Source: Chromatiales bacterium
GTDB lineage: Bacteria; Pseudomonadota; Gammaproteobacteria; RBG-16-57-12
DNA: 44,172 nt
Assembly: GCA_026989455.1 (NCBI GenBank)
Contig: JALSJH010000092.1
Coordinates: 1 to 44,172 of the forward strand
Direction: 5' to 3'
The notes beneath the pieces are model-generated. The model was not told the origin of the DNA, did no database searches, and saw nothing but the letters and a program-made list of their open reading frames with translations. This document shows, piece after piece, positions 1 to 44,172 of the stretch (position 1 is the stretch's first letter; each line of letters opens with the position of its first letter). Position numbers and translations under genes: made by a program.

Positions 1-7
1 CTTTGTA

Positions 8-84
<77 letters not shown>

Positions 85-99
85 AAAACTTATAAACTA

Positions 100-1920
<1,821 letters not shown>

Positions 1921-1965
1921 ATTGACGATTTCCCGAGCCTCAAAACTGTAAAAAATTAGCCCGCG

Positions 1966-1974
1966 ATTCTAACA
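1966..1974 (-). promoter_or_regulatory. Putative extended -10 promoter for rpoD
   Basis: In the dnaG-rpoD gap the minus strand reads TGTTAGAAT, an extended -10 element (TGn plus TAGAAT, 5 of 6 to consensus), about 45 bp before the rpoD ATG. The hexamer 17 bp further upstream (TTCATG) is a poor -35. This would let rpoD be transcribed separately from rpsU-dnaG. It is assigned by eye only. Confidence 0.4.
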
Positions 1975-2120
1975 TAGAATGCAAGCCACATGAATTTTAA
2001 TGCCCCTTAATCCCGAGGGTAAAACGTGTAATGATCAACATTACCGCCCAGTCACTCCCTGCGACCTATCTGCTTTTAGTCGTTGCGCACACCACTGAGT
2101 TCACCCAAATGGTGCTGAAT

Positions 2121-3857
2121 TTATCTGTTTTGTAACCCTGAGAGCAGACCAAGAAACTCTTTTTTTTCCTGATCACTCAGCTGCTGTTTATTGCGGAGCT
2201 CATCCACACGCTGCTCACTGAGCATTGCATCAAGGCGTAATAACACCCCGTCAAACTCCTCCTCAATGCCGTCCTGCGGGACCACCACCGGCGCGTTCAT
2301 TAAGCGAACTAAGTGCCGCCAGTTGTCATGATCGCGCCAGTGCTCCACCAACGCACCGGCTGACATTTCCGGGTTTTCGCTCAAAACCAGCAACACTTCA
2401 CATAACAGCGGTATGCCGGGCAATGGCAAGGATCGGAACCGCTCACTCTCACCCGCCTTTTGGGCCAATGAGGGAACATTGAGCAACAGCAGCAGTGCTC
2501 GTCGTACCAGTGACAAGCTCTGCCACCCTTTTGCCGTATTCTCGGTTACCGGGAGACTCTTTTTCATCTCACCCAGCAGCGAGTTAAGGCGCGTGGAATC
2601 TATTTGCGCCACTCTAGCCAACTCATCTTGCATCATCTGCCGTAACACGCCGGAGCGTAATTTCTCAAGCAGCGGTCGGGCAAGGTCTACCAACCGTGCC
2701 CGGCCACTCACGCTGCTTATGTCGACCTGCTTGGAGAGGACTTCATAGAAAAACCCGGAAAACTCCTGAGCCTTCTCAACTCGCTGCTCAAATGCAGTCG
2801 ATCCTTCACGGCGCACCAGAGAGTCAGGGTCATCACCATCCGGCACAAACATGAAACGCAGCTGCCACCCCTCTCGCATCACCTCAAGGGCATTATTCAG
2901 AGCGCGCTCTGCGGCTTCCCTGCCCGCACGATCACCGTCGAAGCAAAAAACAACCTCATCAACAATACGAAACATGCGCTCCAGATGCTCTTGAGTGGTT
3001 GAAGTGCCCAGGGTCGCCACGCAATTTCGAATGCCAAACTGTGCCAGCGCGACCACATCCATGTAACCCTCAACGACAATCAGGCGATCAAGCTTACGAA
3101 CACTCTTTCGCGCCTGAAAAAGGCCATATAGCTCGCGTCCTTTATGGAACACCGAGGTTTCGGGTGAGTTCAAATACTTAGGTGTCTCATCACCCAACAC
3201 CCGACCACCAAAACCAACCACCCGACCCCGTGCATCGCGGATGGGAAACATCACCCGATCACGGAAGCGGTCGTAACTGCCGCCGTTATCTTTTTCGATT
3301 AGCAGACCACTATCAATCAGATCGCTCGGTGGCACTTTAAGTGCCGAGTGCAGGTTATCCCAACCTGGGGGAGCATATCCCAGCTCATATTCGCGGGCGA
3401 TCTCACCACTCAAGCCACGCTGTTTGAGATAATCCACCGCCGCATGAGACTGCGGGTGCTGCACCAGCTGACTGCGATAGAATTTCACCGCCCGCTCCAG
3501 CAGCTCGTAAAGCCCTTTATTCGAGGCTAAACGCCCCTCTTCACCTGGCGTTGGCTGTTCCCGAGGAACCTCTAAACCCGCTATACCCGCAAGATCTTCT
3601 ACCGCATCGACAAAACCCGCATGCTCAAACTCCATCAAAAAGCTGAGTGCATTACCGTGTACGCCACAGCCAAAACAGTGATAAAACTGCTTTTGCTGGC
3701 TTACTGTAAACGAGGGGGTTTTTTCATCATGGAATGGGCAGCAAGCGGTAAACTCCTTACCCGCCTTACGCAAAGAGACTCGAGGATTGATAATATCAAC
3801 GATATCAATCCGCGACAGTAGTTCGTCAATAAACGGCTGAGGAATTTTCCCTGCCAT
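2121..3857 (-). CDS. dnaG: DNA primase DnaG
   Basis: Primase of 578 aa that makes RNA primers for chromosomal replication at the fork with DnaB helicase. The N-terminal CHC2 zinc-binding domain is visible (CCPFHDEKTPSFTV followed by YHCFGCG, residues about 39-65). The catalytic core has the FPIRDARGRVVGFGGR segment and the TOPRIM motifs VVEGYMDVVAL and CFDGDRAGREAAERAL. The C-terminal third is the less conserved helicase-interaction domain. The length is usual for the family (E. coli 581 aa). It lies between the yqeY-like gene and rpoD on the same strand, the classic primase/sigma cluster. The start codon gives the standard MAGKIPQPFIDELL N-terminus. Confidence 0.98.
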   Translation of the reverse strand: MAGKIPQPFIDELLSRIDIVDIINPRVSLRKAGKEFTACCPFHDEKTPSFTVSQQKQFYHCFGCGVHGNALSFLMEFEHAGFVDAVEDLAGIAGLEVPREQPTPGEEGRLASNKGLYELLERAVKFYRSQLVQHPQSHAAVDYLKQRGLSGEIAREYELGYAPPGWDNLHSALKVPPSDLIDSGLLIEKDNGGSYDRFRDRVMFPIRDARGRVVGFGGRVLGDETPKYLNSPETSVFHKGRELYGLFQARKSVRKLDRLIVVEGYMDVVALAQFGIRNCVATLGTSTTQEHLERMFRIVDEVVFCFDGDRAGREAAERALNNALEVMREGWQLRFMFVPDGDDPDSLVRREGSTAFEQRVEKAQEFSGFFYEVLSKQVDISSVSGRARLVDLARPLLEKLRSGVLRQMMQDELARVAQIDSTRLNSLLGEMKKSLPVTENTAKGWQSLSLVRRALLLLLNVPSLAQKAGESERFRSLPLPGIPLLCEVLLVLSENPEMSAGALVEHWRDHDNWRHLVRLMNAPVVVPQDGIEEEFDGVLLRLDAMLSEQRVDELRNKQQLSDQEKKEFLGLLSGLQNR

Positions 3858-3908
3858 GCTATCCGCTAGGTTTTTTCAAAATACAACAGAATACGAACCC
3901 TAATGATA

Positions 3909-4364
3909 TCAGGCGAGCAGGCGTTTTTTAACATCGGCGCTCACCTGCCCCATATCTGCCCGACCCTGAAGCTTCGGTTTTAAAGCCGCCATCACTTTGC
4001 CCATATCTTTTAGGCTCGACGCACCTGTTTCAGCAATCACCTCGTCAAGTGCTGCATTCACTTGCGCCTCGCTCATAGCCTCAGGAAGAAACTCCTGAAT
4101 TACCGCCACTTCGGCATGCTCAATATCGGCAAGATCTTGGCGACTAGCACTCTCAAACTGACTAATAGACTCTTTACGCTGCTTAACCATTTTGGTTAGC
4201 ACCTCCAGAACCTGCTCATCATTCAGCTCAATGCGTTCATCGACCTCTTTTTGCTTAATCGCCGCATTAACAAGCCGTATCACACCCAAGCGAGCGGTTT
4301 GCCTGGCACGCATAGCATCCTTCATAGAGGCTATTAACTGCTGTTTTAAGGTAACATCAACCAT
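3909..4364 (-). CDS. GatB/YqeY domain protein
   Basis: Protein of 151 aa of the YqeY family, which resembles the tRNA-binding tail of the GatB amidotransferase subunit. Its cellular role is unproven, though a link to tRNA or aminoacylation quality control is often proposed. The family pattern is clear: LKDAMRARQ-like start, RLVNAAIKQKEVDER, VLTKMVKQRKESISQFE and the C-terminal GASSLKDMGKVMAALK with GRADMGQVSADVKKRL. The reading frame extends to a TTG at 4379, but the ATG at 4364 has GGAG about 8 bases upstream and is chosen. It sits between rpsU and dnaG, the usual place in Pseudomonas and many other gammaproteobacteria. Confidence 0.9.
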   Translation of the reverse strand: MVDVTLKQQLIASMKDAMRARQTARLGVIRLVNAAIKQKEVDERIELNDEQVLEVLTKMVKQRKESISQFESASRQDLADIEHAEVAVIQEFLPEAMSEAQVNAALDEVIAETGASSLKDMGKVMAALKPKLQGRADMGQVSADVKKRLLA

Positions 4365-4399
4365 CAAGCGACTCCGCAATTGGCAAACTGAGACCGAGC

Positions 4400-4615
4400 C
4401 TAGTAAAGACGTACTCGGCGTGACTGCTCTTTTGACATCTTCTTCATGTGACGCTTAACGGCGGCCGCTGCTTTGCGCTTGCGGACTGCGGTTGGCTTTT
4501 CGTAGAACTCGCGGCTACGCAACTCACCAAGGACACCCGCTTTTTCACAGGTACGCTTGAAACGACGCAATGCAACGTCAAATGGTTCGTTCTCTTTTAC
4601 GCGAACAACTGGCAT
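4400..4615 (-). CDS. rpsU: 30S ribosomal protein S21
   Basis: Small, very basic protein of 71 aa that joins the 30S subunit late and helps base-pairing of 16S rRNA with the Shine-Dalgarno sequence. The whole sequence fits bS21: [20 protein letters not shown] at the N-terminus, then [20 protein letters not shown] and a Lys/Arg-rich tail ending RRVRLY. The length equals the E. coli protein. It is the first gene of the rpsU-yqeY-dnaG-rpoD transcript and is divergent from tsaD. Confidence 0.98.
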
Positions 4616-4666
4616 GTGGACTCAACCCTCTTTATATAAGTAGTCATCATTTCATTCAGAGGCGCG

Positions 4667-4695
4667 ATTCTAGACAGTTATCAACAAAAAATCAA
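4667..4695 (-). promoter_or_regulatory. Sigma-70 promoter for rpsU-dnaG-rpoD
   Basis: Minus-strand TTGATT (4690-4695) is separated by exactly 17 bp from TAGAAT (4667-4672), with a TG three bases before the -10. It lies about 50 bp before the rpsU start in the rpsU/tsaD divergent gap, where the macromolecular synthesis operon promoter sits in E. coli. Confidence 0.65.
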
Positions 4696-4736
4696 AGTTC
4701 TTGCGCATATTTGTTTTCAACGGGACAATACGCCCC

Positions 4737-5750
4737 ATGAGAATACTTGGCATAGAGTCATCCTGCGACGAAACCGGCATTGCAATTTACGATGCTGATA
4801 AGGGGCTACTCGCCCATAAAATACACAGTCAGATTGAGCTGCACGCCGTCTATGGCGGTGTTGTGCCTGAACTTGCATCCCGCGATCACATCCGCAAAAC
4901 AATCCCGCTGATACGCCAAGTAATGCTCGAAGCGGATACCACGCCGGAACAGCTGCACGGCATAGCGTATACCGCAGGCCCCGGCTTAATGGGCGCACTA
5001 CTGGTAGGCGCATCCATTGGGCGCAGCCTCGCTTATGCCTGGAATATCCCGGCAGTCGCCATTCATCACCTCGAAGGGCATCTACTGGCTCCCATGCTTG
5101 ATGAGCCAAAACCTGCCTTTCCTTTTATTGCACTGCTGGTATCGGGCGGCCATACACAGCTCATGGAGGTGCAAGGTGTCGGTGATTACCGAATGCTGGG
5201 TTGCACACTGGATGATGCTGCGGGCGAAGCTTTTGATAAAACAGCAAAACTACTGAAGCTGGGATACCCAGGCGGCCCAAAAATTGCCGAGCTAGCCATG
5301 CAAGGCAACCCTGACCGTTATAAATTTCCTCGCCCAATGACCAATCGACCAGGGATCGACTTCAGCTTTAGCGGGCTAAAAACCTTTGCCTTAAACACGC
5401 TCCATAAAGAGGGTGACGACCCACAGACAAAGGCAGATATCGCACTCGCTTTTGAGGTTGCCGTTGCCGAGACCATGGTTATTAAATGCCGCCGTGCTAT
5501 CGAGCAAACCAAACTCAAGCGACTAGTCATAGCGGGCGGTGTCAGCGCCAACCTGCGCTTGCGGCAACGCCTTGAAGAGATGGGCGCAAAACTAGGCGTT
5601 GAAGTCTTCTACCCACGCCAAGAGTTTTGCACCGACAATGGCGCCATGATTGCCTACGCCGGACTGTTACGCCTGCAAGCGGGCGAGCGACAAGGCACCG
5701 CATTTGGTGCGCGACCACGCTGGCCACTGGATGAGCTGAGCCACCTTTAA
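4737..5750 (+). CDS. tsaD: tRNA N6-threonylcarbamoyladenosine transferase TsaD
   Basis: TsaD transfers the threonylcarbamoyl group to A37 of ANN-decoding tRNAs, with TsaB, TsaC and TsaE. The ATG at 4737 gives 337 aa, equal to E. coli TsaD, starting [19 protein letters not shown]; the longer frame from 4701 adds 12 unconserved residues and is rejected. Visible marks are the ASKHA-fold start, the metal-binding HHLEGH near residue 110, SGGHTQL, the [11 protein letters not shown] segment, GLKTF and the C-terminal [10 protein letters not shown] with the [10 protein letters not shown] metal site. The location, divergent from rpsU, matches E. coli. Confidence 0.97.
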
Positions 5751-5830
5751 ACTCGCAGCGAAGGCACACCGCCATTATCTGGCTACCACGCTCTTCCGAG
5801 CCTCCCAGACCCCAAGAGTTTTAAACATAA

Positions 5831-5856
5831 CCGTAGGAGCAAGCTTTAGCTTGCGA
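5831..5856 (+). repeat. REP-like hairpin with GTAG head
   Basis: GTAG is followed by GAGCAAGCTTTAGCTTGCGA, a short palindrome (GCAAGC, loop TTTA, GCTTGC). A GTAG head plus an imperfect hairpin is the plan of REP sequences mobilised by REP-associated tyrosine transposases, and it resembles the Pseudomonas REP GTAGGAGCGAGCTTGCTCGC. Only one copy is in this window. It lies 80 bp after tsaD and could also help end transcription. Confidence 0.5.
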
Positions 5857-5860
5857 TAAG

Positions 5861-5945
5861 CTGAGGGGCTATATGAAGCGCCCCGTACGGAGCCACATAC
5901 AGGGTGTTGCGGGGGCTGAGGGCTAGAGACCCTTAGCTACCCGAC
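5861..5945 (+). ncRNA. Possible remnant of a group II intron RNA
   Basis: A GC-rich structured stretch contains CGTACGGAGCC, then GCGGGGGCTGAGGGCTAGAGACCCTTAGCTACCCGAC. From memory, this order (ACGGAGCC or ACGGTTC, a G-rich arm, a short hairpin, then CTACCCGA) is that of the segment just before the maturase/reverse-transcriptase ORF in bacterial group II introns. No intron-encoded protein, domain V or 5' GTGCG end is seen, so this would be a dead fragment. It could instead be an unrelated structured repeat. Confidence 0.35.
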
Positions 5946-5974
5946 TATGCATCTATTTCCATTGCCTGCTTCGC

Positions 5975-7033
5975 CTAAATCTGTCCACCTACACCTTTAA
6001 ACTTCTCAACAAAAGCGGCTATCTTTTGAAAAACACTTTGTTTTTTTGTCCTGTATTGCGGGTTAAGCGGACTCATTTTGGGGAGTACTGCATTGAGTTC
6101 GGTGCCGTTTTCACTGGCATACTCTCGTTTTAGTGATGCGGTGATATAACGCCGTGCAGGCTCCTCATTTAAGCCCTCTGAACGGATTAACGCTTTAGCT
6201 TCGCGCTCCTGTTCCGCTCGTGCAAAGGTAAAGAACGCATCAATGATGCTGGCCTTGTCGGTAATCTCATCCAGGTTGGTTTGATTGATAAAATCAACAA
6301 TCAGACTCTCTTTGGCACGGTTACCGAGGCTGGCGCGAATGAGTCGGCGTACTTCATCAATAAGTTCTGCTTTGCTCTTGCTCTTCTTGTTACGCTCAAA
6401 AATCAATTCGAGAATGTAGTCGAGGTTGATCTCTTGTGATTTTAGCAGATCGACTTCAAACACCACATCATCCCAATCAAGGCTGGATGCCTCTCTCTCT
6501 TCTGCGCTCTTTTCGCGACGTAGCCAATCTCGAATATCATTATAGGTGGAGCGGTAATCCTGAATGATACGCTCTGCCGGAACCTGAATGGCTTGCAGGG
6601 CAGCCAGCTCTTCATCATTCAAATAATGCGCTGCCTTAAATGCCTCCAGCGCCTCCTGGTCACTCATATCCACGGTTTGCAAGGCCTTCAGGCTGGCAAA
6701 TTCATCATAATTTTGCAGTACATTTTCCACCCGCAAATATTCGCCAAACAGCTTGGCAAACTCTTTTTTATCCGCCTCTTTTTCAATCGCCGAAGGGTCA
6801 GGAAAGCGTTGCTGTAATTGCGTGACCACCTCTATAAATCCACGCCTTGCTTCACCCGTGGCACTATCGGTAAAGCCCTCCATGTACTCCTTATAACTTT
6901 TTTCCAGCACCACATTAGCGGTATTTTGATCGCCAAACAGGGTAATGGCATCAATGGTAGCCTGCTCCAAATCGCGGAAGGTGACGATATTGCCAAAGGT
7001 TTTAGTGGCATCAAAAATGCGATTGGTACGAGA
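5975..7033 (-). pseudogene. Type I restriction enzyme R subunit, C-terminal fragment
   Basis: About 350 codons match the C-terminal part of EcoR124-type HsdR: from [20 protein letters not shown] through [36 protein letters not shown] and [20 protein letters not shown] to the terminal [16 protein letters not shown]-like end. HsdR is normally about 1000 aa; the nuclease and helicase motor domains are entirely missing. The homology begins in mid-protein at about 7033, exactly where it meets the transposase tail and the upstream 109-bp repeat. The open frame that continues upstream to 7195 is translated repeat, not HsdR. It cannot cut or translocate DNA. It is part of the restriction-modification scar with the hsdM and DUF1016 pieces on the same strand. 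Confidence 0.85.
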
Positions 7034-7103
7034 ATAAATAATCTCTGGCACTCGAATAGCGCCAATGTTCTGCTTTATCCACATAACCACGCTTAACCGG
7101 GTG
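7034..7103 (-). pseudogene. C-terminal tail of a REP-associated (Y1) transposase
   Basis: In the frame of the chimeric ORF that ends at 7011, this stretch encodes [20 protein letters not shown] followed by YL. That is the typical end of Y1/IS200-like REP-associated transposases (pattern NPVxxGxVxxxExWxYSSAR). Only about 23 codons remain. It lies between a paired-REP element (7106-7214) and the hsdR fragment, which fits a decayed transposase next to its own REP sequences. Beyond about 7040 the same DNA is better explained as hsdR in another frame. The family assignment rests on motif memory alone. Confidence 0.55.
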
Positions 7104-7105
7104 GG

Positions 7106-7214
7106 CTCGTTCCCACCGTCCTCGGTGGGAATGCATACCAGTGCTGATGCTGCTAATACTGTATGCCACTTGTGACTCTGCGTATGCATTCCCACGCAGG
7201 AGCGTGGGAACGAG
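7106..7214. repeat. Paired REP element (BIME-like), copy 1
   Basis: A 109-bp unit whose two ends are inverted copies of one another. Each end holds a hairpin: CCCACCGTCCTCGGTGGG at the left and CCCACGCAGGAGCGTGGG at the right, both followed inward by the GTATGCAT side. The ends share CTCGTT and AACGAG borders. It is nearly identical to copy 2 at 7379-7487 and is flanked by GGG at left and GTAAA at right, as copy 2 is. This is the plan of a bacterial interspersed mosaic element. It separates the transposase tail from the DUF1016 fragment. Confidence 0.85.
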
Positions 7215-7216
7215 GT

Positions 7217-7376
7217 AAAGAAAATGCGACCAACTCAATTGTCGCACCAGTGGTGCGACAATCTCAATATCGGGAAATATCCCTGCAAATTTCATCATCC
7301 TATGGAGGTTTTTCACCTCAAAGCCCTTGCCATATTCCAGCACAAGGGTGTCGGCAATCTGCGCAACAACCCTTTG
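7217..7376 (-). pseudogene. DUF1016 (YhcG-type) N-terminal domain fragment
   Basis: Between the two 109-bp repeats the minus strand encodes about 53 codons, [20 protein letters not shown] through [20 protein letters not shown] to [11 protein letters not shown]. This matches the N-terminal DUF1016 domain of YhcG-like proteins, whose full form (about 350 aa) ends in a PD-(D/E)XK nuclease domain. Such genes are often found inside type I restriction-modification loci. Start, nuclease domain and stop are all missing and both sides break exactly at repeat borders, so this is a remnant. It also contains a 25-bp palindrome at 7238-7262. Confidence 0.7.
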
Positions 7377-7378
7377 GG

Positions 7379-7487
7379 CTCGTTCCCACCGTCCTCGGTG
7401 GGAATGCATACCAGTGCTGATACTGCTAATACCGTATGCCACTTGTGACTCTGCGTATGCATTCCCACGCAGGAGCGTGGTAACGAG
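7379..7487. repeat. Paired REP element (BIME-like), copy 2
   Basis: Second 109-bp unit with the same two inverted hairpins and borders as copy 1 (7106-7214). It differs at only a few positions, for example a TAACGAG in place of GAACGAG at the right border and single changes in the central spacer. It lies between the DUF1016 and hsdM fragments. Both copies are open in one minus-strand frame, which produces a misleading 285-codon ORF (7011-7868). Confidence 0.85.
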
Positions 7488-7490
7488 GTA

Positions 7491-8021
7491 AAAGGCAAAA
7501 TCCGCCTTGGATTTGGGTGCCAGCACACCCGCAGGCGCAAAGCGGTCATCATTGATCAGGGTCGGGGCATCCGAGCCAATCCATTTGACTGAATAGGGCG
7601 GATTGGAGACGATGGCATCAAAGAGTTTGTCATCGCCAAAATGCGGATCGATCAGGGTATTGCCTAGCTTTATGTTGAACTTGTCGTAGTTGATGTTGTG
7701 CAAAAACATGTTCATCCGCGCCAGGTTGTAGGTGGTGTGGTTGACCTCCTGTCCGAAAAAACCCTCTTCAATTATATGTGCGTCAAAGTGCTTTTGCGCT
7801 TGAAGCAACAAGGAGCCGGAGCCACAGGCGGGGTCATAAATCTTGTTGACCTTGTTCTGCTTGTGCATGGCAAGCTGGGCAATCAGTTTGGAAACATGCT
7901 GCGGGGTGAAAAACTCGCCGCCCGATTTTCCGGCATTGGCGGCGTAGTTGGAGATGAGGAATTCATAGGCATCGCCGAACAGGTCGATCTGGTTGTCTGC
8001 AAAATCGCCAAAATTAAGCCC
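7491..8021 (-). pseudogene. Type I DNA methyltransferase M subunit (HsdM), internal fragment
   Basis: About 177 codons of the HsdM catalytic region: [20 protein letters not shown], then [17 protein letters not shown], the SAM-binding motif [12 protein letters not shown], and the N6-adenine catalytic motif NPPY (in SNPPYSVKW). HsdM is normally about 500 aa; the N-terminal helical domain is cut off at a TAA (8022-8024), and the C-terminal part is lost where homology ends at KSKADFAF against repeat copy 2. The ATG at 7868 is internal to the domain, since homology continues upstream of it. With no hsdS nearby and both ends gone it should be inactive. Confidence 0.85.
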
Positions 8022-8025
8022 TTAA

Positions 8026-8037
8026 GGAAGCTCCGAT
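8026..8037. repeat. Terminal-repeat-like sequence at the hsdM break
   Basis: GGAAGCTCCGAT abuts TTAA (8022-8025) exactly where hsdM homology stops. It matches 11 of 12 bases of the left end of the MITE-like element at 21048 (GGAAGCTCTGAT), which also has TTAA beside its other end. It may be the surviving end of an insertion element that cut off hsdM. The next 90 bp up to the Nudix stop show no other recognisable content. Confidence 0.35.
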
Positions 8038-8120
8038 CAGCCCGTTTGAGAGGATGTGAGGTGGGTTGAAAAAGGGTGAATATCGCTACCTCGTGACGAC
8101 TTTAACTTTCGGACAACCTC

Positions 8121-8555
8121 CTAGATCCGCAGTGGAGGCACGCAGCCATTCAAACGGTAGTTTTTGTAATCCGCCATTATCAAGGCATGGTCGAATGCCA
8201 TCACCTCAGGTAGTGCATCCACAGCAAAAAGATCAACCCCGGCCGCATCATCTTCAGCGTGTGGCTCACCTACAGCGGTCGCAATGTAGACGGCGCTTAC
8301 GGTGTGACCTCGCTCATCACGACTGGGGCTGGAGTAGCAACCGAGCAGGCTTTTAAGCGTTACATCCAGCGTGGTCTCCTCCTTTGCCTCACGGATGGCC
8401 GCTTGCTCCAGCGTCTCTCCAACATCCACAAAGCCACCCGGCAAGGCCCAGCCATGAGGTGGGTACTTTCTCTCTATCAGCACAATGGGCGCGTGTGTGC
8501 GATCAATCAGCTCAATCACTAGATCAACGGTGATAAGTGGGGTAGTCGGGCGCAT
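8121..8555 (-). CDS. Nudix hydrolase
   Basis: Protein of 144 aa of the Nudix family, which hydrolyses nucleoside diphosphates linked to another group. The Nudix box is [20 protein letters not shown] followed by ETTLDV, so the G of the usual EExGU end is Thr while the catalytic REAxEE residues are kept. The ATG at 8555 ([16 protein letters not shown]) is used; the frame continues further upstream but only inside mgtE. It starts 2 bp after the mgtE stop, so the two are very probably co-translated. The substrate cannot be told from the sequence; ADP-ribose or an oxidised nucleotide are possible. It is the last intact gene before the restriction-modification scar. Confidence 0.88.
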
Positions 8556-8557
8556 AT

Positions 8558-9916
8558 TCACACCAATAACAGGGCGGCTAGGCCGAGAAATGTTAGGAAA
8601 CCGATTACATCGGTCACCGTGGTTAAAATCACACCACCCGCTAGGGCGGGGTCGATATCCATACGCTGCAGAACTAACGGGATAATAACCCCGGCAAAGG
8701 CCGCGCACATCAGATTAACGAGAATGGCGGTACCAATCACCCCGCCCAACATCACATCATCGAACCAGGCGATTACGATAGCGGCTACCACCAGCGCCCA
8801 GACAACGCCGTTGACCGCGCCCACCGCCAGCTCTTTAGCCAGCAGTCGGCGTGCATTACTATCACCCACCTGCCCAAGCGCTATGCCACGAATCACCAGT
8901 GTGAGTGTCTGACTACCGGCAATGCCCCCCATCGATGCCACCACCGGCATCAATACCGCCAGCACCACCAATTTTTCGATGGTGGCATCAAACAGACCAA
9001 TCACCCAAGCGGCGAGAAAAGCGGTGAGCAGGTTAACACCCAGCCAAATAGCGCGACGACGTGAGCTGGTGAGTGCGGGGGCAAAGACATCGCTGGTTTC
9101 ACTTAAACCCGCCATGCTCATGAAGGAGTGGTCCACCCCTTCACGGATAACATCCACCACGTCATCGACTGTAATACGACCCAGTAATCGGCCATACTCG
9201 TCAATAACGGGGGCTGAGACAAAGTCACGGTGTTCGAATAGTTTGGCAACCTCGTTGGCTGGCATACTCGCGGGGATGCCTTCAATTTTTGAATTATAGA
9301 CATCAAGTACATGCAGATCGGGGTTTTTCACCAACAGCTCAATTAGCGGCAATACGCCAAGGTAGCGCCCTGTTCGGTCAATGACCATCAAACTGTCGGT
9401 ATTATCAGGAATTCGCTTCTGCCAACGCAAGTAGCGCACCACCACACCCAGTGTTATATCGGCACGCACAGAGACTGTATCCACGTTCATTAAGCCACCG
9501 GCACTATCCTCGGGATAGGCGAGTACCGTTTTGATCTGCTCGCGGCGGTGGGCGTCAAAACTATACAGTACTTGGCGGATGACAGCGTCAGGAAGCTCTT
9601 GCAGGAAATCCACCAGATCATCCAGATCCAGCTCTTTTGTGGCTTCGGCCAGCTCCTGCGGTGCCATGGGCTTAATGAGTGGGGAGCGCACTTCTGGGTT
9701 GAGGTAAACCAGCACGTCACCCTTACGCTCAAGGGGCATCAACTGCCAGACTGATTCACGCTCTGATGCCGGCAGTGACTCCAGCAGCAGTGCGTTTTCT
9801 GAGGGGTGTAACTCATCCAACATCCGACGAATATCAGTGACAGATCCTGCATGCAGCAGCGCTATCAACGCCTCGACGCGCTCGATGTTCTGTTCATGTT
9901 CTTTAACTTCAGGCAA
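8558..9916 (-). CDS. mgtE: Magnesium transporter MgtE
   Basis: Mg2+ channel/transporter of the inner membrane, 452 aa. Domains in order are a cytosolic MgtE-N superhelix (about 20-130, with repeated [10 protein letters not shown] and LQELPDAVI-like motifs), two CBS domains that sense Mg2+ (about 135-260), a plug helix, and five hydrophobic segments from about 285 to the end. The family core [20 protein letters not shown] and the conserved [15 protein letters not shown] are present. The likely start is TTG at 9916; a TGA precedes it in frame with no ATG between. It follows HPr, an order known in other gammaproteobacteria, and is coupled to the Nudix gene. Confidence 0.95.
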
Positions 9917-9966
9917 TGAAGGACTCGCTCATCGTGAGTTCGGATCAGGCAGGCAGCCCACGACCA

Positions 9967-10236
9967 CTACTCCGCCTCTCCAAAGCGGTTGGCGACGAGT
10001 GAGCAGAGTTGCTGCAATGCCCCCTCTTCATCATCGCCGTCCGCATAGATAATAATCTCTTTTCCTCTACTCGCCGCAAGCATCATAACTCCCATGATGC
10101 TTTTACCATTAACACGGCGTTCACCATGCTCCACCTCAATTTCGCACGAAAACCCAGAGGCAAGTGATACCAGTTTGGCCGCTGCCCGCGCATGCAAGCC
10201 CAGCTTATTAACTATGGTAACTCGCTGGCTTTTCAT
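9967..10236 (-). CDS. HPr family phosphocarrier protein (NPr/HPr)
   Basis: Phosphocarrier of the phosphotransferase system, 89 aa. Starting at the ATG at 10236, which overlaps the EIIA stop as ATGA, puts the phosphorylated histidine of GLHARAA at position 15 and the serine of NGKSIMG at position 46. These are the standard numbers for the EI-dependent and HprK-dependent sites. A GTG two codons earlier is the alternative start. Retention of Ser46 beside an hprK gene suggests that both phosphorylations occur. No enzyme I gene is in the window, and no sugar-specific EIIB/EIIC, so a regulatory rather than transport role is likely. Confidence 0.93.
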   Translation of the reverse strand: MKSQRVTIVNKLGLHARAAAKLVSLASGFSCEIEVEHGERRVNGKSIMGVMMLAASRGKEIIIYADGDDEEGALQQLCSLVANRFGEAE

Positions 10237-10631
10237 TGACACTCTTCACCACAAATAAAGATGCCCTCGCGGCCACCCTCTTGCGCCTTAAGCGCGACGG
10301 CATCGATCTTTAGGCTGGCATAATTTAGAACCCGCACCACCATCGGCAGGTTGATCCCTGAAACAACCCGCACATTAGCGGCTTTCGCCAGACGATTGGC
10401 AATATTGGAGGGTGTTCCACCATACATATCTGTCAAAACAACCACACCCGAGCCGCTATCCAACTTCTGGATCAAATCGAGTGCTCGCTCATAGCGCTGT
10501 TCGCAATCACAATCCATCGGCACAGGAAGCAGCTCGGTTGCCAGCGGGCAGATGCCGACAATTTTGGTTGCCGTCTCTAAGATCACACGGCCCACCGCAT
10601 CATGAGTAATAATCAGCAAGCCGATGCTCAT
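10233..10631 (-). CDS. PTS EIIA component, mannose/fructose family
   Basis: Cytoplasmic EIIA-Man domain protein of 132 aa. The N-terminal MSIGLLIITHDAVG carries the phosphorylated histidine at position 10, and the DMYGGTPSNIANRL motif is the family's phosphate-site loop. The fused IIB domain found in E. coli ManX is absent. Its start overlaps the rapZ stop as ATGA and its stop overlaps the HPr start, so rapZ, EIIA and HPr form a tightly coupled block. In Proteobacteria such stand-alone EIIA-Man proteins act as end acceptors in regulatory phosphorelays. What it controls here is not visible. Confidence 0.93.
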   Translation of the reverse strand: MSIGLLIITHDAVGRVILETATKIVGICPLATELLPVPMDCDCEQRYERALDLIQKLDSGSGVVVLTDMYGGTPSNIANRLAKAANVRVVSGINLPMVVRVLNYASLKIDAVALKAQEGGREGIFICGEECQ

Positions 10632-11482
10632 GCCAGCTCCCGATGCCGAGCGATCATTTGTGGGTAACGCTGTTTAAGCTGTTGCTGTAATCTTTCCACA
10701 CAGTAAACAGAGCGGTGCTGCCCCCCAGTGCAGCCGATAGCAACTGTCATATAGCTGCGATTTTCAGCCTCAAAACGAGGTAGCCAGCGCAACAAGAAAT
10801 CAGCAATGTCCGCTTCCATTTGAGCCACTTCAGGCTGCGCTGCTAGGTAGTCCATCACCGGTTTTTCCAGGCCTGTCGCGTGTCGTAGATGCGACTCCCA
10901 ATGGGGGTTAGGCAGACAACGCACATCAAATATAAAATCAACATCAGCGGGGGCACCGTGTTTAAAGCCAAATGACATCAGCAGCAGTGAGAGCGCTCCT
11001 TTTGTTCGCTTCACCACTCGATCTGCAATTATTGACCGCAACTCGCGAACATTGGTGTTGCTGGTTTCAATGCAGATGTCTGCACATTCACGCACTGCAC
11101 CCAGCAGGAGCCGCTCTTGCTTCACCGCTTCAGCCAATGAAACATTATCTTTACTCAAGGGGTGTTTACGGCGTGTTTCACTAAAGCGTTTCTGTAACAC
11201 AGGCTCGGTGGCATCAAGAAACAGCACTTCACACTCTGCGCCCAGCTTACGAACATCATTTAGCACTTCAGGAAAGTGCTGAAGGTCACTACTCAGGTTC
11301 CGCACATCGATCCCCACCGCCAAGCTCTCGACAGGGTGTTCGCGGCCCAAGCTTTGCGAAACAAAATCTTTCAATAACATTAGCGGCAGATTATCAATAC
11401 AGTAGTAACCCGCATCTTCAAGTACATTCAGTGCGGTACTTTTACCTGAACCTGAATAGCCACTGACCACAATCAGCTTCAT
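10628..11482 (-). CDS. rapZ: RNase adapter protein RapZ
   Basis: RapZ (YvcJ family), 284 aa. In E. coli it binds the sRNA GlmZ and delivers it to RNase E, tuning glucosamine-6-phosphate synthase and so cell-envelope precursor supply. The N-terminal P-loop is GYSGSGKS at residues 8-15, with IGIDVRN-like and VLFLDA motifs following. The C-terminal RNA-binding domain has FGFKHGAPADVDFIFDVRCL and GCTGGQHRSVYCVERL. The length equals E. coli RapZ (284). It overlaps hprK by ATGA. Whether this species has GlmZ is unknown from the window. Confidence 0.96.
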   Translation of the reverse strand: MKLIVVSGYSGSGKSTALNVLEDAGYYCIDNLPLMLLKDFVSQSLGREHPVESLAVGIDVRNLSSDLQHFPEVLNDVRKLGAECEVLFLDATEPVLQKRFSETRRKHPLSKDNVSLAEAVKQERLLLGAVRECADICIETSNTNVRELRSIIADRVVKRTKGALSLLLMSFGFKHGAPADVDFIFDVRCLPNPHWESHLRHATGLEKPVMDYLAAQPEVAQMEADIADFLLRWLPRFEAENRSYMTVAIGCTGGQHRSVYCVERLQQQLKQRYPQMIARHRELA

Positions 11483-12426
11483 AGATCACCTCTGGCAAGC
11501 TGTTCGGAGTGTCGCCGCATAAACTCCTGATCTGCATAATAGCCCTTGCTGCGTAAAATATGCTGGCTCGCCGCACTCTCCACCAAAACCGCAAGGTTGC
11601 GGCCCGATGCCACAGGAATTGTGATCTCGGAAATCTCAACTTCCAGCACAACACGACTGGCGCGATCACCCGCTAGGCGGTCAATTTGCTGCATTTCGCT
11701 ATTGTTCATCTGTTTTAGCTGAATAATCAGGCGAAGGTTTTTATCCTGCTTAATCGCGCTATCACCAAAAAGCGCACGCACATTCAGGATACCCAAGCCA
11801 CGAACCTCAAGGAAATCCTGTAAAAGTGACGGGCAACGCCCACGAATGGTGTCGGCTGAGATCCGAAAAAACTCCGGCGCATCATCCGCGATAATACGAT
11901 GACCACGACTTAGCAGCTCCAGTGCCAGCTCACTCTTGCCGACACTGCTTTTTCCGGTCAACAAAACACCCACACCTTTAACTTCCATAAAGACACCGTG
12001 CAACACTTGTTTGTCAGCAACTGCAATCGCGTAATACTCTTGCAGATAATTTATTAATTTCCGGCAAGAGGCCGAGCTGGTGAGGAGGGGAAGGTCGTTA
12101 TCGTCGGCGGCCTGTTGAAAGTCAGCCGGTACTTTTGCCTGATCAGCGATGACAATACTCATCGGCGACAATGCAAACAGTGCTTTTATTTGGCCAGCAC
12201 GCGCATTTTTTTTCAGTCGATCCAGGTAGATTAGCTCGTGATCACCCAGCACCTGAATATGGGGGGGCTGAATAACATTCATGTAACCAAACAGAACATC
12301 GTTGTTCTCTTTGCACTTTTCAAGGTCGATCGAGCGGCTAACGCCGGAATAACCTGCCATCCACTCAAGGCCTAGCGTCTCTTGGTGTGCTTCAAACAGC
12401 GCCTTAATGGTTAAAAGAGAGGCCAC
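11479..12426 (-). CDS. hprK: HPr kinase/phosphorylase HprK
   Basis: Bifunctional enzyme of 315 aa that phosphorylates and dephosphorylates Ser46 of HPr. The N-terminal domain (about 1-130) is followed by the catalytic domain with Walker A GKSSVGKS at about 158-165 and the HprK signature EVRGLGILNV at about 207-216. The C-terminal region ends HILRSKGYYADQEFMRRHSE. HprK is usual in Firmicutes, betaproteobacteria and some gammaproteobacteria but absent from Enterobacteriaceae. It lies 3 bp after ptsN and overlaps rapZ, and its substrate HPr is two genes downstream with Ser46 intact. Confidence 0.96.
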   Translation of the reverse strand: MASLLTIKALFEAHQETLGLEWMAGYSGVSRSIDLEKCKENNDVLFGYMNVIQPPHIQVLGDHELIYLDRLKKNARAGQIKALFALSPMSIVIADQAKVPADFQQAADDNDLPLLTSSASCRKLINYLQEYYAIAVADKQVLHGVFMEVKGVGVLLTGKSSVGKSELALELLSRGHRIIADDAPEFFRISADTIRGRCPSLLQDFLEVRGLGILNVRALFGDSAIKQDKNLRLIIQLKQMNNSEMQQIDRLAGDRASRVVLEVEISEITIPVASGRNLAVLVESAASQHILRSKGYYADQEFMRRHSEQLARGDL

Positions 12427-12429
12427 CCG

Positions 12430-12891
12430 TCAGTGATCTTTTGACCAGCCGGTGATCAATGCGTGTAACTGCTCATTATCTTGGCACTCACGAAGGGTTC
12501 GACAAAGTGCATGATCACTAAACATTTCAGCCAATTGAGCCAACATCTGCAAATGTTCATCGGTCGACTCTTCGGGTACTGCCAAGATAAAAAGCAGATC
12601 AACAGGTTGACCATCAATTGCGTCGTAATCAACCGGCTCCGACAACTGAACAAAAAGTGCCATGGCCTTAGTTAAGTTTTTAACACGACCATGGGGTATC
12701 GCAACACCATGCCCAAAACCGGTGCTGCCCAGTCGCTCTCGGGCAATCAGGCTATCCTGAATAACACCCTGAGGAACTGTCGCACCACCGGCTGCAAGCA
12801 CTTCGCTGGCAAGTTCCAGCACACGTTTCTTGCTGGCAACACTCACCCCACAGAGTACATTTTCTGGGGCAAGAATATCTGAAAGTTTCAT
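12430..12891 (-). CDS. ptsN: PTS IIA-like nitrogen regulatory protein PtsN
   Basis: EIIA-Ntr, 153 aa, the output protein of the nitrogen PTS; in E. coli its unphosphorylated form affects K+ uptake through TrkA and KdpD. The active-site histidine is in VAIPHGRV at position 67, followed by FVQLSEPVDYDAIDGQPVDL, typical of the family. In place and order (after rpoN and hpf) it matches E. coli. It is followed closely by hprK, so this branch may receive signals from both HPr phosphorylation sites. Confidence 0.96.
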   Translation of the reverse strand: MKLSDILAPENVLCGVSVASKKRVLELASEVLAAGGATVPQGVIQDSLIARERLGSTGFGHGVAIPHGRVKNLTKAMALFVQLSEPVDYDAIDGQPVDLLFILAVPEESTDEHLQMLAQLAEMFSDHALCRTLRECQDNEQLHALITGWSKDH

Positions 12892-12912
12892 ACTGTTATT
12901 ATCTTCAACCCT

Positions 12913-13254
12913 TCACGCGTTATCTATCTCGACCGCTTGGCTCTTGACTGCAGCCGCCTCACTCCGATGGTGGTCGGTCAGTTTTTCTTTATGTTTTTTG
13001 ATCTGCCGGTCAAGCTTATCAACTAGGGAGTCTATTGCCGCGTACATATTCTCATTGGTCGCCTCAGCAAACAGATCACCACCCGCCACATGAACCGTGG
13101 CCTCTGCTTTCTGGTTTTTCTTTTCAACCGAAAGAATGACATGAACATTGGTTACATTGTCAAAATAGCGCTCAAGGCGCGTAATCTTGCTCTTAACGTA
13201 CTCTTGCATTGCTTCTGTTAAATCGATTTTCTGGCCAGTAATATTTAATTGCAT
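12913..13254 (-). CDS. hpf: Ribosome hibernation promoting factor, short form
   Basis: Protein of 113 aa of the HPF/RaiA family that binds the 30S decoding centre in slow growth and helps form inactive ribosome dimers. The N-terminus MQLNITGQKIDLTEAMQEYV and the segment NVTNVHVILSVEKKNQKAEA are characteristic, as is NMYAAIDSLVDKLDRQIKKH. The long C-terminal domain of dual-domain HPF is absent, as in other gammaproteobacteria. It lies between rpoN and ptsN, the standard order, 15 bp after rpoN. Confidence 0.95.
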   Translation of the reverse strand: MQLNITGQKIDLTEAMQEYVKSKITRLERYFDNVTNVHVILSVEKKNQKAEATVHVAGGDLFAEATNENMYAAIDSLVDKLDRQIKKHKEKLTDHHRSEAAAVKSQAVEIDNA

Positions 13255-13269
13255 TATTAACTCCTAGTC

Positions 13270-14739
13270 TTAACCGAGTCGCTTACGTTCATTTGAAGGA
13301 GGAATAGACATCGCCTCACGGTATTTGGCTACTGTTCGGCGAGCAACATTAATGCCTTGATCACCCAACAAGTTTGCCAATTTGTTATCGCTTAAGGGCT
13401 TTTTAGGCTCTTCTGCAATGATAAGTTTCTTGAGTAGGGCACGAATGGCGGTAGAGGAACACTCTCCGCCGCCCACTGTCCCCACGTGGCTGGAAAAGAA
13501 ATACTTCAGTTCAAAAATTCCACGCGGGGTGTGCATATATTTTTTTGTGGTAACACGGGAGATGGTCGACTCGTGCATGCCCACTTCTTCGGCTACATCT
13601 GCCAATACTAGCGCCTTCATCGCCTCTTCGCCATATTCGAAAAAAGCACGCTGGTACTCTACGATGCATTTAGAGACTTTTAGTAGTGTCTCACTACGGC
13701 TCTTCAGGCTCTTAATAAACCAGCGAGCCTCTTGAAGGTTGCTCTTTAAATAGGTGTTATCTGCGCTGTTATCCGCACGCTTAATCATACCAGAATAATA
13801 GGGGTTTACCCTTATTTTTGGCGCGCACTCAGGATTCAGTTCCACCTTCCACTTGCCCTTTACTTTCGTCACCAACACCTCAGGAACAATATACTCTGAC
13901 GGTGATTCCGTAATGGCATTGCCCGGGCGGGGGTTAACCGATTGCACCAGTGAGATGACTTCCATCAACACCTCTTCACTCAACTGCATTCGGCGCATGA
14001 TCTGTTTAAAGTCACGCGCAGCCAATAGCGCCATAAAGTCACCAATTAGCCGTTTTCCTTCTTGAAGCCTCGGGGTATCCGCATCATATTGCTCAAGTTG
14101 TAACAGGATAGATTCGCGCAGGTCTCGCGCCGCAACACCCGGTGGATCACAATGCTGCACCACACACAGTACCGCTTCTATTTCATCGAGCTCAATACCC
14201 TCATCCTCATCAAAACCCTCAAGGAGCTCTTCAAGTGCGACGCTAAGATAGCCTTCATCATCAATGGAATCGATAATGGCACTGGCAATATCGCGGTCAC
14301 GAGGTGACAGGTTGCTCATCTCAATCTGCCAGACAAGGTGCTCTTGCAGCGACTGACTGCCGCTGCCGTGCTCAAATTCGCGCTGATCCTCATCAGCACC
14401 ACCCAGCATGGGGCCTGCCGGCGCTTCAAACACATCATCCCAGCCACTATCTACAGGCAAGTCATCCGGAATATTTTCGTTACTTTGCAGTTCGCGCTCT
14501 TCTTTTGCCGGTGCCTCAGCCCCACTCTCGGCCTCAACTGCTGCCCGCTCGTCTGCTGGCGGGGCATCACTGTCACGACCAACGTCTTCATCCACCTCAA
14601 GCAGCGGATTAGAGTCGAGTGCCTCTTGTATCTCCGCTTCCAACTCCATACTGGAGAGTTGCAGCAGGCGTATTGCCTGCTGCAGCTGCGGTGTCATTGT
14701 CAGACTATGACCTAGTTTTATTTGAAGCGATTGTTTCAT
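13270..14739 (-). CDS. rpoN: RNA polymerase sigma-54 factor RpoN
   Basis: Alternative sigma factor of 489 aa for -24/-12 promoters, which need AAA+ activators. The start at 14739 gives MKQSLQIKLGHSLTMTPQLQ, the conserved glutamine-rich region I; the 13-codon upstream extension is not conserved. A long acidic region II covers about residues 40-115. The core-binding domain follows, then the DNA-binding part with the helix-turn-helix DVAEEVGMHESTISRVTTKK and the RpoN box ARRTVAKYRE near residue 470. Gene order lptB-rpoN-hpf-ptsN is as in E. coli. Confidence 0.98.
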   Translation of the reverse strand: MKQSLQIKLGHSLTMTPQLQQAIRLLQLSSMELEAEIQEALDSNPLLEVDEDVGRDSDAPPADERAAVEAESGAEAPAKEERELQSNENIPDDLPVDSGWDDVFEAPAGPMLGGADEDQREFEHGSGSQSLQEHLVWQIEMSNLSPRDRDIASAIIDSIDDEGYLSVALEELLEGFDEDEGIELDEIEAVLCVVQHCDPPGVAARDLRESILLQLEQYDADTPRLQEGKRLIGDFMALLAARDFKQIMRRMQLSEEVLMEVISLVQSVNPRPGNAITESPSEYIVPEVLVTKVKGKWKVELNPECAPKIRVNPYYSGMIKRADNSADNTYLKSNLQEARWFIKSLKSRSETLLKVSKCIVEYQRAFFEYGEEAMKALVLADVAEEVGMHESTISRVTTKKYMHTPRGIFELKYFFSSHVGTVGGGECSSTAIRALLKKLIIAEEPKKPLSDNKLANLLGDQGINVARRTVAKYREAMSIPPSNERKRLG

Positions 14740-14784
14740 GCGGCTCTTTATCTTCTCTCTCAGCACCCTTAGCGGCATTGATAC

Positions 14785-15510
14785 TTACATCTTAAAACCG
14801 TGTCCCAAATAAACATCTTTTACTTGCTGGTTTTCCAAAACCTCTTGTGGCGTACCTGTGGCCAGTACCTCACCGGCACTCATGATGTAGGCCCGCTGGC
14901 AGATACCAAGCGTTTCGCGCACATTGTGGTCTGTAATCAAAACACCAATCCCTCGCTGGCAGAGGTGTTTAATAATCTGCTGAATATCAAGCACCGAGAT
15001 CGGGTCAACACCCGCAAAAGGCTCATCGAGTAAAATAAAGGTGGGGTCAGCTGCCAGTGCGCGGGCAATCTCAACCCGGCGGCGCTCACCACCCGACAAG
15101 CTCATTCCTAGGCTATCTTGGACCTGGGTCAGGTGAAACTCTTGTAACAACCCCTCCAGTTTGCGTTGCCGCTGAGCGGGAGAGAGCGCCTTGTTCAGCT
15201 CCAATACCGCCATGATATTGTCGCTCACAGAGAGCTTGCGAAAGACAGATGCCTCTTGCGGCAAGTAACCGATGCCGAGTTTTGCACGGGCATGTAATGG
15301 TAGCGCAGTCAGGTCTTTGCCGTGCAGGGTGATTTTCCCCTTATCACTCGGAACCAGCCCCACAACCATATAAAAGCAGGTGGTTTTTCCAGCACCATTG
15401 GGCCCAAGCAGGCCAACCACCTCTCCTCGGTTGACGTAGAGGGAGACATCTTTAACAACTTGACGACTGCTGTACTGCTTCGCCACCCCGTCCACAACCA
15501 AGTCATTCAC
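14785..15510 (-). CDS. lptB: LPS export ABC transporter ATPase LptB
   Basis: ATPase that powers LPS extraction from the inner membrane with LptFG and LptC. It shows Walker [10 protein letters not shown], signature [10 protein letters not shown], Walker [14 protein letters not shown] and the switch histidine in [11 protein letters not shown]. The frame stays open to an ATG at 15540, but that would overlap lptA by 38 bp. The GTG at 15510, with AAGGGG upstream and an 8-bp overlap with lptA, gives 241 aa, the exact length of E. coli LptB, and is preferred. It follows lptC and lptA in one run. Confidence 0.96.
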
Positions 15511-16030
15511 CGGCAGCCCCTTGTGGTGAGGGGCGCTCACGAAGTGCTTCAGGTTGAATCACAACCCGCACCCGCTGCTTTTCATTGCCTTGGTGGCTGG
15601 CTAAAACCCTGTCGTTATAAATATCAAACTCGATCCGGCCACCACTAAAGTGGTTCCCACCTTGCCACAGTTGAGCCTCGCCCTCCATGAGCAGACGTCC
15701 GTCACTCATTTGATAGCTCATTGTTTTGGCTTCCGCCCGAATGGTTTCACCCGCCTCACCCACTATTTCAAAGCGAACCGGCGTGCCTTCTGATTCAATT
15801 CGGTGCAGAGTGCGCTTATCACTGAAAACGGACACCTGATCTGCACGCAAGCTCATGCCACCCTGCTGAAAAAGCACCTCACCACGGTAAACACTCACCC
15901 CTTTTGGCTCATCAATCAGCACTTCGGATGCCTCTATCAGTACCGGGGCGTTACGATCTGTCTCTGCTGCCATCAGTGGCATAGAGAGCAAAACAGCGAA
16001 CAGTGCAGCCCATTGATTAAAAATTCTCAT
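15503..16030 (-). CDS. lptA: LPS transport periplasmic protein LptA
   Basis: Periplasmic bridge protein of 175 aa that carries LPS from LptC to LptD. A signal peptide (about 1-22, cut after MAA) is followed by an OstA/LptA beta-jellyroll from [20 protein letters not shown] to about residue 150, with the repeating [18 protein letters not shown] and [20 protein letters not shown] strands. The tail is basic and low in complexity. Its start overlaps the end of lptC by 14 bp and its end overlaps lptB, so the three genes are translationally linked. Confidence 0.93.
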
Positions 16031-16604
16031 ACCTTACCCGAACTTTAGATTGCAACTGTAAACGATTATTTTGCAGATCAAGCAGCAAACCCCGCCCCCA
16101 CAGCTCGCCTACATCATGCTGTTTAAGAGAGATATCCGCCTCACTGCTCGCCTGCTTTTTCACTAGGTCAACTATAATATGCTCCAATTCCAGCTGGAGT
16201 GGAGCGGCATCGCCCCCGCCCTCACGAAGTGAGACATTATCTCGCAGCTCTAGCTGCTGCTCTCTTTTCTTTAGTAGGCCCTCTTCAGCCGCCACGACCC
16301 AGCCAGGTTGACCTTGGTGATAAATTACTATTTTAGGCTCTTGTAGGCTCATCGTATCATTGTGCGGAAAATGCGTCAGTGATGAGGCAAATACATGGTA
16401 TTTCGCATCGCCACCTTCGCCGGAGACGTGAAGGTTTAAGCCCCGCATGTGAAAATCGGATTGACTCTCCATTACCAGCTCGCGCTCACTCGGCGACTCC
16501 ATAACCTCCTGAGAGAACCAGACTATAGCGATGACAGCCGCCAAGCCAAAGCCCATCACTAGGTAGTGACGACGAGCTAACAAAAAGAGCCCATCCTGCG
16601 GCAC
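16017..16604 (-). CDS. lptC: LPS export system protein LptC
   Basis: Inner-membrane bitopic protein of 195 aa that takes LPS from LptBFG and passes it to LptA. One hydrophobic segment near residues 14-30 (YLVMGFGLAAVIAIVWF) anchors it, and the rest is the periplasmic LptC jellyroll, with FHMRGLNLHVSGEGGDAKYH and LLKKREQQLELRDNVSL typical of the family. It follows kdsC by 16 bp, as in E. coli. Sequence conservation in LptC is weak, so identification leans partly on position. Confidence 0.9.
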   Translation of the reverse strand: MPQDGLFLLARRHYLVMGFGLAAVIAIVWFSQEVMESPSERELVMESQSDFHMRGLNLHVSGEGGDAKYHVFASSLTHFPHNDTMSLQEPKIVIYHQGQPGWVVAAEEGLLKKREQQLELRDNVSLREGGGDAAPLQLELEHIIVDLVKKQASSEADISLKQHDVGELWGRGLLLDLQNNRLQLQSKVRVRYENF

Positions 16605-16620
16605 GCCCAGCGTGGGGATT

Positions 16621-17142
16621 TCACAGGTATCGGCGCAGTGCTGACTCCAGAGAGCCTTGCGCCTCCATAATCAACTCGCAAATATCACGAGCAGCACCGC
16701 GGCCACCGCAGCTGGGTGTCTGCCAATGAGCGTGTTTTTTAACCCAGCTGTGCGCATCCTGCACCGCAACCGCCAAGCCAACACGTCGCATAATTGGCAG
16801 GTCAACCACATCATCACCCACATAAGCCACTTGCTCGGCCGTTACATCCAGCCTCTCTATCAACTCCAGAAAGGCCGGCAGTTTTTCATGCTGCCCTTGA
16901 TAGACATATTTAATGCCAAGATTCTCCATGCGGTGGGTCACTACATTAGAGGTGCGGCCGGTAATGATAGCCACCTCAACACCACTTTCGCGCAGCATTT
17001 TCATACCGTGGCCATCGCGGGAGTTGAATGCCTTCATCTCCTCGCCACTGTCGCTAAAAAAGAGTGAACCATCGGTTAAGACACCATCCACATCAAAGAT
17101 AACCAGCTTAATCTGCTCAGCCCGCTCTAGAATATCCTGCAT
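16621..17142 (-). CDS. kdsC: KDO 8-phosphate phosphatase KdsC
   Basis: HAD-family phosphatase of 173 aa that makes free KDO for the LPS inner core. The motif I nucleophile is in FDVDGVLTDG, motif II is the Thr of IITGRTS, and motif III/IV lies in YVGDDVVDLPIMRRVGLAVA. It has no cap domain, as is usual for this subfamily of tetramers. The ATG at 17142 (MQDILERAEQIKLVIFDVDG) is chosen over an open extension of 27 codons that runs into kdsD. It sits between kdsD and lptC. Confidence 0.96.
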   Translation of the reverse strand: MQDILERAEQIKLVIFDVDGVLTDGSLFFSDSGEEMKAFNSRDGHGMKMLRESGVEVAIITGRTSNVVTHRMENLGIKYVYQGQHEKLPAFLELIERLDVTAEQVAYVGDDVVDLPIMRRVGLAVAVQDAHSWVKKHAHWQTPSCGGRGAARDICELIMEAQGSLESALRRYL

Positions 17143-17168
17143 ATTTCCACCTGCATTTTTGTCGATTT

Positions 17169-18149
17169 TTAGACCACACCCGCACGTAGAAGATCGTGCA
17201 TATTGAACGCGCCTACCACACACCCTGCATCATCAACCACGGGTAATGCATTGATTTTATACTCATCAAGTATCTGCAACGCCTCAGCCGCCAGCCTATT
17301 GCATTGTACCGTTTGGCAGGGTGTTGTCATATGCTCCTTTACCCGCATCTGATGCAGGTTGATCTCGCCATGATCGAGCATACGCCGCAAGTCACCATCC
17401 GTAAAAACCCCCCGCAGCTGCAATTTATCGTATGAATCAACTACCACAACCATCCCCAACCCTTTGCGCGTCATCTCCACCAAGGCATCACTCATTGGCT
17501 GTTCGCCGGTAACCAGGGGGATTGCCGAATCAGCGTGCATAATATCACTCACATGCAGTAACAACCGTCGGCCCAGACTACCGCCAGGATGGGAGAGTGC
17601 AAAATCTTCCGCTGTAAAACCCCGCGTCTCCAACAGTGAAACCGCCAGGGCATCCCCCATTGCTAGCGCTGCCGTAGTGCTCGCGGTGGGTGCCAGCCCA
17701 AGCGGACAAGCCTCCTTGCTCACACTGACATCGATATGAACATCCGCTTCACGCGCCAAGGTGGAGTCTGGATTACCGGTTAACGCAATCATCGGTACGC
17801 CTGCACGGCGAATCAGCGGCAGGATGGTTCTCAACTCACCCGTCTCACCCGAGTTGGAGTAAGCCAGCACCACATCTTTTGCTGTAATCATCCCCAGATC
17901 ACCATGACTCGCCTCACCGGGGTGCATAAAAAAAGCGGGGGTTCCGGTGCTGGCCAGTGTCGCCGCCACCTTACTACCGATGTGACCCGACTTGCCCATA
18001 CCCGTCACCACCACCCGCCCTTCACAGGCCAGCATAAACTCACAGGCACGCACAAAGTCATCATCAATTCGGGCAATCAGCGCGGTGATCGAGTCAGCCT
18101 CGGTTTTTAGCACCGCCGTCGCCAATGCGGTTACTTTTTGCTTATCCAT
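17169..18149 (-). CDS. kdsD: Arabinose-5-phosphate isomerase KdsD
   Basis: Converts ribulose 5-phosphate to arabinose 5-phosphate, the first step to KDO. It has 326 aa with an N-terminal SIS sugar-isomerase domain (VVVTGMGKSGHIGSKVAATL, FFMHPGEASHGDLGMI, YSNSGETGEL) and two C-terminal CBS domains from about residue 205. SLGRRLLLHVSDIMH marks the junction. The length matches E. coli KdsD (328). It stands at the head of the kdsD-kdsC-lptCAB run, 5 bp after the small HMA gene. Confidence 0.97.
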   Translation of the reverse strand: MDKQKVTALATAVLKTEADSITALIARIDDDFVRACEFMLACEGRVVVTGMGKSGHIGSKVAATLASTGTPAFFMHPGEASHGDLGMITAKDVVLAYSNSGETGELRTILPLIRRAGVPMIALTGNPDSTLAREADVHIDVSVSKEACPLGLAPTASTTAALAMGDALAVSLLETRGFTAEDFALSHPGGSLGRRLLLHVSDIMHADSAIPLVTGEQPMSDALVEMTRKGLGMVVVVDSYDKLQLRGVFTDGDLRRMLDHGEINLHQMRVKEHMTTPCQTVQCNRLAAEALQILDEYKINALPVVDDAGCVVGAFNMHDLLRAGVV

Positions 18150-18154
18150 GGGGC

Positions 18155-18358
18155 TTACTCTACCTTCTCTGGGTAACCCAGCGCATCCAAGCAGCGCGCC
18201 AAATCAGCACGGTCAAGGTGATCACCACTAATAATAACCGTACCGGTGGTTGGCTCAACTTCAACCTCCATCACCTCATCTCGCGCCAGTAACCCCGCAA
18301 TGATGTTGTTCACACAGCTCTGACACTTCACATTTGCGACCGTTAATAGTTCCGCCAT
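18155..18358 (-). CDS. Heavy-metal-associated (HMA) domain protein
   Basis: A small protein of 67 aa made of a single HMA fold, as in CopZ-type copper chaperones and the N-terminal domains of P-type ATPases. The metal-binding CxxC is in VKCQSCVNNI (Cys12, Cys15), and the rest follows the beta-alpha-beta-beta-alpha-beta pattern ending CLDALGYPEKVE. The usual Met before the motif (MxCxxC) is Val, so the metal is uncertain. It lies between a cation antiporter gene and kdsD, 5-6 bp from each. No copper exporter is nearby. Confidence 0.85.
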   Translation of the reverse strand: MAELLTVANVKCQSCVNNIIAGLLARDEVMEVEVEPTTGTVIISGDHLDRADLARCLDALGYPEKVE

Positions 18359-18364
18359 AATTTA

Positions 18365-19342
18365 TTACCCCACCACTGCAAAATAGAGCATGACCATATA
18401 AGCGACAAAGGAGGCCAGCAAAATAGTGCCTTCAATGCGATTAATCTGGCCATCCTTGCCTTTAAATCCATACGCCATCAAAAACAGAACCACGGTTAAT
18501 ATCGTCATGACAACAAAATCGCGGCTCATCACTTCCGGTGCCAACGCCGTCGGCATAATAATTCCCGGCAGCGCCAACACAGCCAAAATATTGAACAAGT
18601 TAGAGCCGATGATATTACCAATGGCCATCTCATGCTCTTTTTTCAGTGCCGCAGCTACCGTCGCTGCCAACTCTGGCAGGCTGGTACCGATAGCGATAAT
18701 TGTCAGGCCAATAATTAAATCACTCACCCCAAAATAGGTTGCAACATTGACCGCCCCCCAAACCAGCAGCTGTGAACTTGCCATCAACAAGACAAGACCC
18801 AACAGCAGCCAAAAAAATGCCTTTCCTGTCGGCATGTCTGTTGGAATTTCACCCTCAAACTCCGCCTCCATAGGCTCTTTTCCTGCGCGCTGCTCTTGCC
18901 TGGCAAGACGTACCATCCACCACAACATCACCACCACACCAGAGAGTAGAATGAAGCCATCAATTCGGCTCAACTGATTGTCGATCATCAACACCGCTGC
19001 CAGCGCGATTACCAAAAAAAGCATCGGAAACTCACGCTTCAACACTTTGGAGTGAACAGTCATCGGCGCAATAATAGCGGTAAATCCCAAGACTAAAGCG
19101 ATATTAGCAATGTTGGATCCCAACGCATTACCCACTCCCAGCTCAGGATTACCACCCCAGGCCGCCATGCCAGATACCAACATTTCGGGGGCAGAGGTTC
19201 CAAACCCCAGAATAGTCATACCGATAATTAGTGGTGAAATACCATAGTTACGCGCCACCGCTGAGGCACCCAGAACAAAACGATCTGCACTCCAGACGAG
19301 CACCACCAAACCCAATAAAATTGCAGCAGAAAATAACAACAT
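18365..19342 (-). CDS. Calcium/sodium antiporter, YrbG family
   Basis: Inner-membrane cation exchanger of the CaCA superfamily, 325 aa, with about ten hydrophobic segments. The two inverted alpha repeats are plain: GFGTSAPEMLVSG with GNALGSNIANIALVLG in the first half, and AIGTSLPELAATV with GNIIGSNLFNILAVLALPG in the second. A charged loop near residues 145-170 separates the halves. In E. coli yrbG is also next to kdsD. It is the first gene of the long minus-strand run that ends at 8121. The transported ion is by family only. Confidence 0.92.
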   Translation of the reverse strand: MLLFSAAILLGLVVLVWSADRFVLGASAVARNYGISPLIIGMTILGFGTSAPEMLVSGMAAWGGNPELGVGNALGSNIANIALVLGFTAIIAPMTVHSKVLKREFPMLFLVIALAAVLMIDNQLSRIDGFILLSGVVVMLWWMVRLARQEQRAGKEPMEAEFEGEIPTDMPTGKAFFWLLLGLVLLMASSQLLVWGAVNVATYFGVSDLIIGLTIIAIGTSLPELAATVAAALKKEHEMAIGNIIGSNLFNILAVLALPGIIMPTALAPEVMSRDFVVMTILTVVLFLMAYGFKGKDGQINRIEGTILLASFVAYMVMLYFAVVG

Positions 19343-19439
19343 AACCGAGAAAAACTCACTCCAGATAATTTAATAGTGCCTGTGTTCAAGTGGCTATACA
19401 CCCAAACAGCCTGAGCCGCGAATCATACCACATGCAGGG

Positions 19440-20309
19440 CTAGGCCAATGCGTAATGAGCCGCCACACCCAAAAACATCACCATGCCAAACCAATGGTTA
19501 TTTTTAAATGCTTTCATACAACCCGCTGCATCACGATAACGAATCAAATATTGCTGGTAGACCATCAGCAGAGCACCGATACCTAAAGCCAGTTGGTAAT
19601 AGCCCCCTAACGACAGTCGCTGCCCTACAAGAAACAGAATTAGTATGACTAAAGCCTGCAGCACACCAATAATGGCTTTATCTGCCGTTCCGAATAGAAT
19701 TGCCGTGGAGCGCACTCCAATTCTTAAATCCTCTTTGCGATCCATCATTGCGTATATAGTGTCGTAAGCGGTTGCCCACACCACCGTTGCCGCCAACAAC
19801 AACCACGCTTCGGGTGGAATAGCATTGGTTTCCGCAGCAAAAGCCATTGGCACGCCCCAGCCAAACGCCAGGCCAAGAAAAATCTGCGGCATGTGGGTGT
19901 AGCGCTTCATAAAAGGGTAGATAGCCGCCAAGACAACAGCGACCAGTGATAGCCAGATGGTCAGTGTGTTAAGCAACAATACACCGAGAAATGCCAGAAA
20001 TGCCAACCCAGCAGCCAACAACAGCGCCTCTTTTTTTGAGACCGCGCCACTGGCCAGTGGGCGATTTTTGGTGCGCTCAACGTGCGGATCAATATTGCGA
20101 TCCGCATAATCATTGATAACACAGCCCGCTGAACGCATCAGAACCACGCCGACAATGAAAACAGCCAAATTTAGCCCACCAGGAACACCCTCTGCCGCAA
20201 CCCACAGCGCCCACATACAGGGCCAAAGCAACAGATAGATGCCTACAGGGCGATCCAACCGCATCAATAAAAAATAGTGCCGCCAACGCTGCTGTAACAT
20301 CCGATTCAT
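19440..20309 (-). CDS. ubiA: 4-hydroxybenzoate octaprenyltransferase UbiA
   Basis: Membrane prenyltransferase of 289 aa that attaches the polyprenyl chain to 4-hydroxybenzoate in ubiquinone synthesis. The first Asp-rich motif is in NDYADRNIDPHVERTKNRPL and the second in YDTIYAMMDRKEDLRIGVRS, both facing the active site, with eight to nine hydrophobic segments around them. The ATG at 20309 overlaps the ubiC stop by one base (TGATG), so translation is coupled; an upstream in-frame TTG at 20312 is less likely. UbiC makes its substrate. Confidence 0.97.
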   Translation of the reverse strand: MNRMLQQRWRHYFLLMRLDRPVGIYLLLWPCMWALWVAAEGVPGGLNLAVFIVGVVLMRSAGCVINDYADRNIDPHVERTKNRPLASGAVSKKEALLLAAGLAFLAFLGVLLLNTLTIWLSLVAVVLAAIYPFMKRYTHMPQIFLGLAFGWGVPMAFAAETNAIPPEAWLLLAATVVWATAYDTIYAMMDRKEDLRIGVRSTAILFGTADKAIIGVLQALVILILFLVGQRLSLGGYYQLALGIGALLMVYQQYLIRYRDAAGCMKAFKNNHWFGMVMFLGVAAHYALA

Positions 20310-20881
20310 CAACTACCTCCACTCACACTCGCACCCTCCAGCAACCCAAAGAGTGAAGGCAGAAAATATTCACTCACCATTAACGGCTTATCGGCCAGAT
20401 AGAACACCGAGCGCCGCCCCCAAACTGGCTCATCACTCAAATCATGTTGCAACAGACTTCCCGACAGCCTGGATACCTGAATTCCCGCACGCCGCATCCC
20501 TTTACTGGAAAAGAGCAGCGCCCCCAGAGGACGGCCACCTAAATGGGCCAAACGACGCGCCGCCCCTTGCAGGGTCGAAAAAGGTATGACTGTCCGCGCA
20601 TAAACCAGTGGTATCGATCCAGCACAGAGGTAGACCTCGCGCACCCGCGCCTGTTCACCCCAGCGAATCGAAAGCGCGCTCGCCTCGTCGAGGTGTGGCC
20701 GGTTGCGCCCCTCCCCCAACAGCTGCACATTGAACTCGCTACCACACAACCGGATCAAACGACGGGTCAGCGAGCCACCATCAAGCAGCCACGACTGCTG
20801 CTGAGGCGTCGCCTGCTGCAAAAAACAGCCCCTCCCATCTCGCCAAGAGACGCGACTATTTACCCCGACTACTGACACCAC
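20309..20881 (-). CDS. ubiC: Chorismate pyruvate-lyase UbiC
   Basis: Makes 4-hydroxybenzoate and pyruvate from chorismate, the entry to ubiquinone. It has 190 aa. Family features are WLLDGGSLTRRLIRL near the N-terminus, REVYLCAGSIPLVYARTVIP with the substrate-binding Arg, and a C-terminal SLFGLLEG segment; the lyase Glu is expected in the YFLPSLF region. The first start in the frame is GTG at 20881, and the exact start is not certain. It is coupled to ubiA, forming a two-gene quinone operon. Confidence 0.9.
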   Translation of the reverse strand: MVSVVGVNSRVSWRDGRGCFLQQATPQQQSWLLDGGSLTRRLIRLCGSEFNVQLLGEGRNRPHLDEASALSIRWGEQARVREVYLCAGSIPLVYARTVIPFSTLQGAARRLAHLGGRPLGALLFSSKGMRRAGIQVSRLSGSLLQHDLSDEPVWGRRSVFYLADKPLMVSEYFLPSLFGLLEGASVSGGS

Positions 20882-20977
20882 TCAACACACCCAATTAGAG
20901 AAAAAACCCATCATACACCTCAAAACCACGCCAACCCAATCATCACATCGGAGCCTAATCCCATAAAAACTTACATC

Positions 20978-21006
20978 TTGACACAACAAAACCCCTATGG
21001 CATAAA
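20978..21006 (+). promoter_or_regulatory. Putative sigma-70 promoter upstream of the MITE and cytochrome gene
   Basis: TTGACA (20978-20983) is followed after 17 bp by CATAAA (21001-21006). The -35 is perfect and the -10 fair (4 of 6). No ORF starts just after it; the next gene is cytochrome c551, 320 bp on, with the MITE-like element in between. It may drive the cytochrome gene or a short RNA. The 444-bp gap from 20882 to 21324 holds only this, the MITE, and a small hairpin just after it. Confidence 0.4.
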
Positions 21007-21047
21007 GTCAGTTGTTCGTAACAATAATTATAAAAGCGAGCGTGCTA

Positions 21048-21206
21048 GGAAGCTCTGATTTAAGTCTGGATAAATTTAGGCTGAGAGGAAATTGTTTTCA
21101 TCTGTTCCGAAATGCGCAGCAATAGTCGCTCTATTGGTGCAATTTTCGGGATAAATGAGGGCAATTTCAGCCAGCATAAAACGTTCATGACTTGACCAGA
21201 GTTTCC
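21048..21206. mobile_element. MITE-like element with terminal inverted repeats, 159 bp
   Basis: The left end reads GGAAGCTCTGATTTAAGTC and the right end, read inward on the other strand, reads GGAAACTCTGGTCAAGTC; these align with few mismatches. There is no coding frame of note inside. TTAA follows the right end (21207-21210); the left flank is GCTA, so no clear target duplication is seen. Both ends recur at 31959-32029, and the left end again near 35316-35332, showing that this is a genomic repeat family. It is probably a non-autonomous derivative of a DDE-type insertion sequence whose family cannot be named safely. Confidence 0.65.
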
Positions 21207-21324
21207 TTAAACAACCCTTTCGGGGGAGGGTTTCCAAGTGGCAAGTCGCCATCTACTTTGGATATAAAACCCAAAATCATACCCTGTAAAAAGGGGATTA
21301 AATTTCCGTTGGAGGAGAATTATA

Positions 21325-21636
21325 ATGAAAGCTATCTGGTTAACCATTCCTGCTGTTGCTGCCCTACTTGTTGCCGGTACTGCTAGCGCCGATCTGGCCC
21401 TAGCCAAAAAGAACGGCTGCATGGCTTGTCACGCCATCGATAAAAAAGTAGTAGGTCCAGCCTGGAATGCTATTGGTGCCAAATACAGCGCTGAAGCAGA
21501 CGGCAGAGCAATCGTACTTGCAAGCATAGTCGATGGCAGCCGCGGCAAATGGGGCAAGGTGCCTATGCCACCTCAAAAACGAGTCTCTGCAGAGAATGCG
21601 GAGAAGTTGACTGACTTTATTCTCACACTGAAGTAA
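21325..21636 (+). CDS. Cytochrome c551-like periplasmic cytochrome
   Basis: Class I cytochrome c of 103 aa. A signal peptide (about 1-22, TASA before the cut) leads to a mature protein of about 81 aa with the haem-binding CMACH close to its N-terminus and the axial Met in KVPMPPQ. The text GPAWNAIGAKYS and GSRGKWGKVPMPP resembles the c551/c8 family that carries electrons to nitrite reductase or terminal oxidases. A strong ribosome site GGAGGAG is 8 bases before the ATG. It stands alone between the MITE and a terminator, so its partner is not shown. Confidence 0.92.
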   Translation: MKAIWLTIPAVAALLVAGTASADLALAKKNGCMACHAIDKKVVGPAWNAIGAKYSAEADGRAIVLASIVDGSRGKWGKVPMPPQKRVSAENAEKLTDFILTLK

Positions 21637-21653
21637 ACCGCTCAGCTGCCAGC

Positions 21654-21682
21654 AAAAAAGGCCGACATTGTCGGCCTTTTTT
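21654..21682 (+). terminator. Rho-independent terminator after cytochrome c551
   Basis: GGCCGAC, loop ATT, GTCGGCC (21660-21676) followed by six T and preceded by a run of A. It works in both directions, serving the cytochrome gene and the convergent DUF2782 gene, which ends at 21695. Confidence 0.9.
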
Positions 21683-21694
21683 ATTGCCTCACAC

Positions 21695-22012
21695 CTACCA
21701 GCGAAGAATCATCCACGATGGAATCATCACATCAGGATCCAGCTCATTACGACGACTCTCCAGCTCCCCATCTCCATCTGCATCTATCAAATAATAGGGG
21801 TGACCCACTTTAGGGGTAATCTTAATCATGTAGAGCGAGCCATTCAGGCGATACTCTTCAACCATACCCCGACCATCCTCGTGAATCGTCACTTTAGGCT
21901 CCAACGCCTGCTCGGCACTCTCAATAGCCTGCTGCTGCGAAGTCACATCCTGCGCCCACAGTGGTGACATGCAAAATAGACACAACGTAATCCCGTAACC
22001 CACCCTCTTCAT
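21695..22012 (-). CDS. DUF2782 domain protein, exported
   Basis: Protein of 105 aa with a signal peptide (CLFCMSPLWA, cut near residue 20). The mature part, EPKVTIHEDGRGMVEEYRLN through YMIKITPKVGHPYYLID to a DGDGELESRRNELDP and VMIPSWMILRW end, fits DUF2782. Members are small periplasmic proteins of gammaproteobacteria found beside polA. The function is unknown. It is divergent from polA. Confidence 0.8.
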   Translation of the reverse strand: MKRVGYGITLCLFCMSPLWAQDVTSQQQAIESAEQALEPKVTIHEDGRGMVEEYRLNGSLYMIKITPKVGHPYYLIDADGDGELESRRNELDPDVMIPSWMILRW

Positions 22013-22109
22013 AACTCTACCCCTATCCCGTTTCTCCTGATTATAAGCACTCCATCGAGAAGGGCGAACAAAAGATAGCCTCCAAGCGGAAAATAATCAT
22101 TAATTCGAG

Positions 22110-22143
22110 CGCTTTGCATGAAAAATATGAATCGTGCAAAGCG
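22110..22143. promoter_or_regulatory. Hairpin upstream of polA
   Basis: CGCTTTGCA and TGCAAAGCG form a perfect 9-bp stem around a 16-base loop, about 70 bp before polA. Its loop and right arm contain ATGAATCGTGCAAA (22127-22140), which recurs at 38100-38113 upstream of cutA. There is no T-run, so it is unlikely to be a terminator. Its role is unknown. Confidence 0.45.
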
Positions 22144-22212
22144 GTCGATTCAGGCATTATATATTGAACTGATGCCACCACGGCAGCCCACAACCAGAGC
22201 GACAACCCACCC

Positions 22213-24930
22213 ATGAAAAAAAACAGCCCGTTTATTCTGGTCGATGGCTCCTCCTACCTGTTTCGTGCCTTTCATGCCATAAGAGGCCTCAGCAATAGCC
22301 AAGGCGTACCCACCAATGCGGTTTACGGGGTCATCAACATGATTCGCAAACTGATCCGAGAGTATCAGCCAGAGTTGATGGCCGTGGTCTTTGATGCCAA
22401 AGGAAAAACCTTCCGCAACGACCTCTACCCGGATTACAAAGCCAATCGCCCACCGATGCCAGAAGATCTGCGCGTTCAGATCGAACCTATTCACACTATT
22501 ATTCGCGCTATGGGAATCCCGTTAATTGTTATCGATGGCGTTGAAGCAGATGATGTCATCGGCACACTCTGTCAACAGGCCAGCCAACAGCAGCAAGAGA
22601 CCTTGGTCTCCACCGGAGACAAGGATATGGCACAACTGGTCAATGAGCATGTCACATTGATCAACACCATGAACGATACCCTGATGACACCGGCGGGTGT
22701 GGTTGAAAAGTTTGGCATTCCACCTGAAAAAATTATCGACTACCTAGCGCTGATGGGTGACAGTGCTGACAATATCCCCGGTGTCCCCAAGTGCGGACCA
22801 AAAACAGCGGTTAAATGGCTTAATCAATTCGGCTCTTTTGATGAGGTGCTAGCACAAGCGGATAAAGTGAAAGGAAAGGTGGGCGAAAACCTACGCGCCA
22901 GCCTGGAGTTTCTCCCACTCTCCTACCAGCTCGCCACCATAAAGCTCGATGTTGCACTCACCTCACCACCCGAACAACTCAAGTTACAGCCCCCGGATTA
23001 TGAGATGTTAATCAAGCTGTTCAAGGAGTTGGAGTTCAAAAGCTGGCTAAGTGAAGCGATCAACAACTCGAATAGTGGCGACAGCCCAGAGAAAGGCACC
23101 ACAGAAGTGGCCGTTAAAGAGGCCCACTATGAAATTATTCTTGAGCAGTCTCAACTTGACCATTGGCTGAAAAAATTAAAAGAGGCTGAACTATTCGCCT
23201 TTGATTGCGAAACCACTAGCCTCGACTACATGGAGGCCTCTGTGGTCGGTGTCTCCTTTGCCGTTGAAGTAAATCATGCCGCTTACCTGCCACTGGCACA
23301 CCGCTATCTGGATGCGCCGCCACAGCTTGATAAGAGAGAGGTACTGGCGCAACTTAAACCACTATTGGAAGAGAGCAAGCATGCCAAGGTTGGGCAAAAC
23401 CTCAAATATGACATGAGCGTACTGGCTAACGAAGGGATCACCCTACGCGGCATTCGCTTTGATACCATGCTGGAGTCATACACGCTTAATAGCACCGCTA
23501 GCCGTCACGACATGGATACACTGGCGCTCAAACACCTGAGCCATAACACTATTCATTTTGAAGAGATTGCTGGCAAAGGAAGAAATCAACTCACTTTCGA
23601 CCAAATCGATATCGACACCGCTGGCCCCTACGCCGCAGAAGATGCCGATATTACACTGCGCCTGCATCAAACGCTGTGGCCACAACTCAGTCAACTTGAT
23701 GGCCCCAAAAAGATATTTGAAACCATTGAAATGCCCCTGGTTAGCGTACTCTCACGTATTGAGCGTAACGGTGTGTTAATCGATGCCAAAATGTTACACA
23801 GACAGAGCCTAGCACTGGCAGAGCGAATCTTGGCTCTTGAAAAAGAGAGCTACCAAGTGGCGGGAGAAGCCTTCAATATGAACTCCCCCAAACAGCTGCA
23901 AACCATCCTGTTTGAGAAGTTAAAACTACCTGTCATCAGCAAAACCCCAAAGGGGCAGCCATCCACCGCAGAGTCTGTTCTTGTGGAGTTGGCAGAGCAA
24001 GGGCACCAACTGCCCCAACTGATCACCGAGCACCGCAGCCTCAGCAAACTTAAATCCACCTATACCGACAAGCTGCCACAACAGATCAATCAACAGAGTG
24101 GTCGCGTACACACCTCCTACCACCAAGCGGTCACCAGTACGGGGCGACTCTCCTCATCCAATCCTAACCTACAAAACATTCCGGTACGCAGTGAACAGGG
24201 GCGGTGCATACGACAAGCGTTTATTGCACCTGTTGGCTTTAAACTGCTGGCCGCCGATTACTCACAAATTGAACTGCGCATTATGGCCCACCTCTCCAAT
24301 GACCAAGGGCTACTCGATGCCTTTGCCCATGATAGAGATGTACACTCAGCAACCGCCGCCGAAGTTTTCGATATCGAACTCAACGATGTCAGCAAAGAGC
24401 AGCGTCGTCGCGCAAAGGCGATTAACTTTGGTTTGATTTATGGCATGTCCGCATTTGGTCTCGCTAAACAACTCGACATCAGCCGCACAGAAGCCCAGCA
24501 GTATGTGGAGCTCTACTTTGAGCGCTACCCCGGCGTGAAGCGTTATATGGATGAGACCAAAGAGCTCGCCCGACAACAAGGTTATGTGGAGACCGTCCTT
24601 GGCCGTCGCCTCTACCTGCCCGAAATTAATGCTCGTAATGGGCAGCGCCGCCAATACGCCGAGCGCACCGCCATTAACGCCCCAATGCAAGGCACCGCAG
24701 CAGACATCATCAAACTGGCAATGATCCAGTGTGACCAGTGGTTACAACAGAACCCCCAGCTAGGACGCATGACCATGCAGGTACACGACGAACTGGTCTT
24801 TGAAGTCAGCGATCAACACCTGGCTGAGTCAAAAGCAAAAATCATTGAATTAATGAGTTCAGTCGTGAAGTTGAAAGTGCCTCTCAAAGTTGAAGCCGGG
24901 GCAGGTGATAATTGGGAGCAAGCTCACTAA
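22213..24930 (+). CDS. polA: DNA polymerase I
   Basis: Repair and Okazaki-fragment polymerase of 905 aa. The N-terminal 5' nuclease domain (1 to about 290) has FRAFHAI, GVEADDVIGTL, STGDKDMAQLV and GDSADNIPGVP. The 3'-5' exonuclease domain shows FDCETTSLD with the expected acidic residues and AAEDADITLRL, so proofreading looks intact. The polymerase domain has motif A DYSQIELRIMAHLS, motif B RRRAKAINFGLIYGMS and motif C VHDELVFEV. The length is near that of E. coli (928). It is followed by convergent engB. Confidence 0.99.
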   Translation: MKKNSPFILVDGSSYLFRAFHAIRGLSNSQGVPTNAVYGVINMIRKLIREYQPELMAVVFDAKGKTFRNDLYPDYKANRPPMPEDLRVQIEPIHTIIRAMGIPLIVIDGVEADDVIGTLCQQASQQQQETLVSTGDKDMAQLVNEHVTLINTMNDTLMTPAGVVEKFGIPPEKIIDYLALMGDSADNIPGVPKCGPKTAVKWLNQFGSFDEVLAQADKVKGKVGENLRASLEFLPLSYQLATIKLDVALTSPPEQLKLQPPDYEMLIKLFKELEFKSWLSEAINNSNSGDSPEKGTTEVAVKEAHYEIILEQSQLDHWLKKLKEAELFAFDCETTSLDYMEASVVGVSFAVEVNHAAYLPLAHRYLDAPPQLDKREVLAQLKPLLEESKHAKVGQNLKYDMSVLANEGITLRGIRFDTMLESYTLNSTASRHDMDTLALKHLSHNTIHFEEIAGKGRNQLTFDQIDIDTAGPYAAEDADITLRLHQTLWPQLSQLDGPKKIFETIEMPLVSVLSRIERNGVLIDAKMLHRQSLALAERILALEKESYQVAGEAFNMNSPKQLQTILFEKLKLPVISKTPKGQPSTAESVLVELAEQGHQLPQLITEHRSLSKLKSTYTDKLPQQINQQSGRVHTSYHQAVTSTGRLSSSNPNLQNIPVRSEQGRCIRQAFIAPVGFKLLAADYSQIELRIMAHLSNDQGLLDAFAHDRDVHSATAAEVFDIELNDVSKEQRRRAKAINFGLIYGMSAFGLAKQLDISRTEAQQYVELYFERYPGVKRYMDETKELARQQGYVETVLGRRLYLPEINARNGQRRQYAERTAINAPMQGTAADIIKLAMIQCDQWLQQNPQLGRMTMQVHDELVFEVSDQHLAESKAKIIELMSSVVKLKVPLKVEAGAGDNWEQAH

Positions 24931-25065
24931 TCACAGCAAAACGGTCAGATTTATAACATAAAACCACATTTTTTAAGAAAACCGTGAACTAAACAGAAAA
25001 CACCCAGTCGTACTACCCGTATGGCAAGTCACCGGGCCCTGGCAATCCTCCATCGGCAGGGTCAT

Positions 25066-25126
25066 ATTAAGCGCCGCCCCCCTTACGGCGCTTAATAACT
25101 TTACCGGCTGCAACTGCAGTCGGTAA
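25066..25126. terminator. Two hairpins between convergent polA and engB
   Basis: The first hairpin, ATTAAGCGCCG/CGGCGCTTAAT (25066-25096), has an 11-bp stem. The second, TTACCG/CGGTAA extended by GCTGCA/TGCAG (25101-25126), lies right at the engB end. Neither has a long T-run, but their place between two gene ends suggests transcription termination or 3' end protection. Confidence 0.55.
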
Positions 25127-25130
25127 TTTC

Positions 25131-25745
25131 TTATTCTGAAGCTTCACCCGCAAAACCTAACCAAACATCTAAACATTGATGAACCTCATCAACCCCTTGG
25201 CGCTTCAACGATGAAAAAAGCTGCACGCTCACCGCGTTATCGTAATGACTAACCGCCTTGCGCACTGCCAGCAGCGCATTACTTGCCGGCCCGCGCTTCA
25301 ACTTGTCACTCTTGGTCAATAAAATATGGACCGGCATCGCAACCACCGCCGCCCAATCTAAAAACTGCTGGTCAAATGTTGTCATTGGATGGCGGACATC
25401 CATCACCAACACCAAGCCGGCTAGACATTCACGGGTTTGAAGATAACGTTCCAGCAATTTTTGCCATTGGATCTTCATTTTTTCCGGCACTTTGGCATAA
25501 CCATAACCGGGAAGATCCACCAAACGGCGCTTCTCATCAATCTCAAAAAAATTAATCAGCTGAGTTCGCCCTGGTGTTTTACTAATGCGAGCCAGCCCCC
25601 TGATATTGGTCAACGTGTTAATAGCGCTCGACTTACCCGCGTTGGAGCGTCCGGCAAATGCCACTTCGCGCCCATCTTCACTCGGCAACTGAGAGAGAGA
25701 AGCCACACTGATAACAAACTGGGCTCGATTATAGGCCGGATTCAT
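25131..25745 (-). CDS. engB: Ribosome biogenesis GTPase EngB (YsxC/YihA)
   Basis: Essential small GTPase of 204 aa for 50S subunit assembly. The G motifs are plain: G1 [13 protein letters not shown]2/G3 with [13 protein letters not shown] and [10 protein letters not shown], and G4 LTKSDKL. The length suits the family (E. coli 210). polA-engB convergence followed by cytochrome genes is also found in Pseudomonas. Confidence 0.97.
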
Positions 25746-25897
25746 GGTGTATTTCCTTGGTTAAAAAGAGGTAAATTCTGTAAAACGGTTGACTCGGGAC
25801 AATTAACTACAATAACCTTTCCTGTAACTATTTTCACAATAAAGACTCAGAGAGGCCAAGCCAGCCTCCGTGAATCTGACATATAGGACAAAAAACA

Positions 25898-26212
25898 TTG
25901 CTTAGACATCGAGTGAAAATGCTATTGATCACCTTGCTATTAATAAGCCTGACCCCCGCCGTATACGCGGCTGGTAACCCAGTAGCAGGCAAATTCAAAG
26001 CGATATCATGCCAAATATGTCACGGCAAAGATGGACACAGCACCAACCCGCTCTACCCAAAGCTGGCCGGGCAACACGCCGCCTACATTGAAAAACAGAT
26101 GCATGACTTCAAAACCCAAAAGCGGATCGATCCGGTAATGAACGAGATGGCACCCTCAATGTCAGATCAGGACATTGCCGATATCGCCGCCTATTTTCAA
26201 AGCGTCAAATAG
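25898..26212 (+). CDS. Class I cytochrome c, single haem
   Basis: Exported monohaem cytochrome of 104 aa. The signal peptide ends PAVYA, followed by AGNPVAGKFKAISCQICHGK with haem site CQICH, and the axial Met is probably in PVMNEMAPSMSD. The C-terminal helix DIADIAAYFQSVK is like the halves of cytochrome c4, so it looks like a single c4 domain. The start is TTG at 25898 (AGGA 9 bases upstream), or GTG at 25913 or ATG at 25919; all keep the signal peptide. It is 60 bp before the cytochrome c4 gene and likely co-transcribed. Confidence 0.9.
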   Translation: MLRHRVKMLLITLLLISLTPAVYAAGNPVAGKFKAISCQICHGKDGHSTNPLYPKLAGQHAAYIEKQMHDFKTQKRIDPVMNEMAPSMSDQDIADIAAYFQSVK

Positions 26213-26271
26213 CACCACCACCATAATAATGATATAACTTTATAACCTTAAGTAAGGAAGGATCACAGACC

Positions 26272-26886
26272 ATGACAAAAACCGTACTTGCCGCACTCGT
26301 TTTAGTGTTTGCCACCTGTACCACCGCTCAAGCTGCTGGCGATGCTGGCGCAGGCGAAGAGAAATCAATGGCCTGCCAAGGCTGCCACGGCGCTGATGGA
26401 AACAGCCCTGCGGGCATCTGGCCCTCCCTTGCCGGCCAGGCAGAAAAATATCTGGTCAAACAGATAGAAGATTTCAAATCAGGGGTTCGTAAAAATGAGA
26501 CCATGGAGTCGATGGTTGCCGAATTGAGCAGTGAAGATATTGCCGATATCAGCGCCTACTTCGCCAAGCAAAAAGCCACTGCCAGCGGCATCAATGATGA
26601 CGAAGGCCTAATCACCTTAGGCAAAAAGATCTACAAAGGTGGCAACCACGATAGCCGCCTGATGGCCTGTGCCGGCTGCCACGGCCCGAACGCCGAAGGT
26701 AACGGCCCAGCAAACTTCCCAAGACTGGGTGGTCAGCAGGCTGAATACCTGCTGATGCAGATGGAGGCTTTCTCAAGCGGCGCTCGCACCAATGATATGA
26801 ACGGAATGATGAAAAACATTGCCACACGCATGTCACAAAAAGAGATGGAGGCTGTTTCAGCCTATCTAGCAACACTAAGCCAGTAA
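26272..26886 (+). CDS. Dihaem cytochrome c4
   Basis: Periplasmic dihaem cytochrome of 204 aa that gives electrons to cbb3-type oxidases in related bacteria. It has a signal peptide ending AQAAG, then two homologous halves with haem sites CQGCH and CAGCH. Each half is followed by a LAGQ or LGGQ segment, an axial-Met stretch (METMESMVAEL; MNGMMKNIATRMS) and a helix ending DISAYFAK or AVSAYLATL. The polA-engB-cyt-cc4-dsbA order matches Pseudomonas. Confidence 0.95.
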   Translation: MTKTVLAALVLVFATCTTAQAAGDAGAGEEKSMACQGCHGADGNSPAGIWPSLAGQAEKYLVKQIEDFKSGVRKNETMESMVAELSSEDIADISAYFAKQKATASGINDDEGLITLGKKIYKGGNHDSRLMACAGCHGPNAEGNGPANFPRLGGQQAEYLLMQMEAFSSGARTNDMNGMMKNIATRMSQKEMEAVSAYLATLSQ

Positions 26887-26910
26887 GTACCGGCTACATC
26901 AGCTGTAAAA

Positions 26911-26936
26911 AAAGGGCGGTTAAACCGCCCTTTTTT
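26911..26936. terminator. Bidirectional terminator after cytochrome c4
   Basis: GGGCGGT, loop TA, AACCGCCC (about 26914-26930) with a run of A before and of T after. It lies between the convergent cytochrome c4 gene and the cNMP-binding gene and suits both. Confidence 0.92.
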
Positions 26937-26965
26937 GTTTTAATATAGACCCTGAAATATCTGAG

Positions 26966-27454
26966 TTAACGCTTACCCGCTGCCCCATATAGATAGTGAG
27001 AAAAGGTTGCTACATCTTTACTGACCCGCCTTAGTAGGTGATCCAAACTAACAATCGCATGTTCCAGAAGATTAACCGCAATATAGGGGTGTTCCACCCG
27101 TAACCGCAGATACATGGGACGAGGCAGACGCAGTAGCTGTGCCTCTGAAGAGACAGCACGCATACGAACCGAACGTGGTTGACGGTCAAAAAATGACATC
27201 TCACCCATCAACTCCCCCAGCTGTATCCGCCCCACCTCCGTCTCTTTGCCGTTGTTATCATAAAACAGCGCCGCCTCACCATTAACCATAAAATAGAGCG
27301 CCTCGCTGACCTCACCAATATCCGCAATTACCTCGCCACCCTTAACCTCAACCAGCTGCATATAATCGAGCAAAATACGCACCTCTTTGATAGTTAACGA
27401 CTCACATAAATACTGTTGATTAAGAAAATGCGCTAAATCAATTTTCTCATCCAT
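26966..27454 (-). CDS. Cyclic-nucleotide-binding domain protein
   Basis: Protein of 162 aa that is essentially one Crp-type cNMP-binding beta-roll (about 20-140) without a helix-turn-helix. The phosphate-binding cassette is GELMGEMSFFDRQPRSVRMR, with the Glu and the Arg-Ser pair that would contact a cyclic nucleotide, so binding is plausible. The C-terminus is a helix (LLEHAIVSLDHLLRR). With no output domain it must act on a partner. It is inserted, on the opposite strand, between cytochrome c4 and dsbA, which are close neighbours in Pseudomonas. A diguanylate cyclase gene lies 2.6 kb away, but no functional link is shown. Confidence 0.85.
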   Translation of the reverse strand: MDEKIDLAHFLNQQYLCESLTIKEVRILLDYMQLVEVKGGEVIADIGEVSEALYFMVNGEAALFYDNNGKETEVGRIQLGELMGEMSFFDRQPRSVRMRAVSSEAQLLRLPRPMYLRLRVEHPYIAVNLLEHAIVSLDHLLRRVSKDVATFSHYLYGAAGKR

Positions 27455-27760
27455 TCCGAATCCCCCGGTTAATTCAATTCTAAGTAATACCTAAATCCTG
27501 CTAGGTAATAGTTATAACGCTTCTTGTCCACTTCTTCGATAACTTTTTTCGAATACTGCTCACGAAAAATATTTTATTCTGGCAGGAAAAAATCTTGGGG
27601 ATAGAGAGATTAACAGCTACCCATAAAAAACCCGAATTGACCTGAACCAATCAGCGACTCATTAATCCAACCTGCCAAGGGCTCTTTCGATCAGCTCTCT
27701 GTTGCCTTTAGCCATCCATTTGGATACTCTGCAAAAAACAAATAACATATGGAGAATTTC

Positions 27761-28387
27761 ATGCGGTTACTTAGCATCACCGTCATCAGCCTATTACTTG
27801 CCTTTGCTAGCAATAGCGCCATTTCAGCCCCGTTTGAAGAGGATGTCGACTACGAAAAGCTGGAACAGCCCCAACCCACCAAAAGTAAAAACAAGATCGA
27901 GGTGATCGAATTTTTTTGGTACGGCTGCCCGCACTGCAATAACTTTGACCCCTACCTTCAGCGCTGGAAAAAAGGCTTAGCCAGTGATGTTGAGGTCATA
28001 TTAGTCCCGGCAATTTTTCGCCCTGAGTGGGAGATTCAGGCACGCGCCTTCTACACTGCTCAAATGTTAAAAGTATTGGATAAACTTCATCCTGCTATGT
28101 TTAATGCGATTCATAACCGTGGCATTCCTCTCTCCAACGAAGCGCAGATCAAAGCACTTTTCATTAACAATGGCGTTAAAGAGCGAGACTTCAAGCGCAT
28201 CTTTAATTCATTCGCGGTCGAAAGCAAGGTACGCAAAGCCAAAACACTGCACCTTAACTACGGCGTAAAATCAGTGCCCAACATGGTGATCAATGGCCAA
28301 TATCGTACCAATGCTGGACTCGCTGGCAACAATGTTAATGTCTTAAAAGTAGCCGATTATTTGATCAACCAAGAACGCAAAAAATAG
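27761..28387 (+). CDS. dsbA: Thiol:disulfide interchange protein DsbA
   Basis: Periplasmic oxidase of 208 aa that forms disulfides in exported proteins. It has a signal peptide ending AISA, the active site CPHC in FWYGCPHCNNF, and the cis-proline loop KSVPNMVING near the C-terminus, with the helical insert between. The ATG at 27761 has GGAG seven bases before it and gives the signal sequence MRLLSITVISLLL; a start four codons upstream is possible. It follows the cytochrome genes, whose maturation needs thiol control. The 300 bp before it holds no clear gene. Confidence 0.95.
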   Translation: MRLLSITVISLLLAFASNSAISAPFEEDVDYEKLEQPQPTKSKNKIEVIEFFWYGCPHCNNFDPYLQRWKKGLASDVEVILVPAIFRPEWEIQARAFYTAQMLKVLDKLHPAMFNAIHNRGIPLSNEAQIKALFINNGVKERDFKRIFNSFAVESKVRKAKTLHLNYGVKSVPNMVINGQYRTNAGLAGNNVNVLKVADYLINQERKK

Positions 28388-28404
28388 CCCTGCGAGTGAA
28401 ACCC

Positions 28405-30036
28405 ATGAAAGCAGCCGAGCTGTTCATTAAGTGTCTCGAAAATGAAGGCGTTGAATACATTTTCGGCATTCCAGGAGAAGAGAACCTGGATGTGATGGAT
28501 GCCCTTCTCAATTCGAAGATTGATTTCATCACCTGTCGACACGAGCAGGGGGCTGCCTTCATGGCAGATGTCTATGGGCGGTTAACCGGACGTGCCGGGG
28601 TCTGTATGGCCACACTGGGGCCGGGGGCTACCAACCTGATTACCGGCGTTGCCGATGCCAATATGGATCACGCACCGGTAGTGGCTATCGCAGGCCAAGC
28701 GCCTACCTATCGGCTACACAAAGAGTCCCACCAGGTATTGGATCTGAACAAGATCTTTCAGCCTATCACCAAATACTCCAGCCAGATTCTAGAAGCCGAA
28801 ACGATTCCCGAGGTGGTGCGTAAGGCGTTCAAACTTTCACAGGCGGAAAAAAGTGGTGCCACCTTTATCGAGTTCCCTGAAAATATCGCCAAACTGAGCA
28901 CCGATGCTCAACCACTTCAATTCAAGACCCCCTCATCACCCGAGCCAGCACGGAAACGGATAAATAGAGCAATAGAGATTATCTCTAACGCCAAAAACCC
29001 GATCATTCTGGCAGGTAACGGAGTTATCCGTGCCGAGGCATCACTGCAACTCGCGGAATTTGCCGAGCAACTCAATATCCCCGTCGCCAACACCTTTATG
29101 GCCAAAGGGGTCATTCCTTTCAAACACCCCATGGCGCTGGGCAGTGTAGGCCTTCAGGCGCAAGATCATGTGCTGTTTGGCTTTACTCAGGCCGACCTCA
29201 TCATCTGCATCGGTTATGACCTGGTGGAGTACCACCCGCACCTTTGGCACCCCAGCAATGACCGAACCATTATCCACATTGATGCAAGCCCGGCCGAGGT
29301 CGATGCCAACTACACCATCGAAGTGGGTGTCATCGGTGATATCAAACTCAGCCTAGCACGCATCGCAAAGCAGCTCCCCCCCCGCGAAGGCCACCCACTA
29401 CGCCCCCTGAGAACCGCTCTGATTAACGAGATGAATCAACACGCCCAGGATGAGTGCATACCCCTTAAGCCACAGAAGATCATCTGGGACCTCCGCACCG
29501 CGCTGGCGCTTCAAGATACTGTCATTTGTGATGTCGGCGCACACAAAATGTGGATGGCACGCATGTTCCGCTGCGAATACCCCAACACCTGCATCATCTC
29601 CAACGGCTTTGCCAGCATGGGTATCGCCATACCCGGAGCCATTGCGGCAAAACTCGCCAACCCCGAGAAAAAAGTAGTCGCCGTCACCGGTGATGCCGGC
29701 TTTCTGATGAACTCTCAGGAGATCGAAACAGCGATGCGTCTAGGCATCTCCATGGTCATTCTAATCTGGAATGATGGTGCCTACGGACTCATTGAGTGGA
29801 AACAGATGAACCAATTTGGTCGCACCTCCAATGTCCACTTTAACAACCCAGACTTTGTTAAATATGCCGAAGCGTTCGGTGCAAAAGGGTACCGGATTGA
29901 GTCAGCCGAACAATTAGTCCCTACACTAAAACGTGCACTGGCCGACAACACTGTCAGCATTATCGATTGCCCGGTCGATTACAGTGAAAACATTAAACTG
30001 ACCGAGCAGTTGGGAGAGATGGTGAGTCCTTTCTAG
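28405..30036 (+). CDS. ThDP-dependent acetolactate synthase-like enzyme
   Basis: Catalytic-subunit type protein of 543 aa, forming 2-acetolactate or a related product from pyruvate by family. The catalytic Glu is in GIPGEENLDVMDAL. The ThDP/Mg motif starts GDAGFLMNSQEIETAMRLGI and ends NDGAYG. The central domain (about 185-320) is the usual FAD/ADP-fold region. It resembles catabolic AlsS-type enzymes. No small regulatory subunit (ilvH) and no acetolactate decarboxylase are adjacent, so the pathway role is unclear; another ThDP carboligase or oxidase activity is possible. The ATG at 28405 is preferred to GTG at 28396. It lies 17 bp before the diguanylate cyclase. Confidence 0.85.
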   Translation: MKAAELFIKCLENEGVEYIFGIPGEENLDVMDALLNSKIDFITCRHEQGAAFMADVYGRLTGRAGVCMATLGPGATNLITGVADANMDHAPVVAIAGQAPTYRLHKESHQVLDLNKIFQPITKYSSQILEAETIPEVVRKAFKLSQAEKSGATFIEFPENIAKLSTDAQPLQFKTPSSPEPARKRINRAIEIISNAKNPIILAGNGVIRAEASLQLAEFAEQLNIPVANTFMAKGVIPFKHPMALGSVGLQAQDHVLFGFTQADLIICIGYDLVEYHPHLWHPSNDRTIIHIDASPAEVDANYTIEVGVIGDIKLSLARIAKQLPPREGHPLRPLRTALINEMNQHAQDECIPLKPQKIIWDLRTALALQDTVICDVGAHKMWMARMFRCEYPNTCIISNGFASMGIAIPGAIAAKLANPEKKVVAVTGDAGFLMNSQEIETAMRLGISMVILIWNDGAYGLIEWKQMNQFGRTSNVHFNNPDFVKYAEAFGAKGYRIESAEQLVPTLKRALADNTVSIIDCPVDYSENIKLTEQLGEMVSPF

Positions 30037-30053
30037 CGTGAGAAACCGATACG

Positions 30054-31973
30054 ATGCCAAATGATGAAGAGCAAGCACTTCAATGGAAGAAGAGATATTT
30101 TTCTGCCCTAGAAAAACTAGAACAAGTTGAACAGCAATCGGCCGACACAGAGACCCTGCTTCGCCGCAGCTTGTCGCGCATCAGCCTCGCCCTTGACGGG
30201 TTTGATGGCCAACTAGACAAACAACTCGATTCACTGCGCAATAGCATTCGCAGTGGCCGAAAGCCACTCTATATCGGCCAGCTCTCTGAGGAGATCAGCA
30301 CACGCGGCCAAGCGGTCAGCCAGCAGCAGCAATCACAACCCAAAAACCCGCAACTGCTGCTCTCACTACTGGAAAAACTGACACTCCCCAGCGCACTTCA
30401 CAAGCAGCGGACAATACTTCGCAAAGAGCTTAGCCACAAGCACGCCGAGCAACAAATTAAGACTCACATTGACGCGTTGGCACTGCTACTGCGCGCCGCG
30501 CAAAATGCAGAAAAAACCGACACTGACACGCCAGCAACATCCGCACAACCAGCGCCCCATACCTCCTCGCAAAAAAAATCGGAATCAGAGGGTGGTTTTT
30601 TATCTCGCCTGTTTACGAGCAGTGAAAAGCAGCACAAAGATGATACAAAACCCCAAATTGATACCCAGCCACTTAAGCAACTACTCAGCGAAGTCTCCCT
30701 ACCCAGCCCCTATGCAGAGCAACTGAATGAGATCAATTCAAAATTCAACAGCTCAACTGATGAGGCAGATTTAAACCAGCTGGTGAGTCGACTGGCTGAG
30801 TTGCTCAGCAAGTTACCCGAGGAGCACAATCAACCCGGCGACACCGAGGTGGAGAGAGAGCAGCCAAGTGAGACGGCTGAAGGGATACTTTTACAACTTC
30901 TGGAACGCATCACCTTGGTCGACCCCTACGCTCAGGAGCTTGAAAAACTGCGGGAAACAATATTAACCACCGAGAAAGATCAACTCGACTTCAGTCAAAT
31001 CCTGGAATCACTCGCTCGCTTAATCAGCCATGCACAATCACTGAGCCAAAGTGAAAAACAGGCACTTGAAGGGTTTTTGCTCAATATCACCGATACCCTC
31101 GACCAGATTGACAGCAATATCCGGGGGGCACAGGGACATCAGAATCAACTCCGGCAGAGTAGTGAAAAGCTCGACAGCGCGGTTAAAACAGAAGTCAGCG
31201 ATATGCAAACATCGGTACTCGAAATGAATGACCTCACGGAGCTTAAGCAGTGCATTCAATCACGACTGAGCACCATCAACCAACATCTCGACAGCTTCAA
31301 AAAAGAGAATGAAACACGCCATGAGCAGATGGAGCACGCCATGGAGTCGATGGTAAACCAGATAATAAAAGTTGAGTCGGAATCAAATAGCCTACAAAAA
31401 GCACTTGAAGAGCAGCGTAACAAGGCGATAAAAGATCCTCTGACCGGTGTCAGCAACCGCCTCGCTTATGAGGAGTTTATTCAGACTGAATATAGTCGTT
31501 GGCAGCGATTCCAGCACGGCCTCACCATGATCATTTGGGATATCGATCACTTCAAGCGCGTCAACGATAATTTTGGGCATCAGGCGGGGGACAAAGCGCT
31601 GACAATCGTCGCCCAGCTACTCAAAAACAGACTACGCAAAGTCGACTACCTTGCCCGCTTTGGCGGCGAAGAGTTTGTCTCACTGCTACCCGAAACAGAG
31701 ATAGAACCCGCCCTGATGGTGGCTAATAAATTACGTGAAGCCGTTGCAAAAACGGAATTTCACTTTAGCGATAAGAGCGTACCACTGACCATCTCTTGTG
31801 GTCTGGCGCAATTCCGTGAGGGTGACACCCCAGACACCGTGTTCCAGCGAGCAGATGCGGCACTCTACCAAGCCAAGGAGGCAGGGCGTAACTGCTGCAA
31901 AAAAGAGGGGGAGACCGACAAACCTGCACTGGGCGGGCACACCGATCGCTCTCGTCAAGGAGTCTCTGATTAA
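30054..31973 (+). CDS. Diguanylate cyclase with N-terminal repeat region (DgcH-like)
   Basis: GGDEF protein of 639 aa that should make cyclic di-GMP. The C-terminal domain (about 460-618) begins DPLTGVSNRLAYEEF, has IIWDIDHFKRVND, the active site GGEEF at 537-541 and an intact inhibitory site RKVD at 528-531, five residues before it. The N-terminal 450 residues are soluble, Gln/Glu-rich, with no membrane segment. They contain four degenerate copies of a LLxxLLExxxLxxPYAxxL unit near 36-66, 101-150, 206-255 and 278-330, then a coiled coil (about 350-460). Position after dsbA matches Pseudomonas PA5487 (DgcH). The last codons and stop lie in a repeat element at 31959-32029. Confidence 0.92.
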   Translation: MPNDEEQALQWKKRYFSALEKLEQVEQQSADTETLLRRSLSRISLALDGFDGQLDKQLDSLRNSIRSGRKPLYIGQLSEEISTRGQAVSQQQQSQPKNPQLLLSLLEKLTLPSALHKQRTILRKELSHKHAEQQIKTHIDALALLLRAAQNAEKTDTDTPATSAQPAPHTSSQKKSESEGGFLSRLFTSSEKQHKDDTKPQIDTQPLKQLLSEVSLPSPYAEQLNEINSKFNSSTDEADLNQLVSRLAELLSKLPEEHNQPGDTEVEREQPSETAEGILLQLLERITLVDPYAQELEKLRETILTTEKDQLDFSQILESLARLISHAQSLSQSEKQALEGFLLNITDTLDQIDSNIRGAQGHQNQLRQSSEKLDSAVKTEVSDMQTSVLEMNDLTELKQCIQSRLSTINQHLDSFKKENETRHEQMEHAMESMVNQIIKVESESNSLQKALEEQRNKAIKDPLTGVSNRLAYEEFIQTEYSRWQRFQHGLTMIIWDIDHFKRVNDNFGHQAGDKALTIVAQLLKNRLRKVDYLARFGGEEFVSLLPETEIEPALMVANKLREAVAKTEFHFSDKSVPLTISCGLAQFREGDTPDTVFQRADAALYQAKEAGRNCCKKEGETDKPALGGHTDRSRQGVSD

Positions 31974-32029
31974 GTCTGGATGAATTTAGGATGATGCAAG
32001 CACAAAGCATTCATAACTTGACCAGCGCC
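31959..32029. mobile_element. Short terminal-repeat element, deleted MITE copy
   Basis: The left end GGAGTCTCTGATTAAGTC with TGGATGAATTTAGG, and the right end GCATTCATAACTTGACCAG, match the two ends of the 159-bp element at 21048-21206. Only about 70 bp remain, so the centre is missing. The TAA of its left end is the stop codon of the diguanylate cyclase gene. Confidence 0.6.
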
Positions 32030-32053
32030 AGCTCAAGAGACAGGGTGAGCGCT

Positions 32054-32500
32054 TTATTCCAACACTGCTTGAGAGAGACTCATTTTAAGTGCTCCCGTCT
32101 GATCAACAACCTGAACCCCTTTATAGTTTTGCGCTGTTAGCGCCAACAGTAAGCAGGGTCGTGTCACCACCTGAGCCATCATCATCCCTGGCGGCGGGCT
32201 ATTCCAGGCTACCTGAATTGATATTTGACCATCCACTACGGTGGTGGTTTCACTCAGTAGCGCCAACGAATATCCGGCACTGCGCTGCTGCCCCATACTG
32301 ATCAATAACAGCCGGGAACCACCCACCGCAAACTGCTGATAGAGCTTACCACCCTGCAACCACTCAACGCCCATTTCAGCGCTACCACAATACGCACTCT
32401 GCATCAGAGCTTTCACCCCAACTTGCGGAGGAAGCCGATCACCGGCAATCACCGCAAAGGCCGTCATGATAGCGATCATTGCACCGAACAGCTTAATCAC
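32054..32500 (-). CDS. Exported PrcB-like protein
   Basis: Protein of 148 aa with a signal peptide (about 1-19, hydrophobic IAIMTAFAVIA). The mature part has LLLISMGQQRSAGYSLALLS, IQVAWNSPPPGMMMAQVVTR and YKGVQVVDQTG, which fits the PrcB C-terminal domain pattern (GxxxxxGYS, then PPxG, then a hydrophobic strand and a closing VxxxD). In Treponema denticola PrcB is a part of the dentilisin complex with the subtilisin PrtP. Here it starts at a GTG inside the last codons of a subtilisin gene (8-bp overlap), so the two are surely co-expressed. It may chaperone, anchor or inhibit the protease. The family call is by pattern recognition only. Confidence 0.7.
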   Translation of the reverse strand: MIKLFGAMIAIMTAFAVIAGDRLPPQVGVKALMQSAYCGSAEMGVEWLQGGKLYQQFAVGGSRLLLISMGQQRSAGYSLALLSETTTVVDGQISIQVAWNSPPPGMMMAQVVTRPCLLLALTAQNYKGVQVVDQTGALKMSLSQAVLE

Positions 32501-35108
32501 TTAAGCGCCACCTTTTTAATGCCTCTTTTTGTTCCAAACCTTCACCAAAAAACCCTTTATTAGTGACCGATAAGCGCAAGCCAATACCCACGCTAAAGTC
32601 CACATTCACCCTTGGCCGGTCAACCTTTAAAAGCTCAATAGCGCCATAAAAGGGGTATCCACCACAGCTTTCACCGCGATCACAAATAGAGTAGTCATTA
32701 TCGCCATCACTCCCCGCTAAAATTTCATAGCTTCCTGACTTAACACCCTCAAATCGATAGTGGTATTGGCCATCAACTGCCGCCACCGCCATAGAGTAAC
32801 GGCTTAGGTTGCTATCCTGCTCAAAGAGAGCTACATAGAGATAACCGGCATCCGCCACCATTGTCGATGTTAAGCGCTGCACGGTAACTGGGAGGGTATA
32901 CAGACCACTCCCAACATTGCTGACAAAGGTGATCGTAGCACTGTAGTTGGCATCCTCAGTCAGCAGTGAGCGGTCGATGGTCGCCACATAACGCCCCAGC
33001 CCCTGCGCATCGGTGGTACATTGCTGCGCCGAGTCTCGCTCACAATCAACAGATAACCAGGCCTCACTACTGCTCGGCGAGCTGATGGCGGGTGAGCCAC
33101 CCCCCAGATTACTCACATCAAATAACAACCACTCATCAACCAGCCCAAAATCGATACTGCGCGGGGTTGAGTAGAGCAGTGGCAGTTGATTACCTCCCGC
33201 CGCCTCTTTCGCTTCTAACACCGCTTTATAGGCATCAATCAACCCATAACCGAAAGCGTCATCGCGGCCCGGACTACCCAGATCAGTAGTCAACCGACCC
33301 GCCTGCAACCAGGCCTCAAAAATACTGTTTGTCATGGCAGGGTAAATGGTCTTCATTAACGCCGCCACACCCGCCACATGGGGGGAGGCCATTGAGGTGC
33401 CTTGCAGGTAAGCGTAACCATGAGCCACACTCCCCGCCACCACTTCACCCGCCGTACTCAGGATGCCATCGGGAACACCATCCCGATTGAAATCCGCATC
33501 GGTATCACCTCCCGGTGCTGCAATATCAATGTAACTACCGTGGTTTGAATAGGAGGTGAGCTGCTTATCTGCACCCACCGCGCTCACGGAGATGACACCC
33601 GTCAGTGAGGCCGGATACATCGGCGTTGAGCTGCCATCATTGCCCGCTGCCGCAACAACAACAATCCCCTTGTCGATTGCAGCCGCAACAGCGGTCGCCA
33701 CTGCATCGCTTCGAGAGACCCCGCCCAGGCTCATATTAATCACACTGGCCACATCCTGGTCAGCCAATTGAATGCCTGAAGCATTGGGCAGACCCGCCGC
33801 ATAGTAGATCGCCTGGGTAATGTCGTACGACGAACCACCCAGTGAGCCGAGCACCCTGAGTGACATCAATTTAACCGGCCATGTGCCCGCAACACCAGCC
33901 ACACCTTGTCCATTATTGCTGTTAGCTGCCACCGTGCCGGCAACATGAGCACCGTGGAAAACATAGTAGGGGTCACCACCATGCTCATCGGTTGGATCCG
34001 CATCCCGACCATCACCATCACCTGAATTTTGCAAGTCACTCACAAAATCATAGCCCGAGGCAAGTTCTTGCCCCGCAAGGTCGGGGTGATTGGGCAAGGT
34101 GCCACTATCAATCACTGCAACAATCGCCGGATGAGTCCCGGGTAACAAATCCCAAGCACGGTCAAGGTTAATTAGGGGGTAGTGCCACTGGCGATTGTAA
34201 TACTCATCATCCACCACTGCGGTAGGCTGGTAGATGTAGTTGGGCTCTACAAAGGCCACCCGGGGATCTTTCGCCAACGCCTTAATCATATAGAGCGTCT
34301 CTCGTTTTCGCTGCTGCAAAGGTGTCAGCCCCAAAGCCCCCATAGGAGCTGACTGAACACCCAAGCTCTTTAACGACGACAACCGTGCGCTAGGCTCTTT
34401 GGGCAGATGCCACAACTGGATGCTGCTCTCAGCCGCTTGTTGTCTCTTTAAGCCATATTTATTCATCACTGCGCGGGAATCCGCACTCGCCTCTTTTAAG
34501 GCAATAACCGCCTCACCCTCAACGAACGCACTGTTTGTGGAGAAGCCGCCCTGGCTGGCAAACTCGTTAACACCAATATTTAACGTATAATTAGAGGCAC
34601 CCGCATAAGCATGCACCTGAATATAGTAGTGACCCGCATCGGTTACAATCACTTGCTCTGTCGCGGTAGTACCGAGCGACTCATCAACCACCTGCTCTTG
34701 AAGATCATAGATAATCAGATCCAGGTCATTATTGTTAGAGGACCAGTCAGAGATGGTCAATGTAACCTGCTGGCCTGCGATCAAATCGACCCGAAAAACA
34801 TCATCACGATCACCACTCAAAAATGAGCGACCCTCCGCACCGCTGCCCGCGCCATTCACATACCCGGCCAGATTCAGTGGGTTACCCACAAGCTGAGCCA
34901 TTGAAAAACTGTCATTCGCCAAATAAGGAGCCTGCGGATCATTGACATCACTGTCAACCATAGAGCTATCTGCGGCGGAGATCACACCACTAACCGTGTA
35001 AACCTCATCATCGTCATCTGTACAAGCGGTCAACAGCATACTGGCTGTGACAATAGCCAGACAAATTTTCAAACCAAGACCTGCCACTTTAGAGAACAAC
35101 ATAAGCAC
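32493..35108 (-). CDS. Subtilisin-family (S8) lipoprotein protease
   Basis: Secreted serine protease of 871 aa. A lipoprotein signal ends LLTAC (Cys29), followed by an Asp-rich linker. Next come a pre-peptidase (PPC-like) beta domain at about 70-180, a propeptide-like region at about 195-298 ending RVAFVEPNYIYQP, and the S8 domain at about 305-635. The triad is Asp334 (VIDSGTLPNHPDL), His385 (HGAHVAGT) and Ser572 (GTSMASPHVAG), with oxyanion Asn490 in AAGN. The C-terminal part has a beta-sandwich at about 645-745 and a smaller domain with paired Cys that looks like a carboxypeptidase regulatory fold. Thr at +2 of the lipobox favours the outer membrane. It overlaps the PrcB-like gene. Confidence 0.95.
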   Translation of the reverse strand: MLMLFSKVAGLGLKICLAIVTASMLLTACTDDDDEVYTVSGVISAADSSMVDSDVNDPQAPYLANDSFSMAQLVGNPLNLAGYVNGAGSGAEGRSFLSGDRDDVFRVDLIAGQQVTLTISDWSSNNNDLDLIIYDLQEQVVDESLGTTATEQVIVTDAGHYYIQVHAYAGASNYTLNIGVNEFASQGGFSTNSAFVEGEAVIALKEASADSRAVMNKYGLKRQQAAESSIQLWHLPKEPSARLSSLKSLGVQSAPMGALGLTPLQQRKRETLYMIKALAKDPRVAFVEPNYIYQPTAVVDDEYYNRQWHYPLINLDRAWDLLPGTHPAIVAVIDSGTLPNHPDLAGQELASGYDFVSDLQNSGDGDGRDADPTDEHGGDPYYVFHGAHVAGTVAANSNNGQGVAGVAGTWPVKLMSLRVLGSLGGSSYDITQAIYYAAGLPNASGIQLADQDVASVINMSLGGVSRSDAVATAVAAAIDKGIVVVAAAGNDGSSTPMYPASLTGVISVSAVGADKQLTSYSNHGSYIDIAAPGGDTDADFNRDGVPDGILSTAGEVVAGSVAHGYAYLQGTSMASPHVAGVAALMKTIYPAMTNSIFEAWLQAGRLTTDLGSPGRDDAFGYGLIDAYKAVLEAKEAAGGNQLPLLYSTPRSIDFGLVDEWLLFDVSNLGGGSPAISSPSSSEAWLSVDCERDSAQQCTTDAQGLGRYVATIDRSLLTEDANYSATITFVSNVGSGLYTLPVTVQRLTSTMVADAGYLYVALFEQDSNLSRYSMAVAAVDGQYHYRFEGVKSGSYEILAGSDGDNDYSICDRGESCGGYPFYGAIELLKVDRPRVNVDFSVGIGLRLSVTNKGFFGEGLEQKEALKRWRLSD

Positions 35109-35186
35109 CCTGAATAAACACTGCTATTAATCATTAAGAAGGATATCGTCAACCCGAAGAAATTTCTCTAACTTTAATTTTATGGC

Positions 35187-35214
35187 AAAAAAAAGGCGAC
35201 CCGATGAGGTCGCC
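35187..35214 (-). terminator. Terminator-like hairpin between groEL and the protease gene
   Basis: On the minus strand GGCGACC, loop TCATCG, GGTCGCC is followed by eight T. It is a strong terminator 150 bp past the groEL terminator and 80 bp before the protease start. No gene ends between the two, so it probably acts as a second stop for groEL read-through. Confidence 0.85.
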
Positions 35215-35315
35215 AAAACAAAGTATAGAAAAAAACTAGGGATCCAAGCTTTTAACTGCAACCATCATATTCGATAAAGTGGACACAAGCGATGCGACCA
35301 ATTGCCGCACTGGCT

Positions 35316-35332
35316 TAAATTCATCCAGACTT
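35316..35332 (-). repeat. Third copy of the MITE left-end core
   Basis: Minus-strand AAGTCTGGATGAATTTA is identical to the core at 31971-31987 and one base from that at 21063-21079. It lies next to the groEL terminator. No matching right end was found nearby, so it is a fragment. The surrounding 35109-35395 gap holds this, two terminators and nothing else recognised. Confidence 0.45.
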
Positions 35333-35337
35333 CTAAC

Positions 35338-35368
35338 AAAAAAAGGCCCTGCGGTTACCCGCAGAGCC
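35338..35368 (-). terminator. Rho-independent terminator of groESL
   Basis: On the minus strand GGCTCTGCGG, loop GTAA, CCGCAGGGCC forms a 10-bp stem with one G-U pair and is followed by seven T. It starts about 28 bp past the groEL stop. Confidence 0.92.
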
Positions 35369-35395
35369 TCTCTTACATCTAGACGAAAGGGGGGA

Positions 35396-37054
<1,659 letters not shown>

Positions 37055-37103
37055 CTATTCCTTCAATACTTGATCTATTTCAAACGTGAGTGGAGAGCGG
37101 CTA

Positions 37104-37397
37104 TTAAGCCTCGATTACTGCGATAATATCGTCTTCGCGCATTACCAGCAGGGTCTCATCATCAACCTTAACTTCGGAACCTGAAAACTTACCGAAATAG
37201 ACAGAGTCACCAACTTTAACGCTCATTGCGCGAGTTTCGCCGTTCTCTAATGCTTTACCAGGACCTGCGGCTACAATTTCGCCCTGAGAAGGTTTTTCAG
37301 TGGCACTACCTGGCAAGACGATACCGCCTGCCGAGGTCAATTCTTCTTCTACACGACGAATTACAACGCGGTCATACAATGGACGAATGCTGCTCAT
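37104..37397 (-). CDS. groES: Co-chaperonin GroES
   Basis: Heptameric lid of GroEL, 97 aa, equal to the E. coli length when started at the ATG at 37397 ([16 protein letters not shown]), which has GGAG nine bases upstream. The mobile loop [20 protein letters not shown] carries the tripeptide-like hydrophobic contact to GroEL, and the end [13 protein letters not shown] is canonical. A TTG five codons upstream is not used. It is transcribed from the heat-shock promoter at 37519-37545. Confidence 0.98.
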
Positions 37398-37518
37398 TGT
37401 TGAGTTCTCCAAAAATAAAATTAAATGTTAATCAATTAATTATCGATATCAGCAAGAGGCTGGCATCGACTCAAAGCCCATAAGACTGGTCGAGACTCTC
37501 GACTCTCGCGAGTGCAAT

Positions 37519-37545
37519 AATAGGGGCACTCAAAAGGAATTCAAG
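37519..37545 (-). promoter_or_regulatory. Sigma-32 heat-shock promoter of groESL
   Basis: Minus-strand CTTGAA (37540-37545) is separated by 13 bp from CCCCTATT (37519-37526), a close match to the RpoH consensus CTTGAA-N13/14-CCCCATnT. It lies about 120 bp before groES. Regulation by RpoH rather than by HrcA is implied. Confidence 0.88.
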
Positions 37546-37563
37546 GCAAAAGAAAATATTTTT

Positions 37564-38019
37564 TCAATCATCGTCGCGGCGACGAAAGTCCCCTTCAATG
37601 GTTCTTCCCCCATCAGAGCGGGGTGAATCACCCCCACCGCCCGCACCAAAGCTCTGGATAATAACACGCTGCATCAACAGGCGAATCAGCCCGCGGCGTA
37701 GTGGCGGCACCAGACAGAAAAAACCGATGGCATCGGTAAAAAACCCCGGCGTGAGGAGCAGTGCCCCAGCCAAAAGCAGCAACATGCCCTCCATCAAGGC
37801 CATCGCGGGTATCTGACCCTGAGCCACCTCACTCTGCACCCGCCGAAAGGTCATTAACCCTTGGTATCGCAACAGCAAAGCGCCCAAAATAGCGGTCAAA
37901 ATCACCAGTAAAATCGTCGGCATCACACCGATCAAACCACCCACTGTAATCAGCAGATAGATTTCGACGATCGGCACCACCAAAAACAGCAAAAAAAGAG
38001 TTCTAAAAGGAGTCATCAT
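37564..38019 (-). CDS. fxsA: FxsA family membrane protein
   Basis: Inner-membrane protein of 151 aa; E. coli FxsA eases exclusion of phage T7 by the F plasmid when overproduced, and its normal role is unknown. Four hydrophobic stretches fit the family (FLLFLVVPIVEIYLLITVGG, then PTILLVILTAILGALLL, MEGMLLLLAGALLLTPGFFT, and AIGFFCLVPPLRRGL), followed by a Gly/Asp/Arg-rich cytoplasmic tail. It lies upstream of groES on the same strand, as in E. coli and Pseudomonas. Confidence 0.93.
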   Translation of the reverse strand: MMTPFRTLFLLFLVVPIVEIYLLITVGGLIGVMPTILLVILTAILGALLLRYQGLMTFRRVQSEVAQGQIPAMALMEGMLLLLAGALLLTPGFFTDAIGFFCLVPPLRRGLIRLLMQRVIIQSFGAGGGGDSPRSDGGRTIEGDFRRRDDD

Positions 38020-38143
38020 ACCTCACCCGGTAGTCAACACCCGGACAACAGGTTATCTTTAAATTTGAGATCATTTTTAACGCAGCGGGGGCGGAAAACA
38101 TGAATCGTGCAAAATACTCTATCTATCATAGCAAGGCATTAAT

Positions 38144-38476
38144 ATGTCCACAGAATATCAAATTGTGCTCAACACCTGCCCCGACTACGCAAGCGCAGAG
38201 CGGCTCGCCCGTGAACTGATCAACCAAGACATGGCCGCCTGTGTTAACATAGTACCAGAAGTCCGCTCATTTTACCGCTGGCAGGGGCGTGTTGAGTCGA
38301 GCCAGGAGATCCTACTATTAATAAAGAGCCACAAAGCAGACTACCCATCAATTCAAAAACTGATCCTTGAACAACACCCCTATGAACTTCCCGAGATCAT
38401 CGCAGTCCCAATCGCGCAAGGTTTTGAAGGTTACCTCGACTGGCTCAATAGCAGCAGCTCTTCAGATGAACCGTAG
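38144..38476 (+). CDS. cutA: Divalent cation tolerance protein CutA
   Basis: Small trimeric protein of 110 aa with a PII-like ferredoxin fold; linked genetically to copper tolerance in E. coli, with unclear biochemistry. The conserved core CVNIVPEVRSFYRWQGRVES, EILLLIKSH and HPYELPEIIAVPI is complete. It is followed after 66 bp by dsbD, a pairing also found in E. coli. It is divergent from fxsA; a 14-bp sequence shared with the polA leader lies 31 bp before its start. Confidence 0.96.
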   Translation: MSTEYQIVLNTCPDYASAERLARELINQDMAACVNIVPEVRSFYRWQGRVESSQEILLLIKSHKADYPSIQKLILEQHPYELPEIIAVPIAQGFEGYLDWLNSSSSSDEP

Positions 38477-38542
38477 CGGCGACCCCACAAGGTTAAAGCA
38501 GCCAACCTGACTGATGTAGAAAATATAACCCGAGCAGAGACA

Positions 38543-40396
38543 ATGACCCTAATCAGATCACTCTTCGTTACCCTACTTTTACTCCTCAGCGTCGCCCCCT
38601 CAGCACAAGCCAGCTTGGGTGATACCTTTCGCGACCTGGGAACCACCCTAGGGCTCAACAGCAGTCAGCCAGAGTTTCTCGACCCGGAAGATGCTTTTTT
38701 CTACAGTGCTGAGGCGGTCGACAGCCATACCCTCCGTGCTGATTTTGATATTGTGGATGAGTACTACCTCTACAAAGATAAATTCGAATTCACCATTGAA
38801 AGCAGCGAAGAGATCACCATTGTCAGCGCGGTGGGCAGCAAGGGCAAAGAGAAGGATGATGAGTTTTTTGGCCTGATGGAGGTCTACTACGGCAAGGCCA
38901 GCTTTACCATCAAGCTGGCGCACTCACTCGAAAAAGAGACCCCGATTACCCTGATAGCGCGTTACCAAGGGTGCGCGGATGCGGGGCTCTGCTACCCACC
39001 CACTAACAGCCGCATCGATATACTACTCCCTGCCGGTGACGGCTCCTCCTCCGGCTCAATAGCCGCACCAACAGATACCGCACCCATGCTCTCAGAGCAG
39101 GATCAGCTTGCCGATAACTTAGCCAACAAATCAGCTTGGCTCACCATCTTAACCTTCTTCGGACTTGGCCTGTTATTGGCCTTTACACCCTGTGTCTTTC
39201 CGATGATACCTATCCTCTCCAGCATCATTGTTGGCCAAGGGGAGCAAATTACTACGCGCCGCGCCTTTACCTTGTCACTGGTCTACGTGCTAGCAATGGC
39301 ATTAACCTACACAATTGCCGGTGTTTTCGCCGGAATGTTTGGCGAAAACCTGCAAATAATGCTGCAAAATGCCTGGGTACTCGGCACCTTCAGCATCGTC
39401 TTTGTGCTGCTCTCTCTGTCGATGTTTGGCTTCTACGAACTACAGCTTCCCAGCGCCGTACAAAGCAAACTCTCTAAAATGAGCAACAGCCAGCAAGGTG
39501 GCACCCTCGCGGGCACCGCCATTATGGGCTTTCTCTCGGCACTGATTGTTGGCCCCTGTGTTGCGCCACCCCTAGCGGGCGCACTGATCTACATCGGTCA
39601 ATCTGGCGATGCCGTGCTCGGTGGCATGGCGCTCTTTGCCCTGAGCATGGGCATGGGCTTACCGCTGCTGGCCATCGGTGCCTCAGCAGGCAAGTTGCTA
39701 CCTCATGCTGGCAACTGGATGAATAGCATTAAAGCGGTATTTGGCGTGATGCTGCTCGCAGTCGCCATCTGGATGTTGGAGCGCATTATTCCCGCCTCCG
39801 TTACGTTGGCACTGTGGTCAATACTGCTGATTGGTTCATCCATCTACATGGGCGCACTTGAACCGGTCGGCATTGATGGTACCGGCTGGAAAAAGCTCTG
39901 GAAAGGGGTCGGGCTCACCCTGCTTATCTACGGCTCACTCCTCCTGATCGGCGCTGCCAGCGGAGCAAAAGACCCGCTACAGCCACTACAGGGGATCAGC
40001 TTAGCGGCCACCTCATCCACACAGCAATCCAACAAGCTGGAGTTCAAAATCATCAAGTCTGTGGATGAACTGCAACAAGAGATAGCCCAAGCCAAAGAGA
40101 GTGGCCAACCCGTCATGCTCGACTTTTATGCAGACTGGTGCATCTCCTGTAAAGAGATGGAGCGCTACACCTTTAGTGATCCACAAGTCATCGCTGCACT
40201 AAGCGGCTTCCGCCTATTAAAAGCTGATGTCACCGCCAACAACGCTAATGACAAAGCACTTTTGAAAGAATTCAACCTCATCGGCCCCCCCTCAATTATT
40301 TTTTATGACCAGAGCGGACAAGAGCTGCGCCACCTGCGCCTAGTTGGCTTTATGGATGCCAGCTCATTTCGCCAACATGCCGAACGGATTCGCTAG
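38543..40396 (+). CDS. dsbD: Thiol:disulfide interchange protein DsbD
   Basis: Inner-membrane reductant carrier of 617 aa that passes electrons from thioredoxin to periplasmic DsbC/DsbE-type proteins and supports cytochrome c maturation. After a signal peptide (about 1-23), the N-terminal domain has its redox pair in GCADAGLCYPP. The transmembrane domain (about 200-480, eight segments) has Cys in FTPCVFPMIPIL and VGPCVAPPLAG. The C-terminal thioredoxin-like domain has CISC in YADWCISCKEMERY. All three Cys pairs are present. It suits the three cytochromes in the window. Confidence 0.97.
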   Translation: MTLIRSLFVTLLLLLSVAPSAQASLGDTFRDLGTTLGLNSSQPEFLDPEDAFFYSAEAVDSHTLRADFDIVDEYYLYKDKFEFTIESSEEITIVSAVGSKGKEKDDEFFGLMEVYYGKASFTIKLAHSLEKETPITLIARYQGCADAGLCYPPTNSRIDILLPAGDGSSSGSIAAPTDTAPMLSEQDQLADNLANKSAWLTILTFFGLGLLLAFTPCVFPMIPILSSIIVGQGEQITTRRAFTLSLVYVLAMALTYTIAGVFAGMFGENLQIMLQNAWVLGTFSIVFVLLSLSMFGFYELQLPSAVQSKLSKMSNSQQGGTLAGTAIMGFLSALIVGPCVAPPLAGALIYIGQSGDAVLGGMALFALSMGMGLPLLAIGASAGKLLPHAGNWMNSIKAVFGVMLLAVAIWMLERIIPASVTLALWSILLIGSSIYMGALEPVGIDGTGWKKLWKGVGLTLLIYGSLLLIGAASGAKDPLQPLQGISLAATSSTQQSNKLEFKIIKSVDELQQEIAQAKESGQPVMLDFYADWCISCKEMERYTFSDPQVIAALSGFRLLKADVTANNANDKALLKEFNLIGPPSIIFYDQSGQELRHLRLVGFMDASSFRQHAERIR

Positions 40397-40495
40397 AGAC
40401 GAAATCTCAATAGCCTCACAAACACCCCAAATAGCCCAGATAAGAGACGAACATCCCCTATCTGCATCGATCTCCCGATTTTAACGTATTCCACA

Positions 40496-40524
40496 TAGAC
40501 ATCCCCTCATCAATCATCGATAAT
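40496..40524 (+). promoter_or_regulatory. Sigma-70 promoter for aroQ-accBC-prmA
   Basis: TAGACA (40496-40501), 17 bp, GATAAT (40519-40524). Each hexamer matches 5 of 6, with optimal spacing, 75 bp before aroQ. It fits transcription of the whole downstream group. Confidence 0.65.
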
Positions 40525-40598
40525 ATGACTCATCTGATCCGCACTGCCCATGGCAAAACACCGGCCTGCTAACAAACCGAGCGAAGTTCAAAATATTT

Positions 40599-41048
40599 AT
40601 GGCAAAAATCCTGGTACTTAATGGCCCTAACCTGAATATGCTGGGTATTCGCGAACCTAAGCACTATGGTTGCGTTACGTTAGCCCAAATTCAGCAACAG
40701 CTAGAGCAGAGAGCCAAACAGCTCAACCTCTCACTCGGTTTTTTTCAAAGCAATGCAGAGCACGCACTGGTAGAACGCATTCATCAGGCGCTCCATGATG
40801 GCGTGGAATTTATCATCATCAATCCGGCAGCCTTTACCCATACCAGTGTCGCCATCCGCGATGCCCTCGCGGCAACTGACATTCCGTTCATCGAGGTTCA
40901 CCTCTCCAATGTACATGCGCGGGAGAAGTTTCGTCACCACTCGTACCTCTCTGATCTCGCCGTTGGTGTCATTTGCGGCCTGGGCGATCAAGGTTACGAG
41001 TACGCCTTACAGGCCGCTAATACACACCTCACAAACACAGGTTCATAA
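40599..41048 (+). CDS. aroQ: 3-dehydroquinate dehydratase, type II
   Basis: Shikimate-pathway enzyme of 149 aa that dehydrates 3-dehydroquinate. The type II signature [17 protein letters not shown] includes the catalytic Tyr of the lid region, [17 protein letters not shown] the substrate-binding Asn and His, and [20 protein letters not shown] the catalytic His and Arg. The length is standard. It lies 4 bp before accB, an order shared with Pseudomonas. Confidence 0.98.
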
Positions 41049-41052
41049 GATT

Positions 41053-41490
41053 ATGGATATACGCAAAATAAAAAAGCTCATTGAGCTGCTTGAAGAGTCT
41101 GACATTGCTGAAATCGAGATTATCGAGGGCGAAGAGTCACTTCGCATCAGCCGAGGCACCACCCAAACAGTTGTTCAAGCCGCACCCGCTGCTGCCCTGC
41201 CGCCTGCCACAACGGCCGCACCCGCAACGGAAGCCCCGGCCGAGCCTGAAATTTCAGGCCATCAAGTAACATCGCCCATGGTCGGCACCTTCTATCGCTC
41301 CTCCTCACCGGGCGCGAAACCATTCGCCGAAGTAGGCCAATCGGTCAATGCCGGTGACACCATCTGCATCATTGAAGCGATGAAACTGCTCAACCAAATC
41401 GAAGCGGACAAAGGTGGCGTTATCAAAGCGATTCTTGTTGAAAATGGACAGCCTGTCGAGTACGGACAGCCCATCTTCATTATCGAATAA
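41053..41490 (+). CDS. accB: Biotin carboxyl carrier protein of acetyl-CoA carboxylase
   Basis: BCCP subunit of 145 aa, first step of fatty acid synthesis. The ATG at 41053 ([20 protein letters not shown]) gives the standard N-terminus; the open frame upstream lies inside aroQ. A Pro/Ala/Thr-rich linker (about 45-70) joins the N-terminal part to the biotinyl domain, with the biotinylated Lys in [18 protein letters not shown] and the thumb region [14 protein letters not shown]. It is followed after 52 bp by accC. Confidence 0.97.
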
Positions 41491-41542
41491 AGATCAAGGG
41501 GGCCTGAATAATCAGCGCCTCCTCAACTAACCGGGCCTATCC

Positions 41543-42895
<1,353 letters not shown>

Positions 42896-42941
42896 GCCAC
42901 ACCGCGCCAGCTCGATAAATCATTATATTTAAGGTTATCCA

Positions 42942-43811
42942 ATGCCCTGGATGCAGCTAAAGATTGACACCAGCAACAACCTGGCCGAACCCATTTCAGA
43001 GGCATTAGAAGAGTTGGAAGCCCTTGCGGTGACCCTCGAAGATCGGGCCGACCAACCCATATTTGAGCCACAACCCGGCACCACACCCCTGTGGAAAGAG
43101 GTGTGTGTGGTTGGGCTATTCGATACCGACACCGCCGTCGACCCGCTCATCAGCCAGCTGGAAAAGCGCTTTGGCGCACTGCAATGGAGCAGCGAGCAAC
43201 TTGAAGATCGTGACTGGATACGAGAGTGCATGGAGAGCTTCGAACCTATTCGATTTGGCCAGCACCTCTGGATCGTGCCCAGCTGGCACTCAGCACCCGA
43301 CGCAGAAGGGGTCAATCTGCACCTAGACCCCGGCCTCGCTTTTGGCACCGGCACCCACCCCACAACTGCGCTCTGCCTGGAGTGGCTGGATGCCCACCCA
43401 CCCAAAAATAGTACCGTAATCGATTATGGCTGCGGCTCAGGCATACTCGGCATCGCCGCCCTAAAGCTTGGAGCGAGCCACTGCATCGGCATCGACACCG
43501 ACCCGCAAGCACTCGAAGCGAGCCACAGCAACGCCGAAAAAAACAGCGTCTCCGATCAGCTAAAACTCTACCTACCTGATCAAATTGAGACCAAAGCCGC
43601 CGACTTGCTCTTGGCCAACATCCTCGCCAACCCCCTCATCGAACTAGCCGATAAACTGGCTAGATTGACAAAACAAGGGGGCGTAATTGTACTATCAGGC
43701 ATCCTAGCGGAACAGGCGCAAGCCGTGAGCGATGCCTACGCCCCCTATTTCCAAATGGCAAAACCCGTACAACAAGAAGATTGGATTCGCCTGGAAGGCA
43801 TACGCAAGTAG
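42942..43811 (+). CDS. prmA: Ribosomal protein L11 methyltransferase PrmA
   Basis: SAM-dependent enzyme of 289 aa that trimethylates L11. The N-terminal substrate-recognition domain (1 to about 95, starting MPWMQLKIDT) is joined to a Rossmann domain with GLAFGTGTHPTTALCLEWLD, motif I VIDYGCGSGILGIAALKLGA and LLANILANPL. The length is typical (E. coli 293). It follows accC by 46 bp as in Pseudomonas. Confidence 0.97.
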   Translation: MPWMQLKIDTSNNLAEPISEALEELEALAVTLEDRADQPIFEPQPGTTPLWKEVCVVGLFDTDTAVDPLISQLEKRFGALQWSSEQLEDRDWIRECMESFEPIRFGQHLWIVPSWHSAPDAEGVNLHLDPGLAFGTGTHPTTALCLEWLDAHPPKNSTVIDYGCGSGILGIAALKLGASHCIGIDTDPQALEASHSNAEKNSVSDQLKLYLPDQIETKAADLLLANILANPLIELADKLARLTKQGGVIVLSGILAEQAQAVSDAYAPYFQMAKPVQQEDWIRLEGIRK

Positions 43812-43839
43812 GTCGTAAAACTGAAAACCGGAGTACTCG

Positions 43840-44172
43840 ATGTTCACCCGCTGCCCACACTGCAAAACAACCTATCGGGTTCACACCGAGCAGCTCAGCA
43901 CTGCCAAGGGCTTTGTACGCTGTGGAAAATGTGAGGGTGTCTTCCAATCACTCGACCACCTATTCGAAACAACGCCACCCGCTCACCCTGAAATTGCCAC
44001 GCACGAAATAGACCCCTCAACGACCGATAACACCCCACAAACGGCAACAGAAACAGCCGATAGCCATAACGCACCGCAGGAGCCGCAGGAGCCGCAGGAG
44101 CCGCAGGAGCCGCAGGAGCCGCAGGAGCCGCAGGAGCCGCAGGAGCCGCAGGAGCCGCAGGAGCCGCAGGAG
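43840..44172 (+). CDS. Zinc-ribbon, DUF3426-type protein (5' part, runs off the window)
   Basis: The frame opens at ATG 43840 and stays open to the last base, giving 111 codons. It starts [20 protein letters not shown] with a second CxxC in [13 protein letters not shown], the MJ0042-type zinc ribbon that begins DUF3426 proteins. Residues about 50-78 are Thr/Pro-rich, then comes an uninterrupted Pro-Gln-Glu repeat of 11 units to the edge. In Pseudomonas the gene after prmA is also a DUF3426 protein, followed by dusB and fis. Full members have a membrane segment and a C-terminal domain, which would lie beyond the window. The function is unknown. Confidence 0.85.
44074..44172 (+). repeat. Tandem 9-bp repeat, in frame, reaching the window edge
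   Basis: CCGCAGGAG occurs 11 times without a mismatch and encodes (PQE)n in the DUF3426 gene. The unit is a multiple of three, so changes in copy number by slippage keep the frame. The true number is unknown because the window ends within the array. Confidence 0.97.

What the first reader, a model, noticed from the sequence alone, without database searches (positions are those of the whole stretch)
32054..35108. Lipoprotein subtilisin overlapping a PrcB-like gene
The two stop/start regions overlap by 8 bp. In Treponema denticola a PrcB lipoprotein works with the subtilisin PrtP (dentilisin). A similar pair in a gammaproteobacterium, with a triad-complete protease that has a PPC-like domain at the N-terminal side, may be an unstudied surface protease system.
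Basis: partly seen in the sequence, partly recalled or inferred. Interest (0 to 1): 0.55.

Follow-up and report, generated by a model that had tools for sequence, protein, structure and literature searches.

The report
Two-gene protease–PrcB lipoprotein pair
A bacterial protease gene is followed directly by a gene for a small partner protein related to one that a gum-disease spirochete needs for its own surface protease, and the same pair recurs in many families of gammaproteobacteria.

Summary
Two minus-strand ORFs, an 871-aa S8 protease (32493-35108) and a 148-aa protein (32054-32500), overlap by 8 bp. The small protein matches PrcB_C above Pfam's cut-off (32.9 vs 24 bits). The protease has an intact triad (D334/H385/S572) and a lipobox. 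Neither protein reaches the curated dentilisin cut-offs.

The pair is widespread. In 369 sampled genomes of the class, 42 carry this protease family, and in 22 of them (13 family codes) a PrcB-like gene follows immediately on the same strand. A separate scan keyed only on the protease's C-terminal domain gave 25 of 80 loci. Where a PrcB gene lies in the fetched stretch around this protease it is always directly downstream; the commonest spacing is a 4-bp overlap.

Most pairs encode two lipoproteins, but the window's genus lacks the PrcB lipobox. PrcB proteins of the pair share two cysteines and fall outside a well-supported 21-row clade whose members never neighbour this protease family.

Best reading: a two-gene, dentilisin-like protease system without PrcA, in which PrcB stabilises the protease, or in most species tethers it, after its lipidated N-terminal part is cut off. 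That mechanism is inferred, and many relatives of the protease lack PrcB.

The parts
32493..35108 (-). S8 (subtilisin-type) protease, 871 aa, GTG start: lipobox C29, PPC-like domain (about 60-180), fervidolysin-like propeptide (about 190-295), catalytic domain (about 300-632), BACON/Ig-like domain (about 640-747), small C-terminal beta domain with the ICDxGESCG motif
32054..32500 (-). PrcB-like protein, 148 aa, GTG start: signal peptide without lipobox cysteine, PrcB_C domain (65-120), conserved cysteines C38 and C116
32493..32500 (-). 8-bp overlap of the protease's stop region and the PrcB-like gene's start
35195..35214 (-). terminator-like hairpin with T-run between groEL and the protease gene; suggests that the pair is its own transcription unit (consensus scan only; the number found in the region is not above the shuffle expectation)

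Best explanation
This is a two-gene operon for an exported lipoprotein S8 protease and a dedicated PrcB-family partner, a dentilisin-like system without PrcA. Proposed working: the protease is exported as a lipoprotein precursor (lipid, PPC-like domain, propeptide, catalytic domain, Ig-like and C-terminal domains). It cuts itself near residue 297 and so loses about 270 N-terminal residues together with the lipid. The PrcB-like protein, made in step from the overlapping gene, binds the protease and keeps it stable; in most species its own lipid can also hold the mature enzyme at the membrane. In the window's genus the partner has no lipid anchor, so there it would act as a soluble stabiliser. 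Shown by sequence: homology, conserved adjacency and overlap, lipoboxes, triad, domain order. Inferred: binding, stabilisation, self-cleavage, tethering and surface location.
For: PrcB_C and S8 matches. Pair immediately adjacent in 22 of the 42 class genomes that carry this protease family, 13 family codes; PF14343 and the protease co-occur in 25 genomes against about 6.6 expected (odds ratio 13, no correction for kinship). 25 of 80 loci in a scan not selected for PrcB. In the distinct set 42 of 116 assessable proteases have PrcB directly downstream on the same strand, 15 of 42 with a 4-bp overlap; none of the 74 others has a PrcB elsewhere in its fetched stretch. PrcB proteins of the pair share two cysteines (40 of 40 complete rows), and a 21-row clade of solitary-type PrcB proteins excludes them. 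Lipobox in the protease in 35 of 36 full-length paired rows, in PrcB in 38 of 42 assessable including the window (one of the 38 read by eye). Solved homologues begin at about query residue 297, so the lipidated part would be removed on maturation. In Treponema denticola, a non-polar prcB deletion leaves prtP transcribed but PrtP protein undetected, PrtP-N with its lipid is released, and PrcB keeps its lipid (PMC8167434, passages and section 13 read). The window's genome has a type II secretin.
Against: 74 of 116 distinct relatives of the protease have no PrcB beside them, so PrcB cannot be needed by the protease as such. PrcB is scattered over the protease tree (21 changes, at least 10 forced). 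Other PrcB-family proteins sit beside unrelated genes such as MgtE, HemW-like, SRP54 and T2SSE. Tree-distance correlation of the two partners is weak once close pairs are left out (r 0.41 overall, 0.12 without pairs over 60% identical). Tethering by PrcB cannot apply in the window's genus (no lipobox). No complex was modelled.
Confidence: 0.52

Rival explanations
1. The PrcB-like protein is a protease inhibitor or guard: a beta-sandwich that blocks the protease until it has left the cell.
For: The model is a compact beta-rich fold, a type common among protease inhibitors (recalled). Gene pairs of protease plus inhibitor are a known arrangement (recalled). A second, different secreted S8 protease also sits 43 bp upstream of a PrcB gene (G138).
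Against: In T. denticola loss of PrcB abolishes PrtP protein rather than raising activity. No member of A1 matched an inhibitor family in Pfam at E<=0.1. 74 of 116 relatives of the protease have no adjacent PrcB.
Confidence: 0.2
2. PrcB_C proteins are general extracytoplasmic binding proteins, and in this operon the partner serves a shared substrate or envelope site, not the protease itself.
For: Most PrcB_C genes in the class survey have no protease neighbour, and those tested sit beside unrelated genes; PrcB_C rings in the Thermus, Deinobacterium and Methanocaldococcus control genomes.
Against: The paired PrcB proteins share two cysteines and are always directly downstream, often overlapping, as expected of a dedicated subunit.
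Confidence: 0.22
3. Chance adjacency of two unrelated genes.
For: None beyond the scatter of PrcB on the protease tree.
Against: 22 genomes in 13 family codes and 25 of 80 loci of a separate scan with the same order, strand and tight spacing.
Confidence: 0.01

Closest known systems
Dentilisin (PrcB-PrcA-PrtP) of Treponema denticola
   Same: Acylated S8 protease encoded with a PrcB-family protein in one operon; acylated N-terminal part ahead of the activation cut; in most relatives of the pair both proteins are lipoproteins by motif.
   Different: No PrcA beside the pair, protease gene first instead of last, both NCBIfam equivalog cut-offs missed, a PPC-like N-terminal domain and BACON/Ig-like plus ICDxGE[SA]CG C-terminal domains in the protease; the window's own PrcB lacks the lipobox.
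Secreted subtilases with solved structures (5yl7, Pseudoalteromonas arctica; AprV2, AprB2 and BprV entries)
   Same: Closest catalytic domains by sequence (5yl7 E 5e-52).
   Different: The matches cover only the catalytic domain (about 300-634 of the query); the search shows no PrcB partner and no N-terminal PPC-like domain.
SphB1 of Bordetella
   Same: An acylated subtilisin, named in PMC8167434 as the only other one besides PrtP.
   Different: An autotransporter by that paper; the protease here has no autotransporter match over a curated cut-off and ends in small beta domains. SphB1 itself was not compared.

Membership tests
PrcB_C domain family (PF14343) | Profile match over the gathering cut-off | tested here: met
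   32.9 bits vs 24; 55 of 55 aligned proteins match at E<=0.1
Dentilisin PrcB (NF033596 equivalog) | Score over 125 bits | tested here: not met
   14.3 bits, matching only profile positions 114-176 of 176; 50 of 55 aligned relatives match this profile at E<=0.01, best 4.3e-20
Dentilisin PrtP (NF033595 equivalog) | Score over 300 bits | tested here: not met
   108.3 bits, catalytic domain only
Dentilisin operon | Three genes in the order prcB-prcA-prtP | tested here: not met
   Two genes, protease first; the flanking genes are a plus-strand GGDEF-type gene and groEL (labels read by eye). PrcA was not sought elsewhere in the genome.
Dentilisin-type complex | Physical complex of PrcB with the protease on the cell surface | not testable with these tools
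   No complex was modelled and no localisation data exist here
Peptidase S8 (subtilases) | S8 profile and Asp-His-Ser triad with oxyanion Asn | tested here: met
   E 1.9e-49; D334, H385, N490, S572 invariant in 37 aligned proteins
Bacterial lipoproteins (protease) | Signal peptide with lipobox cysteine | tested here: met
   C29 in the window; 35 of 36 full-length paired relatives by a stated rule, the exception begins at a contig edge. Motif only.
Bacterial lipoproteins (PrcB-like protein) | Signal peptide with lipobox cysteine | tested here: not met
   No cysteine in the signal region in the window, G001 or G002; present in 38 of 42 assessable paired PrcB proteins, one of them by eye
PPC domain (PF04151) | Score over 25.9 bits | tested here: inconclusive
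   19.5 bits in the window; 23 of 37 aligned proteins match at E<=0.1, best 5.3e-10

The most novel reading that the evidence does not exclude
PrcB proteins of this two-cysteine group are dedicated handover anchors: the protease leaves its own lipid behind when it matures, and PrcB takes over as its membrane tether and stabiliser. This mechanism would be shared by spirochete dentilisin and a widespread gammaproteobacterial system, with the window's genus as a natural variant that dropped the tether and keeps only the stabilising part.
Probability: 0.3. Interest if true: 0.6.

Novelty: new variant of a known kind. Interest (0 to 1): 0.45.

Why it matters
A 2021 paper on dentilisin states that PrcB has no homologues outside oral Treponema and that the only other acylated subtilisin is SphB1 (PMC8167434, section 13). 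Here a lipoprotein-type subtilase with a PrcB partner is found across at least 13 family codes of one class. That makes the open question of what PrcB does to its protease testable outside a pathogen, and it offers natural controls: close relatives of the protease with and without PrcB, and PrcB with and without a lipid anchor.

Tried and rejected
A single-protein scan of genome contigs with the PrcB-like protein found no relative, and plasmids gave none; both probably reflect how fast this protein diverges, not absence. Fold searches of the PrcB-like model gave no PDB match with E<=0.001; the best second-look row was a NigD-like protein with Z 4.5, rmsd 4.3 over 91 residues, too weak to use, and an unlisted family is not excluded. 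The idea that PrcB resembles chagasin-type inhibitors (recalled loop motifs) found no sequence support among 55 members and was dropped as untested. A natural protease-PrcB fusion, which would have allowed modelling of the contact, was looked for among long PrcB_C frames; the long frames look like over-extended ORFs in GC-rich DNA (by eye). The mirror-tree signal was too weak to claim co-divergence. A test for SLAM-type lipoprotein export was uninformative, since no control genome rang either.

Counts and what was dropped: the distinct protease set of 118 excludes rows under 190 bits or not reaching query residue 700, does not include the window itself, and sets aside 2 rows that end at a contig edge. 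rest on my own ORF calling; starts were not refined, so gaps below about -60 are over-extended starts. The 80 loci are the best 80 of 228, and at least 4 of them (L150, L165, L210, L211) are the same contigs as class-survey genomes; removes such duplicates. The class sample is an even draw of 369 genomes, not all.

Full report
Observation. The window holds an 871-aa ORF (32493-35108) and a 148-aa ORF (32054-32500), both on the minus strand and sharing 8 bp. The larger is an S8 protease (E 1.9e-49) and the smaller carries PrcB_C over Pfam's cut-off. The protease stands after groES-groEL (labels read by eye) on the same strand with 287 bp between, including a terminator-like hairpin. The next gene beyond the PrcB-like gene is a plus-strand GGDEF-type gene (read by eye) that ends facing it. 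So the pair looks like a transcription unit of two genes. In the two other genomes of the genus the overlap is 4 and 16 bp, so tight overlap is kept but its length is not.

Anatomy of the protease. An alignment of 37 proteins shows: a lipobox cysteine; a segment with a DSDVNDP-type motif; a PPC-like domain (23 of 37 match PF04151 at E<=0.1); a fervidolysin-like propeptide (24 of 37); the catalytic domain with invariant D334, H385, N490 and S572; a BACON-like domain (BACON_2 in 15 of 37); and a last domain with ICDxGE[SA]CG. A model of residues 640-871 (mean pLDDT 81) has an Ig/BACON-like first half that matches many Ig-type domains (for example 2qsv, Z 10.7, rmsd 2.6 over 96 residues). The nearest solved enzymes align from about residue 300 with their residue 3 or 4, which puts the mature start near 297. 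Self-processing there would remove the lipid, the PPC-like domain and the propeptide. That cut is inferred.

Anatomy of the partner. The 148-aa protein has a signal peptide and two cysteines, C38 and C116. Its model is beta-rich and of high confidence (mean pLDDT 89.2, 55 sequences) with no clear PDB match. Among 42 PrcB rows of pairs, both cysteines are present in 40, and the other 2 are truncated; among 37 PrcB rows without the protease beside them, 12 have both, 23 neither, 2 one; 3 rows at contig ends and 1 row beside another subtilase were kept apart.

Conservation. In the class sample of 369 genomes, PF14343 was found in 58. The protease family, defined as at least 190 bits and reaching query residue 700, was found in 42 (search). 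25 genomes had both, against about 6.6 expected (Fisher odds ratio 13, uncorrected for kinship). In 22 genomes the two genes were adjacent; 2 of those 22 (G054, G292) were missed by PF14343 and seen only from the neighbour. They spread over 13 family codes, counted by hand. A second scan of the GTDB species collection with a motif of the protease's C-terminal domain gave 228 relatives, of which 80 were kept; 25 of the 80 had PrcB directly downstream. Paired loci include marine gamma HTCC2148, Candidatus Competibacter and Contendobacter, two Ectothiorhodospiraceae MAGs and a Nitrospirae MAG; the Haliea, Thiomargarita, Beggiatoa-like and Thioalkalivibrio loci had the protease without PrcB (one Thioalkalivibrio locus, L154, ends at the contig edge). 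Over the distinct set, 42 had PrcB, 74 did not, 2 could not be judged. PrcB was not found elsewhere in the fetched stretch of the 74. In a sample of 398 genomes of the whole phylum PF14343 was found in 8; their neighbours were not examined.

History. On the protease tree the PrcB label needs 21 changes (shuffled mean 35, none of 500 as low; at least 10 forced), so the partner has been lost or gained many times. On the PrcB tree a clade of 21 rows (SH-aLRT 99) holds only PrcB proteins not beside this protease family, one of them beside another subtilase. Upstream neighbours of 10 unpaired PrcB genes that I tested, of the unpaired loci, were not proteases. In G103 and G318 the protease stands alone while tandem PrcB copies lie elsewhere. 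Distances of the two partners correlate at r 0.41 (largest of 2000 permutations 0.25), but at only 0.12 once pairs over 60% identical are left out, so long shared history is not shown.

Lipoproteins. By a stated rule the protease has a lipobox in 35 of 36 full-length paired rows, and PrcB in 37 of 42, plus one more by eye that the rule's length limit missed; one PrcB is truncated. The exceptions are G001, G002 and L076, and the window too has none (so 38 of 42 assessable including the window). The window's genus thus lacks the PrcB anchor while keeping the pair.

Mechanism. In T. denticola a non-polar prcB deletion leaves prtP transcribed but PrtP protein undetected, PrcB interacts with PrtP, the acylated PrtP-N piece is released on activation, and PrcB keeps its lipid and is proposed to anchor the complex (PMC8167434; passages, section 13). 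The layout here fits the same logic. Against it stands the frequent absence of PrcB beside close relatives of the protease. I give the stabiliser/anchor reading 0.52, an inhibitor 0.2 and a general binding protein 0.22.

Literature. Searches for PrcB with dentilisin (14 papers, listing), PrcB with subtilisin and lipoprotein (3 papers, listing), PF14343 (none), 'protease complex subunit PrcB' (none) and a five-term query (none) showed no study of this pair in the held library. One paper notes a PrcB-domain protein in Kosmotoga (PMC5674127, passages). Automatic annotation of such genes in public databases was not examined.

Verdict. A real, conserved two-gene protease system, a new variant of the dentilisin kind; its function is untested.

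Noticed in passing
window 31972-31988 (-), 35316-35332 (+), 21062-21079 (-): A 17-base stretch occurs as perfect inverted copies on both sides of the protease-PrcB module. It is part of a dispersed repeat: 81 copies with at most 1 mismatch in the own genome, none of the reversed control. Of the copies looked at, most share about 70 bases on one side and a short AATCAGAG-type stretch on the other.
   Followed up: partly
L068:3504-6027 (G138): A different secreted subtilase (I9 propeptide, S8, Big_7, MAM-like end) lies 43 bp upstream of a solitary-type PrcB gene: a second, separate subtilase-PrcB neighbourhood.
   Followed up: partly
L066, L067, L069; L099, L107: Solitary-type PrcB genes recur downstream of HemW-like radical SAM genes (3 loci) and of SRP54 (2 loci), contexts without proteases.
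   Followed up: no
L139:2283-5348 and L108:2-271 (G128): The protease frame runs into a MacB/FtsX-like permease end while a cut PrcB gene starts another contig: probably a misjoined contig or a rearrangement.
   Followed up: no
L128 (G039), L130 (G302): Two protease copies stand in tandem, with no PrcB beside them.
   Followed up: no
L212 and L192: Records titled Synechococcaceae cyanobacterium and Klebsiella pneumoniae (both MAGs) carry proteases that group with gammaproteobacterial ones, the first with Contendobacter: mis-binned or mislabelled, or transferred.
   Followed up: no
   Followed up: no
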